Source of the DNA: Acidimicrobiales bacterium
Lineage (GTDB): Bacteria > Actinomycetota > Acidimicrobiia > Acidimicrobiales > SZUA-35
Direction of reading: 5' to 3'
Length of the DNA stretch: 64,000 nt
Assembly (NCBI GenBank): GCA_020629155.1
Contig: JAHDDW010000003.1
Coordinates: 124,001 to 188,000, forward strand
The stretch's first letter is position 1. The number at the start of each line of letters is the position of its first letter. Positions 1 to 64,000 of the stretch are shown here, in pieces. The notes under the pieces were generated by a model that had not been told where the DNA came from, made no database searches, and saw only the letters and a list, made by a program, of their open reading frames with translations. The position numbers were made by a program, and so were the translations under genes.

Positions 1-930
1 TTCTAACGAAAGCTCTGGATTAGGAATTAACAACTGCGGGTCGACTTGAAACGTCGTGCCTAAGCCACCACACGAATTACACGCGCCATATGGCGAGTTA
101 AACGAGAAGTTACGTGGCGCTAACTCGTCGAAACTTTTGCCGTCGCTAGGGCGTGAAAGATGTTGGCTAAACGTAAGAATTTGTGAAGCTGCATCTTTTT
201 GATCTTTCGCAGGCATAACCTCGATTTCAGCGACACCTTCAGCTAGCTGCAAAGCTGTTTCCATCGATTCAGTCAAGCGGCGCTCTATCCCTTTGCGCGA
301 CACCAAGCGATCAACAACGACAGTGATGTCGTGCTTGTCATAGCGGCCAAGCTCGGGAAGCTCCCCAGCAAGCTCAAGCAACTCGCCATCAACAACCGCA
401 CGAACAAAACCTTGTTCGCCTAAGTTTTTTAGCAACGTGTCATAGGTTCCTTTACGGCCTTTCACCACAGGAGCAAGCACCTGAAACCGAGTGCCCTCTT
501 CTAGGCGAAGCACCTGATCAACAATTTGTTGCGGGGTCTGCTTAACCAGCCGTTCACCTGTCTCAGGGTCATGTGCCACGCCAACACGAGCAAATAGAAG
601 TCGTAAGTAATCATAAATTTCGGTGACTGTGCCAACAGTCGACCGAGGGTTACGAGAAGAAGATTTTTGGTCGATAGATATAGCTGGTGATAAGCCTTCA
701 ATAAAATCAACATCTGGCTTGTCCATCTGACCGAGGAACTGACGAGCATAAGCAGAAAGTGACTCGACATAGCGACGTTGACCCTCAGCATAAATAGTGT
801 CAAACGCTAATGATGATTTACCCGAACCTGAAAGCCCCGTAAAAACGATTATTTTGTCACGAGGAAGATCGAGATCAACGCCTTTTAGGTTATGTTCGCG
901 AGCACCACGAACCACTATTTTATTAGCCAT
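1..930 (-). CDS. uvrA: Excinuclease ABC subunit A (UvrA), N-terminal part, truncated by window edge
   Basis: Reverse complement from 930 reads [79 protein letters not shown], the UvrA N-terminus with Walker A; absent from ORF track because it runs off the edge. Confidence 0.97.
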
Positions 931-962
931 AAATTCACCCTAGCGTCTAACCGAAACAATAG

Positions 963-976
963 CGAACCAATGTTTG
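963..976. promoter_or_regulatory. Putative LexA/SOS box upstream of uvrA
   Basis: CGAACCAATGTTTG, close to the Gram-positive/actinobacterial consensus CGAACRNRYGTTYG (one mismatch), 32 nt upstream of the uvrA ATG. Confidence 0.65.
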
Positions 977-978
977 TT

Positions 979-1099
979 GGGCATCTCTATTTATTATAGA
1001 TGCCCTCGGTATTCCCGCTCCGCTCGGGGCGTTCCCACGCAGATTTTAGCGATTCTCTGGTAAAGCGATTTGATCCAAAACGAATAAATAGAGATAGCC
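979..1099 (+). repeat. MITE-like dispersed element, family A (copy 1)
   Basis: Terminal inverted repeats gggcatctctatttatt ... aataaatagagatagcc; homologous to reverse complement of 47445-47558. Confidence 0.75.
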
Positions 1100-1157
1100 T
1101 GGTTTGCTAGAACTTTCCTAAGTTAGCCTTCAAGGACTTCTTCTCTTATGTTCGATT

Positions 1158-1269
1158 GCTCTATCTTGATTCCAGGGTTGGTCATCCCCGAGAAATCGGG
1201 GATCTTGCCCAGCAAAGATTCCCACTTTCGTGGGAATGACGACCTAAATAGGCTTAGAATCAACCATCT
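1158..1269 (+). repeat. Dispersed repeat, family B (copy 1)
   Basis: tgctctatcttgattccagg...gtcatccccgagaaatcggggatc...gattcccactttcgtgggaatgac...aataggcttagaatcaaccatct; matches 25961-26074. Confidence 0.75.
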
Positions 1270-1293
1270 CTCTCTAGTGAAATTCGTATGAGG

Positions 1294-2295
1294 TTAAGAT
1301 AGACAACGCGTAAAATGTTCGAGCAGCGACCTTGTGCTGGATTCTAAAGAAAAAGCTCCGAATGTTTTGTCGCGCCACAGCGTTTGCTCCTCAATAGAGG
1401 GCAAACTATCAAGCCGCTGCAAAACAAGATTTCCTAGCTTATGTGGGGTAATTGTTTTAGGAATCGTTGCGGTGCCGCCAGCTTCTCTGATACCACCATC
1501 ATTAGTCGATACTGGAAGACTACCCGCAGCTCTGGCTTCAGCAGCCACAAGTCCAAAGGCTTCATCCCAATCAGGCAACAACAACGAAATTTTTGAACGC
1601 TGAAATACTTGCGCCATTTCAATTCGATTCAAAGGCGGTAGAACCTTGATATTTGGCTTCTGTCTTAACTCATCGACCATCTTTAGACACGACTTTTCTG
1701 GAGCAAACATCGGAAAGGCTATTTTGACTGATGCGGGGAGATGCAAACAAAGTTCATAGAAAAGCTTGAAACCTTTCTTCAACATTATGCGTGAAGGAAA
1801 AAATATATCAATGTCTCTTTGGGTTGCAAGGCTGGTAGCAAAAAATTCAGGACCTGCAAAAGGATACACAAGGTCAGGCAGCGGACAGCCATATAATTCT
1901 CGACTTCTTTGCGCAAGAAACTGGGAGTTCGCAGCGACACCATCAAATGCGCTAATCGCATCTTTTGTTTCTTGTAACGTGAAGTTTGGATAGGTAAGAG
2001 CAGAAGTGTTTGTGTTGTGAACAAATAAGCTAGAAGCACAATTCATTTTGTCTGACAGCAGAAACGGGCTGTTATGAAAACTCGCTATATCGATATCGTT
2101 ATCATTGATATAGCCAACAAGGTCTTGCGAGTTGATAGAAACAGATCCGATCGATGTCTCTACCCCACCCAGATCAAGAAGAAAAACTTCATGATGTTTC
2201 TGCAGCTCTTGGAACCACCCCAGAAGAAGGTTTTCTATGCCGCCTTTACTTTCAGTAATGGTTGTTTCTGTTAGACCCACAAGAGCGATGCGCAC
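1294..2295 (-). CDS. Glycosyltransferase family 4-like protein
   Basis: MRIALVGLTETTITESKGGIENLLLGW...; LLPDWDEAFGLVAAEARAAGSLPVSTNDGGIREAGG is a GT4 C-terminal signature. Confidence 0.85.
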   Translation of the reverse strand: MRIALVGLTETTITESKGGIENLLLGWFQELQKHHEVFLLDLGGVETSIGSVSINSQDLVGYINDNDIDIASFHNSPFLLSDKMNCASSLFVHNTNTSALTYPNFTLQETKDAISAFDGVAANSQFLAQRSRELYGCPLPDLVYPFAGPEFFATSLATQRDIDIFFPSRIMLKKGFKLFYELCLHLPASVKIAFPMFAPEKSCLKMVDELRQKPNIKVLPPLNRIEMAQVFQRSKISLLLPDWDEAFGLVAAEARAAGSLPVSTNDGGIREAGGTATIPKTITPHKLGNLVLQRLDSLPSIEEQTLWRDKTFGAFSLESSTRSLLEHFTRCLS

Positions 2296-2319
2296 ACCTT
2301 ATTCTACAGGCAACATGTT

Positions 2320-3129
2320 TCAGGTCTGCACAATAGCTAACAACTCTGCATGCAAATCGGCTTCGGCTACAATAATGTCCTGCCGACCATAGTTGAACAG
2401 ATCAATAGCTGACCCATCAAGTTTTGTCGCAACTAGACCAGCCTCTTTCGCCATAGCCAAGCCTGCGGCAACATCCCATGCATAGTTTAAAAGCTGCACA
2501 GCACCCGAGCCTCGACCGAAGACTGTGCGCGTTATATCAAGCGTGCAAGAGCCAGTGAAACGAGGACGGAACCCATTTGCAAGCAACGCAGCTGTAACCG
2601 CTTCAACGTTAGGAGCACCAAACCATTCAACTTCTATCGAACGCACTGGGTGAAGATTGCCAAGCGATGGCCGAACGAAACTTTCACCATTAAGGAAAAG
2701 CCCTTCGCCTGAAACCATAGTGAACATTTCTTGCGCACTCGGGTCATACGTTGCAGCAAACAACGGTTCATTTTCAGGCGTATACACCGCTAAGGTATGG
2801 CAATAATCTGCAATGCCATGTGCGAAGTTTACGGTGCCATCTATCGGGTCGATGTATACTACAACATCAAAATCTGTGGCGTCGCTGCGACCACTTTCTT
2901 CAGCTATAACTAATGCATGTAAACCTGTCGACGCTATCGACTCGATAATAATTTTCTCAGCCTGAGAGTCAGCTTCTAATCCGATATCAAACGACGACGA
3001 TTTATCTACTAGCTTATAGCTATCACGATTTTCGAAAATTGGGCGCACAGCTTCAGCTGCATCATATAGACCCTGCAGTAGTTGCTCTCTTTGCGCTGGC
3101 GAAACAAGTTTGTTTATGCTCATAGCCAA
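2320..3129 (-). CDS. Inositol monophosphatase family protein
   Basis: IDPIDGTVNFAHGIADYCHTLAVY and YAWDVAAGLAMAKEAGG motifs. Confidence 0.9.
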   Translation of the reverse strand: MAMSINKLVSPAQREQLLQGLYDAAEAVRPIFENRDSYKLVDKSSSFDIGLEADSQAEKIIIESIASTGLHALVIAEESGRSDATDFDVVVYIDPIDGTVNFAHGIADYCHTLAVYTPENEPLFAATYDPSAQEMFTMVSGEGLFLNGESFVRPSLGNLHPVRSIEVEWFGAPNVEAVTAALLANGFRPRFTGSCTLDITRTVFGRGSGAVQLLNYAWDVAAGLAMAKEAGLVATKLDGSAIDLFNYGRQDIIVAEADLHAELLAIVQT

Positions 3130-3207
3130 AGACTAGCAGCATGCTAGCAATGTTTGCTAGAAAGTAAGCAGAACAAATCCGGCCTCAGCTAGAGTGAGAC
3201 TTGACGC

Positions 3208-4602
3208 ATGAAAAAACGACTCATCACTATTTTTATAGCCATTACGCTTGCTTCAGTTATTCTTGTTGGCGCAGGTGTTCTTGTCATGGCACGACTCGGC
3301 GCTAAATCTGATGCTGAAACCAAGCTTGTGAATCAACTTGATTCGATTACAGAACTTGTTGCAACTAGCCCGCAAGACACTCGTAGCCTTATCGATTTAT
3401 CTAACACACGACGCAGACTTGATTTCAGCTCTCTTGAAATCGTAACGATTGAAGAAGATGGTAACGTCATCCCAATAGCAGCTGGACCTCGAAACCGCCG
3501 CAATGTGACGTCTCGCGCACCTCAGTTTTCGTTAACTTCAGATGAAGTTGCAGCTGCGTCTACGCAAGAGACACTCTTGTTAAGTGACGGTCGAGATGGC
3601 AGGTTCGCCTCTAACGAGGTGGCAGGTATCCGTTTGTTATCGCCTCCAGACAGCAGCACGCAACGTGCTTTGTTCGGCACGCAGCCTTTCAACAAGACAA
3701 GTTCTCAAGCCTTTCTATGGTTTGCGCTTTCCTCGCTTGCGGTGCTCGCCGTTAGCGTTGTCGCAGCTGTTGCGATAGCAAACAAGTTGACCAAACCTCT
3801 CCACAAAATTCATGCAGCTACAACAGCACTGGCGCAAGGAAACCTAGCGACAAGAGTCGAGGTGTCTGGAGCTCCCGAGATTAAACAAGTAGGCGTCTCG
3901 GTTAATCAAATGGCGCAAAATTTGCAGGACTCAAAAAACTTGGACCGCCAGTTTCTTCTCTCGGTCTCGCATGATTTGCGAACGCCATTAACCGTCATTG
4001 AAGGCTACGCGGAAGCCCTCGCTGAAGAGGCGACCCCTGACCCAAAAAATGCTGGCGTAATTATTAGCTCACACGCTAAACGGCTAGAACGTCTTGTCGA
4101 TGATCTGCTTGATTTGGCGCGAATTGATGCTAACCAGTTTACGCTCAGCACAGAATCGGTAGATATTTCGGCGTTGGTGCAACGTATCCTTGCAGGCTTA
4201 CAGCATAAAGCAGCCGAGGCTGACGTTACTATCGAAACAACATTGACTGACCAGATTCGACTTTCTACCGATTCTGATCGCTGCGCACAAATACTTACCA
4301 ACCTTGTTGAGAATGCGCTTAAATTTGCTAAAACACGTCTTGCTGTCACCGTGCGACAAGAAGGTGGCGCTGTGACTATAGAAGTCGCCGATGATGGACC
4401 AGGGATTGATCCTCAAGAGTTGCCACATATTTTTGATCGTTTCTATATGGCGCGCAAACGACCTGAACGAGCCGAGAAACCTTTAGGCTTAGGGTTGTTT
4501 ATTTCAAAAGAACTCGCTGTAGCTTTAGGCGGCGACCTTCAAGTTAGGTCAACGGTTGGAACAGGCGCCACAATGATTTTCTCGTTGCCTCTGTCTTCTT
4601 AG
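3208..4602 (+). CDS. HAMP-domain sensor histidine kinase
   Basis: Two TM segments, HAMP, H-box SVSHDLRTPLTVIEGYAEAL, N-box NLVENALKFAK, G-boxes DDGPGID / GLGLFISKELA. Confidence 0.95.
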   Translation: MKKRLITIFIAITLASVILVGAGVLVMARLGAKSDAETKLVNQLDSITELVATSPQDTRSLIDLSNTRRRLDFSSLEIVTIEEDGNVIPIAAGPRNRRNVTSRAPQFSLTSDEVAAASTQETLLLSDGRDGRFASNEVAGIRLLSPPDSSTQRALFGTQPFNKTSSQAFLWFALSSLAVLAVSVVAAVAIANKLTKPLHKIHAATTALAQGNLATRVEVSGAPEIKQVGVSVNQMAQNLQDSKNLDRQFLLSVSHDLRTPLTVIEGYAEALAEEATPDPKNAGVIISSHAKRLERLVDDLLDLARIDANQFTLSTESVDISALVQRILAGLQHKAAEADVTIETTLTDQIRLSTDSDRCAQILTNLVENALKFAKTRLAVTVRQEGGAVTIEVADDGPGIDPQELPHIFDRFYMARKRPERAEKPLGLGLFISKELAVALGGDLQVRSTVGTGATMIFSLPLSS

Positions 4603-4605
4603 CTA

Positions 4606-4773
4606 CTAGTGGTGTGTCTTCTAATTAATTGCTTGGTTCTGGCAGACCTTTGTGGTTTCTAGCGTCGTCTTCAAAACAGCCATTACTACCAGGTAGTGAC
4701 CATTTTTCATCCTAGCCAGAAACCACAAATCTCTTGCCATAACCGAAACACCATTTAGAAGACAGACCACTAG
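4606..4773. repeat. 168-bp imperfect inverted repeat (fold-back element)
   Basis: ctagtggtgtgtcttctaa...tttgtggtttctagc... pairs with ...gccagaaaccacaaat...ttagaagacagaccactag; central palindrome actaccaggtagt. Confidence 0.85.
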
Positions 4774-4782
4774 ACTTGCCTG

Positions 4783-5598
4783 ATGCGTATTGAAGTAAAC
4801 GAACCTAACGATCCACAGATTAAAGTATTTCAAGATTTACGGGATCATGTTTTGCGTCAGAAACGTGAACGACCTGGCGGCGATATGGCTGGCATTTTTA
4901 TAGCCGAAGGCGACATTGTTGTCGAACGGGCACTTAACGCAGGCTATGAACTTGAATCGCTTCTGATTGACGCGAAGCGCACAAAGCCAATGCCAGCGCT
5001 AATCAACGATTCTGTTCCGCAGTTTGCTGCGAGCGACGAAGTGCTGCAACAAATTACTGGCTACAACATTCACCGAGGCTGCATTGCATGTTTTCGACGC
5101 AAAGACCTTTTGACAGTCGACACGGTGCTAGCCCAAATGGCAGATGATGCAACACTTCTGATTCATGAAAATATTAACAATCCGACAAATATGGGTGTTA
5201 TTTTACGCTGCGCAGCAGCTCTTGGCGTCGGCGGCTTACTCATGGATCAAACATGCAGCGACCCGCTTTATCGCCGCAGCGTACGAGTCTCTATGGGCGA
5301 AGCTTTTTCTATGCCCTATGCCCGGTTTGATGATTGGCCTTCTGGGCTTAGCCAAGTTGAAGAAGCTGGCTATGAGGTGTGGGCGCTAACACCAGCAGAC
5401 GATGCCGAAGATATCAGTCAAATTCGGACTGACAAAAAAATTGCGCTGATGCTCGGGGCTGAAGCACCAGGACTCACTGATCAAGCGCTAGCGGCCGCTA
5501 CTCGCAAGGTTAAAATACCAATGACAGGCACGGTCGATTCGCTTAACGTCGGTGTTGCAGCTGCCATTGCGTTCTATGCGGTACAGCAAAACCGTTAA
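4783..5598 (+). CDS. TrmH/SpoU-family RNA methyltransferase
   Basis: NINNPTNMGVILRCAAALGVGGLLMDQTCSDPLYRRSVRVSMG, LMLGAEAPGL, IPMTGTVDSLNVGVAAAIAFY. Confidence 0.95.
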   Translation: MRIEVNEPNDPQIKVFQDLRDHVLRQKRERPGGDMAGIFIAEGDIVVERALNAGYELESLLIDAKRTKPMPALINDSVPQFAASDEVLQQITGYNIHRGCIACFRRKDLLTVDTVLAQMADDATLLIHENINNPTNMGVILRCAAALGVGGLLMDQTCSDPLYRRSVRVSMGEAFSMPYARFDDWPSGLSQVEEAGYEVWALTPADDAEDISQIRTDKKIALMLGAEAPGLTDQALAAATRKVKIPMTGTVDSLNVGVAAAIAFYAVQQNR

Positions 5599-5599
5599 A

Positions 5600-5717
5600 G
5601 GAATCTCTGGTTAAAGGGTCAACTCCGAAAGGCTTGAACTGAGAACCGCGTATCTGCTGCGTGCAACGCGCCAAGCGCAGCGGAAATACGAGGGAATGTA
5701 AAATAAACGACGTTCCC
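5600..5717 (-). repeat. MITE-like dispersed element, family A (copy 2)
   Basis: Reverse complement gggaacgtcgtttattttacattccctcgtatttccgctgcgcttggcgcgttgcacgcag... aligns to copy 1; fills the gap between the stop codons at 5598 and 5718. Confidence 0.7.
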
Positions 5718-6398
5718 TTACGTAACGCCTGTTTGTGTTAGCACTTCGTCGAGGCTGGCAACAATGCCTGTATAGAACGCACCAAACTCGCCATAAAGGG
5801 CAGATGCCTCATCATAACGCATCGTGTAGACAGCATCTTTTAAATCATCTGGGTGGACACCAAAAAGTGTGACGCCCCATTCAAAATCGTCTAGACCTGT
5901 AGACCCAGTGATGAGCTGGATGATGCGACCGCGAAACTGTTTCCCAGACGCACCGTGTTGGTGCATCATTTCTTTGCGTTTTTCAAACGAGGCTGTAAAC
6001 CAGTTATCTTTTTCGCCGCGACGTTTACTCATCGGATAGAAACACCATGAAGCTTTACCTTCTGGTGGCAGCACTGGATAGAGACGATCTTGTTTCATCT
6101 TCTCAGGCAAGCCATCGGCGTATTCGCTGATCTCGGTGATTGAGACGTAGCTATCGCTTACTTCCAATCCAGCATTTTGCAGATCGGTCTGCAACTTGCG
6201 TAGATCCCACATGTTAGGAGACAGCCCCATCACTGCGATGTCTGCTTTGTGACCTAGCAAAGCAACGGTCACAGACTGTGCCTGATCGCCACCTTCAAAC
6301 GAAGCAAACGCTTTTTTAATAGCAGCAGTGTCTGCTAACGGGGTGACATGAAGAAACAGATGAAGAACACTGACGCCAACTTTAGGAGAACTAATCAT
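5718..6398 (-). CDS. Chlorite dismutase-family protein, coproheme decarboxylase (ChdC/HemQ)-like
   Basis: YVSITEISEY, FYPMSKRRGEKDNWF, HGASGKQFRGRIIQLITGSTGLDDFEWGVTLFGVHPDDLKDAVYTMRYDEASALYGEFGAFYTG. Confidence 0.92.
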   Translation of the reverse strand: MISSPKVGVSVLHLFLHVTPLADTAAIKKAFASFEGGDQAQSVTVALLGHKADIAVMGLSPNMWDLRKLQTDLQNAGLEVSDSYVSITEISEYADGLPEKMKQDRLYPVLPPEGKASWCFYPMSKRRGEKDNWFTASFEKRKEMMHQHGASGKQFRGRIIQLITGSTGLDDFEWGVTLFGVHPDDLKDAVYTMRYDEASALYGEFGAFYTGIVASLDEVLTQTGVT

Positions 6399-6435
6399 TA
6401 AAAAATCTTATCAAGGTGGATGTCTTTTTGTTGAG

Positions 6436-9030
6436 CTATCGCGTAACGTCGACAGAGAACAACGAAGAAAGGTCGCTATGTGATCTGCCAGAATCTTCAT
6501 CTAACATTTTTTGTTCCGCCCAAGCTTTTTCGTCTGCTGCGGTTACTTCTGATTCGTAATCTAATACTTCACTCACAAGCAGTTCTCCTTTCTCAGGTCC
6601 TACAGCTATTTTTGTTTCCCGATAGTTACCTTCTATAGAGAAATCTTCTTCGGTCGCCGCTTCATAAGCACCATTTTCTAAAATGGGTTCGCCTTCAGCG
6701 TCAGTTTTTGCGACAATCCACGCTGGCCACCCTTTCTCTGATTGCGCTGGGACAAGTGTGAAACCTTCAACATAGCCATTACGAGCAAGGAGCTCAAGCA
6801 TCCCCTGTCGAGCACGAATCGTATCGACTGCTTCGATATCGTATTCGCTGCCCATGAAGCCAACCATATTGTCAGTAGGCAGATTAAGCCAATTGTCGAC
6901 GCTATAGGTGATTGCTTTAGTAGTAATCGGCTTATAGATGGGAGGAACTTTTTTGGTGGCAAGACCAGCCACATTTTTTATATGCTTCTTCTTTTTTGCG
7001 TTCTCTGTATCTAAATTTTTATTGTGCTCCAATCGCATTTCATACAGCATATGTCGCGCTTTACCTGTGAAATCTGCGACTTCAGTGCCATCATCGATCA
7101 GGTCTTGGCGCAATGAGAGTGATGAGCCTGAAAGATCAGCTCGACGCGCAAGCGTGTTGTCAAAGCTTTGCCCCATCATCCCAAGAACCGATGCATAGTA
7201 ATGTTCTCCCCCGCCTTCGTTCATAACTCGTGCTACGGCATAATTCCAACGTTTCGCGTCGAACTCAGTTATCGCCCCGTTGCCTGTTATATCAGCAGCA
7301 ATTTTGCGTCGCTGCACGTTCCCCAACCCTTCACTAGGGATACTAGCCGCTACGTTGTTTGCTAAAATCTGTTCTAACGCTTTCGCTTGATACTTTTCTA
7401 GCCCAGTAGGATCTTTAATCGCATCGTCCAAATTGTCTGAACGTGTGAACCTATCGAGCAGCAGCTGAGCGCTTTTCTCATCTCTTGAGGCCTGCTCAAA
7501 AACAGATATATATCCGTCATAGCCGTTGTAGCCTTCATTGAAAAACCTTGGATAGATGATGTGTCCCAGTTTGCCTTCGTTCGCCAAATGTTGCACTACA
7601 TGTGACGATGTTTGCGGTCCGCTACGTGCTACCGCTTCAAGCAAAATGCTGCGCGGGCCATAACCATGACGACCCATCACATCCATTGTCGCAAACACCT
7701 CTGGGTCATAGATCGAACCGATGCCGCTGATGGCCAATAGACCACTGGCAAGAAATTCTTGATCATAGGTTCCGTCTTTAAACAGCATCGCTGATGAGTG
7801 CCGGACATGCGACCCATGCCAGCCAAATGGCGCTTTCAACAGTTCTTCACCTGTAAACGAGCCAGGTTTTTTATACCAATTGTGTTGCGACGTGGCCAGG
7901 GCTAAAGCTCGACCGTACGAGTCAAGCACATCAAGACCTTCTTTCCGTGCGAAATTCGCTTGTTTCGTTGCGTCGATCAACGTAGGGATTTTTCCTGTTT
8001 CGATCGCCCCAAGCCTATGAAAAAAATGCACTGCCATATCGCTATCATTTTCAAGCTGCTTGCCAAGCTGACGTACGTCGATGTTGTTTAGGCCGTGATC
8101 ACCATATTCAGATCCATAGTCTTGATCACGCAGCCAGGCGTCAGCACTATAGTTAGCTGCCCAAACACTGCTGCGACGTACGTTTGGTTTTTGCAAAGCA
8201 ACAACAGTTGCAACAGACGACGCTTTGCCCGATTTTGTGAACTGACCGTTTGCTGTGAGTAACGCTATCGCAGCGTCATTACGATGCATCTCCTGCTTTA
8301 TTTTAGACAGTTCTGCTTCGTTTTTTCCGATACCAAACGTTCCGTCATAGTTGTCTTTTTGTTTTTCTAGCTGCTTTTTGATCGTCAGCCGTTCATGGAG
8401 CTCTCGGTATTCAAGCGGAAAAAACTCTGGCGACAAGCCAGAGTCGACTGGGTTACGTCCCTTTAGCATTGCATCGCTGATATCACTGTTATCTTGCGGC
8501 GTAAACCCAGCAATTCGCTGTTGGGGCGAGCTAGCACGTTGCAGCGCGATAAACGGCTGCACCCCAGAAGCCACCAGCGCTTCGTAATAGTCGCCATCGC
8601 TTTCTGGCATCATTCCAAGTTCGTTGCGAACGAAACTTCGCTCTAGCCTTTGCAGCTCTTTGAGCGGTTTACCTTCAGCAATCATTTCATCAAGCTCGTC
8701 ATGAAACTCTTTGTAACGTTTGTAGCGTTTGTTTGCTGGATAGCTACATCCGTCGTGAAGGTCATGCGTCATCTCAAAAAACGAGAAACGATTATCAGCC
8801 GCTTTCAAATTGGTGCTTGTTGCTTGCACCAACTCGTGGGTTTGATACATCGAGGCCAACAGGTTTTCTATAGCGACAGCATCGTCTAACAAGTTGTGCT
8901 GTGGGTTGCCCATATGCAATTGGCGGAGCTCGGTAGCAAGCGAACGCAATGCAACGCCTTCTTGCTCCCCTGTTTTATAGAAAGCATCGAGTTGTGTCGG
9001 ATCAGCAGAAACATCAAAAATGGAAGTCAC
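6436..9030 (-). CDS. Large hypothetical protein (864 aa), no family recognised
   Basis: Long intact ORF, soluble, helical N-terminus (DAFYKTGEQEGVALRSLATELRQL); no recognised catalytic motif. Confidence 0.85.
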   Translation of the reverse strand: MTSIFDVSADPTQLDAFYKTGEQEGVALRSLATELRQLHMGNPQHNLLDDAVAIENLLASMYQTHELVQATSTNLKAADNRFSFFEMTHDLHDGCSYPANKRYKRYKEFHDELDEMIAEGKPLKELQRLERSFVRNELGMMPESDGDYYEALVASGVQPFIALQRASSPQQRIAGFTPQDNSDISDAMLKGRNPVDSGLSPEFFPLEYRELHERLTIKKQLEKQKDNYDGTFGIGKNEAELSKIKQEMHRNDAAIALLTANGQFTKSGKASSVATVVALQKPNVRRSSVWAANYSADAWLRDQDYGSEYGDHGLNNIDVRQLGKQLENDSDMAVHFFHRLGAIETGKIPTLIDATKQANFARKEGLDVLDSYGRALALATSQHNWYKKPGSFTGEELLKAPFGWHGSHVRHSSAMLFKDGTYDQEFLASGLLAISGIGSIYDPEVFATMDVMGRHGYGPRSILLEAVARSGPQTSSHVVQHLANEGKLGHIIYPRFFNEGYNGYDGYISVFEQASRDEKSAQLLLDRFTRSDNLDDAIKDPTGLEKYQAKALEQILANNVAASIPSEGLGNVQRRKIAADITGNGAITEFDAKRWNYAVARVMNEGGGEHYYASVLGMMGQSFDNTLARRADLSGSSLSLRQDLIDDGTEVADFTGKARHMLYEMRLEHNKNLDTENAKKKKHIKNVAGLATKKVPPIYKPITTKAITYSVDNWLNLPTDNMVGFMGSEYDIEAVDTIRARQGMLELLARNGYVEGFTLVPAQSEKGWPAWIVAKTDAEGEPILENGAYEAATEEDFSIEGNYRETKIAVGPEKGELLVSEVLDYESEVTAADEKAWAEQKMLDEDSGRSHSDLSSLFSVDVTR

Positions 9031-9068
9031 GAAAACTATTCTACACTTTTAAATACATTAAATTACTT

Positions 9069-9605
9069 TTAAATAAGTTTTTCTTTACTTGCTGCATGCC
9101 CACGAAGCAACGAACCAGCATGCGGAGGCCACAACACAGGAGCGACAAGAACTTTCTGCAACCCACCTGCGTCTAGCTCTACACGGGACACATCGCCATT
9201 TCTGATCACAACAAACGGACGCTTTGCATCACACGTTTGCCGAACTAGCCCAAAATCGTCGCTGCATACTTGCGCAGCAAAACGTTCCACCACAGATGAT
9301 GAAGTTTCACAAGACGCTGTCACTAGTGGCGTTGCTTTCGCCCACATTAACGCTGTCAACAAAGGACCAAACGCAGCAAAACGTTCGTAGCGGTTCTTAA
9401 CACTTGGATGAAAACTATAGCTATGAGGCCCTACGATAATCACAGGGTCAATAGCAACTTCATGAAAGACATGAAGCAAAATTTCAACACTACTTTGATG
9501 CTCAACAGTGCAGGCATCATCAGGGCACAGTATCGCCCCAGCAACAAGCATAGGCTTCCCTTTTATCGTTTTTCTGCCGGAACAAGCAAACAGCAGCCCG
9601 CCCAA
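9069..9605 (-). CDS. Hypothetical protein, possibly nucleotidyltransferase-like
   Basis: 178-aa ORF with TTG start; weak resemblance of GRKTIKGKPMLV...VIIVGP to MobA-like NTP-transferases. Confidence 0.5.
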   Translation of the reverse strand: MGGLLFACSGRKTIKGKPMLVAGAILCPDDACTVEHQSSVEILLHVFHEVAIDPVIIVGPHSYSFHPSVKNRYERFAAFGPLLTALMWAKATPLVTASCETSSSVVERFAAQVCSDDFGLVRQTCDAKRPFVVIRNGDVSRVELDAGGLQKVLVAPVLWPPHAGSLLRGHAASKEKLI

Positions 9606-9606
9606 A

Positions 9607-9672
9607 GCTGCATGCTAACGTGCTGGACATAGCCGAAATGACAAAAGGATGCGAAATACGAAGGCACCCTCT
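9607..9672 (-). repeat. Degenerate copy of dispersed element family A
   Basis: Reverse complement gggtgccttcgtatttcgc...gcacgttagcatgcagctttg resembles family A; directly follows the DUF3151 stop. Confidence 0.45.
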
Positions 9673-10110
9673 TTAATCGATAGCGTCAAACGACAATGTT
9701 GGATCGAGCTGTTGGATAAATTGGCCGCAACGAGACGCTTCGTCTGTTTCGCCGATAACTTCAGCAGCTTTACGCAAACCATTTAAGCAACGCAAAAAGC
9801 CTCGGTTTGTTTCCTTTTCCCAACGCACATAGCCAGATCCTCGCCAACCATTTTTACGGAGCGAATCAAGACCACGATGATACCCGACTCTATAAGCGCT
9901 ATATCGCTCAAGGTCGTCTCGCCCTACTTCTCCCAACGCAGCCCACGCATCCAGAAACGTCGGTTTGCTCTTTAATACGCTGCCTATAGCTTCGCGCTGC
10001 TCAGTTTCATCATCGGCTGCTCTGGCATCAGACAGTGCTGCTAGAAGATCAGAATCTTCTGCAAGCAAGATAGTTTCTGGCAATCCAGTTGTCATAGAAA
10101 TGTTTGTCAT
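9673..10110 (-). CDS. DUF3151 family protein
   Basis: YSAYRVGYHRGLDSLRKNGWRGSGYVRWEKETNRGFLRCLNGLRKAAEVIGETDEASRCGQFIQQLDP. Confidence 0.92.
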   Translation of the reverse strand: MTNISMTTGLPETILLAEDSDLLAALSDARAADDETEQREAIGSVLKSKPTFLDAWAALGEVGRDDLERYSAYRVGYHRGLDSLRKNGWRGSGYVRWEKETNRGFLRCLNGLRKAAEVIGETDEASRCGQFIQQLDPTLSFDAID

Positions 10111-10126
10111 TTTTTTCCTTACATTG

Positions 10127-11566
10127 TTATGGGCAACGCACCATGCGCAGCGTATCAGTTACACCGATTGTTGCTGAACTTCCGCCAAGCACGGCGACAA
10201 TATCACCAGTGCGGACATGCCCCTGTTCTTTGGCAAGTAATAAAACTTTTTCGATAGTAGCATCAGTACTTTCGATACGGTCGATCTGCACAGGAATTGC
10301 ACCCCAGCTCATAGTTAGTTGCCGCACAGATCGAGCTTGTGGGCTAAATGCCAAGATCGGAGCGTCAGGCCTGAAACGTGCGATCGCACGAACCGTGAAA
10401 CCAGAAGCCGAGATGCAACAAATTGCATTTGCCCCTATTTCACGAGCAGCCTGCCATGTTGCCATAGTCATCACATCGGTTACTGCTGTATCAGCTCGTT
10501 GCGGTTCGCCAAGCTGGTCACGTTTAAGGTTTTTAGCCCAACCTGCATAGTTAAACTTCTGGTCTGCTTTGCTAGCAATCTCAGCCATGGTGCGCACAAC
10601 GTGAGCTGGATCATGCCCAATAGCCGTTTCAGCGCTTAACATAATTGCACTAGTGCCATCAAATACAGCGTTCGCAACATCTGACGCTTCAGCTCGTGTT
10701 GGCGCTGGGGCATTGATCATTGATTCAAGCATCTGTGTTGCTGTAATCACAGGGCGTCCTAGAGCAACACAGCGTGCAATAATTTCTTTCTGCAAGTGTG
10801 GCAAATCGGCAAGTGAACATTCGGTGCCCAAATCGCCTCTGGCAACCATTATCGCGCCTGACTCGGCGGTGATAGCGTCAAGGTTTTCGATCGCAGCTTT
10901 TGTTTCGATCTTCGCAACAACAAGTGGGCCTCGCGGTGCAGGTTCTAGACCAACACGGCGAACATCATGAGCTGACCGCACAAACGAAAGTGCGACAATA
11001 TCGATGTCTGCTTCGACCATAGCGTCAAGATATTTGAGGTCTTGCGGTGTTGGTGTGGTAAGTGACAAACGATCAGAAGGAATATGAAGACCTGGACGAC
11101 CTTGCACTGTGCCACCAAAGAGAACTTTCACTTTCAAAGCGTCACCTGTATGGTCTATGACCTGCAAAATGATTGACCCGTCACCAACAGCTAGCCTGTC
11201 ATCGACTTGTATATCGGTGAGTAGCGTCTCATAGCCAACGCTAAAGAGACCCTTTTTACTGGTCTCGCCTTTAACGCCTGGCTGCAAAAGAATTTCTTCT
11301 CCTAACGCAATGTCGAGAGGTTCAGCGAACTGACCGAGACGAACTTTCGGACCAGGCAGGTCTGCCATAACTCCAAGCGGTTTGCCAATAAGGTCAGAAA
11401 CGTCACGAAGTTTTTTGAGGGTTTCTAAATGCTGATCTAAGGTGCCGTGTGACAAGTTGATGCGAGCCACGTCCATACCAGCTTCAACCATGTCACGCAT
11501 GACTTTAGGGTCAAGCGACGCTGGCCCTATCGTCGCGACAATTTTTGTTCTTCGTGTATCGGTCAT
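10127..11566 (-). CDS. pyk: Pyruvate kinase
   Basis: MTDTRRTKIVATIGPASLDPKVMRDMVEAGMDVARINLSHG; MVARGDLGTE; ITATQMLESM...PTRAEASDVANAVFDGTSAIMLSAETAIG; start moved to Met at 11566. Confidence 0.98.
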   Translation of the reverse strand: MTDTRRTKIVATIGPASLDPKVMRDMVEAGMDVARINLSHGTLDQHLETLKKLRDVSDLIGKPLGVMADLPGPKVRLGQFAEPLDIALGEEILLQPGVKGETSKKGLFSVGYETLLTDIQVDDRLAVGDGSIILQVIDHTGDALKVKVLFGGTVQGRPGLHIPSDRLSLTTPTPQDLKYLDAMVEADIDIVALSFVRSAHDVRRVGLEPAPRGPLVVAKIETKAAIENLDAITAESGAIMVARGDLGTECSLADLPHLQKEIIARCVALGRPVITATQMLESMINAPAPTRAEASDVANAVFDGTSAIMLSAETAIGHDPAHVVRTMAEIASKADQKFNYAGWAKNLKRDQLGEPQRADTAVTDVMTMATWQAAREIGANAICCISASGFTVRAIARFRPDAPILAFSPQARSVRQLTMSWGAIPVQIDRIESTDATIEKVLLLAKEQGHVRTGDIVAVLGGSSATIGVTDTLRMVRCP

Positions 11567-11749
11567 CTTTTCAGCGAGCATACGTAGCTTTCCTAATTCC
11601 TCTAGCGATTCGCTGTCTATACTAGCCATAACCTGCCAAGCTTTGACGCACCATCCGATTAGCGCGAAATAAACAGCCAATAGTGCTACACCGACAACCT
11701 TCGTAGACTAAATCTAGTTAATCTGTTCGGGCAGTACGTGCAAAGATTT

Positions 11750-12300
11750 TCGCTAAAAACCAGGAAGGCAAACGAAAATTGCTAAGATAAGCATTCGAAA
11801 TCAAAATGCAACGACAACTTGTGAAGGAAGTAAAGATCCAAAGACGGCCGCAGCTCTTGTGTTTACTAGAACAGTTGAGGGACTAGAGGAAGTTGTTGCT
11901 ACAGTAGCTTCTTGGAAACAACCTGAGGGAAATGACCCTTCACAAAACCCTCAAAGGAAAAATAGAAATAAAACCATCAGGGAAAGGACGATACCTCTTG
12001 CCAGACCATTCTCCAAAAACATTTAGTAAAACTCCTTATCTAACTTCAGTCGAGAATCTAGGACAAAGCGCTTATCTAAGAGCCTGTCTGACAAGCCTAC
12101 TAGCTTCCAAACTCGCATCTGCAAGAGTGCACTTAGCTCGCTTTAGACAGAAGGCCATAAACCGACTTCTTTCTGGAACTGAACTAGGCGGTACTGATCA
12201 ATTTACATTAGGATCAGGAATAGGGAAAAAGCCCAACGACCCAACGACCCAACAACGGTTCCAGCTCGTCGAAGGAACAGCCCAGAGAACCACGAAATAG
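11750..12300 (+). pseudogene. Possible decayed coding remnant
   Basis: An open frame without ATG reads KIAKISIRNQNATTTCEGSKDPKTAAALVFTRTVEGLEEVVATVASWKQPEGNDPSQNPQRKN... then stops; 122-aa ORF in another frame continues. Confidence 0.3.
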
Positions 12301-12404
12301 TACTTTCAGACAAGCTAATCCATAGGACTCATATCCATTTATTTAGTGGCAGCTATATTCTAGAAACGTACGAAAAATATAAAAATAACATTACCCTGAC
12401 TCAA

Positions 12405-13250
12405 CTACTCTGAACGGTCTTGACACCAAAGAGAATTAATAAAACCAGCACTCGCTTCGCCAGCGCCTTCGATAGCGACTGGTTTGTGTTGAATGGGAAG
12501 ATGGCAGTATTGGTGCGGAGAGCCATCATAATTGGGGTTTTCTTCTTCTCCTCCGAACCAAACGTCACAAAAACCCTCACCCGATTGTCTTATGAGTATC
12601 CAGGAAGACCCAAAATCATATGTAGAACGTTTGCTACCTTCTGGACATTCAGCAGGGTCGATCATGGTTGGAACAGGATCCAGTTCAGGCACATCACTTT
12701 TTTGTTTATATCCAAGAGGGTTCCAACTTTCGGTGTCCTCAAGGTTTTTTAAATCAGGTACGTCAGAATTTAACGCTTTACGCAGATCTTTTAGATATAC
12801 CATTAACTGGTGGTCTGTGTTAACTGTTACGTAGCATAAATCTATTTCTGTGCCTGCTACAGTCAAGACCGAAGCAACGCCATCTACCTGACGCCCACAA
12901 TCATTTTCGCCCGTAATCAAATCTTCTTGTTTTGTTGAAGAAATAATATCTCGCAACGTATCCACGTTAGTAGTATCTTGTATCTCAAGAGAGTCAAACT
13001 TGGTGTATGTGATATTTCCTTCAGCGTCGATCACAAGCGAAGACTGACACTTTACGCCACACTCGCCAGTATCTGAAATAGAGCTCAACAAGTCGGCTCC
13101 ATCACTCATCGAGCTCAAAGCAACCTCACCATCGAAACTAGGTATTTCTCCTTCAGGCTCGTTGCTACTTGGATTTGACTCTTCAGAACCGCAAGACACA
13201 ACAAGACATAGAGAGACTATAAATAAACCTGCTTGAACTAAGAGATTCAT
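12405..13250 (-). CDS. Putative lipoprotein, unknown function
   Basis: Lipobox IVSLCLVVSCGS; SD aaggag upstream of ATG at 13250. Confidence 0.8.
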   Translation of the reverse strand: MNLLVQAGLFIVSLCLVVSCGSEESNPSSNEPEGEIPSFDGEVALSSMSDGADLLSSISDTGECGVKCQSSLVIDAEGNITYTKFDSLEIQDTTNVDTLRDIISSTKQEDLITGENDCGRQVDGVASVLTVAGTEIDLCYVTVNTDHQLMVYLKDLRKALNSDVPDLKNLEDTESWNPLGYKQKSDVPELDPVPTMIDPAECPEGSKRSTYDFGSSWILIRQSGEGFCDVWFGGEEENPNYDGSPHQYCHLPIQHKPVAIEGAGEASAGFINSLWCQDRSE

Positions 13251-13323
13251 AAAACTCCTTAAAAATACCTGATCATTATCGGTTGCATAACCTAAAACTA
13301 TAGAGAAATTGAACGTCCATCAT

Positions 13324-14256
13324 TCAGCTGTTGTTGTCTTTGAATTCTTGTATGATCTTGTCATAAATGTCGCAGCTTTCTACTGTAAGTGGTTGGCTTA
13401 CATCGTAAGATTCTAGCGTGCCGTCAAAGCTGTACTCATTTGTCAAACTCACATTACTGCTTTTTATATACGTGCGATCAGATTCAACAATTTCATCTGA
13501 TTGATAATGAATATCAAGCTGTAACTGCTGGAAGGTTTTATCTTCGAATACAAGTTGAATAAACCCATCAGCTTTCGCATATCTCTCATCGATAGAGTTT
13601 GGGCCGAATCGAGTTAATACACCTGTTCTCAAAGCTGCTTCGCTTGACAATGCATAGGTTTCAACAGTTCTTGTACCTTTACTCTCAGATGAAAATTCTG
13701 TGCCCTCTAGCACTTGATGAATTCCAGACGCAGAGAAATTTTTTAGTTCCGTATCTTCAAATATATTTGGAGGAATAATCAGATCAGAATCTGAAATTTG
13801 ATCCCCTGTAATAAATGCCGACTCAGGTTCTACCCCTTCCAAAGTAGCAAGATACTTTGTTTCGCCTTTATCCAGCACTGAAACGAAACAGCTGGCATCA
13901 TGAGATTCTGCTACGGCATCTAACTTTACTACAGCAGAACGATTTTTTCTATCCATTTCCATTTCGAAAGAAGAAACAAAAGACAAACCATCCTCTTGCG
14001 GTGTAAAAGTTCCATCAACAATATCACCAATGTCGGCATCCTCTTTAGATGTAAACGACATGTACTCTGCAGTTCTAACAGTATCTGCTTGCTCGTGAAT
14101 CAAAGAATCGCTGAAAGGCAATAAGGCAGAACTATTGACAGGTTGAGCGGAATCTGAGCTTTTACTACCAGTCGTTTGTGAGGTTGACTCCACTTGATCC
14201 GATTGTTTACCACAAGATGAAATAATAAGCACTAGACAAAACAATACTGATTTCAT
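13324..14256 (-). CDS. Putative lipoprotein, unknown function
   Basis: MKSVLFCLVLIISSCGKQSDQ lipobox; start moved from 14379 to 14256. Confidence 0.75.
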   Translation of the reverse strand: MKSVLFCLVLIISSCGKQSDQVESTSQTTGSKSSDSAQPVNSSALLPFSDSLIHEQADTVRTAEYMSFTSKEDADIGDIVDGTFTPQEDGLSFVSSFEMEMDRKNRSAVVKLDAVAESHDASCFVSVLDKGETKYLATLEGVEPESAFITGDQISDSDLIIPPNIFEDTELKNFSASGIHQVLEGTEFSSESKGTRTVETYALSSEAALRTGVLTRFGPNSIDERYAKADGFIQLVFEDKTFQQLQLDIHYQSDEIVESDRTYIKSSNVSLTNEYSFDGTLESYDVSQPLTVESCDIYDKIIQEFKDNNS

Positions 14257-14407
14257 AGCTGAAGACACTTGTATTGCGTCGACAAGAAAACTCAACAGCT
14301 TAAATCGGGGTATGGTGAGGTTTAGCACAAGACCTTGAACGCATACATGCGACCCATAAAAGTATAGGTATCTGCACACAGATACCGTGTTGTTCTAGTA
14401 TCAATAC

Positions 14408-14899
14408 ATGAATCGTTATTTAACTAAGATACTTGCTGTGGCTCTACTGGCAGTTTCTTCATGCGGCGGATCAAGTAATGAAGCTAGCGGAGAGGGTACA
14501 CAGAAAAGTAATTCTGCAACTTCTGCTTCTCCCCAGGCTGAAGAAATTAACGAAACAGAAGACGAACCTATACTAGGTAAGTGGGAATTTACTACTGTCA
14601 CGAACAAGGACGTAGCTTACCTTGTTGAAGCGGAAATTGATTTTACTTCAGATGAGAGGTTCACAGGTAACACAGGTTGCAATGAAATGTCTGGAACTTA
14701 CAAGGTAAAAGAGCTAGAAATATCTTTAGAAGTCGCGGAAATCACAGAAATGACTTGTCATGAAAGCCACGAAAACTCATTTCTGCTGAAACTTAATCAA
14801 ATTACGAATTATAAAATCACTGATAGAGGCCTTGTTCTTTATACCGACTTCTATGAATCTCCTGATGGAGGACACCAAAATAGAGATTCAATATCTTAA
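14408..14899 (+). CDS. META/HslJ-domain lipoprotein
   Basis: ALLAVSSCGG lipobox; LGKWEFTTV...FTGNTGCNEMSGTYKV typical META domain motif. Confidence 0.8.
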   Translation: MNRYLTKILAVALLAVSSCGGSSNEASGEGTQKSNSATSASPQAEEINETEDEPILGKWEFTTVTNKDVAYLVEAEIDFTSDERFTGNTGCNEMSGTYKVKELEISLEVAEITEMTCHESHENSFLLKLNQITNYKITDRGLVLYTDFYESPDGGHQNRDSIS

Positions 14900-15132
14900 G
14901 CAATATCCCTATTGAGTTTGATATTGGGAAAGGCGAAAAACGATCAGCAACTATTTCAAAGCACATCCTCTCTGGGAGGTTGAGCAACTGGTTAGTATGC
15001 TAGCAGCCAGATTCCAACAGTCCATCTGATTTTTTATTCCGCCGAAACTCACCGTTATTGAGCTGCGCGTCGACGACCGATCTAGCCCTGTGCAGACGCT
15101 TACACCTTCCAGTAATTCGAATGTTTGGGTGG

Positions 15133-15138
15133 TATGAT
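15133..15138 (+). promoter_or_regulatory. Putative -10 box of merR gene
   Basis: TATGAT followed by TAAGCT then ATG at 15145. Confidence 0.5.
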
Positions 15139-15144
15139 TAAGCT

Positions 15145-15546
15145 ATGAGGATTGGTGAGTTAGCTGATAAAGTCGGTGTTTCTACGAAGACGGTTCGTTA
15201 TTATGAGTCGGTTGGGTTGTTGACTGAACCTGAGCGTACCGCTTCGGGTTATAGGGATTATGATGTTGATGCTGTTGAGCGTCTCAGATTTGTGAGGGAT
15301 GCCAAGTCGACTGGGTTGACTTTGTCTGAGATTGTTTCGGTTCTTGAATTAAAAACCGCTGGCGAGCGATCTTGTGAGCATTCCAGAGAGCTATTAGAAA
15401 GGCACGTGAGAGAGATAGACGAACAGCTGAAAAGTTTGCGTAATACCCGGAAGGCTTTACTCGCCTTATCTGAACGGGCTGAAGAACTAGACCCTAACTC
15501 TTGCACCGATCCAAACCGGTGCCAGGTGATTTCCTCAGTCGAGTAA
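15145..15546 (+). CDS. MerR-family heavy-metal responsive regulator
   Basis: MRIGELADKVGVSTKTVRYYESVGLLTEPERTASGYRDYD; Cys at SCEHSRELLERH and C-terminal SCTDPNRC. Confidence 0.95.
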   Translation: MRIGELADKVGVSTKTVRYYESVGLLTEPERTASGYRDYDVDAVERLRFVRDAKSTGLTLSEIVSVLELKTAGERSCEHSRELLERHVREIDEQLKSLRNTRKALLALSERAEELDPNSCTDPNRCQVISSVE

Positions 15547-15589
15547 ACCTCAGATTTGTAGTCCGTTTGGCCTTTTTTGAAATTTGACC

Positions 15590-15620
15590 TTGACCTTCCA
15601 GCAGCTGGAACGTCTAGTGT
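15590..15620 (+). promoter_or_regulatory. MerR/CueR-type metal-inducible promoter of copCD
   Basis: TTGACC-19 bp (TTCCAGCAGCTGGAACGTC)-TAGTGT; dyad TTCCAG/CTGGAA between -35 and -10; resembles E. coli copA promoter organisation. Confidence 0.8.
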
Positions 15621-15627
15621 AAAATCC

Positions 15628-17196
15628 GTGGTATCTTTTACAAACTGGCACGTTGGTAGGTGTCTGTTTAGATCGTTATTTACAACTGTTTTGGTCGTAT
15701 TTGTCCTGGTTTTTGCTGCTGGCCCTGCTGCTGCTCATACGGGGTTTGAATCTTCGGAACCGGCTGATGGTGATGTTGTCGACGGTCCGGTTGATGAGAT
15801 TATTATTAGTTTTAGCGGCGAGTCACAGCCTGCTGGTGAAGGGTTCGTCGTTTTAGATTCTTCCGGTGTGGTAAGGGCCCCTGATTCCGTTACTCCTGGC
15901 GATGATTTAAGTTGGGTTTTGGGATTTGTTGAGCCGCTGGATGAGGGTGTTGTTGGTGTTCGTTGGAGTGTTCAAGCGCCAGACGCTCATCCTATCGACG
16001 GCAGTTTTTCGTTCACTGTGTCTTCTGCTGGATCTACTCAAACAACCGCATCAAATGTAAACGAGTCACCTAATGGGGAGACTTCTGACAACTCGACTTC
16101 TGTAGTTACTCCTGAGATTGTTGATCTAGAGGCATTTTTGGATACAGGCGATATCGGTGCGCCATATGCATCCGAGGTTGGGACTGCGGGTAGGGCTTTC
16201 GGTTTGATCGGCACGATGATTGCGATTGGCGGGCTGGTTTTTGCTTCTGTCGTGTTACGTGGATCTGAGTCCGATATTCGCAGTGTCCTAAAGTGGGTTC
16301 GTCGTTCGGGCATCCTTGTTTTGGCAGGTGCAATTATTGAGTTAGGCGCTCAGGTTGGTGTGGGAGCTGATGATTGGTCAGCGCTACAAGACCGTGATGT
16401 ATATGAGCTTATTCTACGAACTGACTTTGGATTAGCGGTATCCTTGCGTGCCTTGGGTGCTATTGTCTTAGGCTTCGGAGCTTTGCCGAGTATTACTGAT
16501 GCCGCTACAAGCGCTGATCCGGTGCTAGCAATTAAGAAACGGTTGCACATCGGCGCTGGTCCACACCCAACAAAACCTGACCACAAAGGAATCGTTGTTG
16601 GATCTAATGGCGAGCCTTATTTGCATGAGAATGATCACGCTTGGCGACGCAAATTTCTCGGTTCAGTGTTTACCCTTATCGTGGCGTCGCCTCTGCTAGT
16701 GTCGCACATATTCGACGGACATACCGCAAGTGAAGGTATACGCTGGCTGACAGCAACAGTGGACATTGTCCACGTTGTTACTGCTGCTACTTGGGCTGGC
16801 GGTTTGCTGATGATGGCGCTTGTGCTTTGGAGGAGACACCGCCGTGGTGAAGACATGCGAGCTTTACAACTCGCTGTCAGATTTTCCGTTATTGCTGCAA
16901 TCGCTTTGGTCTTAGCTGGTGCCGCTGGAATTGGCTTAACAGTCACAATATTGGACACACCGTCTGACCTTTGGTCAACACCATGGGGAAGGTTACTAAT
17001 AGCCAAAACCGCTGTCGTTGCTGTCGGCGCAGCCGCTGGAGGCTACAACCATCACTTCCTCATTCCGAAAATGTTAGACCCCAACTTTAACGGAAAACTC
17101 GACAGAAAGTTTAGAAGATCCGTGACAGTAGAAGCGTTCGTTCTCGCGACTGTAATCGTCATTACAGCGTTTCTTGTCGGCGCATCATCGACGTGA
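15628..17196 (+). CDS. CopC-CopD fusion, copper resistance membrane protein
   Basis: CopC domain HTGFESSEPADGDVV...APDAHPIDGSFSFTV followed by multi-TM CopD region; GTG start at 15628 preferred because the supplied start lies upstream of the operator. Confidence 0.9.
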   Translation: MVSFTNWHVGRCLFRSLFTTVLVVFVLVFAAGPAAAHTGFESSEPADGDVVDGPVDEIIISFSGESQPAGEGFVVLDSSGVVRAPDSVTPGDDLSWVLGFVEPLDEGVVGVRWSVQAPDAHPIDGSFSFTVSSAGSTQTTASNVNESPNGETSDNSTSVVTPEIVDLEAFLDTGDIGAPYASEVGTAGRAFGLIGTMIAIGGLVFASVVLRGSESDIRSVLKWVRRSGILVLAGAIIELGAQVGVGADDWSALQDRDVYELILRTDFGLAVSLRALGAIVLGFGALPSITDAATSADPVLAIKKRLHIGAGPHPTKPDHKGIVVGSNGEPYLHENDHAWRRKFLGSVFTLIVASPLLVSHIFDGHTASEGIRWLTATVDIVHVVTAATWAGGLLMMALVLWRRHRRGEDMRALQLAVRFSVIAAIALVLAGAAGIGLTVTILDTPSDLWSTPWGRLLIAKTAVVAVGAAAGGYNHHFLIPKMLDPNFNGKLDRKFRRSVTVEAFVLATVIVITAFLVGASST

Positions 17197-17209
17197 CAGG
17201 AGGTCGTAG

Positions 17210-17761
17210 GTGATCAAACAAAAATGGTTTGCATATGTCACAGCTTGTCTTTTTGTTTGCTTTATTATCATCCTGATCGGAGTGTTAATAATCGGGGCCA
17301 TTTCAGGCACTGAAAGCAAGGGGCCTGAACACCTTTCTAGCAATGCTCTTTCTCATGAGTTTGAAACGGTTGACGGCGAAGTCTCAACGTTAAATTCGTA
17401 TAAGGGTGAACCTTTAGTTATAAACTTTTTCGCGTCTACTTGTCCACCTTGTAAAGCCGAAATGCCAGATTTTGAATCGGTGAGTAAAACGTATGCTGGC
17501 AGGGTTAAGTTCTTGGGTGTTAGTCATGATCTGAATAGGGCGTCTTGGCGTTCTGTTGTTGATGAAACTGGTGTCACATATGAAACTGTCTTCCAGCCGA
17601 CTCAAGAGATATTTCAGGACCTGGGTGGACGTGGATTGCCAACTACTTACTTCATATCAGCGGACGGCGAAATAAAAGATTTTCACGGCGGAGTATTAAC
17701 AGAAAAAACTCTCGAAGAAAACATTCAGGAACATCTTCTAAAGATGACAAATGATGGGTGA
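17210..17761 (+). CDS. TlpA/ResA-like thioredoxin-fold protein
   Basis: N-terminal TM anchor; PLVINFFASTCPPCKAEMPDFESV (CPPC). Confidence 0.93.
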   Translation: MIKQKWFAYVTACLFVCFIIILIGVLIIGAISGTESKGPEHLSSNALSHEFETVDGEVSTLNSYKGEPLVINFFASTCPPCKAEMPDFESVSKTYAGRVKFLGVSHDLNRASWRSVVDETGVTYETVFQPTQEIFQDLGGRGLPTTYFISADGEIKDFHGGVLTEKTLEENIQEHLLKMTNDG

Positions 17762-18650
17762 CCTTTTCGACTCCTCAGGTTTTACCTTCGGTGTGTTCGC
17801 TTTAATCAATCCTTGCAGCTTTGCTTTACTACCTTCATATTTGGGTCTATTTCTTAATCTCGGAGAAGCTGGCGGAAATGATTCTCGTGGTGTCTTACAA
17901 GTGTTAAATCGTTCACAGCTAGTAAGTTTCTTTATGGCTGCTGGGATACTAACCGTATTTGGCTTTATCGGTTTGGTTTTCTCTGGTTTGATCAATCTAA
18001 TAGGCCCTTACTTACCTTGGTTTAACATGATTCTCGGAACAGGTTTCATCATTCTTGGCATAGCAATGCTAAACAGCTATGAATTGATGTTGAGAATCCC
18101 TAAATTCAATAAAGGCGGCAAAGATGGGACGCTACTTGGAGTATATCTCTACGGAATCTCATACGCCATAGCTGTCTTGGGATGCTCCAGTCCCCTAGTA
18201 CTTTTAGCATTGGGAACTTCGACTACATCATCTCAACAGTTCAGCACGTTTCTATCTTTCAGCATCGGCATGGCTGTCGCTATCAGCGTTGTAACCCTGG
18301 GCGTAGCCTTTGGACGACACGCTATCGTCAATTCACTCCGAACGGTGCTACCTAGAGTTAACCACATATCGGCTGTGATACTAATTATCGCTGGCGCTTA
18401 TCTGGCCTATTATGGTTGGTGGTCCGGGAATCCTATCTCTCGCCCTCAAGGACCTGTGAGGCCTGTAGAAAACTTTCAAAACTCAATAAGCGCATGGCTT
18501 GACGCAGATATCAATCCATTGTCACTACTGAACGAACCCATAAACCGTTCAATACTTTTCGGCGTCATCTTCCTAACCATAAACCTTGGCCTGATCATGG
18601 CTGGATACCTTCAACGTAAGTCAAACTTACTTAATCCCAACCATGAGTGA
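17751..18650 (+). CDS. CcdA/DsbD-like thiol-reducing transmembrane protein
   Basis: GVFALINPCSFALLPSYLGLFL and multiple TM segments; overlaps tlpA-like gene. Confidence 0.88.
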   Translation: MMGDLFDSSGFTFGVFALINPCSFALLPSYLGLFLNLGEAGGNDSRGVLQVLNRSQLVSFFMAAGILTVFGFIGLVFSGLINLIGPYLPWFNMILGTGFIILGIAMLNSYELMLRIPKFNKGGKDGTLLGVYLYGISYAIAVLGCSSPLVLLALGTSTTSSQQFSTFLSFSIGMAVAISVVTLGVAFGRHAIVNSLRTVLPRVNHISAVILIIAGAYLAYYGWWSGNPISRPQGPVRPVENFQNSISAWLDADINPLSLLNEPINRSILFGVIFLTINLGLIMAGYLQRKSNLLNPNHE

Positions 18651-18734
18651 GCTACTTCTATGAATCCCATCATTCTGAACGCTCCTAACCGCAAACTTAA
18701 CCGCCCGTGAGTTCTCTCGGTTGTAGTTTTTGCT

Positions 18735-18935
18735 ATGGAAGTCATATTACGATATTTCGATGGTCGTCCTAACTGGAAAATAACTCTCGATCACCTCAAC
18801 AAAATTGCTGAAGAAATCCCTAATATGCATATCAGCAAGCATCGTGTCGAAACACCGGAAGATGCTGGGAGAATAAGAATAGCTTTCCATGGCTCACTGA
18901 CAATAGACCAGCTAAGAGAAATCCTCTCTAAGTAA
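18735..18935 (+). CDS. Small thioredoxin-like protein lacking the usual Cys (DGRPNW)
   Basis: MEVILRYFDGRPNWKITLDHL resembles small proteins with xYFDGCPNW N-termini. Confidence 0.65.
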   Translation: MEVILRYFDGRPNWKITLDHLNKIAEEIPNMHISKHRVETPEDAGRIRIAFHGSLTIDQLREILSK

Positions 18936-18998
18936 ACTTATTTTAGAATGATGGATTACTGTTTATCGATCAGGACAGCCGGGCACCTGATTCAGTTG

Positions 18999-21140
18999 TT
19001 ACACCTTGAAGTTCCGCAGTCGCAGACTGTTTGACACTACAAATAGTGATGAAAGGCTCATCGCCGCTGAAGCGATCATCGGATTGAGAACCCCAAACGC
19101 TGCTAGTGGTATAGCTGCAGCATTGTATACAAACGCCCAGAAAAGATTACCTTTAATTATCGAAAGCGTACGGCGTGCTAGTTTGATTGCTGTTGCTACT
19201 GCTTTTAAGTCACCACTAACTATGGTTAAGTCTGAGGCTTCTATTGCCACATCTGTACCTGTGCCTACAGCAATTCCTAAATCAGCTTGAGCGAGGGCGG
19301 GTGCATCGTTTATGCCATCGCCGACCATTGCGACGCGGTGGCCTTCTTGTTGTAGCTGTTTAATGATCGCTGCTTTGTCTTCTGGTAGAACTTCAGCAAT
19401 TATGTGGTCGACGCCAACTGTAGTTCCGACTGTTTCGGCTGTTTGTTGATTATCGCCGGTAAGTAACGTCACTTCTAGTTCCTGGGATTGGAGGGCGGCT
19501 ATTGCCTCAGTGGATGTGGGCTTTATGGTGTCGGTTATTACTAGTCCTATTTCGGCTTGCTGATTGAGACCTGCGAATACGACTGTTGAGCCTGCTGCCT
19601 CAGCTTTTGAAGCAGCATCCTCTAAACCTTCTACCATGCTTTCAAAAAGTGTCCTCTTGCCGACACTAATATTCTGATCATCGACCTTACCGACGACTCC
19701 CGAGCCTGGCACATTTTTGAAATCGGTAACTTTACCGTGCTTGTCTGCTGCGTTACTGATTGCTTTTGCTATGGGGTGTTCAGATTTTGATTCGAGGGAA
19801 GCTGCCAAATAAAGCAACCGCTGCGAATCATTACTTGGAGCGATAACATCGGCCAGCTCCATGCGCCCTTGTGTGATTGTTCCAGTTTTGTCTAACACAA
19901 CAGCATTAACGGCTCTTGTGTCTTCCAAGACCTCACCGCCTTTGATAATGATGCCCAGTTGAGCGCCTCGACCTGTACCTACCATAATGCCGAGAGGTGT
20001 TGCTAAACCAAGAGCACACGGACACGAAATAATCAACACAGCCACAGCAGCAGTAAACGCCCTGTTCACATCACCAGTTAAAAGAAGCCAAATCGCCAAA
20101 GTAACCGCCGATATAACGATAGCGACGGGAACAAACACTGAGGAAACTTTGTCAGCTAAACGCTGAACATGTGCTTTACTCCCTTGCGCTTGCTCAACAA
20201 GTTTTATTATTTGTGCCAGCATTGTTTCGCCACCAACTTTGGTAGCTTTGACGACAATAGAACCATTAGCGTTAATAGTTGCACCAATTACCTCATCCCC
20301 AACTCCGACTTCGATAGGAACAGGCTCGCCGGTTACCATTGAAGCGTCAACACTGGAATGACCTTCAACCACGATCCCGTCGGTCGCTATTTTTTGTCCG
20401 GGCTGAACAACGAACTGCATCCCAACAGCAAGATTATCTAACTCAACTTCTGTACCATCAGTTAGCGTTACCGTCTTGACACTAAGATCGGCTAATGCAC
20501 GAATAGCGTCACCAGAACGTCTAGTAGCCCTGACTTCGAACCACTTACCTAACAGAATTAATGTAACGATTACAGCGCCTGTCTCAAAATATATGTGACC
20601 ACTGTCAATACCTGCGACCAGTACTACAGCCGACCAAAGCCAAGCTGCTACAGTGCCCATGGAAACTAAAGTGTCCATAGTGGTGGAGCCGTGGCGCAAA
20701 TTAGTTAGTGTCGCCCTGTGAAATACCCAACCCGACCAAAAAATAACTGGCGTAGCCAAAACAGCTACAACCCACTCATAGCCATCAAACTGCAACGGCG
20801 AAGCCATCGAAAGTAATAGAGTAGGTACAGTCAGAAGAGCGGCGACAATAACCTTGAGCTGTAGTTCTTTTTCCCAGCTCTCATCACCACCAATATGATG
20901 ATTATGATCATGGCCGCTTTCGTTGGGTTTAACCTTATAACCCAAACTTGTTATCGCAGAACGAAGATCCTCTTCAGATGAAGACTCTGTATGCTCAACC
21001 GTGGCAATTCCAGTAGCAAAATTAACACTGGCAGACTCAACCCCATCCACCTCAGAAAGATTGCGCTCAACCTTGCTAGCACACGAAACACAAGTCATAC
21101 CATCAACACTTATATCAGATTTTAATAAATCAGAAGCCAT
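18999..21140 (-). CDS. copA: Cu(I)-translocating P1B-type ATPase
   Basis: N-terminal HMA GMTCVSC; CPC motif in [19 protein letters not shown]7 FVYN and TM8 MSLSS motifs. Confidence 0.96.
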
Positions 21141-21146
21141 ACTATG

Positions 21147-21177
21147 ATCGTAAACCTTCCAGCTGGTAGAATGTCAA
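21147..21177 (-). promoter_or_regulatory. MerR/CueR-type promoter of copA
   Basis: Reverse complement TTGACA-19 bp (TTCTACCAGCTGGAAGGTT)-TACGAT; ATG 6 nt after the -10. Confidence 0.8.
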
Positions 21178-21214
21178 GAGCTAAATAATGTTAAATAGCT
21201 GCCGATAAGAAACA

Positions 21215-22087
21215 ATGTCAATAGATGATTTTGAAGATATCGAAAACTGGAGCGGAGCGCAAAAAATCCAAGCATCCGATCAAACAACGACGACTCCCGA
21301 AGATACTGAGACTACTAATGATGCTTCTAAGAACAAATATGTATATCCACTGATAGGGGTTTTGCTTGTAGCCGCTTTACTTGGAGGCTTCGTCTTCGCC
21401 CAAACTCAGAATGACAATACTGAAACAGCGGCGCAGGAAACCAATAGTACAGCTAGTGAATCTACAGCAAGCTCCGTGGCAACTACAACTACCACAGCAG
21501 CGACAACTGCTAGCCAAGCAGAAGAAACTACACCAGACTATTCCCAGAACCCCAGCAGAAATCCAACGAATGATGGAGAAATTGTAGTCACATACGCTGA
21601 CAACCAAGCTTATATCCGAGGCACAACCCACAATGACGGTCAGGTCTTTACAGGCCACATGTGTTTAGGCGAAAAGTTTGGCTTCGAAGTTCGAGACCAA
21701 CTTATCGTCAATGATTCTGCACCCGAACCGAATTCAATAACAATTCGTAACGAAGGCTACCTATTCAACTCAGACTCAGCCGAATTAAAACCAGACCAAA
21801 CAAAGATTTTGGACGCTCTCGCAAACGCATCACAAAACCAAAACTTTCAGATAGAACTCGTAGGTCAAGCAAAAGTCGCAGGATCAAGATCCTATAATCA
21901 CAGTCTCGCCCATGACCGAGCAGAAGCCGTAAAAAGTTATCTAGCAAACCTTGGAGTGCAAAGTTCCACGATCAAAATTATAGGGCTTGGCGAAGAAACA
22001 GATGCAGCGAATTCAGAACCAGGCGGAAACGTCGAAATAAGGCTAACAGGATTCGACACCAACGTATCCAACTCAAATTGTGGCTGA
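21215..22087 (+). CDS. Membrane-anchored OmpA-like domain protein
   Basis: One TM, Thr/Ala-rich linker, then YLFNSDSAELKPDQTKILDALANASQ...AHDRAEAVKSYLANLGVQSSTIKIIGLGEE. Confidence 0.82.
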   Translation: MSIDDFEDIENWSGAQKIQASDQTTTTPEDTETTNDASKNKYVYPLIGVLLVAALLGGFVFAQTQNDNTETAAQETNSTASESTASSVATTTTTAATTASQAEETTPDYSQNPSRNPTNDGEIVVTYADNQAYIRGTTHNDGQVFTGHMCLGEKFGFEVRDQLIVNDSAPEPNSITIRNEGYLFNSDSAELKPDQTKILDALANASQNQNFQIELVGQAKVAGSRSYNHSLAHDRAEAVKSYLANLGVQSSTIKIIGLGEETDAANSEPGGNVEIRLTGFDTNVSNSNCG

Positions 22088-22120
22088 CTTGTAGATCTCA
22101 AACTGCCTGTTTGGTTGCTG

Positions 22121-22633
22121 CTATTGATCGTCGTTGTCTACCCCTGAAGTAGTTTCACCGTTGGCGGCTTCCCAGTCTTCTAACCCGCGGATGTTGACCA
22201 GATTGGTGTATCCGGCTTCTTGCATAATCTTTATGGCTTGGCCAGATCGGTTACCTGTGCGGCAGTAAACATAAATTTCAGCATCTTTATCTATATCGGG
22301 CAGTTGGCCTTGTTTGAGTTGTTCTTCTAAACCCCAGTGAACGGCACCAGTGGCGTGGGACTCGTTCCACTCTTCATCAGTACGAACATCCAAAACAAAC
22401 ACGTCATCTAAAGATTGACGTTCCATGGCTTTGGCAATTTCCGCGTCCAAGTCTTCTGGAATGGCAGACATATCCTCAACAGAGTCCAACGCTTCACTAG
22501 GCTTTGAGCTATCTGTTTCTGCTGGGGTGGAGTCCGTCGGTTGAGATGAGGTCAACTCCGAAGAACAGGCCGATACTGCTAATGCCATGGCTAGTAGACC
22601 TGCTGATAGTTGTGTAATTGTTTTTCGGTTCAT
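22121..22633 (-). CDS. Rhodanese-domain lipoprotein
   Basis: MALAVSACSS lipobox; FVLDVRTDEEWNESHATGAVHWG...IYVYCRTGNRSGQAIKIMQEAGYTNLVNIRGLEDW. Confidence 0.92.
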   Translation of the reverse strand: MNRKTITQLSAGLLAMALAVSACSSELTSSQPTDSTPAETDSSKPSEALDSVEDMSAIPEDLDAEIAKAMERQSLDDVFVLDVRTDEEWNESHATGAVHWGLEEQLKQGQLPDIDKDAEIYVYCRTGNRSGQAIKIMQEAGYTNLVNIRGLEDWEAANGETTSGVDNDDQ

Positions 22634-22693
22634 TCAAAATCAACTCCGTGTGGTTATAGATATTTTCTTAGTTTACGATATTCATATTCGGTT

Positions 22694-22997
22694 TTATATG
22701 ACATCAAAAGTAGTCAACATTCCAGCTTCGGCGTGTTCTTGTATGTGGCAATGCAACGCCCATTCACCTCTGTCTAAAGGTACTAGCCCAATTTCGATTG
22801 TTTCACCATACCTCAGTACCAGTTGAAGAAATAGATTTGATCGTTGTTGGCTTTGCAGCTAAATCGAACTCGACCAAAAACCCTGAAGTGTCTGTCTGCT
22901 CGGGATAAGCCTGCCCAAACTCCGCCGCTAATGCTTCTGAATTCGATTCAGCACTCGACTTAACACTTTGACCAATTTTTCTTAAGTTAACAGTCAC
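22694..22997 (-). pseudogene. Internally deleted, frameshifted multicopper oxidase remnant
   Basis: N-terminal piece MTVNLRKIG...GFLVEFDLAAKPTTIKSISSTGTEVW* abuts C-terminal piece RYGETIEIGLVPLDRGEWALHCHIQEHAEAGMLTTFDVI* (HCHIxEHxxxGM copper motif) in a different frame. Confidence 0.75.
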
Positions 22998-23004
22998 TGC
23001 GTTG

Positions 23005-23036
23005 ATAATAGATGTTCCAGTAGACTGGAAGGTCAA
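23005..23036 (-). promoter_or_regulatory. MerR/CueR-type promoter upstream of multicopper oxidase remnant
   Basis: Reverse complement TTGACC-20 bp (TTCCAGTCTACTGGAACATC)-TATTAT; GTG 7 nt after the -10. Confidence 0.75.
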
Positions 23037-23251
23037 CCCTAGGCATCAGATTTATAGTTTTTGTGGATTTTGGGGTTTAGATTTAGGGTCTTTTGTCTCT
23101 AACACTTTGAGTCAGTCCAGACACAGATTGGAGCCAGAGGCGACTTCTGAAAGGAGTGGGAAGGATGTTTATAGCTTCGCTGCTGCTCGATGCCCATGAG
23201 AAGAAAACCGGAACAGTTGAAGAGTCGAGCTGTTCAAGTTGTTGCGACCAG

Positions 23252-23646
23252 TCAAATTCGGAAATCAGGTTTGTCAGAGGTTGTTGATATGTACTCCAGC
23301 TGTGAAGAGCCGCCTGTCTTTTCTGTGCAGAGGAAGGCAAAAGAATTTTGGAAGCTTTCTAAAGAATGACCGCGAGTCTCTTTGCGTTTCTCCATCTCAG
23401 CTTTAGATTTAGAAGTTTCAATTTTGATATCGATCTTAAGATCGTCAAAAATATTTCTCGTTCATTCAGGTCATAAAGTTCACCTAAACGTTTAACTTGT
23501 CTCTGGCGTTTCTTCACGCTTTTCAAAAACTGTACGATTGGGAAGCTCTGTCGAACCCTATTTGTGCCACATGCAAATAAGCTGAAAGTAAATCTACATA
23601 CTTGATCATCGACAGATAAGGGCGGAAGTGTTGCCTCTTCGCAAGG
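23252..23646 (-). pseudogene. Possible frameshifted ORF
   Basis: Two adjacent open frames joined across a T5 run (GAAATATTTTTGACG): PCEEATLPPLSVDDQVCRFTFSLFACGTNRVRQSFPIVQFLKSVKKRQRQVKRLGELYDLNEREI / FDDLKIDIKIETSKSKAEMEKRKETRGHS... Confidence 0.35.
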
Positions 23647-23784
23647 TCATTGCAGGCCCCATAAAAATATTTTAACAGATAGTGCTAGATTTTTGTGGTT
23701 ATTTCTGGCGCTCAGCGGCACTTATTATTTGTGCTGGCGGAGTGTCACAATGCCACAAAACCCTCTTTTCGGTATGGTTTTGGG

Positions 23785-23871
23785 TGGTGCCCGGGGAGGG
23801 ACTTGAACCCTCACGCCCCGAAGGGCAACGGATTTTGAATCCGTCGCGTCTGCCAATTCCGCCACCCGGGC
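23785..23871 (-). tRNA. tRNA-Leu (CAA)
   Basis: GCCCGGGTGGCGGAATTGGCAGACGCGACGGATTCAAAATCCGTTGCCCTTCGGGGCGTGAGGGTTCAAGTCCCTCCCCGGGCACCA; class II variable arm, CAA anticodon, encoded CCA. Confidence 0.97.
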
Positions 23872-24029
23872 AGGGTAACACTTAGTAGGCGAATCACATG
23901 ATAGCACAACTGCTAAACAATTAATCATTTAAACACTAAGCTCTCGCTTATTTTTGAAATGATTCTGCCAATTAAACCCTATAGCTTTACTGTACGATAG
24001 AAGAACCAAACATATAGCGGGGATGAGTT

Positions 24030-25046
24030 ATGAAAAACAAACTACTTATTGCTCTGCCAGTAGTGCTTTTTATTCTGGCTACAGGCGTTACTTTCCAGTT
24101 ACTTCGCTCAGATGAAGGCGTCACCAATACTGCCACCTCGACTGCGGACCTTTCGCAAACAGTTTCTAGAGCAACTACCTTGGCACTATCTCGTCCAACA
24201 ACAATAGTGCCTTCGCAATCTGACAATTCGACTCAGCCAGCACCATCGTCAACTGAAAGTTTGCCTGCTATAACCCTGGCCAGCCAACCATCTACAGAGC
24301 CGTTACACATTGCTGTGGCTGGAGACGTCGGAACAGGCGATTTCAAAGAATATGCGACATCAGCGGCTATGGACGTTTTAGATGAACAAAATAACTTTGC
24401 TGCACTTTTGCTCCTTGGGGATAATGTCTATGAAAACGGAGAACCAGATAAAGTACAGGAGAAAGTTTTTGACCCTTTCAACCCCGTACTAGACAAAGAC
24501 ACAAAATTATATGCCGTACTCGGCAATCATGACGTACGTAACGGAAACGGTCCTGCACACGCCAAAGCATTAGGGATGCCTAACCGCTGGTATTCAAAGC
24601 AGCTCAATGCCGATACGACGCTGATAGCGCTAGATTCAACCGATCCAGGCAACGCCGAACAGCTACAATGGCTTGATGCCACGCTTGCCGAGACGCAAAC
24701 TAGATGGACAATAGCCATATTCCATCATCCTGCTTTCTCTGCTGGCTATCATGGTAATGAACCAGGCGTGCAACAACATTTTGTGCCGCTGTTCAAAAAA
24801 CACCAAGTTGATCTTGTCCTGACTGGACATGACCATGATTATCAACGAAATAAACCACAAGACGGCACCCTTTATATCGTCACTGGTGCCGCTGCAAAAC
24901 TGCGAGATGTAGGCCGAAAAGACTTCACCGAAGTCGCTTTCTCTGTCCATAGTTTCGTCACTCTCACGATTTATAACGATCGGATAGAAGGCACGGCGAT
25001 TGACCATAGCGGCCAGACAATCGACACGTTTTCTCTTAATGCCTAA
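24030..25046 (+). CDS. Metallophosphoesterase (calcineurin-like), membrane anchored
   Basis: IAVAGDVGTGD, LLLGDNVYENGE, AVLGNHDVRNG, VLTGHDHDYQR. Confidence 0.92.
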   Translation: MKNKLLIALPVVLFILATGVTFQLLRSDEGVTNTATSTADLSQTVSRATTLALSRPTTIVPSQSDNSTQPAPSSTESLPAITLASQPSTEPLHIAVAGDVGTGDFKEYATSAAMDVLDEQNNFAALLLLGDNVYENGEPDKVQEKVFDPFNPVLDKDTKLYAVLGNHDVRNGNGPAHAKALGMPNRWYSKQLNADTTLIALDSTDPGNAEQLQWLDATLAETQTRWTIAIFHHPAFSAGYHGNEPGVQQHFVPLFKKHQVDLVLTGHDHDYQRNKPQDGTLYIVTGAAAKLRDVGRKDFTEVAFSVHSFVTLTIYNDRIEGTAIDHSGQTIDTFSLNA

Positions 25047-25073
25047 CTACCAGGTAGCAGCACCGTTCAACGC

Positions 25074-25769
25074 TTAGGCATCATCCCAACGGCGATCGGC
25101 GATAAGATAAATCAACGGCAAACTGCACAGTGTTACAGCAAATTTAACAGTCAGGTTAGCAACAAATATTTCTCTAGTTTGCGTCCACGACTCAACAAGC
25201 GGATCACCCAGCAGATAGAAGGGCGAAAACGCTAGTAGAACAAAAATTATATTATCTAGCGGCACGCTCACAGCGTTAGAGACAAGCACACGAGCCCATT
25301 GATATTTTGTTGTCACTTTAGTTACAAACCAATGATAGGTTTCAGTGTCAAGTAGCTCGCTGACAACTTCTGCAACTATCGAGGCGACAACTATGCGCCA
25401 CAAAGGTGAAAACACGGTATTAAATTCGCTGGCACCAAACGCGTTAGGATCATTCTCCACGCTGCTTGCCCAAAGAAAATAAGAGACCATTGCGGCGTTC
25501 ACAACCGCCGCAATCACAATCAGCAGCTGCGTATTGCGTTTCCCCAATGTTTTATGGGCAAGATCTCGAAGCGTAAAGGTAATCGGATAGATGAACGTGC
25601 CCATGTCAACAGCGTTACCTGCGACAACGCCGATCTTCAAGCTTGCAATGTCTGCTATCATCTGCGCAGCAACATAGACTGCCGCTAGGATAACCACCAC
25701 CCTAATTTCTTTACGATAAAGAATATCTAAGGCACTTGAACGGTTTGATACCTTCGTGTCGCTTTTCAC
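25074..25769 (-). CDS. Queuosine precursor transporter family (YhhQ/DUF165)
   Basis: AAQMIADIASLKIGVVAGNAVDMGTFIYPITFTLRDLAHKTLGKRN; GTG start at 25769 preceded by caggagcaaaa SD. Confidence 0.85.
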   Translation of the reverse strand: MKSDTKVSNRSSALDILYRKEIRVVVILAAVYVAAQMIADIASLKIGVVAGNAVDMGTFIYPITFTLRDLAHKTLGKRNTQLLIVIAAVVNAAMVSYFLWASSVENDPNAFGASEFNTVFSPLWRIVVASIVAEVVSELLDTETYHWFVTKVTTKYQWARVLVSNAVSVPLDNIIFVLLAFSPFYLLGDPLVESWTQTREIFVANLTVKFAVTLCSLPLIYLIADRRWDDA

Positions 25770-25960
25770 TTTTGCTCCTGATGTTTTGGTAAGGCGGGAG
25801 GCTTCGACCGCCAAGCAACATCTGCTGCCTTTCTAAATACTACGACACGACAACAAGAAGCCGCAACTATCTGGGAGCTCTTCAACTAGATTGTCACCAT
25901 GGTTAATTCCAAGGGCACGTCAAACTTTAAAGTATTTTACACAAATAGCGCTATCGTTTT

Positions 25961-26074
25961 TGCTCTATCTTGATTCCAGGATAGTCATCTCCCGGGGAAA
26001 CCAGAGATCTTGCCGAGCAAAGACTCCCGCTTACGTGGAAATGACAACCAGAATAGGCTAGAAGTCAACCATCT
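25961..26074 (+). repeat. Dispersed repeat, family B (copy 2)
   Basis: tgctctatcttgattccagg...gtcatctccc...aataggctagaagtcaaccatct matches 1158-1269. Confidence 0.75.
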
Positions 26075-26076
26075 AG

Positions 26077-26757
26077 TTAAGACCCGGCTTGTTCAGAGGC
26101 ACGATCAAATAGGTTTTGCAAACTTGTTTGCAGCGCTTCTGAGTGTGCCTTGATCTGCGATCGTTTTACACGTTGACCCTGAGTACGTACAGGAGGAAAT
26201 AGCGGCTTGCCGATCGTCAAAACTACTTTGCGTGGTCTAATAAAAATTTTGCCTGGAGGTAACGCCCGAGCCGCTCCCCCAATGCCAACAGGCACAATAG
26301 GCACCTGCGCACGACAAGAAAGAAACGCTGCCCCTTCTTTCATCTCAGTGATCTCAGGGCCTTCGAGACGATAACCTTCAGGGAAAATAACAAGGCGCTC
26401 CCCTGCTTCAAGCAAGTCTTGCGCCATGCGCATAGCTTGGCGGTCAGTCATCGAACGTTCGACTGGGAAACTGCCGAGCGCTCGAAGAACCCAGCCGAGT
26501 ATCGGAATGCGAAATACTTTCTCAGCCCCGATGAAACGATAAGGACGCCAGCTTGTTAACGCGGCAAGCGGCGTATCGATATAAGACCTATGCCCACCCA
26601 ACGCTAAAATATACGCACCTTTCTTCGGGACATTATGACGCCCTTCGACACATAAACGCAGCCACACTTTAAGAAATAGAAAAAGCTTAATATAAAGCCC
26701 ATGATAGAAAAATTTTGTCCGCCGTGACATTTCCCACGAATCGTTCATTAAAGCCAC
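26077..26757 (-). CDS. 1-acyl-sn-glycerol-3-phosphate acyltransferase (PlsC-like)
   Basis: GGHRSYIDTPLAAL (HX4D-like), RLVIFPEGYR, VPIVPVGIGG. Confidence 0.9.
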   Translation of the reverse strand: MALMNDSWEMSRRTKFFYHGLYIKLFLFLKVWLRLCVEGRHNVPKKGAYILALGGHRSYIDTPLAALTSWRPYRFIGAEKVFRIPILGWVLRALGSFPVERSMTDRQAMRMAQDLLEAGERLVIFPEGYRLEGPEITEMKEGAAFLSCRAQVPIVPVGIGGAARALPPGKIFIRPRKVVLTIGKPLFPPVRTQGQRVKRSQIKAHSEALQTSLQNLFDRASEQAGS

Positions 26758-27417
26758 CTAAAGCTGAGATGCTGCTTGCGTATAAAGCTCAACAACTTGC
26801 TCAACTACCTGGTCAATGCTTAGGTGCGTTGTGTCAATAATGGTGGCCCCTTCAACAGCAACAAGCGGACTTGCTTTACGCTGTGAATCACGGTCGTCTC
26901 GCTGCACAAGCTCGCTTCGTGTTTCTGAATGGTCACTTGACTGTTCAACAGCACGGCGTTTAGCCCGCTCTTCAACATCAGCAGTCAAAAACACTTTCAC
27001 AATAGCGTCAGGGCAGACAACTGATGCAATATCGCGACCGTCAAGCACACCGCCACCGTTTTTTTGCACCCATAGGCGTTGTCGCTCAACAAGGTATTCG
27101 CGCACCTCTGGGTTGGTTGCGACTTTAGAAGCAGCCTGCGAAATTTTTTCTTCACGAATCAGCTGCGTTGCTTTGACACCATTAACGATGATTTCGCCGT
27201 CAGCAAATTCTATAGAAACCGATGCTACAAGTGCCACAAGCCCATCGGTGTCGTCTAAGGCAACACCTTTTTCATAGGCAGCGAACCCAATCGCACGATA
27301 CATCGCACCAGTGTCTAAATATCGCAGCCCGACAAGCGGAGCGACTAACTTTGAGACGGTTGATTTTCCAGACCCTGTTGGACCGTCAATAGCAATAACA
27401 TTGTGCAACGACATCAA
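26758..27417 (-). CDS. cmk: Cytidylate kinase
   Basis: IAIDGPTGSGKSTVSKLVA, RYLDTGAMYRA, GGVLDGRDIASVVCPDA. Confidence 0.97.
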   Translation of the reverse strand: MMSLHNVIAIDGPTGSGKSTVSKLVAPLVGLRYLDTGAMYRAIGFAAYEKGVALDDTDGLVALVASVSIEFADGEIIVNGVKATQLIREEKISQAASKVATNPEVREYLVERQRLWVQKNGGGVLDGRDIASVVCPDAIVKVFLTADVEERAKRRAVEQSSDHSETRSELVQRDDRDSQRKASPLVAVEGATIIDTTHLSIDQVVEQVVELYTQAASQL

Positions 27418-28508
27418 CGTTCCTCCTCTAAATGATTTGTTTTGACAAGATAGCCTTGCGCTTCTAACGCTTTGGCAAGGCGAAGCGCCGACTGGCTATC
27501 GATGAGAAGCCGCAAAGAGCCTTCTGTCCCTTTCACCGCATGATTAATATCAAGATCCAAAATATTGATTTCAAGATCTGCTGCTAACGCAGACACTTTC
27601 GCAACATGTCCAGACTCGTTCGCGATTGTCACCGTTACTTCGCTGACCTCATCGTAAGAACCAAACCCATGCGGCAAATTAAGCCTCGCTAGACGAGCGG
27701 TTTCTAAATGTTGCAGCAGACCTTCATGGTCTTCTCGCTCAACGAGTTGACGCACCTCACTAAGAGATGTTACCAGCGCATCTAGCGACGTGGTGATAGC
27801 TGCTTTATTTGCGAAACAAATATCTGGCCATATGCCAGCACGCCCAGCAGAGATGCGGGTCATATCTCGGAACCCGCCAGCAGCAAGACGCAGCAACAAA
27901 CTGTGATCTAATGAACTTGTAGCCGCCTGATTCATCAACGTCGCCGCTGTTAGATGCGGCACATGGCTGACTTCAGCAACGAGGGTATCGTGTGTTTGCG
28001 GGTCAAGTACAACTGCTGTTGCGCCTAAAGAGCGCACAATGCGCCGCACAAAGGTGAACGCCGACTCGTCAGTTTCTTCTGATGGTGTCAGAATCCACAT
28101 AGCGCCCTCAAACATATCAGCCTTAGCACCTGCCAGGCCGTCAAGTTCTGAGCCTGCCATGGGGTGACCTCCCACGAACCTGGTACTTTCCACTTCGCTG
28201 CATATCTGCGCTTTTGTTGAGCCGACATCGGTGATCACAGCTGACGTTTCAGCCGCGATCTTTGCTACTGTTTTGGCAACACGACGAACTGGCGTGGCCA
28301 CTACGACAAGGTCGGCTTCTGAGTCAACGCCGATCTGTGTTGCCGCACCGACGGCAAGTGCTTGCTGCTCGACAGCGCTGTCTTGGTCAACAACGCTAAC
28401 GTCCCACCCTTGTTTTGTTAACGCAAACGCTATAGAACCACCGATAAGACCACACCCGACGATAGTAACTTTCCCAGGTGTTAACGGTTTAGAAACTTGC
28501 TGATTCAT
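27414..28508 (-). CDS. tyrA: Prephenate dehydrogenase with C-terminal ACT-like domain
   Basis: VTIVGCGLIGGSIAFAL, DVGSTKAQI, GGHPMAGSELDGLAGA, SHVPHL. Confidence 0.95.
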   Translation of the reverse strand: MNQQVSKPLTPGKVTIVGCGLIGGSIAFALTKQGWDVSVVDQDSAVEQQALAVGAATQIGVDSEADLVVVATPVRRVAKTVAKIAAETSAVITDVGSTKAQICSEVESTRFVGGHPMAGSELDGLAGAKADMFEGAMWILTPSEETDESAFTFVRRIVRSLGATAVVLDPQTHDTLVAEVSHVPHLTAATLMNQAATSSLDHSLLLRLAAGGFRDMTRISAGRAGIWPDICFANKAAITTSLDALVTSLSEVRQLVEREDHEGLLQHLETARLARLNLPHGFGSYDEVSEVTVTIANESGHVAKVSALAADLEINILDLDINHAVKGTEGSLRLLIDSQSALRLAKALEAQGYLVKTNHLEEER

Positions 28509-28894
28509 CTGCGTTCATCGCCTGGCTGAGCCAAATCAGGCCGCAACTCTGTAGCTCCCCGTAGAAACACATGCACCATATCAGCTTTAGACAGTGGCGT
28601 TTCGACATGCATGAAGAGCCGGATACATAACGGCAGCGTTCCAGGAATTGCCATCTCTTGAGCACAAAGCATAGGCGTGTCTTGCAGTTTCAGCGATGAC
28701 GATCGACGGACCGCAGCAGCTGGCGGCAAGCTAGAAACATCAGCTGTTGCTGTAAAAAATAGACTTATGATGTGCTCTTGGTCGATCGAGTTCCTCATCA
28801 GAACGGTCTCTAGCAGACGCACGGTTTGTTTCTCAACTTCTTCAGGAGTATCGCTATCTAACGTGATAGCGCCTCGCACAGCTTTAACATTCAC
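28505..28894 (-). CDS. aroH: Chorismate mutase (AroH type)
   Basis: MNVKAVRGAITLDSDTPEEV..., VFLRGATELRPDL. Confidence 0.95.
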   Translation of the reverse strand: MNVKAVRGAITLDSDTPEEVEKQTVRLLETVLMRNSIDQEHIISLFFTATADVSSLPPAAAVRRSSSLKLQDTPMLCAQEMAIPGTLPLCIRLFMHVETPLSKADMVHVFLRGATELRPDLAQPGDERR

Positions 28895-28977
28895 CCTTTA
28901 AGAATAGCAGGGCCTCATCACCTTTAAACGATGAAACGGCATGAGGTTCCCTGCTACTAAGGTTTGAAGTCTCCCTA

Positions 28978-30612
28978 TCAATCCAGCGCTTCTTCTAACT
29001 CTATTTTGTTAAACAGCGGTGTTGGCTTTGCTATTGGTGTTCCAGCGGTGATTTCTGCACGCTGCCAACCTGCTGGTTCACCTAAAATCGCATCTAAAGC
29101 CGAAGCAGAAAATGGCAGATACGGAGCAAATAGAACACGCACACCATTGATTGCACTCAACGCTGTATGCAAAATGTCACTGCCGCGCTGCTGATTTTCT
29201 TTGACGACACGCCACGGCTCAGTCGCATTCAAATACGTGTTGACCGCACGGGCTGCTTTCATCGCCGTCTGCAACGCCGCTTTCAATTCAACTGCTTCGA
29301 ACTGTGTGCTTGCTTCGCTAAAGTAACCATCGACCTCTGCAAGCAACGCTTTATCTTCCGATTCGAGGCTTCCCAATTCAGGGATCTGCCCATCGCATGT
29401 TTTGTGGACCATGGCAAGCACACGGTTCACTAAGTTGCCCCATGTCGCTACCAGCTCTTCATTGACTCGGCGAGCAATTTCTGTCTTCGAAATGTCGGTA
29501 TCGGCATGCTCAGGGAAGTTCGCCGCTAACGCAAAACGAAGCGCATCAGGGTCGAACATTTCAAGACCTTCGCCGATAGTGAGCCCCACTCCCCTGCTTG
29601 ATGACGCTTTTTCGCCGCCTTTGAAAGTGACATATTGGTTAGCTGGCAGATCATCAGGCAAGCGCAAATTGCCTTCACCCATCAGCTGCGCTGGCCAAAA
29701 TAGTGCGTGGAATGGGATGTTGTCTTTACCGACAAAATAGACGTGACGCGCATCATCATTTTCCCACCAGTGACGCCACTTCTCATTATCGCCTTGACGC
29801 TGCGCCCATTCTTTCGACGCAGACAAATAACCAATCACCGCGTCATACCAAACATAGATCCTCTTACCTTCGCCTAGGTCGTCAACAGGCAGCTCAATCC
29901 CCCAGGTGATATCGCGCGTAATCGCTCTGTCATGCAGGCCTTCTTCAGCGATACCCGCGGCAAAGTTGATGACATGACTACGCCAACCTTTTTTGGTCGC
30001 TAAATACTGCTGAATTTGTTCAGTGAAATCACTAAAACGGAAATAGAAATGTTCGGTTTCTCGAAGAATAGGCGACGCACCGCTCAACTTAGAACGCGGC
30101 TCAACCAAATCGACAGGGTCAAGCGTGCGACCACAATGATCGCACTGATCACCACGCGCATCGGCATAGCCACATGTTGGACAAGTCCCCTCGACATAAC
30201 GGTCAGGCAAGAAACGCTCGACCTCAGGGTCGAAAAATTGTTCAGAAACACGACGGTCGATAAACCCAGCTTCAAGATGTTTCATAAACATCTCCTGCAC
30301 GGTCTCTTTATGCATTTGTGTCGCCGTTGTCGTATACAAATCCCAGCTGACACCAAGCTGTTTAAACTGTTCAACAAACTCAGCGTGGTAACGATCAACA
30401 ATATCTTGTGGTGTTACTTTCTCAGCTTCGGCACGAACAGTAATCGGAGTTCCATGAGCATCAGAACCGCTCACCATCAACACTTCGTTGCCTACCATAC
30501 GCTGCTGACGCGCGAAAATATCAGCTGGAAGATACGCTCCAGCGAGATGGCCGACATGACGTGAACCTGACGCATATGGCCAAGCAACACCTAAAAAAAC
30601 TGGTTTACTCAT
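28978..30612 (-). CDS. metG: Methionyl-tRNA synthetase
   Basis: VAWPYASGSRHVGHLAGAYLPADIFAR, GSDAHGTPI, CPTCGYADARGDQCDHCGRTLDP, KASSSRGVGL. Confidence 0.97.
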   Translation of the reverse strand: MSKPVFLGVAWPYASGSRHVGHLAGAYLPADIFARQQRMVGNEVLMVSGSDAHGTPITVRAEAEKVTPQDIVDRYHAEFVEQFKQLGVSWDLYTTTATQMHKETVQEMFMKHLEAGFIDRRVSEQFFDPEVERFLPDRYVEGTCPTCGYADARGDQCDHCGRTLDPVDLVEPRSKLSGASPILRETEHFYFRFSDFTEQIQQYLATKKGWRSHVINFAAGIAEEGLHDRAITRDITWGIELPVDDLGEGKRIYVWYDAVIGYLSASKEWAQRQGDNEKWRHWWENDDARHVYFVGKDNIPFHALFWPAQLMGEGNLRLPDDLPANQYVTFKGGEKASSSRGVGLTIGEGLEMFDPDALRFALAANFPEHADTDISKTEIARRVNEELVATWGNLVNRVLAMVHKTCDGQIPELGSLESEDKALLAEVDGYFSEASTQFEAVELKAALQTAMKAARAVNTYLNATEPWRVVKENQQRGSDILHTALSAINGVRVLFAPYLPFSASALDAILGEPAGWQRAEITAGTPIAKPTPLFNKIELEEALD

Positions 30613-30642
30613 GGCTATAGCATAACGAAAAGAAGCTCTAAA

Positions 30643-30750
30643 AGGGCACCTCTAACAATTATAGATGCCCTCAGATTTCCTGCTTTCAGACGATTCGCTT
30701 GCATGCGAAGTCGCTAACGCTGCGTGCAAGCGACTCAAGCCTAGAACCAA
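30643..30750 (+). repeat. Dispersed element family A (copy 3, diverged) plus hairpin
   Basis: gggcacctctaacaattatagatgccctcagatttcc matches head of copy 1; followed by tcgcttgca...tgcaagcga hairpin. Confidence 0.55.
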
Positions 30751-30763
30751 GCATCACCTATCG

Positions 30764-31732
30764 TCAACCGATGATTGTTGTCTCATATCGGAAGGTTTCT
30801 AACTTGCCATCGACTAACACATCGCTGACAGTAACTTCATACGTCACATCACCAGAAATATCTTCTGGCAAAATCGGCTGCCACACAATAACTGATGCAG
30901 GAACCTGACCTTTCTGGCTTATCTCAGCCACAACCTCAAGAGAAACAGCGCTACCTTCAGAATTCATAGAAACTGAAGCGTTCGAAAAATCTGCATCTGC
31001 TTTGCTGAACGACCAACGAGGATACACAATATCTTCAGGTACAAACCCGCGTGCAGGCCAGGCAACAAAACCTTGCCGCTCCCGAGTGGCCAACCATGGA
31101 TCAAAAACGTTTTCGTCAAACACCCACAAAATATTAGACTCATAGTTTGTATCTGTAGCAGCGCTGTGCCCAACACCCATACGCAGCGTCGGTGGATGCA
31201 AAATAGTGTTGCGGTGCCCCACATCTTTGTTGCCTTCGCCTGGGTCTTCTATATAGCCATCAATAGCGTGCGCTCCACTTCGGCCTAAATAAAGGTTGCT
31301 GTTAGCGGCTGCCTCTTTCGCCGTTTCGGTCAGACAAGCGAACGAGTCATCTGGATCATGGCTTAACTCGCCTTGCGCACTCATAGTCAAGGCCCCATGC
31401 TGCGCTTTCGCCGACATCTCTGCATCTTCGGTAATTAACGCAGGCACACCAGCCATCGCACGATAAAAATTGACTCTCGCAAGGGTTTGTGTCCGCAACA
31501 TTGCTGAACTTGAACCAGCATCACATACTTCATGTGAACCGTCCCACTCCATCGCAGCTGGCTTGGTTGCAAACTCTTTTTCATAAAACCGTAGCACAGC
31601 GCTTCGATCAGAAGTATCAACCCACAGCGAAGACGTTTCGGTGCCAGCAGGCTGAGCATTAGCCGACATTGTGGCTAGAACAACAAAAAGACAAGCAACA
31701 GCTCGTATAAAATGTCGAAGACCTTTGCGCAT
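30764..31732 (-). CDS. CAP/SCP-domain secreted protein
   Basis: Signal peptide; LARVNFYRAMAGVPAL...GALTMSAQGELSHDPD...GHRNTILHPPTLRMGVGHS. Confidence 0.85.
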   Translation of the reverse strand: MRKGLRHFIRAVACLFVVLATMSANAQPAGTETSSLWVDTSDRSAVLRFYEKEFATKPAAMEWDGSHEVCDAGSSSAMLRTQTLARVNFYRAMAGVPALITEDAEMSAKAQHGALTMSAQGELSHDPDDSFACLTETAKEAAANSNLYLGRSGAHAIDGYIEDPGEGNKDVGHRNTILHPPTLRMGVGHSAATDTNYESNILWVFDENVFDPWLATRERQGFVAWPARGFVPEDIVYPRWSFSKADADFSNASVSMNSEGSAVSLEVVAEISQKGQVPASVIVWQPILPEDISGDVTYEVTVSDVLVDGKLETFRYETTIIG

Positions 31733-31806
31733 ATCTTTCTGATCGGAGAAAACCAGAAAAATTCAAGACATAGGCCAAAAGACTTACTAATCGATTAACA
31801 CGCTTG

Positions 31807-32880
31807 CTAAACCTTCGATTCACGCAGGCAAGAAACAGCCTCACCTATGAAAGTAACGTCAACGCTATCGCCGATCTGTAACTGATTGGATGCCGATCGA
31901 ACTTCTAAAAGACCACTTTCACATGCCACGCTATAGAGCACGTCATGGCCAAAGTATTGCCTATCTTTGATCTCGCCGAAACTGCCAGCGCTCAGCTGTA
32001 ACTGTTCGGGGCGAATCAAAACTTTTATTTTAGCGTCTTCATCAACCGACAGTGAATCTGTGGCTAGCGGCAAAACTCCCAGCGTTGTCTGTACAAGACC
32101 CTCTGCTTTAACAACACCTTCGATACTATTTGCTTCGCCAGAGAAACGTGCAACCCATTCGTTCACAGGGTTTTGATAGATCTCACTTGGTGAACCTATT
32201 TGCATAATCGACCCGTCACGCATCACGCCGACTCTATCGCCTAAAAAATATGCTTCATCTTGATCATGTGTCACAAGAACCGCAGTGCAACCGACATCGT
32301 TAAGAATCCGTTTCACATCTTTACGCAAGCTAACACGCAACCCCGCATCTAGCGCCGAGAAAGGTTCATCCAATAACAAGATAGACGGGCTAGGAGCCAA
32401 AGAGCGAGCAAGAGCAACCCGTTGAGCCTGGCCCCCTGAAAGTGTGCTGGGCATACGATCTTTAAACCCAGCCATATCTACGAGTTCAAGCACCTCGTCA
32501 ACTCGTGAACTGTCCTTTTTTTTACGCCCCAAACCAAAAGCCACATTATCTTGCACTGTCAGATGAGGGAAAAGCGCGCCGTCTTGGAAGACCATACCAA
32601 TCTTACGTTTTTCGGCAGCAACAAATGCTCCTCTACCAGCGACAAGTTGCGCATTGAGATGGATTGTCCCTGACGTTGGAACATGCAAACCAGCTAGCAA
32701 ACGAAGCAGCGTTGTTTTCCCGCAGCCTGATGGGCCCAATAGCGAAAAAATTTCTCCTGAAGTAACCGACAACGAAACGTTTTTAACCGCTTCAGTTTCG
32801 TCATAGACAGCGCTAACAGATGTAACAGTAATAGCTTCGTTGCTTGCATTCATCGCCTTCAACGATAACAGCTTGTGCAA
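31807..32880 (-). CDS. ABC transporter ATP-binding protein (FbpC/PotA-like with C-terminal TOBE-like region)
   Basis: SLLGPSGCGKTTLLRLLAGL, LSGGQAQRVALARSLAPSPSILLLDEPFSALD, VTHDQDEA. Confidence 0.93.
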   Translation of the reverse strand: MHKLLSLKAMNASNEAITVTSVSAVYDETEAVKNVSLSVTSGEIFSLLGPSGCGKTTLLRLLAGLHVPTSGTIHLNAQLVAGRGAFVAAEKRKIGMVFQDGALFPHLTVQDNVAFGLGRKKKDSSRVDEVLELVDMAGFKDRMPSTLSGGQAQRVALARSLAPSPSILLLDEPFSALDAGLRVSLRKDVKRILNDVGCTAVLVTHDQDEAYFLGDRVGVMRDGSIMQIGSPSEIYQNPVNEWVARFSGEANSIEGVVKAEGLVQTTLGVLPLATDSLSVDEDAKIKVLIRPEQLQLSAGSFGEIKDRQYFGHDVLYSVACESGLLEVRSASNQLQIGDSVDVTFIGEAVSCLRESKV

Positions 32881-32931
32881 ACAAGGCCATGTCTCTGCAA
32901 CGCTTTTCTCATGCCAGCGCGCTGAACCGCA

Positions 32932-33492
32932 CTACCATCGATGCGCTATATCAATCACGATCCGTGAACCTTCACCTGGGCCTTCGAGCGAGAAAACTCG
33001 AAATGGCAATCTGGCTCGCACGCCCACGCCAAATTGTGTGGTTCCTTCGAAACTGCTTGCTAGAGCTACCTGGCGAAGCGTTTGATACCCCTGCACTGAG
33101 ACAACTTCTGACGCAACAGGCGGATCATACGTTGCGTTGCCTTCATCATCATAGGCTGGGGCTATAGCAATAACCTCTAGGAACGCTCCGCCTCGAAGAG
33201 GCACAACCTCTCCTCTGCCGTCTTCGATAACCTGATCAACGTACGCTACCCTGTAGCCTTGCCCGTCTCCTTTAAGATCTACTACTATGCGGTCATAGCA
33301 GTGATGCTGACCTGAACGTACGCCTGCAACAAACGGACGAACAGTGGCCTCTCCAGATGCTTGTTTTGTTAAAGAACCCCAGGTGCTTTGGCAATTATCT
33401 ACGGCAGGCGCCCCAGCGCCAAGAAATACTACGCTTGCTAAACATATAGATGCCACAAGTGCTGTTCGTACACATTTTTTAACTCTAGACAT
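32932..33492 (-). CDS. Secreted AMIN-like domain protein
   Basis: MSRVKKCVRTALVASICLASVVFLGAG signal; HHCYDRIVVDLKGDGQGYRVAYVD; start moved to 33492 because the supplied start reads into the tRNA. Confidence 0.75.
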   Translation of the reverse strand: MSRVKKCVRTALVASICLASVVFLGAGAPAVDNCQSTWGSLTKQASGEATVRPFVAGVRSGQHHCYDRIVVDLKGDGQGYRVAYVDQVIEDGRGEVVPLRGGAFLEVIAIAPAYDDEGNATYDPPVASEVVSVQGYQTLRQVALASSFEGTTQFGVGVRARLPFRVFSLEGPGEGSRIVIDIAHRW

Positions 33493-33572
33493 GATGATGC
33501 TCCCTCTGTTGGGAGTCATCTTAGTCGATAACAACAATCTTTTCAGTCTGCTAGGAACTATATCGAAGCTTG

Positions 33573-33646
33573 TGGGCTCGGTGGGGCTCGAACCCACGAC
33601 CGAACGATTATGAGTCGTTTGCTCTAACCAACTGAGCTACGAGCCC
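33573..33646 (-). tRNA. tRNA-Met (CAU)
   Basis: GGGCTCGTAGCTCAGTTGGTTAGAGCAAACGACTCATAATCGTTCGGTCGTGGGTTCGAGCCCCACCGAGCCCA; anticodon CAU. Confidence 0.92.
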
Positions 33647-33672
33647 GCTATGCAGTTAGTCAAACTGCGTTG

Positions 33673-33745
33673 CTCCGGGGGTGGGGCTCGAACCCACGAC
33701 CCACTGATTAACAGTCAGTTGCTCTGCCAACTGAGCTACCCCGGA
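33673..33745 (-). tRNA. tRNA-Asn (GUU)
   Basis: TCCGGGGTAGCTCAGTTGGCAGAGCAACTGACTGTTAATCAGTGGGTCGTGGGTTCGAGCCCCACCCCCGGAG; anticodon GUU. Confidence 0.95.
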
Positions 33746-33794
33746 CCGAAGCTTTGATGATAGCAATATTTATGACATTTGAACACTTATTTTC

Positions 33795-34325
33795 CTAATC
33801 ATCGTCACAATCTTTGAGTAACGTCCCAAGGGTTCTGTCTATTGTCCATTTTTCAGGTGGTTTATGGTGTTCTAGTGTCCAACGTTGTGTGAACGTGTCT
33901 GATCCAGCAGCGGCAAGAAGTTTACTCCCTAACTCGGGGTGCAAGCGATACTGAGCGACACGCAGCCTTGCTCCAGAAGCTGATTCTTGCCATCGAACAA
34001 TTTGAGCGGCAGGAACTACCAGCAAAGCAATCGTTGCGAACGCTCGCTGAAACGTGCCAAGGTTGGACACAAGTTTGCCGCAGTCATGCAGTAATGATGC
34101 CGCTATATGTTCACGGCTAAGCATTACAGACAGTTCTTTGCCCATAGCAACAACTTTTTTAGTGACAGCAATGCTATGGCGGCGGTCAGCGGCTGAAAGT
34201 TGCTGCCAGATAGCCTGCTCTTTCACAAGCAAAAAGCTATGTGCCCAAGCAATATCTTCTCCAGAGGGCTCCCGAGGATCAAGCGAACCAAAGAAACGTG
34301 AGACAAGATGAAAAATTTCTTGCAT
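33795..34325 (-). CDS. HD-domain protein
   Basis: AASLLHDCGKLVSNLG and downstream LEHH. Confidence 0.75.
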   Translation of the reverse strand: MQEIFHLVSRFFGSLDPREPSGEDIAWAHSFLLVKEQAIWQQLSAADRRHSIAVTKKVVAMGKELSVMLSREHIAASLLHDCGKLVSNLGTFQRAFATIALLVVPAAQIVRWQESASGARLRVAQYRLHPELGSKLLAAAGSDTFTQRWTLEHHKPPEKWTIDRTLGTLLKDCDDD

Positions 34326-34326
34326 C

Positions 34327-34902
34327 TTAGAGGCCTAAGCGCCTAGCGGTAAGCAAAAGACCAGTCACCGTCTTTGCGTCTGTTATGCGGCCTTCGTCGA
34401 CCCATTGCAAAGCCTCTACTAACGGAACCTTTTCAACAGTCATCGCTTCTTCTTCAGGGCCTTCACGATTATCGGGTACGGCGGCAAGTTCTGTTGCCAG
34501 AAATATATGGCAAACTTCATCGCAAAACCCAGCCGAATGTATGATAGGCGCTAGTGGCGTTAGTTTCGCTGCCGCCACGCCAACTTCCTCTTGAAGCTCA
34601 CGCCGAACGGTGTCTTCAAGTGGCTCGCCAGCAACATCAATTTTGCCAGCAGGAATTTCCCAGATATCGCCACCGATAGCAGATCGAAACTGTTTCACTA
34701 ACGTCACGTTCTGCTTGGCATCAAGTACCACAGCAGCGACTGCGCCAGGGTGACGGACAACATCGCGGCGAATCTCTGAACCGTCTGGCGCTTCGAAATA
34801 TGCATCCAAAAATTCAACAACATAGCCTTGATGTCTAGAATTTTCACGTAACGCCTTGAATTCGTTATTTGGTGTAACGCCTGGAAAGCGCTGCTTAGGC
34901 AT
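34327..34902 (-). CDS. NUDIX hydrolase (ADP-ribose pyrophosphatase-like)
   Basis: IPAGKIDVAGEPLEDTVRRELQEEVGV Nudix box. Confidence 0.95.
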   Translation of the reverse strand: MPKQRFPGVTPNNEFKALRENSRHQGYVVEFLDAYFEAPDGSEIRRDVVRHPGAVAAVVLDAKQNVTLVKQFRSAIGGDIWEIPAGKIDVAGEPLEDTVRRELQEEVGVAAAKLTPLAPIIHSAGFCDEVCHIFLATELAAVPDNREGPEEEAMTVEKVPLVEALQWVDEGRITDAKTVTGLLLTARRLGL

Positions 34903-34904
34903 AG

Positions 34905-37447
<2,543 letters not shown>

Positions 37448-37577
37448 CGTAGGCCCCCTTATTTCTATCGGCTCTGATTGTGGTGTACCAGCGCAGATGA
37501 CAAGCTTCAGACAGTACATGAGCTGTTTGGCTGCGAAAAGATGTAGACATTGCCCTTCATGGTATCCTGAATTTACT

Positions 37578-38546
37578 GTGGATCTCGATCGTTACATCTA
37601 TTTAAATAGGCCAGTATGGAACAGACTTGATGAGCTGGCCGTAAAAGCCAAGCAGCCAAGGAAAATGACTGCGACTGAAACTCGTGAACTACTCTATCTG
37701 TATCAAAAAGTTTCCAGTCAGCTGAGTTTCGCACGAAACCAATATGACGATTCGCAGCTTAACTCCAAACTCAACGGCATGATTTCACGCGCCAACTTCG
37801 CGCTTTACCAACGAAAAACAAGCCCATCAGAAGCTATCCAAAAGTTTTTCACTATTGATTTCCCCGCAGCTTTCTGGCACTTGCGTTGGTATATAGTAAT
37901 TGCTTTTCTTGTAACAATGGTCCCATCTTTCATAGCTGGATTTTGGCTAGGCAATACACCTGAAGCACTAGACTTCATCATTCCAGAGTCACAACGCGCA
38001 GTCTATGTTGAAGACGAATTCGAGCAATATTACAGCGCCAAACCAGCGATGTTATGGTCAATAGAGCTCATGTTTCACAACACACGGGTAGCTTTTTTAA
38101 CCTATGCAGGTGGCGCTTTACTAGGTTTAGGAGCGCTCTATATTCTTCTAGTTAACGGTACTGGGCTTGGAATAGCCATGGCGTCATTTATAGAGGCGGA
38201 TGACGAGGCACGGTTTTGGAGTTTAATCTTGCCGCACGGGTTGTTAGAGCTTACCTCTATTATCGTTGCAGGTGGCGCTGGCATTGCTCTTGGTTGGTCA
38301 TTTATAGCGCCTGGCAACAAGTGGCGCAGTGAATCATTTACCGAGCAAGCTCGCAGATCAAGCAAAGTGATGCTCGGGTTAGGGTTATGCTTTATAGCCG
38401 CAGGTTTTATAGAAGCATTCATCACGCCAAGCTCATTGCCTGTGCCGCTAAAGATCACCATCGGCGCTTTAGCATTAGGCGCATTTCTATTCTATGGCCT
38501 TGTCGTCGGCCGAAAAGTAAGCCTAGAAGGCCATACAGGGGTGTAG
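37578..38546 (+). CDS. SpoIIM/DUF95-like membrane protein
   Basis: GTG DLDRYIYLNRPVWNRLDELA...; FFTIDFPAAFWHLRWY; MFHNTRVAFLTYAGG; ILPHGLLELTSIIVAGGAGIALG. Confidence 0.85.
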   Translation: MDLDRYIYLNRPVWNRLDELAVKAKQPRKMTATETRELLYLYQKVSSQLSFARNQYDDSQLNSKLNGMISRANFALYQRKTSPSEAIQKFFTIDFPAAFWHLRWYIVIAFLVTMVPSFIAGFWLGNTPEALDFIIPESQRAVYVEDEFEQYYSAKPAMLWSIELMFHNTRVAFLTYAGGALLGLGALYILLVNGTGLGIAMASFIEADDEARFWSLILPHGLLELTSIIVAGGAGIALGWSFIAPGNKWRSESFTEQARRSSKVMLGLGLCFIAAGFIEAFITPSSLPVPLKITIGALALGAFLFYGLVVGRKVSLEGHTGV

Positions 38547-38671
38547 GGAAAGTATGGAAACGTACGACTTAGTAACAAGAGTTCCCTGATCGCTGTCCTT
38601 CACCAATCAAGTCCACTTCTATAAGAAGTAGCGAACTCGTTAGATAGTTTGTTGTAGGGTGTTTGTGTCCT

Positions 38672-38879
38672 GTCATCCCCAACTTGATCACGTCATCCCC
38701 AACTTGATCACGTCATCCCCAACTCGATTGGGGATCTCTCTCTGGCCAGATTCCCAGTCGTAGCTGGGAATGACGGGGTCGTGGCTGGGAATGACGGGGT
38801 CGTGGCTGGGAATGACGTGGTCGTGGCTGGGAATGACGGGGACGTAGCTGGGAATGACGGGGACGTAGCTGGGAATGAC
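38672..38879. repeat. Tandemly expanded GTCATTCCC-type inverted repeat locus
   Basis: GTCATCCCCAACTTGATCAC units on the left arm and five extra ~21-bp units ending ctgggaatgac on the right, between convergent genes. Confidence 0.9.
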
Positions 38880-38950
38880 ACGTTCCAGGTGTAGAACTTC
38901 ATATGCCTGCGCACCTACTTGGCCGGCTAGTACAACTTATTACGATCGAC

Positions 38951-40294
38951 TCACAGACGGCCAGATGATTTGGCGCGCAGGTACGTATCGCTTAACGCTC
39001 GATTGAAGTTTTGCGGCTCTTCATCTAGCACGATCACTGCCCTGCTGCGAAGTTCGGCGACTAGCTTTTCTCGATCTTCGAGCGCTTCACGAGCAGCCAT
39101 GCCACGATAGAACTCTTCGTTTGTTTGAGGGTCTTGCTCGGCCCATAGTTTCAAGTTAGGATCTCGCAGTGAAGCAATAACTAACAGATGTTTACGAGTG
39201 ATCAACGGCAGCGCTGGGAAAAGAAACTGCTCAATAGCGCCAGGTGCTAACTCGGTGAAAAGAAAAACAAAGCTTCTGCGTTTGTATTGCGAAAGCACAT
39301 AGGTGACCGCCTGTTCATAATCACTTTCGGCTAACGCTGGATGCAAGTTAAAAAGTGCGTCGTTAACACGATGGCGTTGCATCGAATGTGCAGACGATGT
39401 GACGTGTGCTGCGATATGGCGATCGAACGCCACAAGACCGATACGGTCACCGACGCCTGTAACCAACTCTGTTAGCAACATAGTTGCATCCATCGCATAG
39501 TCAAAACGAGGAATACCTTCAACAAGGCCAGACATTAAACGACCAGAGTCAACTAACGCAAGCACGCTTTGGTCATCTTCGGCGCGATAGGTGCGGACAA
39601 TCGGCTTGTTCATACGTGCAGTCGCCGCCCAATCGATGCGACGCGTTTCGTCATCGGGGGTCATTTCGCGCATCGCTTCGAACTGGGTACCGCCGCCAAG
39701 ATTAACCGTACTACGTGATCCAGCATCGAATGCTAGCGATCGTTTAATAGCAAGCTCTGCTTCTTTCGCTGCCTTAAAAACAGGAACAATTTTTATACTT
39801 GTCGGCTCAACAAAACTGTGTTGTTTGGCGATAAGTCCAAGCGGACCAAAGGTGCGTACTGTTATCTGCTCAAAGGTAAACTTTCCTCGTCGTTGTGGTG
39901 TAATCGTCGTAGAAATTCGTGTTACTTTAGTTGGTTCTAAAGAAAACGAGAACCGATCTTCTTCTGGGTTCAACGACGGCGCAAACTCTTCAGCAACGGC
40001 AACCCGTGTCGATCGTGGAGCATCACCAGCCAACGAAAACTGCCACTGCAAGGTATCGGTTTTTCCTAGCGAGACCGCTGTAGGAAATTGCCGCTCTACG
40101 TTCACTTTCTCAGGTGAATACGCTGCAAGCCAATCAAAAAGGGCAACTACAAGCAACACGGCGTTTGCAAGAAGGAAACGATGATCGAAAGTGAACACAA
40201 CTTTCGTTGCTCCAATATCGGGCAACGCAAAAACACCAACAGCAAGAATAACAGCCAGTAAAGCTAGCCATTGCGTTGGGATAGGCAGTTTCAC
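38951..40294 (-). CDS. DUF58 domain protein
   Basis: GGGTQFEAMREMTPDDETRRIDWAATARMNKPIVRTYRAEDDQSVLALVDSGRLM. Confidence 0.93.
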   Translation of the reverse strand: MKLPIPTQWLALLAVILAVGVFALPDIGATKVVFTFDHRFLLANAVLLVVALFDWLAAYSPEKVNVERQFPTAVSLGKTDTLQWQFSLAGDAPRSTRVAVAEEFAPSLNPEEDRFSFSLEPTKVTRISTTITPQRRGKFTFEQITVRTFGPLGLIAKQHSFVEPTSIKIVPVFKAAKEAELAIKRSLAFDAGSRSTVNLGGGTQFEAMREMTPDDETRRIDWAATARMNKPIVRTYRAEDDQSVLALVDSGRLMSGLVEGIPRFDYAMDATMLLTELVTGVGDRIGLVAFDRHIAAHVTSSAHSMQRHRVNDALFNLHPALAESDYEQAVTYVLSQYKRRSFVFLFTELAPGAIEQFLFPALPLITRKHLLVIASLRDPNLKLWAEQDPQTNEEFYRGMAAREALEDREKLVAELRSRAVIVLDEEPQNFNRALSDTYLRAKSSGRL

Positions 40295-41289
40295 GGCACC
40301 GGCACTTGCGATATAATCGTCGACAGCACTTGATCTGCTTCGGTCCCTTCAATCTCTAGCTCTGAACGCAACCGTATACGGTGCTTCAATGTTGGCGCAG
40401 CCATTGCTTTGACCTCATCAGGGGTGACGAACGATTTTCCAAGCAGCCACGCCCATGCTTTAGACGCCTTTAGCAGTGCGGTGGCGCCACGAGGCGAAAC
40501 ACCAAGCGCTAACGACGGCGACGTGCGAGTTGCACGCACAATAGAAACAATATAGCGCAGCACATTTTCGTCGACGGTCATTTTTTTGATCTCGGCCCGA
40601 GACGCAAGCAACGTTGCGGCGCTCATAACAGGCTGAATCGTTGCGGCAGGGTTATGCGGATTCATACCTTGATGATGACGACGCAGCACTTCAAGCTCTT
40701 CCGATTCTTCAGGATAATCAACATCTAGTTTAAACAAGAAGCGGTCAAGCTGCGCTTCAGGCAACGGATACGTTCCCTCGTATTCAATAGGGTTTTCAGT
40801 TGCTACAACAATAAATGGCGACGGCAATGTATGTGATGTTCCGTCAACAGACACTTGCCCTTCTTCCATTGATTCAAGAAGCGCGGCTTGCGTTTTCGGT
40901 GGCGTACGGTTGATTTCGTCTGCAAGCAAAATGTTTGTGAAGATAGGGCCTTTGCGAAATTCAAACTCGCCGCCTTTATAGACAAGCTGCCCCATAACAT
41001 CAGACGGCATAAGGTCTGGCGTAAACTGCACACGTGTTGCTTCGATGTTCATCGCAGCAGCTAGCGATTTAACTAAAAGTGTTTTTGCTACGCCAGGCAC
41101 ACCTTCAAGAAGAACGTGACCTTCAGCGAGCAACGCACACAACAAGCCTGAAACAGTGCCAGCTTGCCCGACAACAACTTTGCCAATTTCGGCTCGAAGT
41201 TTCGCAAAAGCCTCTTGGTTAGAAACAGATGCGGCTTGTGCAGGCGTTGCACCAGCAGCAGTATAATCTGAGGGGGTATAGTCGGTCAA
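40291..41289 (-). CDS. MoxR-family AAA+ ATPase
   Basis: LLEGVPGVAKTLLVKSLA, QFTPDLMPSDVMG, LADEINRTPPKTQAALLESMEE, FIVVATENPIEYEGTYPLPEAQLDRF. Confidence 0.97.
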   Translation of the reverse strand: MTDYTPSDYTAAGATPAQAASVSNQEAFAKLRAEIGKVVVGQAGTVSGLLCALLAEGHVLLEGVPGVAKTLLVKSLAAAMNIEATRVQFTPDLMPSDVMGQLVYKGGEFEFRKGPIFTNILLADEINRTPPKTQAALLESMEEGQVSVDGTSHTLPSPFIVVATENPIEYEGTYPLPEAQLDRFLFKLDVDYPEESEELEVLRRHHQGMNPHNPAATIQPVMSAATLLASRAEIKKMTVDENVLRYIVSIVRATRTSPSLALGVSPRGATALLKASKAWAWLLGKSFVTPDEVKAMAAPTLKHRIRLRSELEIEGTEADQVLSTIISQVPVP

Positions 41290-42269
41290 CGTTGACTCCT
41301 AGTCTGTGCAATGGTTGGGTTATGGGCCATCTCCATTGTTGGCGATGGCGGTACTGGATTTGCTGTTTGAGCTTGGTTTTCTTTCGAATAAAGCGCAGAG
41401 CGCCTATAGAACTCTCCTGTCGCCTCAACAAGCATAGAACCTGGCAGCGAAACAAGGTCTGTTTCTTCGACAGGGTCGCCGAAGCGTTTCGCCTTCCACA
41501 TTGTGAAGACAAAGAAAGCAATACAAAGCTGCAGCACTGCCCATAAGAATCGAGCAGGTAACGCATCCCAAAGGCTAGGTTCTTTCGCCCTTTGAGAAGA
41601 GTTTGAAGCGCGTGACCAGTCATAAAGTATAGAAATTTTTTCATCGCCGTTGGGTTGCAGCAATGTTAAAGCAAAAGCGGCATTATCAAGCTCTGCTAGA
41701 TTTTGGTTTAAGAAAGGCGCTGGTGAGCCTACAACAATAATTTCACCTCGTCCAAAAGAAGTTTGTGAGAGAAAAGCTGTACCATTTCCATCGTCGAAAC
41801 AGTAGTCCGCCCCGAAATCTTGACCTGGTTGAAAACCGTTATCTCGACTGCCGACTTTAATGCGGTACCCTTCAAACTCATCTAAAGAACAATCGCCTGC
41901 GCCCAAACGATCGTTATCAAGTCGAGTTGTTTCTTCGGGGTGCCACTGTGTCTTCGAATCTGTTGCGATTACAAGGCGACCACCATCACGAGTCCAATCT
42001 TCAAGCAAATCAGAAGTTGTTTCATTAAAACTATCAGAGAACAACAGAACCGTATCAGTGTCATCTTTGGGCGCACGCCGACTGATAGATGAGTCATACT
42101 CACCGAGTAATTCTGTTAACGCTTTTGTACCTTTAGTTGTTGTTACCTTAGGGTCAAGTGCTGGGCCTTCTGTCGGCTCAGCCTCCGACGTTACAGCAAC
42201 ATAGACAAAGCCACCAGCAAATAGTAGAACAACAAGAGCTGCAAAGGGAATCCACAGGTGTTTCCTCAT
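41286..42269 (-). CDS. DUF4350-like membrane protein
   Basis: Position in MoxR/DUF58 operon; TTKGTKALTELLGEYDSSISRR...; TM then W-K-A-K-R-F-G. Confidence 0.7.
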   Translation of the reverse strand: MRKHLWIPFAALVVLLFAGGFVYVAVTSEAEPTEGPALDPKVTTTKGTKALTELLGEYDSSISRRAPKDDTDTVLLFSDSFNETTSDLLEDWTRDGGRLVIATDSKTQWHPEETTRLDNDRLGAGDCSLDEFEGYRIKVGSRDNGFQPGQDFGADYCFDDGNGTAFLSQTSFGRGEIIVVGSPAPFLNQNLAELDNAAFALTLLQPNGDEKISILYDWSRASNSSQRAKEPSLWDALPARFLWAVLQLCIAFFVFTMWKAKRFGDPVEETDLVSLPGSMLVEATGEFYRRSALYSKENQAQTANPVPPSPTMEMAHNPTIAQTRSQR

Positions 42270-42934
42270 TGACCTGCCTCAGCATTCTGCGTTTCAGACT
42301 GATCAACATGATCTATCGTTGTCAAAATAGAAGAGTCTAAATTTTTCAACGAATGCGTGTCATCTGCCATTGCTGCTATGCCGCCATATCGACTATTTTC
42401 GAAAGTGGAACGCACAGCAGTAAACTCTGATGCCGCTATCTGCTTAGGAAGCAACTCGCTGTATTCGCCACATGTTAAAGAATCGCTAAGCGGGACTTTA
42501 TCTTTCTCTGCAAGCCCAGCAACAAGAGCCAGATAACGATAGTGCACGGCCTCATCATATTTTCTATCACGTTCGGCTTGCTCTGCTCTTTCCAACCAAA
42601 CATCGCGTTTCGTATACTGCTTTTCTAGCTGTTCAGTAGCCGAAGCATCCTTTTTCTTTTTTTTCTTTACATTGCGAGCGAAAAGTGCGTCACGGAAATA
42701 CCAAATGAAAAACCCTAGAATAGCGATGATCCCAGCGATAAGAAGAATTTGAACAAATCCAGCACCGATACCAACTCCACTTGGAACATCAAATTCAGGG
42801 TCGATCTCAAGAGGGTCGATCTCAAGAGGCTCAAACTCTACAGGCTGATACTCAGATTTCGACAAAATATCTTCTGCGGTCTTCTTCGCTGCATCTTTAT
42901 CAACTTGTTGGAAGAACAAAGCATGATGATTCAT
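42266..42934 (-). CDS. DUF4129-like membrane protein
   Basis: TM plus DEAVHYRYLALVAGLAEKDKVPLSDSLTCGEYSELLP; operon context. Confidence 0.7.
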   Translation of the reverse strand: MNHHALFFQQVDKDAAKKTAEDILSKSEYQPVEFEPLEIDPLEIDPEFDVPSGVGIGAGFVQILLIAGIIAILGFFIWYFRDALFARNVKKKKKKDASATEQLEKQYTKRDVWLERAEQAERDRKYDEAVHYRYLALVAGLAEKDKVPLSDSLTCGEYSELLPKQIAASEFTAVRSTFENSRYGGIAAMADDTHSLKNLDSSILTTIDHVDQSETQNAEAGQ

Positions 42935-43770
42935 CTTGAAAACACCTTCTCCGCTTTGATAGCGATATCTAACCCTTCAGTGCGGAAGCGAGCATCAATA
43001 TAGTTGAGGCAAAGAACGACAGAAACTAACGCAATCAAAATTACCGAAGCGGCGAATGAGATACCAACAAACACAACATAGAAAAAGGATAGTGAACCAC
43101 CAAACCCAATAGCACTAGCCCACCAAAGAACAATAAGGTAGTAAAAACCTGCAACGACTAGTGTGAGAACCAACAGTCCAAGAGTCGACCAGAAACGAGG
43201 GAACTGCAACTTCCATGACCTTTTAGCAGCCTTAAACGGGTTAGCGCCTTCGATAGCAATAACTGGAGGGATGGCAGCCAACATGACAGTTAGAGCTGCA
43301 CCAGGAAAAACAAACAACAATAATGCAACTGTGATTGCTGGAACGATACATATCCATGAGACAAGCAGCATTACAAAAGGTTTAAAACACGCTCGCAGCG
43401 CAGCCTTAACACCAAAATCATCACCGCTTAACCAACCAAAAACAAGGTAGTTAGTAGCCACAAGTGTCATGCTAAACGCAACAAATGCAACAATAATCCC
43501 GACAAAAACTGAAGGCCCGTTGATGCTGTATTCGTACGCGTCGTTGATAAAAACCTGTACAAGCTGACTAGGATGAAACTGTCTATAGTTGATGGCAGCT
43601 ACGATAGCTCCCGGCACAATAGGCAGCGAACTTAAAAGCAGAATCTCTTTGGGACGCTGACGAATAGCGGCAAATGCTGCATCAAGCAAAAGCAATACGC
43701 CAGAAGGTTTATCAAGAACTGGTTGTGGCTTATAGCGACGCTTCACCTGCTCTAGTGTTACAGATAACAA
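42931..43770 (-). CDS. Polytopic membrane protein of MoxR/DUF58 operon
   Basis: Multiple TM segments, overlapping start/stop with the next gene. Confidence 0.7.
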   Translation of the reverse strand: MLSVTLEQVKRRYKPQPVLDKPSGVLLLLDAAFAAIRQRPKEILLLSSLPIVPGAIVAAINYRQFHPSQLVQVFINDAYEYSINGPSVFVGIIVAFVAFSMTLVATNYLVFGWLSGDDFGVKAALRACFKPFVMLLVSWICIVPAITVALLLFVFPGAALTVMLAAIPPVIAIEGANPFKAAKRSWKLQFPRFWSTLGLLVLTLVVAGFYYLIVLWWASAIGFGGSLSFFYVVFVGISFAASVILIALVSVVLCLNYIDARFRTEGLDIAIKAEKVFSR

Positions 43771-43836
43771 GGCGAATCACACCTTTTATCCCAGGAAGCT
43801 CTGAAACTGTAGCCTGCTTTGATGCAAGGATCCCCT

Positions 43837-45552
43837 TTATTTTTTAGCCGTATACACATCAAACCCGTCGATCTGGTCAGATAGAGTCAATCGCTTCACA
43901 GCAACTGCAAGCAGACGGTCTGATTCGCTTGTGCGATATTTGTCGTCAGGGCGATGGATAACAACTTTCGGCGGCTCCTTTGTTATCACCGCTATAGCTC
44001 GATCGATATCTTCTCCGCTTCGCAAACCAAAGGTGGCATTAAAAAACCATAGCGGGCTTTGCCTACCGCTGATGCTATAGATTTCAGGGTTTGTGGGCAA
44101 TGCCAAAATCGGATCCTGCTGGGCAGTGTTCGACTCGATGATCTCCAACAATCGACTGTATGGCTCGATATCTTTCGCCGGCAGCCAGAGACCCGTGCCC
44201 ATAGCTGAATCTTCGACGAGGGGGAAGCGCACTCCTGCCATTGCTGCTTCATGCGGACGATACAAGGGCTGACCAGCAAAGAAAACCAATGCTAATGCCG
44301 CCATAATGGCAGGAACGCCAACAAGAACACGCGAGAAATTCCCCTTAGGCGTCGTGACCACGATATGGCCAAGCAACGTTGATGCTGTCACAAAGAAAAG
44401 ATAAATAGGTATCTGATAGTGCACCGAGATTGTCGACCAAACGACGGCCAACAAAGCAAGTGGATGCACAAACTCGTTACGAATCATTTTTCTGACGACA
44501 CGTATACCTAGTACCGCTGGGTTAAGAACAAGGGTAACCCAAAATAGAGTAAGCACTATCGTTGTGACATCTCTGGCATTCATCAACCCGTCAAGGCCTG
44601 CTTTGAGCTCATTCAGAAAAGATGGATCGTTAATCCAACCCTGTTGCGCAAAACTAGTCGCAGAACCAAAAGTTGCGTCTAGCCAACCGTCAAGCAACCC
44701 TGAAAAAGCTAGATAACAAACAAGTGGAGCGAGAACAGCGAAGAACCCTGCACTCAGTTTGCCAACCAACAATAGTGAATCTTTCTTGTTGAGCTGAGGG
44801 CGCAAAGCCAGTAAGCAGAAAATAAGTAGCGGCCACAGTCCAACAATCGCCAAGCTATCTATATTCGTTCGGCTTACAAGATAGAACCCAAGACCAAGAG
44901 CCATGCACGCTGCTATACCTGCCGCTAGAAGACCATCACGACGATTGCGCTTCACTAAAGAAGAATCAGTTTCGTACAATAGCATCGCAACCAAAGCCAT
45001 TGCGGCAAGCACTCCAGAGAGCTGCCGGGTAAGAAAAATCACAGCAACGCCAGCACCTACCACATAAAGCCGCCAGCGAGTTGACTTGTCAGTATTGGAA
45101 ACAATACAACCCAAGGCAAGAACGAAGAGGAGACTATACCAGTTGGCGCTTGGATTCAGAAAAAGCACAAACGAGAGCGATACAAACCCCACAGCAGCGC
45201 TTATCGCCGCTTGCCACCCATGGATCTTTTCAACAATATGATGGACAGTTAAAGCACCGACCCAGAAACCCGCCGCTAAAAAATAGCGTAGACTGACGAA
45301 CTGATCACCGAATAGTCGCAGCGCTAACGCATGAATATGGTGGACAAGCCCAGGATGAATATCTGTTACGCCTTGTGTGTACGTTTCGCCAGCATTCATC
45401 TGCTGGGCAACATACAGGTACGCACCTTCATCGGGACCCCACCAAAAACGATTGTGAAAATACCAAAGAATCAGACCACAAACCAACCCTGAAACCGCTA
45501 AAGGCAGACGGAGCCAAGACATATCGATGTGTCTGTCGTTTCTTTCTGCCAC
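43837..45552 (-). CDS. GT39-like polytopic membrane glycosyltransferase
   Basis: WGPDEGAYLYVAQQMNAGETYTQGVTDIHPGLVHHIHALALRLFG; multi-TM. Confidence 0.7.
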   Translation of the reverse strand: MAERNDRHIDMSWLRLPLAVSGLVCGLILWYFHNRFWWGPDEGAYLYVAQQMNAGETYTQGVTDIHPGLVHHIHALALRLFGDQFVSLRYFLAAGFWVGALTVHHIVEKIHGWQAAISAAVGFVSLSFVLFLNPSANWYSLLFVLALGCIVSNTDKSTRWRLYVVGAGVAVIFLTRQLSGVLAAMALVAMLLYETDSSLVKRNRRDGLLAAGIAACMALGLGFYLVSRTNIDSLAIVGLWPLLIFCLLALRPQLNKKDSLLLVGKLSAGFFAVLAPLVCYLAFSGLLDGWLDATFGSATSFAQQGWINDPSFLNELKAGLDGLMNARDVTTIVLTLFWVTLVLNPAVLGIRVVRKMIRNEFVHPLALLAVVWSTISVHYQIPIYLFFVTASTLLGHIVVTTPKGNFSRVLVGVPAIMAALALVFFAGQPLYRPHEAAMAGVRFPLVEDSAMGTGLWLPAKDIEPYSRLLEIIESNTAQQDPILALPTNPEIYSISGRQSPLWFFNATFGLRSGEDIDRAIAVITKEPPKVVIHRPDDKYRTSESDRLLAVAVKRLTLSDQIDGFDVYTAKK

Positions 45553-45668
45553 CGCCTTCTAATCGGACAAATTACGTGGAAATCAATAGTTGCCTAGGGT
45601 TGCTGACAGTAGCATCGAGTTGTGGCAAAGACAGTAGCTTTTGCCCCTTAACCGAATACGCTGGGTTT

Positions 45669-47444
45669 GTGAAACAAATTTTTGGTGCTCTCGCTTACTC
45701 AAAGCAGCTCAAGCCGTATTATCTGCTTGTCTCTTTCTTCTCAATTCTTGTTGCCATCGCAACCCTCATGCAACCATTTTTGCTGAAATGGGTTATCGAT
45801 GAGTTTGAGACTGGTTTGCCACGAGCATCACAGCTTATCCTTCTCGTCGTGCTCTATTTCGCTCTCGATTTCAGCATCACCATTTTTACCAATATCGGCG
45901 GCTATTTCGGTGACATGATGGAGATTAAACTGCGCCGACATTTGAGCGAACAGTACTACAAACATTTGCTTCAGCTGCCACAACGCTACTTTGATAATGA
46001 GCGCACAGGTGCGTTAGTTAACCGTTTGAGCCGTTCAATAGAAAATTTAACGACAACAATAAAAATGTTTTCGAACAACTTTCTCCAGCTGCTATTCACT
46101 ACCGTTTTTACTCTAGTTATCACCGCTGCCTACTCCCCTATAGCCGCTTTCTTAATGCTGATCCTTTACCCGCTGCTGCTTTGGCTCACTAGACGATCCT
46201 CTGAACAATGGCAAGAAATAGAGAAAGAGAAAAACGGTTTTCTAGATGAAGCATTTGGCCGTTTCACCGAGGTGATCGGGCAGATCAGAGTTGTTAAAAG
46301 TTTTCGTCAGAACAAAAACGAGCTACACCTTTTCCAAAACAAATTTGGTGAAACAATTGCACTGACGTCGAAACAATCTAAGCTTTGGCACAATCAAGAC
46401 GTTCTGCGTCGATTAATGCTAAACCTTATCTTTACAGGCATTTTTGCAACCATTATTTGGCAGACATTTAAAGGCAGTCTTTCTCTTTCTGAGCTTGTGC
46501 TTATTTTGGGCTACACCAACCTTATCCGCCTACCACTCTTCTCATTGAGCTTTATCGTCGATTCTGTGCAGCGAGCCATCGCAGGGAGCAAAGACTTCTT
46601 TGAAGTTCTGGCACTAGATACTGAACCTAAGGCATTTGATGAGCCAGACGATATTGCGCAAATAGACCGAGCCGAATGCACTGTTGTTTTCGATGATGTC
46701 TGTTTTGCTTACGACGAAGACGATCGAGTGCTCAATAACCTCAATTTCGTGATCAACCCTGGCGAAAAACTTGCGCTAGTTTCAGAATCAGGCGGCGGCA
46801 AGTCAACTATAGCAAACCTGTTGATGGGGCTATACCACCCGACAGCTGGCAGCATTACGCTTGGGTCTGAAAACACAACCGATCAGCCTTTTTATTGGCT
46901 ACGCGAGCAGGTTGGCGTTGTCTTCCAAGACGCTGATCTGTTCTCGGGAACTATCTTAAGCAATATCTCATACGGCAGACCAGATGCCGACATCGAAGAA
47001 GTTGAACGAGTCGCAGAGCTAGCGAATGCACACGAGTTTATATCAAAGTTTAAAGATGGCTATCACACCGAAATTGGTGAGCGAGGCATCAAACTTTCAG
47101 GCGGGCAGCAGCAGCGTATAGCTATCGCTAGAGCGTTGCTGAAAGACGCACCTATTTTGATTCTCGACGAAGCAACGTCAGCGCTGGATTCGAAAACAGA
47201 AGTAGAGGTACAGGCTGCTTTGGAAACTTTGATGGAAGGTCGCACAAGCCTTATTATCGCCCACCGCCTGTCAACCATCGCAAATGTCGACACTATCATC
47301 ACTTTAGCCGACGGCACCATTGATGAAATTGGAACGCCTGCCGAGCTTAGTGTTTCTGGCGGCACCTACGGACAACTCTTACAGCTACAATCTGCGGACC
47401 CTGAAGAACGCAAAAAATACCTTAAACAGTTTGATCTGCATTAA
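45669..47444 (+). CDS. ABC exporter (permease-ATPase fusion, MsbA/MdlB-like)
   Basis: TM domain plus SESGGGKSTIANLLMGLYHP, LSGGQQQRIAIARALLKDAPILILDEATSALD; GTG start at 45669 preferred over 45375. Confidence 0.93.
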   Translation: MKQIFGALAYSKQLKPYYLLVSFFSILVAIATLMQPFLLKWVIDEFETGLPRASQLILLVVLYFALDFSITIFTNIGGYFGDMMEIKLRRHLSEQYYKHLLQLPQRYFDNERTGALVNRLSRSIENLTTTIKMFSNNFLQLLFTTVFTLVITAAYSPIAAFLMLILYPLLLWLTRRSSEQWQEIEKEKNGFLDEAFGRFTEVIGQIRVVKSFRQNKNELHLFQNKFGETIALTSKQSKLWHNQDVLRRLMLNLIFTGIFATIIWQTFKGSLSLSELVLILGYTNLIRLPLFSLSFIVDSVQRAIAGSKDFFEVLALDTEPKAFDEPDDIAQIDRAECTVVFDDVCFAYDEDDRVLNNLNFVINPGEKLALVSESGGGKSTIANLLMGLYHPTAGSITLGSENTTDQPFYWLREQVGVVFQDADLFSGTILSNISYGRPDADIEEVERVAELANAHEFISKFKDGYHTEIGERGIKLSGGQQQRIAIARALLKDAPILILDEATSALDSKTEVEVQAALETLMEGRTSLIIAHRLSTIANVDTIITLADGTIDEIGTPAELSVSGGTYGQLLQLQSADPEERKKYLKQFDLH

Positions 47445-47558
47445 GGCTATCTCTATGTATCGCTTCTCTGCTCTGAATCGCTTTACCCAAAAACCGCTAA
47501 AAGCTGCGTGCTAACGCTCGAAATGCCGAGGGCATGTACAATTGTCAGAGATGCCCTT
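47445..47558 (-). repeat. MITE-like dispersed element, family A (copy 4)
   Basis: Reverse complement gggcatctctgacaattgtacatgccctcggcatttcgagcgttagcacgcagcttttagcggtttttgggtaaagcgatt...atagagatagcc; fills gap between stop codons at 47444 and 47557. Confidence 0.8.
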
Positions 47559-48369
47559 AATCTAAAATAGCTTCAGGCGATGAAGCGACAAGATCAGTAG
47601 CACCAAGTGCTTTTAGATCGCTTAGCTGTTCCCAAAAGTCTTTTTTATTAAAAACAAGATGCACAGCGACATTGTCAGAACCATCTAACGGAACAATTGT
47701 TGGTGTGCGCTGCGTCAATACCTTCAGCTCAGCGAGCTTATCTAGCGACAAATGAAACATAACATACAGTTTTTCTTTTGCCACCAGCACTGAATTAAGG
47801 CGAAGTGTTAGCTCGTCTAAAGCTGGACTGCTTGTTTTACCTTGTACAAATGTTGCTTGACATGATTCAGCTTTGTGAATGGCGTGCAGACCATTGTTAA
47901 ACAAACTTGCACCTGTGTCACGTAAATCAACGATTGCGTCAGCTAAACCCTGAGCACAAACACCTTCGAGAGAACCGCCCATAGAAATAACTTCGACGTC
48001 GATTTCCATCGAGTCAAACCATTTGCGCGTCCATGTAGGTAAGTGCGTAGCGATTACTTTCCCTTTAAGATCTAGAGGCGCTTTATATGGCGCATCTTTC
48101 TGGCATGCAATAACTAAGTCAGATGTAGAAAACCCAAGCGGCGTTGTTTCCCAGTCTTCTATGCCTTGTTCTAACGCTATATCTGTTGATATAAACGCAG
48201 CCGACAAATGGCCATTAGCTAGCCATGTTGCAGCATCACGGGGGCGCATCTCTATGAAAGAAATTTCGCCTTGCGTTGACTTTGATAAAGCTCTTGGATA
48301 TCCCGCCCGAGTCATCAAATCAAGAACTGATTCACGTAATCTTCCTTTTGAAGGAATTGCAACAAACAT
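47557..48369 (-). CDS. hisG: ATP phosphoribosyltransferase (long form)
   Basis: IPSKGRLRESVLDLMTRAGY; DAIVDLRDTGASLFNNGL; C-terminal regulatory-like region. Confidence 0.93.
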   Translation of the reverse strand: MFVAIPSKGRLRESVLDLMTRAGYPRALSKSTQGEISFIEMRPRDAATWLANGHLSAAFISTDIALEQGIEDWETTPLGFSTSDLVIACQKDAPYKAPLDLKGKVIATHLPTWTRKWFDSMEIDVEVISMGGSLEGVCAQGLADAIVDLRDTGASLFNNGLHAIHKAESCQATFVQGKTSSPALDELTLRLNSVLVAKEKLYVMFHLSLDKLAELKVLTQRTPTIVPLDGSDNVAVHLVFNKKDFWEQLSDLKALGATDLVASSPEAILD

Positions 48370-48432
48370 TTATAAAACCTCTGAACTAAGTATTTTTTGT
48401 TTTCTACTAAACTGGGCAAGCAAAGACATGTC

Positions 48433-48714
48433 CTACTCCGCGCTTCTTTCTTTGAGAACATCTAGTACAGCATCAAGCGAAACATCAGCTTTGCGTAATA
48501 ACACCAACAGATGGTACAACAAATCAGCGGATTCTTGCGCTACGAGAGTACCGTTTATTTCGCTGCGCAAGGTCTCGCGGCATACCTCGAAAGCCTCTTC
48601 CATAACTTTTCGTTCAACAAGATCTTCTGTGTGCAACAACTTGGCTGTATAGGAATGGGCAGCATTGTCGGCAGCTCTGCTTTTAATTGTTTCTTCAAGT
48701 TCTTGCAAGAACAT
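48433..48714 (-). CDS. hisE: Phosphoribosyl-ATP pyrophosphohydrolase
   Basis: FLQELEETIKSRAADN...SYTAKLLHTEDLVERKVMEEAFEV...ESADLLYHLLVLL. Confidence 0.92.
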   Translation of the reverse strand: MFLQELEETIKSRAADNAAHSYTAKLLHTEDLVERKVMEEAFEVCRETLRSEINGTLVAQESADLLYHLLVLLRKADVSLDAVLDVLKERSAE

Positions 48715-48823
48715 CTCGGCAGCCCCTTCTTTTTGGCTAAGCAAAAGATGCTAGCAGCGGCGGCAACCGTTACATCACCGCTGCTAATGTTTCGGCTAAA
48801 ATCTCCACTTTGATACTGACCTG

Positions 48824-49471
48824 TTATGTGACGGCGCCGAAATCTTCTAAATATTTTTCCATACGTTCACGATCTTCTGCCGACAGGTCAACATAGGCCA
48901 TGATGTCAAAGACCGTCACGATAGAAAACGTTGGCATGGCAAATTCTTGGCCTACCTCTTGCAAGGCCGATTGCGTGCCTTTGCCACGCTCACATCGATC
49001 GACCGAAACGATAAGCCCAGCAAGCGAAACATCAGCAACTGATCGAAGAACAGGCACAGTCTCTCGAATAGAAGTCCCCGCTGTTGTTACATCTTCGACG
49101 ATAAGAACACGGTCAGCTTTTTTCGGGGTGTAGCCAACAAGCATGCCTTTCTCACCGTGATCTTTTGCTTCTTTACGATTGAAGCAGAACGCAACGTCTT
49201 GCCCTTTCTGATTCAACGCCATCGACGTGGTGACCACTAACGGAATCCCTTTATAGGCAGGGCCGAAAAGAACTTCAAATTCATTACCTAACTCGGCCAC
49301 GATCGCTGCGGCATAGAACTCACCCAGTTTTTGTAGCTGCTCGCCTGTTTGGTAGAGACCCGTATTGACGAAATATGGTGTTTGACGGCCGCTTTTGGTT
49401 GTGAAGTCGCCAAATGTAAGCACACCAGCTTCCATCATAAAATCCATAAAGTCTTTTTTGTATTGCTCCAT
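48824..49471 (-). CDS. pyrE: Orotate phosphoribosyltransferase
   Basis: FGDFTTKSGRQTPYFVNTGLY, GPAYKGIPL, VLIVEDVTTAGTSIRETVPVL. Confidence 0.96.
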   Translation of the reverse strand: MEQYKKDFMDFMMEAGVLTFGDFTTKSGRQTPYFVNTGLYQTGEQLQKLGEFYAAAIVAELGNEFEVLFGPAYKGIPLVVTTSMALNQKGQDVAFCFNRKEAKDHGEKGMLVGYTPKKADRVLIVEDVTTAGTSIRETVPVLRSVADVSLAGLIVSVDRCERGKGTQSALQEVGQEFAMPTFSIVTVFDIMAYVDLSAEDRERMEKYLEDFGAVT

Positions 49472-49601
49472 CGCAGTCCTTCGTTCTCGTTAACCCCGAT
49501 TAACCCTATCAAAGTTGAGCTGGTGAAAGACTAGGTTGCAGCGGTGACAAGCCCTGTGTAGAAAGATGTTACTCACAATCTCTCGTGATTTGCATTTCGA
49601 A

Positions 49602-50429
49602 CTAAACGATTGGATACTGGATTTCAGTTACCGTTTTTTCCTCTTGCCCAGGGAAAGGAGGCACAAGAAATACCTCTCTGCCAGGGCCAGAAATTTTGTA
49701 GTTGTTCGATTCGATCCATAACGCCACGTCATTTCGACACACGTGTGCGCTGCTGGGAATGCCGACGCGAACAGCCGTTACCATCTGGTCAACCGCAGGC
49801 AGAACACGGGTTTTCGCTACTCGACCAGGTGTTATTTCTAGCGGATCTACAGCGCTGTCGACAATAAATCCTAGCTCAAGTTCATGGCCTGTTTCTTGCA
49901 TCGTTTCGTTATGTAAAATCGCAACCAGATGCCCGACTTCATACTTTGCTGCGTCTAGAGCATGTTTCATCTCCCCGATACATCGCTTTGCTGCGGCGAA
50001 ATCGTGAAATGAATCACGCAGCCCTACGATTGTCATTTCTGGTATTGATTTCACGACCATATCAAATTCTTGGTTTTGTTCTGCTGGGTCTGCTTCATCA
50101 ATACGCTGTAAGCGAGCCTCTATCGACTGCAACTTCTGCCCATCTTCGCGAATAGCTTGCTCAAGCTGTGCTTTTTTCAGCGTAAACATGTGCCGAATTT
50201 CTTCGGCAGTGACGCTGCCGTCAAGCATGTTCTGGATCTGTTCAAGCGATAAATCCATAGCACGTAGCGCTAGAATCTGGTTCAAACGAGGTAGCTGCGT
50301 TGCGCTATAATAGCGATAACCGTTTTGTTCATCGACTGCTGCTGGTCTAAGTAAGCCAATGTCGTCGTAATGGCGAAGTAAATGGCCTGACACTTGCGCC
50401 AGTTTTGAGAACTCGCCGATCTTAAACAT
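49602..50429 (-). CDS. MerR-family regulator with GyrI-like effector domain
   Basis: MFKIGEFSKLAQVSGHLLRHYDDIGLLRPAAVDEQNGYRYY plus C-terminal GyrI-like domain. Confidence 0.9.
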   Translation of the reverse strand: MFKIGEFSKLAQVSGHLLRHYDDIGLLRPAAVDEQNGYRYYSATQLPRLNQILALRAMDLSLEQIQNMLDGSVTAEEIRHMFTLKKAQLEQAIREDGQKLQSIEARLQRIDEADPAEQNQEFDMVVKSIPEMTIVGLRDSFHDFAAAKRCIGEMKHALDAAKYEVGHLVAILHNETMQETGHELELGFIVDSAVDPLEITPGRVAKTRVLPAVDQMVTAVRVGIPSSAHVCRNDVALWIESNNYKISGPGREVFLVPPFPGQEEKTVTEIQYPIV

Positions 50430-50607
50430 TTTGTTTCCCCAAGCAACAGCCAGAATGCGTATCAAAGTTCGTCATATCCTAAGACTAAAGCTTCAGGTAA
50501 CCCGAAGGTCAAGTTTTTTCCAATAAATTTGTCGGCGAAATGCTTACCAACGTTCGACTATGGAGGTCTCATCTATTCCAAGGAAGCGACAAGTCGAAAT
50601 AACTATT

Positions 50608-51837
50608 TCAACTGGCTTCTTCAGTAAGCGTTGTTCTGATAACAGTTTCCGAACGTAGTGTTCTATGCACTGGGCATTTCTCTGAAATCTTCAATAAGGA
50701 CTGGCGTTGCTCATCTGTCAAATTGCCAACAAGGTTGATCGATCGAGTTACCACATCGACCATTTGTGTATCACTTTCACATTCAGCACAATCTTTACCA
50801 TGCACTCGGCTGTGTTCAAGCGCAACGGTCACTGACTCAAGCGGAATCTTCTTGCGGTCAGCATACATCCGTAGCGTAATTGTGGTGCAAGAACCCAGCC
50901 CAGCGAGGAGATAGTCATACGGGTTGGGTCCAAGATCGCTTCCTCCCATCGACGTTGGCTCATCAACCACAAGATGATGACGGCTTGCAGTTAACACATC
51001 AGTTGTATAGCTAGAGCCTGTTGAAACGACAATACCGCTAGCAGGAAATGTAATTTTTGCGCCATCTTGAACTGGACGGCTTTGATAACGGCTGAACCAA
51101 GTAGCTATCACCCGCCCCACATACTGAGCATCAGCCTCGTTGCTTAGAAGATGATCAGCATCATCTAATGAGACATAACTTTTCGGATGCTTCGCCGATG
51201 CAAAAATTTTAGCGGCATTTTCTATACCTACGATAGTGTCGGTTGGAGCATGCAATACTAAAAGTGCAGGCCCAAGATCAGCGATTTGTTGTGGCAAATC
51301 GGCACGTTCTAAGTCCTCTATAAACTGCTTTTTTATAGTAAATGGACGACCGCCTATAGCAACAGTCGCTACACCTTTTTCTTCAACTTCTTTTTCGGCA
51401 TCGCTGAAAAGTTTACGGACATGCGCGGGCTCGGCAGGTGCGCCAATTGTGGCAACCGCACGGACCGACTCTATACGTCCAGCAACGTTAAGCACAGCTG
51501 CACCACCAAGTGAATGGCCGACAAGAAGCTGCGGAGGCTCAAGGTTTAGTTCCATATAAGCAGCCACGTCAACAATGTCTTGAGAGTTACTTGAGAAGTT
51601 TGTGTCTGCAAATTCTCCATCGCTGTGGCCAAGCCCTGTGAAATCAAACCTGACAACGCCAATACCATCTGCCGTCAACGCTTCAGAAATATGAGTGACC
51701 GCTTTAAGATGTGCGCTACATGTGAAACAGTGAGCAATAAGCGCATATGCCACTGGCGTCTTGTGATCAGGAACGTCGATGAGCGCATGGAGCGACTCTC
51801 CATCAGCATTTGGGATCATAACGGTGCTTGTTTTCAT
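50608..51837 (-). CDS. Alpha/beta hydrolase-OsmC fusion protein
   Basis: VVRFDFTGLGHSDGEF, LLVGHSLGGAAVLNVAG, then OsmC region MGGSDLGPNPYDYLLAGLGSCTTITLRMYADRK...ISEKCPVHRTL. Confidence 0.92.
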   Translation of the reverse strand: MKTSTVMIPNADGESLHALIDVPDHKTPVAYALIAHCFTCSAHLKAVTHISEALTADGIGVVRFDFTGLGHSDGEFADTNFSSNSQDIVDVAAYMELNLEPPQLLVGHSLGGAAVLNVAGRIESVRAVATIGAPAEPAHVRKLFSDAEKEVEEKGVATVAIGGRPFTIKKQFIEDLERADLPQQIADLGPALLVLHAPTDTIVGIENAAKIFASAKHPKSYVSLDDADHLLSNEADAQYVGRVIATWFSRYQSRPVQDGAKITFPASGIVVSTGSSYTTDVLTASRHHLVVDEPTSMGGSDLGPNPYDYLLAGLGSCTTITLRMYADRKKIPLESVTVALEHSRVHGKDCAECESDTQMVDVVTRSINLVGNLTDEQRQSLLKISEKCPVHRTLRSETVIRTTLTEEAS

Positions 51838-51916
51838 ATCATTGCTAACGCAAACCATCGGATACTTGTTCCCTACCAACTTGTCTCAGCGTACTCCCAT
51901 CTACTAAACTAAAAAT

Positions 51917-52921
51917 ATGGCTAGTGAGCTTGAACCCAAAAAAATTCCGTGGTATAAAATTTTTGAACGGCAGAGAGGCCTTTATCCTAGCAGTTCTTCG
52001 GCACTCCAAAAATCAGGTCAACTATTCCTTACTTGTTGCCATTGGTGGAAACCGACATATGAATCAGAGCTTTTCTTTTTTACTGCGATTCCTACAGAGA
52101 GTTTCAAATTCCGAAAACTGGTATTTCCGCTAGGGCTGACAGCAGCTACGTGCACATTTTTAAGCTTAGTCGAACCATTCCTGCTGCTGCCAGCAATGCC
52201 TGTTGCTTTCTATGCTGCCACTGCGTTAATACGCTATATTCCGAATAGAAAACTTGCCGATAAGTCTACTATTTTTGTCGACACTATCGTGGCAAAAACT
52301 AACGTTCCTGAAGTTATAAAGATAGAAGATTTACACGATTCAAGGTCTTCAGATCAAGTCAAAGGATTGAAAATAGCAGGCAACAACGACGAAGAGCGGG
52401 CTAGCATTTTTAGAACTTTCAACCAACTAGCTGCCCTTAGAAATGCGCTTCAAGAGATAGGATACGTAAACACCATTATCGATTCGAGAATAGACACTCT
52501 GACTAGCTACGGCCAAACCCGGGTTTACGGCGAAACAGATTTTGAAGGATTTTATACAGATGTACTTTCATTTAACCCTTCGCTTCTAGCGCAGGAATCG
52601 ACCTCTCCCCAGGACGCAAAGAAACAGAGATTTTTCGCTTACAAGGTAGTGGTTAGGCCAACTGGAGTTGAACCAAGATTTAGTATTAGCTACAGGGGAA
52701 ACAGACTTAGAAAAGCTGATAATAAATTTTCCGTCGAAAAAATTCCTGTGAATAAAGAAACTGGTGACGAACCAGGAGCGTCAGGGCCGGGAAAGACCGC
52801 ACTGCCTACTTTTGGCTCTCCTAGAGGTTTTATTCTAGGAGAGGGCTGTTCGGGCTTACCACCGCATCCTGGAGTGAAAAGGATAAGAACAAGAACTAAT
52901 GGATCGCACCGCACACCTTAA
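51917..52921 (+). CDS. Hypothetical protein with two predicted TM segments; 3' end uncertain
   Basis: 334-aa ORF; -10-like TAAACT 6 nt upstream; hairpin CTCTCCTAGA/TCTAGGAGAG inside the 3' end. Confidence 0.55.
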   Translation: MASELEPKKIPWYKIFERQRGLYPSSSSALQKSGQLFLTCCHWWKPTYESELFFFTAIPTESFKFRKLVFPLGLTAATCTFLSLVEPFLLLPAMPVAFYAATALIRYIPNRKLADKSTIFVDTIVAKTNVPEVIKIEDLHDSRSSDQVKGLKIAGNNDEERASIFRTFNQLAALRNALQEIGYVNTIIDSRIDTLTSYGQTRVYGETDFEGFYTDVLSFNPSLLAQESTSPQDAKKQRFFAYKVVVRPTGVEPRFSISYRGNRLRKADNKFSVEKIPVNKETGDEPGASGPGKTALPTFGSPRGFILGEGCSGLPPHPGVKRIRTRTNGSHRTP

Positions 52922-52966
52922 GCTTGTTCTCGTCAACCGTTTTTAGTTTTGTGGACAGACTCGCGT

Positions 52967-53989
52967 CTAGCAACGACGTTGATCTGGATCGTCTAGCTCA
53001 GGATGCCCATTATCAGTTATAGTCACATCAAGGAAACAAGCCTTAATTGAGCCGTCAGCTGTGTCGACAATTACTTGAGCGACGGCGGTGTCAGAACCTT
53101 CCGCTGAAAGCTTGGGCCAGATAAAGTTGCCCAGGCTCCACGCAATCGGTTTGCCTTTATAAAAATCGAGGCTATTAAGCCGATGCGGATGGTGGCCAAA
53201 AATAACATCAGCACCAGCATCGATCATTGCTTCAGCTCGTTCGACATCATCTTCAGGAGGGCCCGGCTGCAGCTCTTCACCCCAATGAATAGTCACTACT
53301 ACCAGATCGGCTAGTTCATCAGCAGCTTTAACAGCATCGACCATAGACGCAATTGAATAACCGTCTGACATGCCTGGACGACTTGTTGTGGCGTGCCAAT
53401 CAGGGCTAGGCACAACACCGCCAAATCCTAGAACCGCAACTTTTTGACCTTTAATGTCAAAAACGGCGGGCTGGTTTGCCTGCTCAGCGTTACTACCAGC
53501 ACCGACAGGTTCAATACCAGCTGCTGTAAGATTTGTTATAGAGTCAAGCAACACAGCTGCGCCATAATCTAAAGAATGATTATTCGCTTGGCTCGCTACA
53601 TCAACTCCAGCAGAGCGTAAACTAGCCAATGCATCAACATCACAGCGGAACGTGAACTCTTTGTCTGCCTGCTCTCCGGCAATTGCGCTTGCTGGACATT
53701 CTAAATTGATAACGGTGAGATCATCTTCCAGGAACAAATCGTCCATCCCAGACACGCTATAGTCGTAGCCTTGCTGGCGGAAGATTGGCAGATATTCTGG
53801 GTCAACATTAACATCGCCGACACCGCTGATAACAATCTTCTCGCCACTTAGCGACTCAACAGGTGCGTCCACAAACGGCAACGAACCCACACTAGATGTT
53901 GTGCCATCAGCCGTTTCAGCTGACGATGAGCATGACGCAGCAAGAACGCAAGCGGCAAGAAAAATAGCGTACGAAATTTTTGTTTTCAT
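52967..53989 (-). CDS. CapA/PgsA-like metallophosphatase lipoprotein
   Basis: Lipobox VLAASCSS; VINLECPASA, ASQANNHSLDYG, VVTIHWGEE, DVIFGHHPHRLN. Confidence 0.93.
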   Translation of the reverse strand: MKTKISYAIFLAACVLAASCSSSAETADGTTSSVGSLPFVDAPVESLSGEKIVISGVGDVNVDPEYLPIFRQQGYDYSVSGMDDLFLEDDLTVINLECPASAIAGEQADKEFTFRCDVDALASLRSAGVDVASQANNHSLDYGAAVLLDSITNLTAAGIEPVGAGSNAEQANQPAVFDIKGQKVAVLGFGGVVPSPDWHATTSRPGMSDGYSIASMVDAVKAADELADLVVVTIHWGEELQPGPPEDDVERAEAMIDAGADVIFGHHPHRLNSLDFYKGKPIAWSLGNFIWPKLSAEGSDTAVAQVIVDTADGSIKACFLDVTITDNGHPELDDPDQRRC

Positions 53990-54065
53990 GAGCTAACGCT
54001 CCCCTCGAAGCCAGCCTAGCGCACTGCGATTCAGAAGGAAACAAATGTATACCAAACGAGTTCGT

Positions 54066-55763
54066 TTACGAACTAAGATCAAGAAGATCAGCTTTTTTAT
54101 CTCGTTTATTCTTATACATCTCGGTATCTGCCTTTTTTACGACTTGTTCGATATCAGCTGCCTGTTCCAGGTAAGCTACACCAGTACTCGGCGAAATAGC
54201 TATTTCGCAGTCATCAATCAGCGTAATAGCAGACACAGTACGCTGGATTCTAGTAACGATTTCGCCAACATGATCTATGCTCTCCGATTCCTTCAAAAGA
54301 ATCACAAATTCGTCACCGCCAACACGAGCTACGACATCTGATGCCCGAACACTCGCAACAAGCTTGTCAGCTATCTCGACAAGAAGCTTGTCGCCTATGG
54401 CATGTCCATAGGCGTCGTTCACAAACTTGAAGCGATCAACGTCGATGAATAATATTGCTGCCTTGCCGAAATTTTCACCCTCTTCAAGATAGCTTTTTGC
54501 GATATCCATAAAAGCTGAGCGGTTAAGCAATCCAGTTAATTGATCGTGGCTTGCCTGATATCGCAGTGTTTGCAATGCTTCTTCTCGAACCGCCTGCCTA
54601 TCCATAACCAAATACATATGGTTTGCTGTTTTAGCGAATAGCTCTTCGACTTCCATACGAAACCGTCCACAAGACTTTGCATAAAGGTGCAACCCAGGGT
54701 TCCCAGGAACGGGAACTGAAATAGTAGATTTCACCTGTTTAACAGCGCCTTTCTCATATTTCTCAGCAATACTTTCATCATCATCGTGACCTAGCCCAAC
54801 AACACACTTTGAGTCGACGATGTGCTCTAACGCATCCAAAACTTCTGAGAAAATTTCATCCTCAGATTCTGTTAAAACAAGTTTTTCGTTGAGCGATACA
54901 AGGTTCTTTTCTTGCTCATACGTCCAATCTCTTCCTCGTATAAGCAACGCCACACGAAGAACTACTGATGTGCTACCTATAGCGCCAATTATGATAGAAG
55001 CTATTGCAAAACCAAGATCTGATGACGTCACGATTGCTTGCACAAAAGCGACCGAAGGCAACAAGGCCATAAGGAGAAGCAACACCAACTGCCGTTTACC
55101 AAACCTTCTTCGCAACCGAGTATCGGCAGCAACAAAAGGCTGCCTAAGCCCTACAGCGGCTGCAACAAAAATGTAAGAAGAAGCTGCAATAGAAAGCGAA
55201 ACACTTCCTGTTTGCTCAAAATCAGCTATAGCAAAAACTAATGGACCAAGCGTTGACGCTATAAGCAACCTGCTTGCGTCATCGGTTGCTCTGCCTAGCA
55301 TTGCAGCTATCGCCACAACAAATATCATCACGGGGATCATCGTTCCCCATAACTGCGCCGAATACGCAATACCTCTAACGCCAAACCCTAAAACAACCAC
55401 TAAAACGCTTATGCACACAAGGCCGATAAGCTCAAGAATAGTCTCGCTTTGCACATGCGGGACACGGATTCGAACCACTTTTATTGTGGTTATCAAGACG
55501 CTCAGTAGTGCTAAAAGTTCAAATATTGGAATTAGAGATTCTAAAACGGCGAATGTTTGTAAGGTCCTCACAATCGCAAAAAGAAGACAAACAATTGAGT
55601 ACAGCTTGAATGTAGGGACAACATAATTTTGCAAGCTCACATATGCGGTTGTGCCAGCGACCCCAATATAGATAGCCCATGCTGCATACAACGGCAGAAA
55701 AGCCCCGATGAGTAAAGCCACCGCCATTGTCAACATCATAGATAGAAGCGCTCTTTTACTCAC
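54066..55763 (-). CDS. Membrane-associated GGDEF-domain diguanylate cyclase
   Basis: DQLTGLLNRSAF, LFIDVDRFKFVNDAYGHAIGD, VARVGGDEFVIL; N-terminal multi-TM. Confidence 0.95.
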   Translation of the reverse strand: MSKRALLSMMLTMAVALLIGAFLPLYAAWAIYIGVAGTTAYVSLQNYVVPTFKLYSIVCLLFAIVRTLQTFAVLESLIPIFELLALLSVLITTIKVVRIRVPHVQSETILELIGLVCISVLVVVLGFGVRGIAYSAQLWGTMIPVMIFVVAIAAMLGRATDDASRLLIASTLGPLVFAIADFEQTGSVSLSIAASSYIFVAAAVGLRQPFVAADTRLRRRFGKRQLVLLLLMALLPSVAFVQAIVTSSDLGFAIASIIIGAIGSTSVVLRVALLIRGRDWTYEQEKNLVSLNEKLVLTESEDEIFSEVLDALEHIVDSKCVVGLGHDDDESIAEKYEKGAVKQVKSTISVPVPGNPGLHLYAKSCGRFRMEVEELFAKTANHMYLVMDRQAVREEALQTLRYQASHDQLTGLLNRSAFMDIAKSYLEEGENFGKAAILFIDVDRFKFVNDAYGHAIGDKLLVEIADKLVASVRASDVVARVGGDEFVILLKESESIDHVGEIVTRIQRTVSAITLIDDCEIAISPSTGVAYLEQAADIEQVVKKADTEMYKNKRDKKADLLDLSS

Positions 55764-55869
55764 CTATCAAACATCGGCTATTTAATTCAACTCTAAACTA
55801 ATCAGGAAATATAACTCATCAGAAATATCAGAACGAACTAGCCAGAATCATCAGCTACGCTTGTGAAAG

Positions 55870-56442
55870 ATGAAAAAATTGCTAGCACAAATCGCCAAGT
55901 GCACCGTCTGTGAAACGCAGTTACCTTTGGGGCCGCGACCTGTCGTAGCTGCCCACCCAAATGCGAAGATCGCTATTATTGGTCAAGCGCCTGGCACAAA
56001 GGTCCATGAAACAGGCATTCCCTGGGATGATCCAAGCGGCCGACAGCTTCGAAAGTGGCTTGCTGTTACTGAGAAACAATTTTATGATGTGAATCTCTTT
56101 GCTATCGTGCCTATGGGTTTTTGTTACCCTGGCAAGTCTAAAAGTGGTGACGCGCCACCTCGACCTGAGTGCGCGCCTCTCTGGCATGCGCCTTTGTTTG
56201 AACACATGCCAACTATTGAACTAACACTGCTTATAGGCGCCTACGCCCAAAGGTATTACCTAGCAAATGCTACGGAGAGAAACTTGACCGAAACAGTGCG
56301 GTCATTTCAAAACTATTTACCAACCTATTTGCCGTTGCCGCATCCTTCTCCTCGTAATCGTTTCTGGTTGTCTAAGAACCATTGGTTCGAGCAGAATGTT
56401 TTACCTGCGCTCCAAGTGAATGTTGCAAAGCTTCTTAACTGA
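55870..56442 (+). CDS. Uracil-DNA glycosylase superfamily protein
   Basis: IAIIGQAPGTKVHETGIPWDDPSGRQLRKWL; LPLPHPSPRNRFWL. Confidence 0.9.
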   Translation: MKKLLAQIAKCTVCETQLPLGPRPVVAAHPNAKIAIIGQAPGTKVHETGIPWDDPSGRQLRKWLAVTEKQFYDVNLFAIVPMGFCYPGKSKSGDAPPRPECAPLWHAPLFEHMPTIELTLLIGAYAQRYYLANATERNLTETVRSFQNYLPTYLPLPHPSPRNRFWLSKNHWFEQNVLPALQVNVAKLLN

Positions 56443-56480
56443 TCTGCGTCCACGCTTCTTTGTGCTGTTAGACTATTTCT

Positions 56481-57680
56481 GTGTCACTACAACCTGATGT
56501 TTTACCCGCTTCATTTGTTCTTAAGGCGGATCGCATCGCCAAAGGCGGGGCCTGCATAGGCAAAGCGCCAGACGGCCGAACTGCATTCATTACTGGCACT
56601 ATCCCAGGTGAACAAGTCGAAGTTACCGTTGAGAAAGAGCACAAAAACCGTGTTGAGACAACATGCGATGTAGTGGTCGATCCTTCGCCTCACCGCATCA
56701 AGCCTGCGTGTAAACACGTGCAAGATGGCTGCGGCGGTTGTGACTGGCAACATATTGACGCCACCCATCAAAGCACATTGCGCAACGCTATCGTCGCCGA
56801 CGGTCTACGACGGCTAGGTGGCATAACTGACGTGCCGATCGTTAGCGGACCAACACTTAGCGCAGCTGATTACCGCTCCACTGTTAAAGCTGCGGTTATA
56901 AACGGCAAAGCAGGTTTTCGCAAAGTAGGCTCACATGATCTTGTTGCGGTCGACCAATGTGTTATCGCTCATCCATTAGCTGAAGAGGTTCTAAGCGAAG
57001 GAAACTTTGGCGAGGCAAACGAGATCACTATTCGGGTTGGGGTCAACACAGGTGACCGTCTACTTATAGTCGATGTTCCTAAAGAAACAGTTAGTGTGCC
57101 AGAGGACGTTGTTGTAGTTGAAAAAAATGAGCTGAAGGCTGGCAAGCGAGCGTTCTATCATGAAGAGGTAGGTGGCAAACGTTTCAGAATTTCGGCGTAC
57201 TCGTTTTTTCAATGTCGACCAGATGGTGCTTTAACACTGGCGCAGCTTGTTAACGAAGCGATTAGCCAAACTCCTGGGACAGTGCTTGACGCCTACTGCG
57301 GCGTCGGTCTTTTCGGTGTTTTAAGCGGCGAAGGGCGCACTGTTGTTGGTGTCGAATCTAATAAATCGGCCATTGCGGATGCCAAGATAAATTATGCCAA
57401 AGGCAACAAAGTTATTCATTCTCGATTTGAAAATTGGACTAGCTCACCCTTTGATGTGGTGATTGCTGACCCTGCCCGTGCCGGGCTCAAGAAACAGGGT
57501 TGCGCTAAGATAGCCGCCACAGGCGCGCAAGCTATTGCACTTATCAGCTGCGACCCAGCCTCGCTAGCAAGAGATGCCAAAATTTTAACCTCTGAGCACA
57601 ACTATTCATTAGAGAAAGTCACAACGGTCGACATGTTTGCGCATACATCGCACGTCGAAACTGTCAGCTTGTTCACTTAA
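56481..57680 (+). CDS. TrmA/RumA-type RNA (uracil-5-)-methyltransferase
   Basis: TRAM domain, CGGCDWQHI, LDAYCGVGLFG, DPARAGL, LISCDPASLARD. Confidence 0.93.
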   Translation: MSLQPDVLPASFVLKADRIAKGGACIGKAPDGRTAFITGTIPGEQVEVTVEKEHKNRVETTCDVVVDPSPHRIKPACKHVQDGCGGCDWQHIDATHQSTLRNAIVADGLRRLGGITDVPIVSGPTLSAADYRSTVKAAVINGKAGFRKVGSHDLVAVDQCVIAHPLAEEVLSEGNFGEANEITIRVGVNTGDRLLIVDVPKETVSVPEDVVVVEKNELKAGKRAFYHEEVGGKRFRISAYSFFQCRPDGALTLAQLVNEAISQTPGTVLDAYCGVGLFGVLSGEGRTVVGVESNKSAIADAKINYAKGNKVIHSRFENWTSSPFDVVIADPARAGLKKQGCAKIAATGAQAIALISCDPASLARDAKILTSEHNYSLEKVTTVDMFAHTSHVETVSLFT

Positions 57681-59440
57681 CGATTCTCTAGCTCTTCTGA
57701 TAACTCTAGCCAAGCTTCTTCAGCTTCGCTAAGTTTGACTGTTGCGTCGCTTAGTTCATCGCCGAGCTCGGCCAATTTGCTATGGTCACTTCCAGCGTTA
57801 ACTAGGGCTTTTTCGAGCGCTGACTTTTTCTTATCAAGCGACGCTACCGTTTTCTCAGCTTGTCGAAGCTCATGATTGATAACGCTTTTTGATCTACCAG
57901 ATGAAGGCTTCGCCGCTTTCGACGACCCCTGCGATTTCTTCGCTTCGCTCGCGCCGATAACATCACGCTTGCCTGTTTTTTTGCGTGATTCGTCCCATGC
58001 GTTAAACCCGCCTGGCCAACGAGTCGCTGTTCCTTTGCCATCAAGCACTAAAGCATCAGCAACAACACGGTTCAGAAAGGCTCTATCGTGACTCACAACA
58101 ACAACCGCCCCAGGCCAATCATGCAAAAAATCTTCCAACGAACGCAAAGTCTCTAAGTCTAAATCATTTGTAGGCTCGTCAAGAAACAACACATTTGGAC
58201 GCTGCGCTAGAACTTGGAGCAGCTGCAAACGACGCTGCTCTCCCCCGCTTAACATATGCACTTGCGCCCATTGGGTGTCTTTATCGAACCAAAACGATTC
58301 CATCAGGCGCGTGTCTGTCCAATCGGGTTCACGATGCGGCCCTGCGACAACTTCACGAGCACGCAGGTTTGGGTCAAGGTCGGCGCCAAGCTGATCATAA
58401 TAGCCAAGTTTGATAGTGCTACCTGTGGTGACATCACCTTCGTCAGGTTTGAGCCGCTCTGCCATAATATTTAGCAATGTCGACTTGCCAGCACCATTTG
58501 GTCCGACGATGCCAAGACGCTCACGTGCATCGAGGCGAAGTTCAATATCTTTAAAAAGCTGCCGTCCATCTGGGGCTGTTTTACTTACACCTTCTAGTTC
58601 GATCACAACATCGCCGATGCGAGGGGTCTCGAATTCAAGGTGCAGGTCGCCGCTGCGAGCAGGCCCTTGCGCTTTTGTTTCTATCAGCGCTTTGGCTTTA
58701 TCTATGCGAGCTTTCGGCTTCGATGTTCGAGCTTTCGCACCTCGACGTAGCCACGCCAACTCTGACTTGGCCAGATTTTTTCGTACAGCTTCGGCGCTTG
58801 CCGCTTGCGCTTCACGGGTCGCTTTCGCTTCAAGGTAGCTGCTATAACCGCCGTTATGCACATAACCTGAGCCTCTATCTAGCTCAATCATTCGTGTTGT
58901 GACACGGTCAAGCAGATAACGATCGTGACTCACCAACAAGAGGCCAGAGGACATCTGTGTTAAACGGTTCTCTAACCATTCAATAGATTCAAGATCAAGA
59001 TGGTTTGTCGGCTCATCAAGAATCAGCAAGTCAGCGGGCGTAAGCAACGCTCTTGCTAACGCTACGCGTTTACCTTCACCACCTGAAAGCGTTTTAGTAT
59101 CGCGCTCGACATGGTTAGCCATACCGAGTTTTTGCAGAACCGTTTCAGCTTCCCAATCTTGCCAACTACCTTCTTTAGAATACACAGCATCGGCAACAGT
59201 ACCTTCGGGCAGATCCGAGCTTTGTTCAAGAACTGCCACTCGAACCCCTTGACCAAAGCGTATTTCGCCAGATTCTGGCGCCACCTCGCCGCAGATTGTC
59301 CGCAGCAGTGTTGACTTCCCAGTGCCGTTGATGCCCAACACGCCGACACGTTCACCTCTAGACACTGTCAATGAGACATCACGAAACAAATCACGATCAG
59401 GTCGAGTCATCGTCAAATTCACAGCATCAAATAGAATCAC
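57677..59440 (-). CDS. ABC-F family ATPase (Uup-like)
   Basis: Two ABC domains, two LSGGE motifs, C-terminal coiled coil. Confidence 0.95.
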   Translation of the reverse strand: MILFDAVNLTMTRPDRDLFRDVSLTVSRGERVGVLGINGTGKSTLLRTICGEVAPESGEIRFGQGVRVAVLEQSSDLPEGTVADAVYSKEGSWQDWEAETVLQKLGMANHVERDTKTLSGGEGKRVALARALLTPADLLILDEPTNHLDLESIEWLENRLTQMSSGLLLVSHDRYLLDRVTTRMIELDRGSGYVHNGGYSSYLEAKATREAQAASAEAVRKNLAKSELAWLRRGAKARTSKPKARIDKAKALIETKAQGPARSGDLHLEFETPRIGDVVIELEGVSKTAPDGRQLFKDIELRLDARERLGIVGPNGAGKSTLLNIMAERLKPDEGDVTTGSTIKLGYYDQLGADLDPNLRAREVVAGPHREPDWTDTRLMESFWFDKDTQWAQVHMLSGGEQRRLQLLQVLAQRPNVLFLDEPTNDLDLETLRSLEDFLHDWPGAVVVVSHDRAFLNRVVADALVLDGKGTATRWPGGFNAWDESRKKTGKRDVIGASEAKKSQGSSKAAKPSSGRSKSVINHELRQAEKTVASLDKKKSALEKALVNAGSDHSKLAELGDELSDATVKLSEAEEAWLELSEELENR

Positions 59441-59482
59441 TCCCCCAAGGCTAGCGGCTGTACCTACTCTCTGTTGAGAACG

Positions 59483-60268
59483 TTAGAGTTTACTTATCAG
59501 TGCCTGTCTTCGACTAAGCCAGCCGATAAGTACCGCAATAGCGCGCGGATCTTGCCGCAGCGCATGTCCAGCGCCACGGATAAAGCGCAAGTCGCAATCG
59601 CCGTGCGAGTCAGCGATAAAACGAGCATCGAAATGAGGAACAACGCTATCTTCAGAACCATGCATCACGAGCATAGGAATGTTGTGTGCTTTCGCAGCAG
59701 CTTCAACCGTACGAACTTCACGTAGTTCTGCTTGCCAAGCTGCATAATCTTCTGGGAAACCAGGTGTTGTTATTGCGTTAATGGTTTTGGCGTATGAAAG
59801 CAAGTCTTCAGGGTTACTCGCCCAGTCATCGAAATCGGCTGGAGAGCCCAACAGCGCCACGCCGTGTACAGTTTCACGTTCGACTGCTGCTGCTAGACCG
59901 ACAGCCCCACCTGTGCCAAATCCGCAGATCCATAGTTGTTCTAGTTTCACTTCTTCAAGAAGATAGTCAATCGCAAGCAAAGCGTCGTTGACCCATTGTT
60001 GTAGAGAAAAATCGCCGGCCGAAGTGCCGCATCCACTAAAAATGACACTCAACGAGACGCAACCAAGTTGAGTAGTTATGCGATCTGCCAACGAGGACAT
60101 ATCGCTACCAGCTTTCGCTGCAGGAACATCGCCTGAAGGGAAACCATGAAGAATTAGGACTCCGTGAGAGGAACGGTCTTCAGCACCAGTTGGAAACGCT
60201 ATATGCCCCTGCAGATTATTACCTGTAGGCGAAATAATTCTAATCTGATTTACCGATTCCTCTATCAT
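59483..60268 (-). CDS. Alpha/beta hydrolase
   Basis: GVLILHGFPSGD, LWICGFGTGGAVGLAAA, MLVMHGSEDSVVPH. Confidence 0.88.
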   Translation of the reverse strand: MIEESVNQIRIISPTGNNLQGHIAFPTGAEDRSSHGVLILHGFPSGDVPAAKAGSDMSSLADRITTQLGCVSLSVIFSGCGTSAGDFSLQQWVNDALLAIDYLLEEVKLEQLWICGFGTGGAVGLAAAVERETVHGVALLGSPADFDDWASNPEDLLSYAKTINAITTPGFPEDYAAWQAELREVRTVEAAAKAHNIPMLVMHGSEDSVVPHFDARFIADSHGDCDLRFIRGAGHALRQDPRAIAVLIGWLSRRQALISKL

Positions 60269-60542
60269 GCTTTCACACTACTGCCTATATGTAAAGCGAC
60301 GGCTTGAGCGGATATTTTTTCTTTACTTTCATTATTGTGCCTGCGATTTGCTATGCAAATACTTCCAACACAAAGCTGACTATAAACATCTTACATTTAC
60401 CTTTATTTTTATACACAATCACAAACCAGATAATTTCATAAATAAAACGAAAATTTATTACGAATTAACTGTCAATAACCTTGCAAGTTACGTGGATGTA
60501 TTCTACTTTATGCAACTACAGATAACCATGCGAGGTAGAAAC

Positions 60543-61295
60543 ATGACCACCGCCAACATGTTAACCACATTGCCCAATTTAGACCGAAAAGATAACCTTA
60601 CTATAGACATACGGTCAGAACCAGCGACCGTGAGTTTCAACGGTCGAACGTTACCACTAAAAACTGGAAAGCCTGATCTTAGCAGCCGTCTAACTATACG
60701 AACATTCGATATAGCATCTTCTTCACTACTTCTAATTGCAACCTTTCCTCTCTTTATTTTATTATTCATTTCAGTTAAAATTACCTCGAAAGGACCTGCT
60801 ATATATAAAGATAAGCGGGTTAGCCATAGGAAGCCATATTTTAATCTTTATAAATTTAGAACCATGCATGAAAATGCAGAAGAGATTCTAGAAGAGCTCA
60901 TGAGCGACGAAAAAATGAGCACTGAGTACAAAAAATATGCCAAACTTAAACAAGATCCGCGAATTACAAGCATTGGCTCATTTCTTAGAAAAACTAGCCT
61001 AGATGAACTTCCGCAGCTTCTAAACGTTCTTAAAGGCGATATGAGCCTTATTGGACCAAGACCCAAAAGCCAAGAAGAACTAGCTGTCTTTTCATATGCA
61101 ATGCCGACTATTTTGCGTGTTAAACCCGGCATCACAGGCTTGTGGCAAGTAAGCGGACGCAATGAACTAACACTCGAAGAACGCGTTATGCTCGACGTTG
61201 AATATGCAACAACACGTAGCGCTAGCCAAGATATTGTCATCTGCTTCAAAACAGCCAAACAGATGGTTCAGCCAATGTCTAATGGCTCTTACTAG
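60543..61295 (+). CDS. Bacterial sugar transferase (undecaprenyl-phosphate glycosyl-1-phosphate transferase)
   Basis: ITSKGPAIYKDKRVS...FNLYKFRTMHENAEE...TSLDELPQLLNVLKGDMSLIGPRPK...KPGITGLWQVSGRNELT. Confidence 0.92.
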   Translation: MTTANMLTTLPNLDRKDNLTIDIRSEPATVSFNGRTLPLKTGKPDLSSRLTIRTFDIASSSLLLIATFPLFILLFISVKITSKGPAIYKDKRVSHRKPYFNLYKFRTMHENAEEILEELMSDEKMSTEYKKYAKLKQDPRITSIGSFLRKTSLDELPQLLNVLKGDMSLIGPRPKSQEELAVFSYAMPTILRVKPGITGLWQVSGRNELTLEERVMLDVEYATTRSASQDIVICFKTAKQMVQPMSNGSY

Positions 61296-61424
61296 AAAAA
61301 TTGCCTCTACGTTCCACACATTTTGGCTGCGCTCGACACGTTACACCCCAGCTTTAACAGATCGCCACTTAGCAGGTTCAGCAAATAATAAGTAAAAATA
61401 TCTTACAAAGCTATCCTTAACTCT

Positions 61425-61916
61425 ATGATTCTTCTCGCGCTAGGCATTTCGCTACTGCTAATTGTCGTCCTTGCATTGCTATTTATTGGCGCTGGCGTAG
61501 AAAAAACCAACAATATGCCAGACCAGATCATAATTGATGTGTATGAAGCAATTGAATACTGCGCGCAAGCGTTACCAAACCAAACAACTGCTTCGTTGAG
61601 TTACGATGAGCTTCGCAAAGCTTTGCGGTTACATCTTGAATGGCTCCAAGCCCATCATTGGGCACCAGAGCATCAGCAAGATGCCATCGTATTTCAAACG
61701 CTTGACCCGCTCGACTACGTGCTTGAACGCGCTGACATTACTGGCTTAAACATACACGGGGAACAAGCCGCACAAATTATTGAAGCGCACATGTCGTATT
61801 TAGAGAGTAGCGGCGCAATCCATATAGACGACCCTGCGCTTGTCGAAAAAGACTTGGCGCATCTGCCTATTCTTCTTGAGAGCACAGAAGAAAAGCATGG
61901 CGAACTCTCGTCTTAG
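61425..61916 (+). CDS. Hypothetical membrane-anchored protein
   Basis: N-terminal TM, intact 163-aa ORF overlapping 3' end of thrB-like gene by 4 nt. Confidence 0.7.
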   Translation: MILLALGISLLLIVVLALLFIGAGVEKTNNMPDQIIIDVYEAIEYCAQALPNQTTASLSYDELRKALRLHLEWLQAHHWAPEHQQDAIVFQTLDPLDYVLERADITGLNIHGEQAAQIIEAHMSYLESSGAIHIDDPALVEKDLAHLPILLESTEEKHGELSS

Positions 61917-62749
61917 ACGATGCAAGCCCCAACAGTGTCTATTTCCACCTGCAACAACCGACCAGTTCTTTGGAGCGCATCGTCTATTTTGTTTTTAGTT
62001 TTTTCATCACGTACATATGCGATACTTGGGCCAGATCCGCTTAGCCATACTGCTGTTGCGCCAAGTTCTTGGGCCTGGTCATACGCCTTGAGAGAAGCTG
62101 GAAGCGAAGCTAGTCGCTGTTGCTGATGCAATCGATCGTCCATGGCTTTGCCTAGTAGCTGCGTGTTGTTTTCATACAACGCAGCCATCAATATGGCAAC
62201 AGAACCTATGTTTGCTACCGCATCTTGCAGTGGTGGGTGTGAAACTAATGCAGCGCGAGATTTTGTTGTTGCGCTTTTATTTTCTGGAATCCAAATCGTC
62301 ACCTGGTCAAAAAGATTCGACTTTTTTACTTGATGATGAGTTTGGCCAGAAACAATCATTATCTTGCCGTAGACACTGGCGGCTGCGTTATCGCCATGTC
62401 CTTCGAGTCTGCGTACTAGACGAAAACTTTTCTCTTTCGCAAGATCGATTGACATGCCTTGCTGCAAGTATGCAACCATTGCGCCCGCCGTTCGAGCAGC
62501 AGCAGAAAACCCTACTCCCCGACCGCTAGGCAACTGGTGTCTAAACCACAAGTCACCAGAACCGCCAGCGGCTCGAAAAGCTTTTAAAGCAATATGATTC
62601 TGATCACAGAAAATGTTCATCCCGTCGACGGCGTCGCTTGCCCAAACATAACTTGTTATTGCCATACTTAGAACATCGAAACCAGGACCAAGATTGGCGC
62701 TTGATCCTGGAACTTTAACCGTTATTGATCCCTGCTTTTGTGATGGCAC
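61913..62749 (-). CDS. thrB: Homoserine kinase (GHMP family)
   Basis: VKVPGSSANLGPGFDVLSMAI, LPSGRGVGFSAAARTAGA, VWLSGSGPSIAYV. Confidence 0.88.
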   Translation of the reverse strand: MPSQKQGSITVKVPGSSANLGPGFDVLSMAITSYVWASDAVDGMNIFCDQNHIALKAFRAAGGSGDLWFRHQLPSGRGVGFSAAARTAGAMVAYLQQGMSIDLAKEKSFRLVRRLEGHGDNAAASVYGKIMIVSGQTHHQVKKSNLFDQVTIWIPENKSATTKSRAALVSHPPLQDAVANIGSVAILMAALYENNTQLLGKAMDDRLHQQQRLASLPASLKAYDQAQELGATAVWLSGSGPSIAYVRDEKTKNKIDDALQRTGRLLQVEIDTVGACIV

Positions 62750-62775
62750 TGTTACACGATAGCGCTTTGTTGCGA

Positions 62776-64000
62776 TTACCCGTTACGGAGTCGGACACGT
62801 AACCTGATTGGCGTTGGACCAAGCTCGAAACCTTCACGAATTTGTCGCTCGATATAGCGCAGATAACTGTTGCCAATCGCTCGATTTGAAAACAACGTGA
62901 ACGTCGGCGGATCAGTTGCGCCCTGTGTTGCATACAAGATACGAGCCCCGCCAGGCGCAGGCTGTGCTTGCTGCGCACGACGGATAATATCGTTGACTTT
63001 CCTTGTGGGGATTCTTGCGCGATAAGCATCAAGCGCCGCATCAAGCGACGGCAAAATACGGTTCGTGTTTTTGCCATGCAGCGCAGAAATTCTATGCACA
63101 TCGATATCTGGCAGAAACGAGAAACGGTACTCTATCTGATGCTGAAGATCTAGCTTGTCGTCAGTCGAAAGCAGATCAATCTTGTTCAAGATGACGACGA
63201 TCGGACAGCCTGCTGCGTCAACTCGCTCGGCTAGACGCTGATCTTGATGCGTCACCCCTTCAGTCGCATCAATCACAAGCAACGCCACATCAGCGCCGTC
63301 AACGGCTTTTAGCGAACGCAACACCGAATAATATTCTGTATCTTCTTTTATTTTTGTGCGCCGACGCATGCCAGCGGTGTCTAAGAAACACATCGGACCT
63401 GATGGCGTATCGATAACAGTATCAACGGTGTCACGGGTCGTGCCAGCCATATCGTGAACAATTGAACGTTCTTCGCCAATCAGCTGATTAAACAGCGTTG
63501 ATTTGCCAACGTTAGGACGCCCGACAAGGGCCACTTTAAAGATCTTTTCATCGTCTTCTTGGGCTAGCTCTTCGCCTTCGTTCTCTTCTTCTGGCAGAAG
63601 CGTCACCAGTTTATCTAACATATCGCCGACGCCGATGCCATGTAGCGAGCTGACAGGGTGCGGATCGCCGAACCCTAAGCTATAAAGATCCCAGATAAGA
63701 TCCATATGTTTTTCGTTATCGACCTTGTTTGCGATCAACATTGACGGCGTTGCGATGTTGCGAATTTTTTTGAGCGCCAGCAAATCTTCATCGGTGACAC
63801 CGATCATCGCGTCGACAACAAACAAAACCACATCAGCTTCTTTAAAGGCTTCTTCTGCCTGGCGAGAAACTTTTTTATCAAGCTCTGAACCGCCTGTGAG
63901 CCAACCGCCAGTGTCGGTCAGCAAAAAATCTTTACCCTGCCATTCGGCTTCAACAGTTTTGCGGTCACGAGTCACGCCGGGGCGTTCCTCGACAATCGCC
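62776..64000 (-). CDS. der: GTPase Der (EngA), truncated by window edge
   Basis: AIVEERPGVTRDRKTVEAEW continuing past ORF start; LVGRPNVGKSTLFNQLIGEERSIVHDMAGTTRD; VILNKIDLL. Confidence 0.97.
   Translation of the reverse strand, partial: AIVEERPGVTRDRKTVEAEWQGKDFLLTDTGGWLTGGSELDKKVSRQAEEAFKEADVVLFVVDAMIGVTDEDLLALKKIRNIATPSMLIANKVDNEKHMDLIWDLYSLGFGDPHPVSSLHGIGVGDMLDKLVTLLPEEENEGEELAQEDDEKIFKVALVGRPNVGKSTLFNQLIGEERSIVHDMAGTTRDTVDTVIDTPSGPMCFLDTAGMRRRTKIKEDTEYYSVLRSLKAVDGADVALLVIDATEGVTHQDQRLAERVDAAGCPIVVILNKIDLLSTDDKLDLQHQIEYRFSFLPDIDVHRISALHGKNTNRILPSLDAALDAYRARIPTRKVNDIIRRAQQAQPAPGGARILYATQGATDPPTFTLFSNRAIGNSYLRYIERQIREGFELGPTPIRLRVRLRNG

Follow-up and report, generated by a model that had tools for sequence, protein, structure and literature searches.

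Positions 979 to 1,099 of the DNA analysed here, a 64,000-nucleotide stretch of an Acidimicrobiales draft genome (the window), carry a short unit that recurs elsewhere and begins with a hairpin. Two questions follow: what kind of element this unit (family A) is, and why its hairpins stay paired. The first-pass annotation had described a MITE-like family, dispersed, bounded by terminal inverted repeats and showing compensation in its head hairpin; the present analysis supports this reading. Quite probably, family A consists of non-autonomous DNA transposons (MITEs) that a DDE transposase once moved in trans; as a sequence family it is new, as a kind of element it is not.

Copies in the window

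Two models were used for scanning: R1, a sequence-only model built from 31 copies, and R2, a structure model built from 116 aligned matches. Three good copies and two or three degenerate ones lie in the window:

979..1099, forward strand: copy 1, full-length, 121 bp (R1, 117.9 bits, E = 9e-36)
47445..47556, reverse strand: copy 2, full-length, core hairpin deleted (R1, 76 bits, E = 1.1e-22)
5600..5717, reverse strand: copy 3, stem variant GGGAA/TTCCC (R1, 64 bits, E = 6e-19)
9558..9670, reverse strand: copy 4, degenerate (R2, 55.9 bits, E = 2.4e-10)
30644..30758, forward strand: copy 5, degenerate, clear in head and core only (R1, E = 2.8e-5 for 30644-30706; R2, E = 5e-4 for 30645-30758)
61274..61400, forward strand: copy 6, marginal, stem interrupted by an insertion (R2, E = 9e-4)

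By sequence and model scores, all five copies named in the first pass exist at or near the positions it gave, with R1 bit scores of 117.9, 76 and 64 for the good ones and 24.7 and 20.1 for the remaining two; the sixth was added by R2. Some bounds shift. The 47.4 kb copy, previously placed at 47445-47558, ends at 47556, bases 47557-47558 being part of the flanking TTAA; the 9.6 kb copy, previously 9607-9672, is longer and extends over 9558-9670 in R2; the diverged 30.6 kb copy can be traced clearly through its head and core only. The GGGAA..TTCCC stem reported for the 5.6 kb copy is real: it pairs at 7 of 8 positions and is an instance of the stem variant GGGAATGT/ACATTCCC, which recurs among the copies. 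As had been claimed, the window copies carry no transposase, no ORF of 100 aa lying inside them.

Family size and distribution

The host draft genome, split over 59 contigs, totals 3.17 Mb, with a completeness of 97% and a contamination of 2.8%. A HemQ-like protein encoded in the window comes closest (67%) to metagenome genomes of Acidimicrobiales; on this one protein, the host is most likely an uncultured representative of Acidimicrobiia (Actinomycetota). A BLAST search with copy 1 yields 41 matches in the draft, far above chance, and R1 finds at least 150 there, nearly all with E < 1e-3; chance similarity among the copies is thereby ruled out. An unbiased sample, made up of the window and 400 kb of contig C5, has about 7 R2 matches per 100 kb; extrapolated, this suggests a total of about 200 copies in the genome. 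Copy totals thus rest on the model matches, at least 150 in number, together with this sample, and amount to about 150-200 copies beyond those first named.

Searched against 38 further members of the taxonomic family, two of them from the same genus, the family model has no match. Across the order, in a less sensitive search of the best 12 candidates per genome, the host alone matched among 298 genomes. The core pattern is absent from the other named genomes searched, viral contigs give no match, and BLAST against plasmids and phages returns no family A match. Restriction to a single lineage is not surprising, since a same-genus relative is only 64% identical to the host in DNA over a single matching gene; at that distance empty insertion sites are not comparable. 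Full-length copies have a median pairwise identity of 71%; between nearest neighbours it is 85%, with a maximum of 96%, so the bulk of the expansion is not very recent. Family A documents a lineage-specific repeat expansion, most likely in Acidimicrobiia; no description of such elements in this class was found among the open-access papers searched.

Anatomy of the unit

The unit is about 120 bp long, gene-free and bounded by terminal inverted repeats, GGGCATCTCTATTTATT and GGCTATCTCTATTTATT. Its consensus, with two positions resolved by eye, is GGGCATCTCTATTTATTGTAGATGCCCTCGGTATTTCCGCTCCGCTCGGGGCGTTTCCACGCAGATTTTAGCGGTTCTCTGGTAAAGCGATTCGATACAAAACGAATAAATAGAGATAGCC. The left end recurs in inverted form at the right end, and once more in inverted form at about positions 20-27, where it closes the head hairpin. 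The parts of copy 1 are as follows:

979..995, forward strand: left terminal repeat GGGCATCTCTATTTATT (sequence; exact match in the terminal-repeat scan)
1083..1099, reverse strand: right terminal repeat GGCTATCTCTATTTATT (sequence; exact match in the terminal-repeat scan)
979..1005, forward strand: head hairpin GGGCATCT...AGATGCCC (covariation across 114 copies)
1016..1031, forward strand: core hairpin CGCTCCGCTCGGGGCG, with a bulged T (covariation, pair columns 71/83: C-G, G-C, U-A)

The two ends of copy 1, quoted correctly in the first pass, are alike at 15 of 17 bases, and the shared terminal pattern gives 51 matches against 1 for a reversed control. A+T richness, common though not universal in MITEs, is not a feature of family A: G+C is 0.41-0.52 in full copies and about 0.47 overall, against 0.47 for the genome (400 kb).

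Shortened and multiplied forms also occur. One copy at C18:99396 is an internal deletion of 69 bp with both ends kept, and two diverged units stand in tandem at C58:80432. Three head units of 65 nt are repeated in tandem at C28:44833-45030 (L056, 834-1031), and three core units of 69 nt at C5:350859-351104 (L057, 860-1104). Arrays of heads or cores only, together with the many truncated copies, are beyond simple transposition.

Target sites and genomic placement

Among 48 copies with both ends preserved, the flanks favour T(T/A)AA. The left and right 4-mers are identical in 9 of these copies, against 3.3 with shuffled right flanks, a count of 9 being reached in 3 of 2000 shuffles. Matching flank bases are in excess at length 4 only (z = 3.4; z < 1.6 at lengths 2, 3, 5, 8 and 9). 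The target duplication is therefore 4 bp long (TTAA, TAAA), and it is exact in a minority of copies. The flanks of the 47.4 kb copy are as follows:

47441..47444, no strand: TTAA flank, one copy of the target duplication, containing the stop codon of the ABC transporter ORF 45375-47444
47557..47560, no strand: TTAA flank, the other copy, containing the stop codon of the hisG-like ORF 47557-48369 (reverse strand; hisG by NCBIfam)

The TTAA on either side thus supplies the TAA stops of the hisG-like gene and of the convergent ABC transporter gene, both of which are intact. Before the insertion the two stops would have overlapped in a single palindromic TTAA.

All 27 copies in the unbiased sample are intergenic, though about 80% of the DNA is coding according to a simple codon-usage gene finder. 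An enrichment between convergent genes, reported for pneumococcal repeats, is not seen in the same sample (4 of 27, Fisher p = 1), nor is a clear bias in orientation relative to genes (11 same, 7 opposite). In a larger, biased set, copies seem by inspection to lie against stop codons more often than against start codons.

Probable transposition and the search for a partner enzyme

Movement in trans by a DDE transposase is the favoured reading because the unit has terminal repeats, a target duplication of fixed length, an intergenic placement and no genes. Both the transposase and its class we infer from these features. The enzyme would have been supplied by an element now lost or missing from the draft assembly; it would have recognised both terminal repeats (GGGCATCTCT... 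and GGCTATCTCT...) and inserted the unit of about 120 bp at TTAA- or TAAA-like targets, generating the 4-bp duplication. Copies would then survive between genes, often right at stop codons, where they do least harm. Each unit carries two local hairpins, one in the core and one in the head, where the left terminal repeat pairs with an inverted copy of itself some 20 bp inside. The high copy number, the TTAA on either side of the 47.4 kb copy and the 69-bp deletion copy that retains both ends also speak for a MITE. Against the MITE reading stand the missing transposase with matching ends, the mostly inexact target duplication, the ordinary A+T content, and the truncated and tandem copies.

The search for such a transposase covered five Pfam families and the surroundings of stray terminal repeats in the draft assembly, and neither part found the enzyme with matching ends that the first pass had proposed looking for. 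The five families yielded a single gene in the host genome, of IS1182-like type and with inverted repeats unrelated to those of family A, which speaks against an IS4/IS5/IS1182-type partner in this draft. This sole PF01609 transposase lies on contig C55 (3145 bp; L076/L077), which may be a collapsed repeat or a contaminant. No partner of the IS1380 or IS701 type was found in the draft genome; in the ISAzo13-type search the control genomes gave no match. Terminal-repeat matches outside known copies are single ends or fragments, and no transposase occurs among the ORFs of the three loci listed. One candidate composite, running from a head (C37:109053) to a tail (C37:110884), was set aside: the intervening gene resembles by eye a glycerol-3-phosphate dehydrogenase, not a transposase. 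The partner enzyme may have been lost, may be missing from the draft, or may belong to a class outside the five families.

REPINs likewise combine compensated hairpins with many intergenic copies (PMC3116915). Family A could on these grounds be REPIN-like, its mover being a REP-associated tyrosine transposase (RAYT). This origin is nevertheless highly improbable. The 97%-complete genome contains no PF01797 (Y1_Tnp) gene, whereas the same search was positive in five control genomes; the family A unit is not a doublet of inverted REPs; and it has a fixed 4-bp target duplication, which is not generally expected of RAYT-type enzymes.

Hairpin covariation

The head and core hairpins are clearly kept intact by matching changes on both sides. 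Covariation was scored on an alignment from the sequence-only model, which is hence not fitted to structure; the shuffled controls leave shared descent in place. Across 114 distinct copies the proposed stems are paired in 90% of cells, and both partners differ in 97 cells, where shuffling leaves 31.6. Covariation scores 0.176, compared with 0.069 (sd 0.005) in shuffled data and at most 0.035 when the partner is slid. In the head, pair 4/30 occurs as 44 C-G, 14 G-C, 8 A-U and 2 U-A, and pair 7/24 as 55 C-G and 29 G-C; the second hairpin covaries as well, core pair 71/83 occurring as C-G, G-C and U-A. On a tree built without the stem columns, pairs 4/30, 7/24 and 71/83 need at least 14, 8 and 23 changes, counts that may be inflated, the tree being weak (85 columns).

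A direct scan of each copy finds a perfect stem of at least 7 bp in 51 of the 114, many others being truncated or having one mismatch. Ten different perfect stems of this length occur: GGGCATCT, GGGGATGT, GGGAATGT, GGGGATCT, GGGTATGT, GGTATCT, GGAGATGT, GGAATCT, GGCGATGT and GAGGATGT. The covarying head hairpin seen in the first pass is thus not only right but general, each of the ten stem sequences having its complementary partner, and changes at pairs 4/30 and 7/24 are compensated in other copies too. The idea that the terminal repeats form one long covarying stem was tried and finds little support (score 0.023, against 0.016 shuffled); a G/C swap at position 7 is matched at the right end in six copies.

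The first pass had taken compensation to suggest that the stem itself is selected. Compensation stands; selection, as opposed to restoration by mutation, is not proven by it. The data are compatible with selection for folding, whether of DNA (single-stranded or cruciform) or of RNA, and also with palindrome correction through template switching, a mutational process established in bacteria. Under the latter account nearby arms template each other during replication (quasi-palindrome correction), the hairpins are unselected and compensation is a mutational by-product. It deserves serious weight, with somewhat less than an even chance of being correct: it requires no function, it predicts from proximity that the two close hairpins covary strongly and the distant terminal repeats weakly, as observed, and degenerate and truncated copies retain perfect stems. 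It does not readily explain why substitutions fall largely at stem positions 4, 6 and 7 and at the core pair, with G1-G3 and A5 almost invariant, a pattern that suggests a constraint on sequence as well.

Selection could act on transcribed RNA, the hairpins serving in 3' UTRs or operon spacers as a ribonuclease site, an attenuator or a stabiliser, which is compatible with a MITE origin. Such roles have been reported for ERIC, Correia and BOX elements (PMC3049150, PMC2229807), and the strong covariation of two local hairpins and the many copies that abut stop codons point the same way. An RNA role is nonetheless doubtful given the lack of a clear orientation bias, the complete loss of the core hairpin from the 47.4 kb copy, and the make-up of copy 1, which has no terminator-like site and matches nothing in Rfam up to E = 5 (at gathering score, Rfam finds only tRNAs in the window). 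Copy 1 has no promoter-like site either.

Less likely still, the hairpins could be the functional unit of movement itself, the element moving or persisting as a single strand of DNA or RNA whose fold is recognised along with its terminal sequence, with stems free to change while they remain paired. Family A would then be a structure-directed MITE served by a class of transposase to which such elements have not so far been linked. With some 200 copies in a single genome and ten stem versions still paired, family A is a natural experiment with an unusually clear record of compensated stems; it permits a direct test of whether the hairpins of a bacterial mini-transposon are selected or merely repaired into palindromes.

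Comparison with known elements

Bacillus bcr1 elements may be one analogue of family A. Nearest in kind, judged on general features, is the pneumococcal RUP, a 107-bp element with 108 intergenic copies and IS630-Spn1 as its proposed mover (PMC2229807, PMC3049150): length and order of copy number are similar, and both elements are intergenic and gene-free with terminal inverted repeats. RUP, however, inserts at TA and has IS630-Spn1 as its partner, whereas family A has a 4-bp duplication (TWAA) and no partner was found. BOX of pneumococcus is likewise modular and folded, with internal parts tandemly repeated in some copies (PMC3049150); in family A, by contrast, tandem units are exceptional, and terminal repeats and a 4-bp duplication are present. 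REPINs, too, are high-copy intergenic hairpins with compensatory changes (PMC3116915), and differ from family A in their RAYT gene, their REP doublet and the 4-bp target duplication that family A alone possesses.

Other repeats and arrays

Two other repeat families were observed. Family B, GGTCATCCCCGAGAAATCGGGGATC...GATTCCCACTTTCGTGGGAATGACGA, occurs in the window at 1156-1269 and 25899-26076 and on contig C5 at 100712, 139570, 205409, 243523 and 383586; one of its copies directly adjoins family A copy 1, and it gives a weak Rfam match to FtrB (E = 0.0034, below gathering score). Family C, GTCATTCCCAGCTACGACTGGGAATC...GATCCCCAATCAAGTTGGGGATGACG, resembles family B in style and occurs in the window at 38677-38795 and on C5 at 105090, 263800-264024 (tandem), 279619, 378883 and 382618. 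The same contig carries a CRISPR-like array of about 3.4 kb at 171836-175276 (locus L210), with a 37-nt repeat and a period of about 72 nt.

Follow-up and report, generated by a model that had tools for sequence, protein, structure and literature searches.

Within the window, the whole 64,000-nucleotide stretch of DNA that was analysed, an ABC exporter gene and hisG converge on a repeat that fills the gap between them from stop codon to stop codon, and the question is how so exact a fit could have arisen. The exporter gene (45375–47444, + strand; Pfam ABC_membrane and ABC_tran) ends in a TAA at 47442–47444, and the repeat starts at 47445 (GGCTATCTC). The stop codon of hisG (47557–48369, − strand; HisG and HisG_C) occupies 47557–47559 on the − strand and abuts the other terminus of the repeat (GAGATGCCC followed by TTA). 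The distance between the two stops is exactly 112 bases, all of which belong to one copy of the repeat in − orientation (47445–47556), delimited by a profile match of 108.5 bits (profile span 47444–47556) and by alignment; this copy is internally deleted by ~10 bp relative to the 121-bp consensus. A sequence-only reading of the window had described this stop-to-stop arrangement, and the fit was confirmed, with stops at 47444 and 47557 bracketing the repeat. Of the span given there, 47445–47558, the start holds and the end does not, as 47558 intrudes two bases into the hisG stop.

To what kind of repeat does this copy belong? A DNA search of its own genome, a single draft assembly (3.17 Mb, 59 contigs), returned 41 matches. 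With a covariance model derived from 25 copies and a cut-off of E ≤ 1 the number rose to 143, of which some 90 scored above 48 bits; model E-values are rough, and we summarize the family as ~110–140 matches. The consensus of ~121 bp runs from GGGCATCTCTA through TAGATGCCCTCGGTATTTCCGCTCCGCTCGGGGCGTTAGCACGCAGCTTTTAGCGGTTTTCTGGTAAAGCGATTCAGCAGAAAA to CAATAAATAGAGATAGCC. Its terminal inverted repeats (GGGCATCTCTA...TAGAGATAGCC) are imperfect, the consensus ends being complementary at ~15 of 18 positions, and across 70 aligned copies no more than 66% of cells are paired between the right and left terminal repeats. A further, inverted copy of the left end lies inside the element and forms a hairpin with that end; in the focal copy this hairpin (GGGCATCTCTGACAATTGTACATGCCC) lies at 47530–47556 on the − strand, as located by covariation in the 70 copies and by the consensus fold. 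The family is thus short, non-coding and multicopy, with defined common ends, imperfect terminal inverted repeats and a 4-bp target-site duplication (see below). Bacterial MITEs are likewise short, gene-free, multicopy and intergenic, with imperfect terminal inverted repeats, target duplication and strong secondary structure (PMC10969869); the present repeat differs from them in the extra internal end copy that forms the left hairpin, and in that its parent transposase was not found. None of the families in Rfam matches the repeat, and the window gives just three tRNAs.

The flanks of the copies carry the signature of insertion. For copies above 60 bits, the four bases on either side were compared and matched against 2000 shuffled pairings. 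Exact direct matches were found for 11 copies, compared with 3.1 expected, and agreement at three or more of the four positions for 28, compared with 15.6 expected (P < 0.0005 for both), with no excess of inverted matches between the two 4-mers. The matching flanks include the non-consensus pairs TATA/TATA, TCAA/TCAA and ATAA/ATAA, so the agreement reflects more than common AT-richness. A TWWA composition is seen on both sides and is confined to the 4 bp next to the element; together with the direct matching, this pattern is what a target duplication of 4 bp leaves behind. In about half of the copies two or fewer of the four flanking bases match. These data imply a duplicated 4-bp target of consensus TWWA, usually TTAA or TAAA, and they bear out the earlier suggestion of an insertion specificity for TTAA or stop contexts, TTAA being a stop on both strands.

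We therefore favour, with a probability of roughly three in four, the reading that the repeat is a MITE-like element and that its insertion into TWWA, with duplication of the target, explains the flush geometry. The element, moved by a transposase supplied in trans, would have reached over 100 sites within a single uncultured Acidimicrobiia-like lineage, entering 4-bp TWWA targets (mostly TTAA or TAAA) and duplicating them. At the focal locus the junctions read ATTAA-element-TTAAT, and the two proposed copies of the target, at 47441–47444 and 47557–47560, contain the exporter stop and the hisG stop respectively; both assignments rest on the local sequence and on the duplication statistics. When one TTAA is deleted, the TAA of the exporter and the TAA of hisG overlap in the TTAA that remains. 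The ancestral genes probably overlapped in just this way, at a single TTAA with a TAA on each strand. Since TTAA holds a TAA on each strand, one insertion into such overlapping convergent stops keeps both genes intact and flush with the element; duplication of the TTAA would have left each gene with its own stop and the gap filled exactly. Convergent pairs with stops overlapping in TTAA are still present in the sampled genome, for example at 57677–57680 of the window. A transposon whose 4-mer target resembles a stop codon can insert where two facing genes leave no gap at all, with neither gene damaged, and a stop-to-stop placement that appears designed becomes ordinary.

The same geometry recurs elsewhere in the window. 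A second doubly flush copy (5600–5717, − strand; 87.3 bits, profile span 5598–5717) lies between a trmH-like gene with its stop at 5598 and a chdC-like gene with its stop at 5718, as had been reported, although one extra A stands at 5599. The trmH-like stop (5596–5598) is contained in a TTAA at 5595–5598, and the chdC side reads TTAC (5718–5721), one substitution off TTAA, giving the junctions TTAA(A)-element-TTAC. This would be the same event followed by one synonymous change in chdC. A degenerate copy (9552–9671, − strand; 52.1 bits, profile span 9551–9671) was confirmed beside the DUF3151 gene, from whose stop (9673) it is separated by one base, on a single side only. Pfam matches confirmed the SpoU methylase (trmH-like), chlorite dismutase-like (chdC-like) and DUF3151 genes beside these copies. 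C-terminal truncation was considered as a source of the flush stops and was ruled out: alignments of HisG to its homologues run to residue 269 of 270, and ChdC likewise extends to the C-termini of its homologues, so the stops of both genes are native and not products of truncation. Elsewhere in the window, a near-consensus copy (979–1099, + strand; 138 bits, profile span 979–1100) has its nearest called genes at 48 bp on the start side and 194 bp on the stop side, and a weak, left-half-like copy lies at 30644–30766 (+ strand; 32.3 bits). Two other repetitive stretches were noted: at ~1180–1250, near the 979–1099 copy, a different palindromic stretch (CATCCCCGAGAAATCGGGGATC ... ATTCCCACTTTCGTGGGAATGACG), perhaps of another repeat family, and at 38736–38900 an intergenic array in which a 21-bp unit (GTCGTGGCTGGGAATGACGGG) recurs six to seven times head to tail.

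For a wider view of the relation to gene ends, genes were called in 409 kb (the window and the stretches around copies) with a simple home-made gene caller, and 66 well-placed copies were scored for gap type and distance to the nearest stop. Convergent, tandem and divergent gaps held 12, 36 and 18 copies, where the positions of TWWA sites predict 8.9, 36.3 and 20.8 (P = 0.47), so there is no significant preference for convergent gaps. Placement within gaps, on the other hand, is biased. Fourteen copies lie within 1 bp of a stop, compared with 5.2 under uniform placement within the gap (none of 5000 simulations reached 14). When placement was restricted to TWWA sites of the same gap, 14.2 were expected, under a null that is lenient because the used site is itself a candidate whenever the duplication is intact. 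Against the pooled TWWA sites of element-free gaps, the 14 flush copies compare with 5.1 expected (P = 0.0004) and the 29 copies within 12 bp of a stop with 7.3 (odds ratio 6.3), an excess for which target choice alone is insufficient. The count of two doubly flush copies exceeds the 0.11 that all TWWA sites would give (P = 0.006), 11 of the 12 copies in convergent gaps lie within 12 bp of a stop (P = 0.0009), and 28 of the 36 in tandem gaps lie closer to the stop than to the start. The target 4-mer explains exact flushness, then, and the general proximity to stops needs a further cause. It had been proposed that placement is tied to 3' ends rather than random: the association stands, clearly above expectation (29 of 66, compared with ~7), even though most copies are not flush; an exclusive association does not, as the 18 copies in divergent gaps have no adjacent 3' end.

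Relaxed selection would be the simplest cause of this general proximity. Stop codons are themselves targets, and insertions there would spare coding sequence and promoters, so that copies may persist near 3' ends. Another reading, which we consider unlikely, holds that insertion or retention is specifically directed to the first dozen bases past stops, with gene 3' ends acting as a safe harbour; where convergent stops overlap, the element would then hold the two genes apart as a spacer and may insulate one transcript from the other. That insertion is steered behind stops by a cue other than the 4-bp target, such as a termination-associated DNA structure or a longer sequence context, we consider improbable. 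TWWA sites within 1 bp of a stop have an insertion rate of 0.30 each and those at 2–12 bp one of 0.75, compared with ~0.10 at 13–60 bp, and even the copies that have diverged least show the bias (9 of 24 within 12 bp), both as steering would predict. However, a bias of this direction would also follow from selection against insertions into promoters and terminators, the 2–12 bp rate is based on a background of only 20 TWWA sites, and gene starts and gaps rest on the home-made caller. With more than 60 usable copies, this one genome offers a means of probing whether mobile repeats are guided to gene 3' ends or simply tolerated at such places.

A further possibility is that the repeat, once mobile, has been selectively kept as a 3'-end module, either a bidirectional terminator, as the sequence-only reading had suggested, or an mRNA-stabilizing hairpin. 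The excess near stops and the position of the convergent copies, given above, agree with such a role, as does conservation of the hairpin by compensatory changes: over the 70 copies it is 90.7% paired, with 50 double changes compared with 15 in shuffles and two pairs showing double changes in about a third of copies. This alignment was fitted to a model that holds the hairpin, and an unfitted MAFFT alignment gives the same changes. The integrity of the hairpin, however, is alike near stops (0.88–0.89) and in divergent gaps (0.90–0.92), and does not drop as the rest of the element diverges; the hairpin therefore seems to be required by the element everywhere. Of 37 stop-proximal readings, only 3 have a U-rich tail (at least five T in eight bases) behind the hairpin, short of what an intrinsic terminator would show, and a terminator scan at the focal locus found nothing inside the element. 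Copies within 30 bp of a stop show no preferred orientation with respect to the gene (23 vs 20), and the full set of tandem gaps leans co-directional (28 vs 12; P = 0.017, uncorrected). Convergent gaps are not significantly enriched, 18 of the 66 copies lack a neighbouring 3' end and 54 lie in tandem or divergent gaps. A dedicated 3'-end module is thus unsupported and in our judgement unlikely, although the repeat may still act as a terminator of the kind that works without a U-tract. On the simplest reading, the element adds one more case to a well-known class of small mobile repeats and is not a purpose-built terminator.

Comparable placements have been described for other small repeats. QMITE2 of Coxiella burnetii is also a MITE found mainly in 3' untranslated regions, and some of its copies meet or supply gene 3' ends (PMC5896051); as compared by description, it differs in its length of 150–190 bp, its variable duplications of 7–11 bp and its GTAG REP core, in place of the 4-bp TWWA seen here. 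The RUP, BOX and SPRITE repeats of Streptococcus pneumoniae are over-represented between convergent genes, where our element has 12 copies vs 8.9 expected; BOX often provides a stop codon, and the pattern has been attributed to relaxed selection on mobile repeats (PMC3049150). SPRITE, likened here by description, has a terminator-like U-rich tail that our element lacks (PMC3049150). Transposons of the piggyBac type integrate exclusively at TTAA (PMC7351741), a stricter target than TWWA; their bacterial kin are the IS1380-type elements.

A search for the source of transposition in the draft genome found no IS1380-type (PF13701), IS701-type (PF13546) or Y1-type (PF01797) protein, with the qualification that a draft assembly may lack the parent transposase; the PF01797 search does give matches when run on control genomes (5 of 14). 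A single DDE transposase turned up, a PF01609 protein (C55, a 3.1-kb contig), for which no link to the element and no matching ends were demonstrated. Profile matches to the left end only were tried as candidate autonomous elements and rejected, the tested neighbours being ordinary genes (pyridine-nucleotide disulphide oxidoreductase, phosphomannomutase, NADH dehydrogenase subunits). Hairpin-bearing REP-like repeats are common, and no feature of our element is better conserved than the left hairpin; both would suit a single-strand hairpin element of the REP or IS200/IS605 kind that inserts beside TTAA without target duplication. We regard this as very improbable: the flanking 4-mers covary as direct repeats, the TWWA at the right end is as variable as that at the left, and the genome contains no match to the Y1 (RAYT/TnpA) transposase that would mobilize such an element.

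An empty ancestral TTAA was also sought in relatives through hisG and chdC orthologues. No such site could be shown, as these relatives are only ~50–68% identical and the neighbourhoods of both genes are unconserved, with synteny lost. By alignment of the HisG family, the nearest named relatives are uncultured Acidimicrobiales MAGs at ~50% identity, from which the host's placement in Acidimicrobiia is inferred. The repeat family itself was absent from 60 relatives, two of them of the same genus, and from a class-wide sample of 395 genomes, its own genome excepted, and no match was found in plasmid, phage and viral-contig collections. The sampled genome has a G+C content of 0.47, compared with 0.59–0.69 at the hisG loci of family relatives, and neither of the two same-genus genomes yielded a hisG.

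Some matches depart from the full-length form. One locus (L119, G000:C28:44834-45085) carries three head-to-tail repeats of the element's left half, so local tandem amplification of part of the element is possible. At another (L085, G000:C5:350851-351135) the core (model positions 32–73) is repeated several times without the ends, adjoining NADH dehydrogenase subunit genes. Finally, copies L031–L120 fall into subfamilies at element positions 4 and 7 (GGGCATCTC, GGGAATGTC and GGGGATGTC), in which changes at the left end go together with changes in the inverted copy inside, often joined at position 7 by the right end, as if one putative binding site were maintained in three copies.
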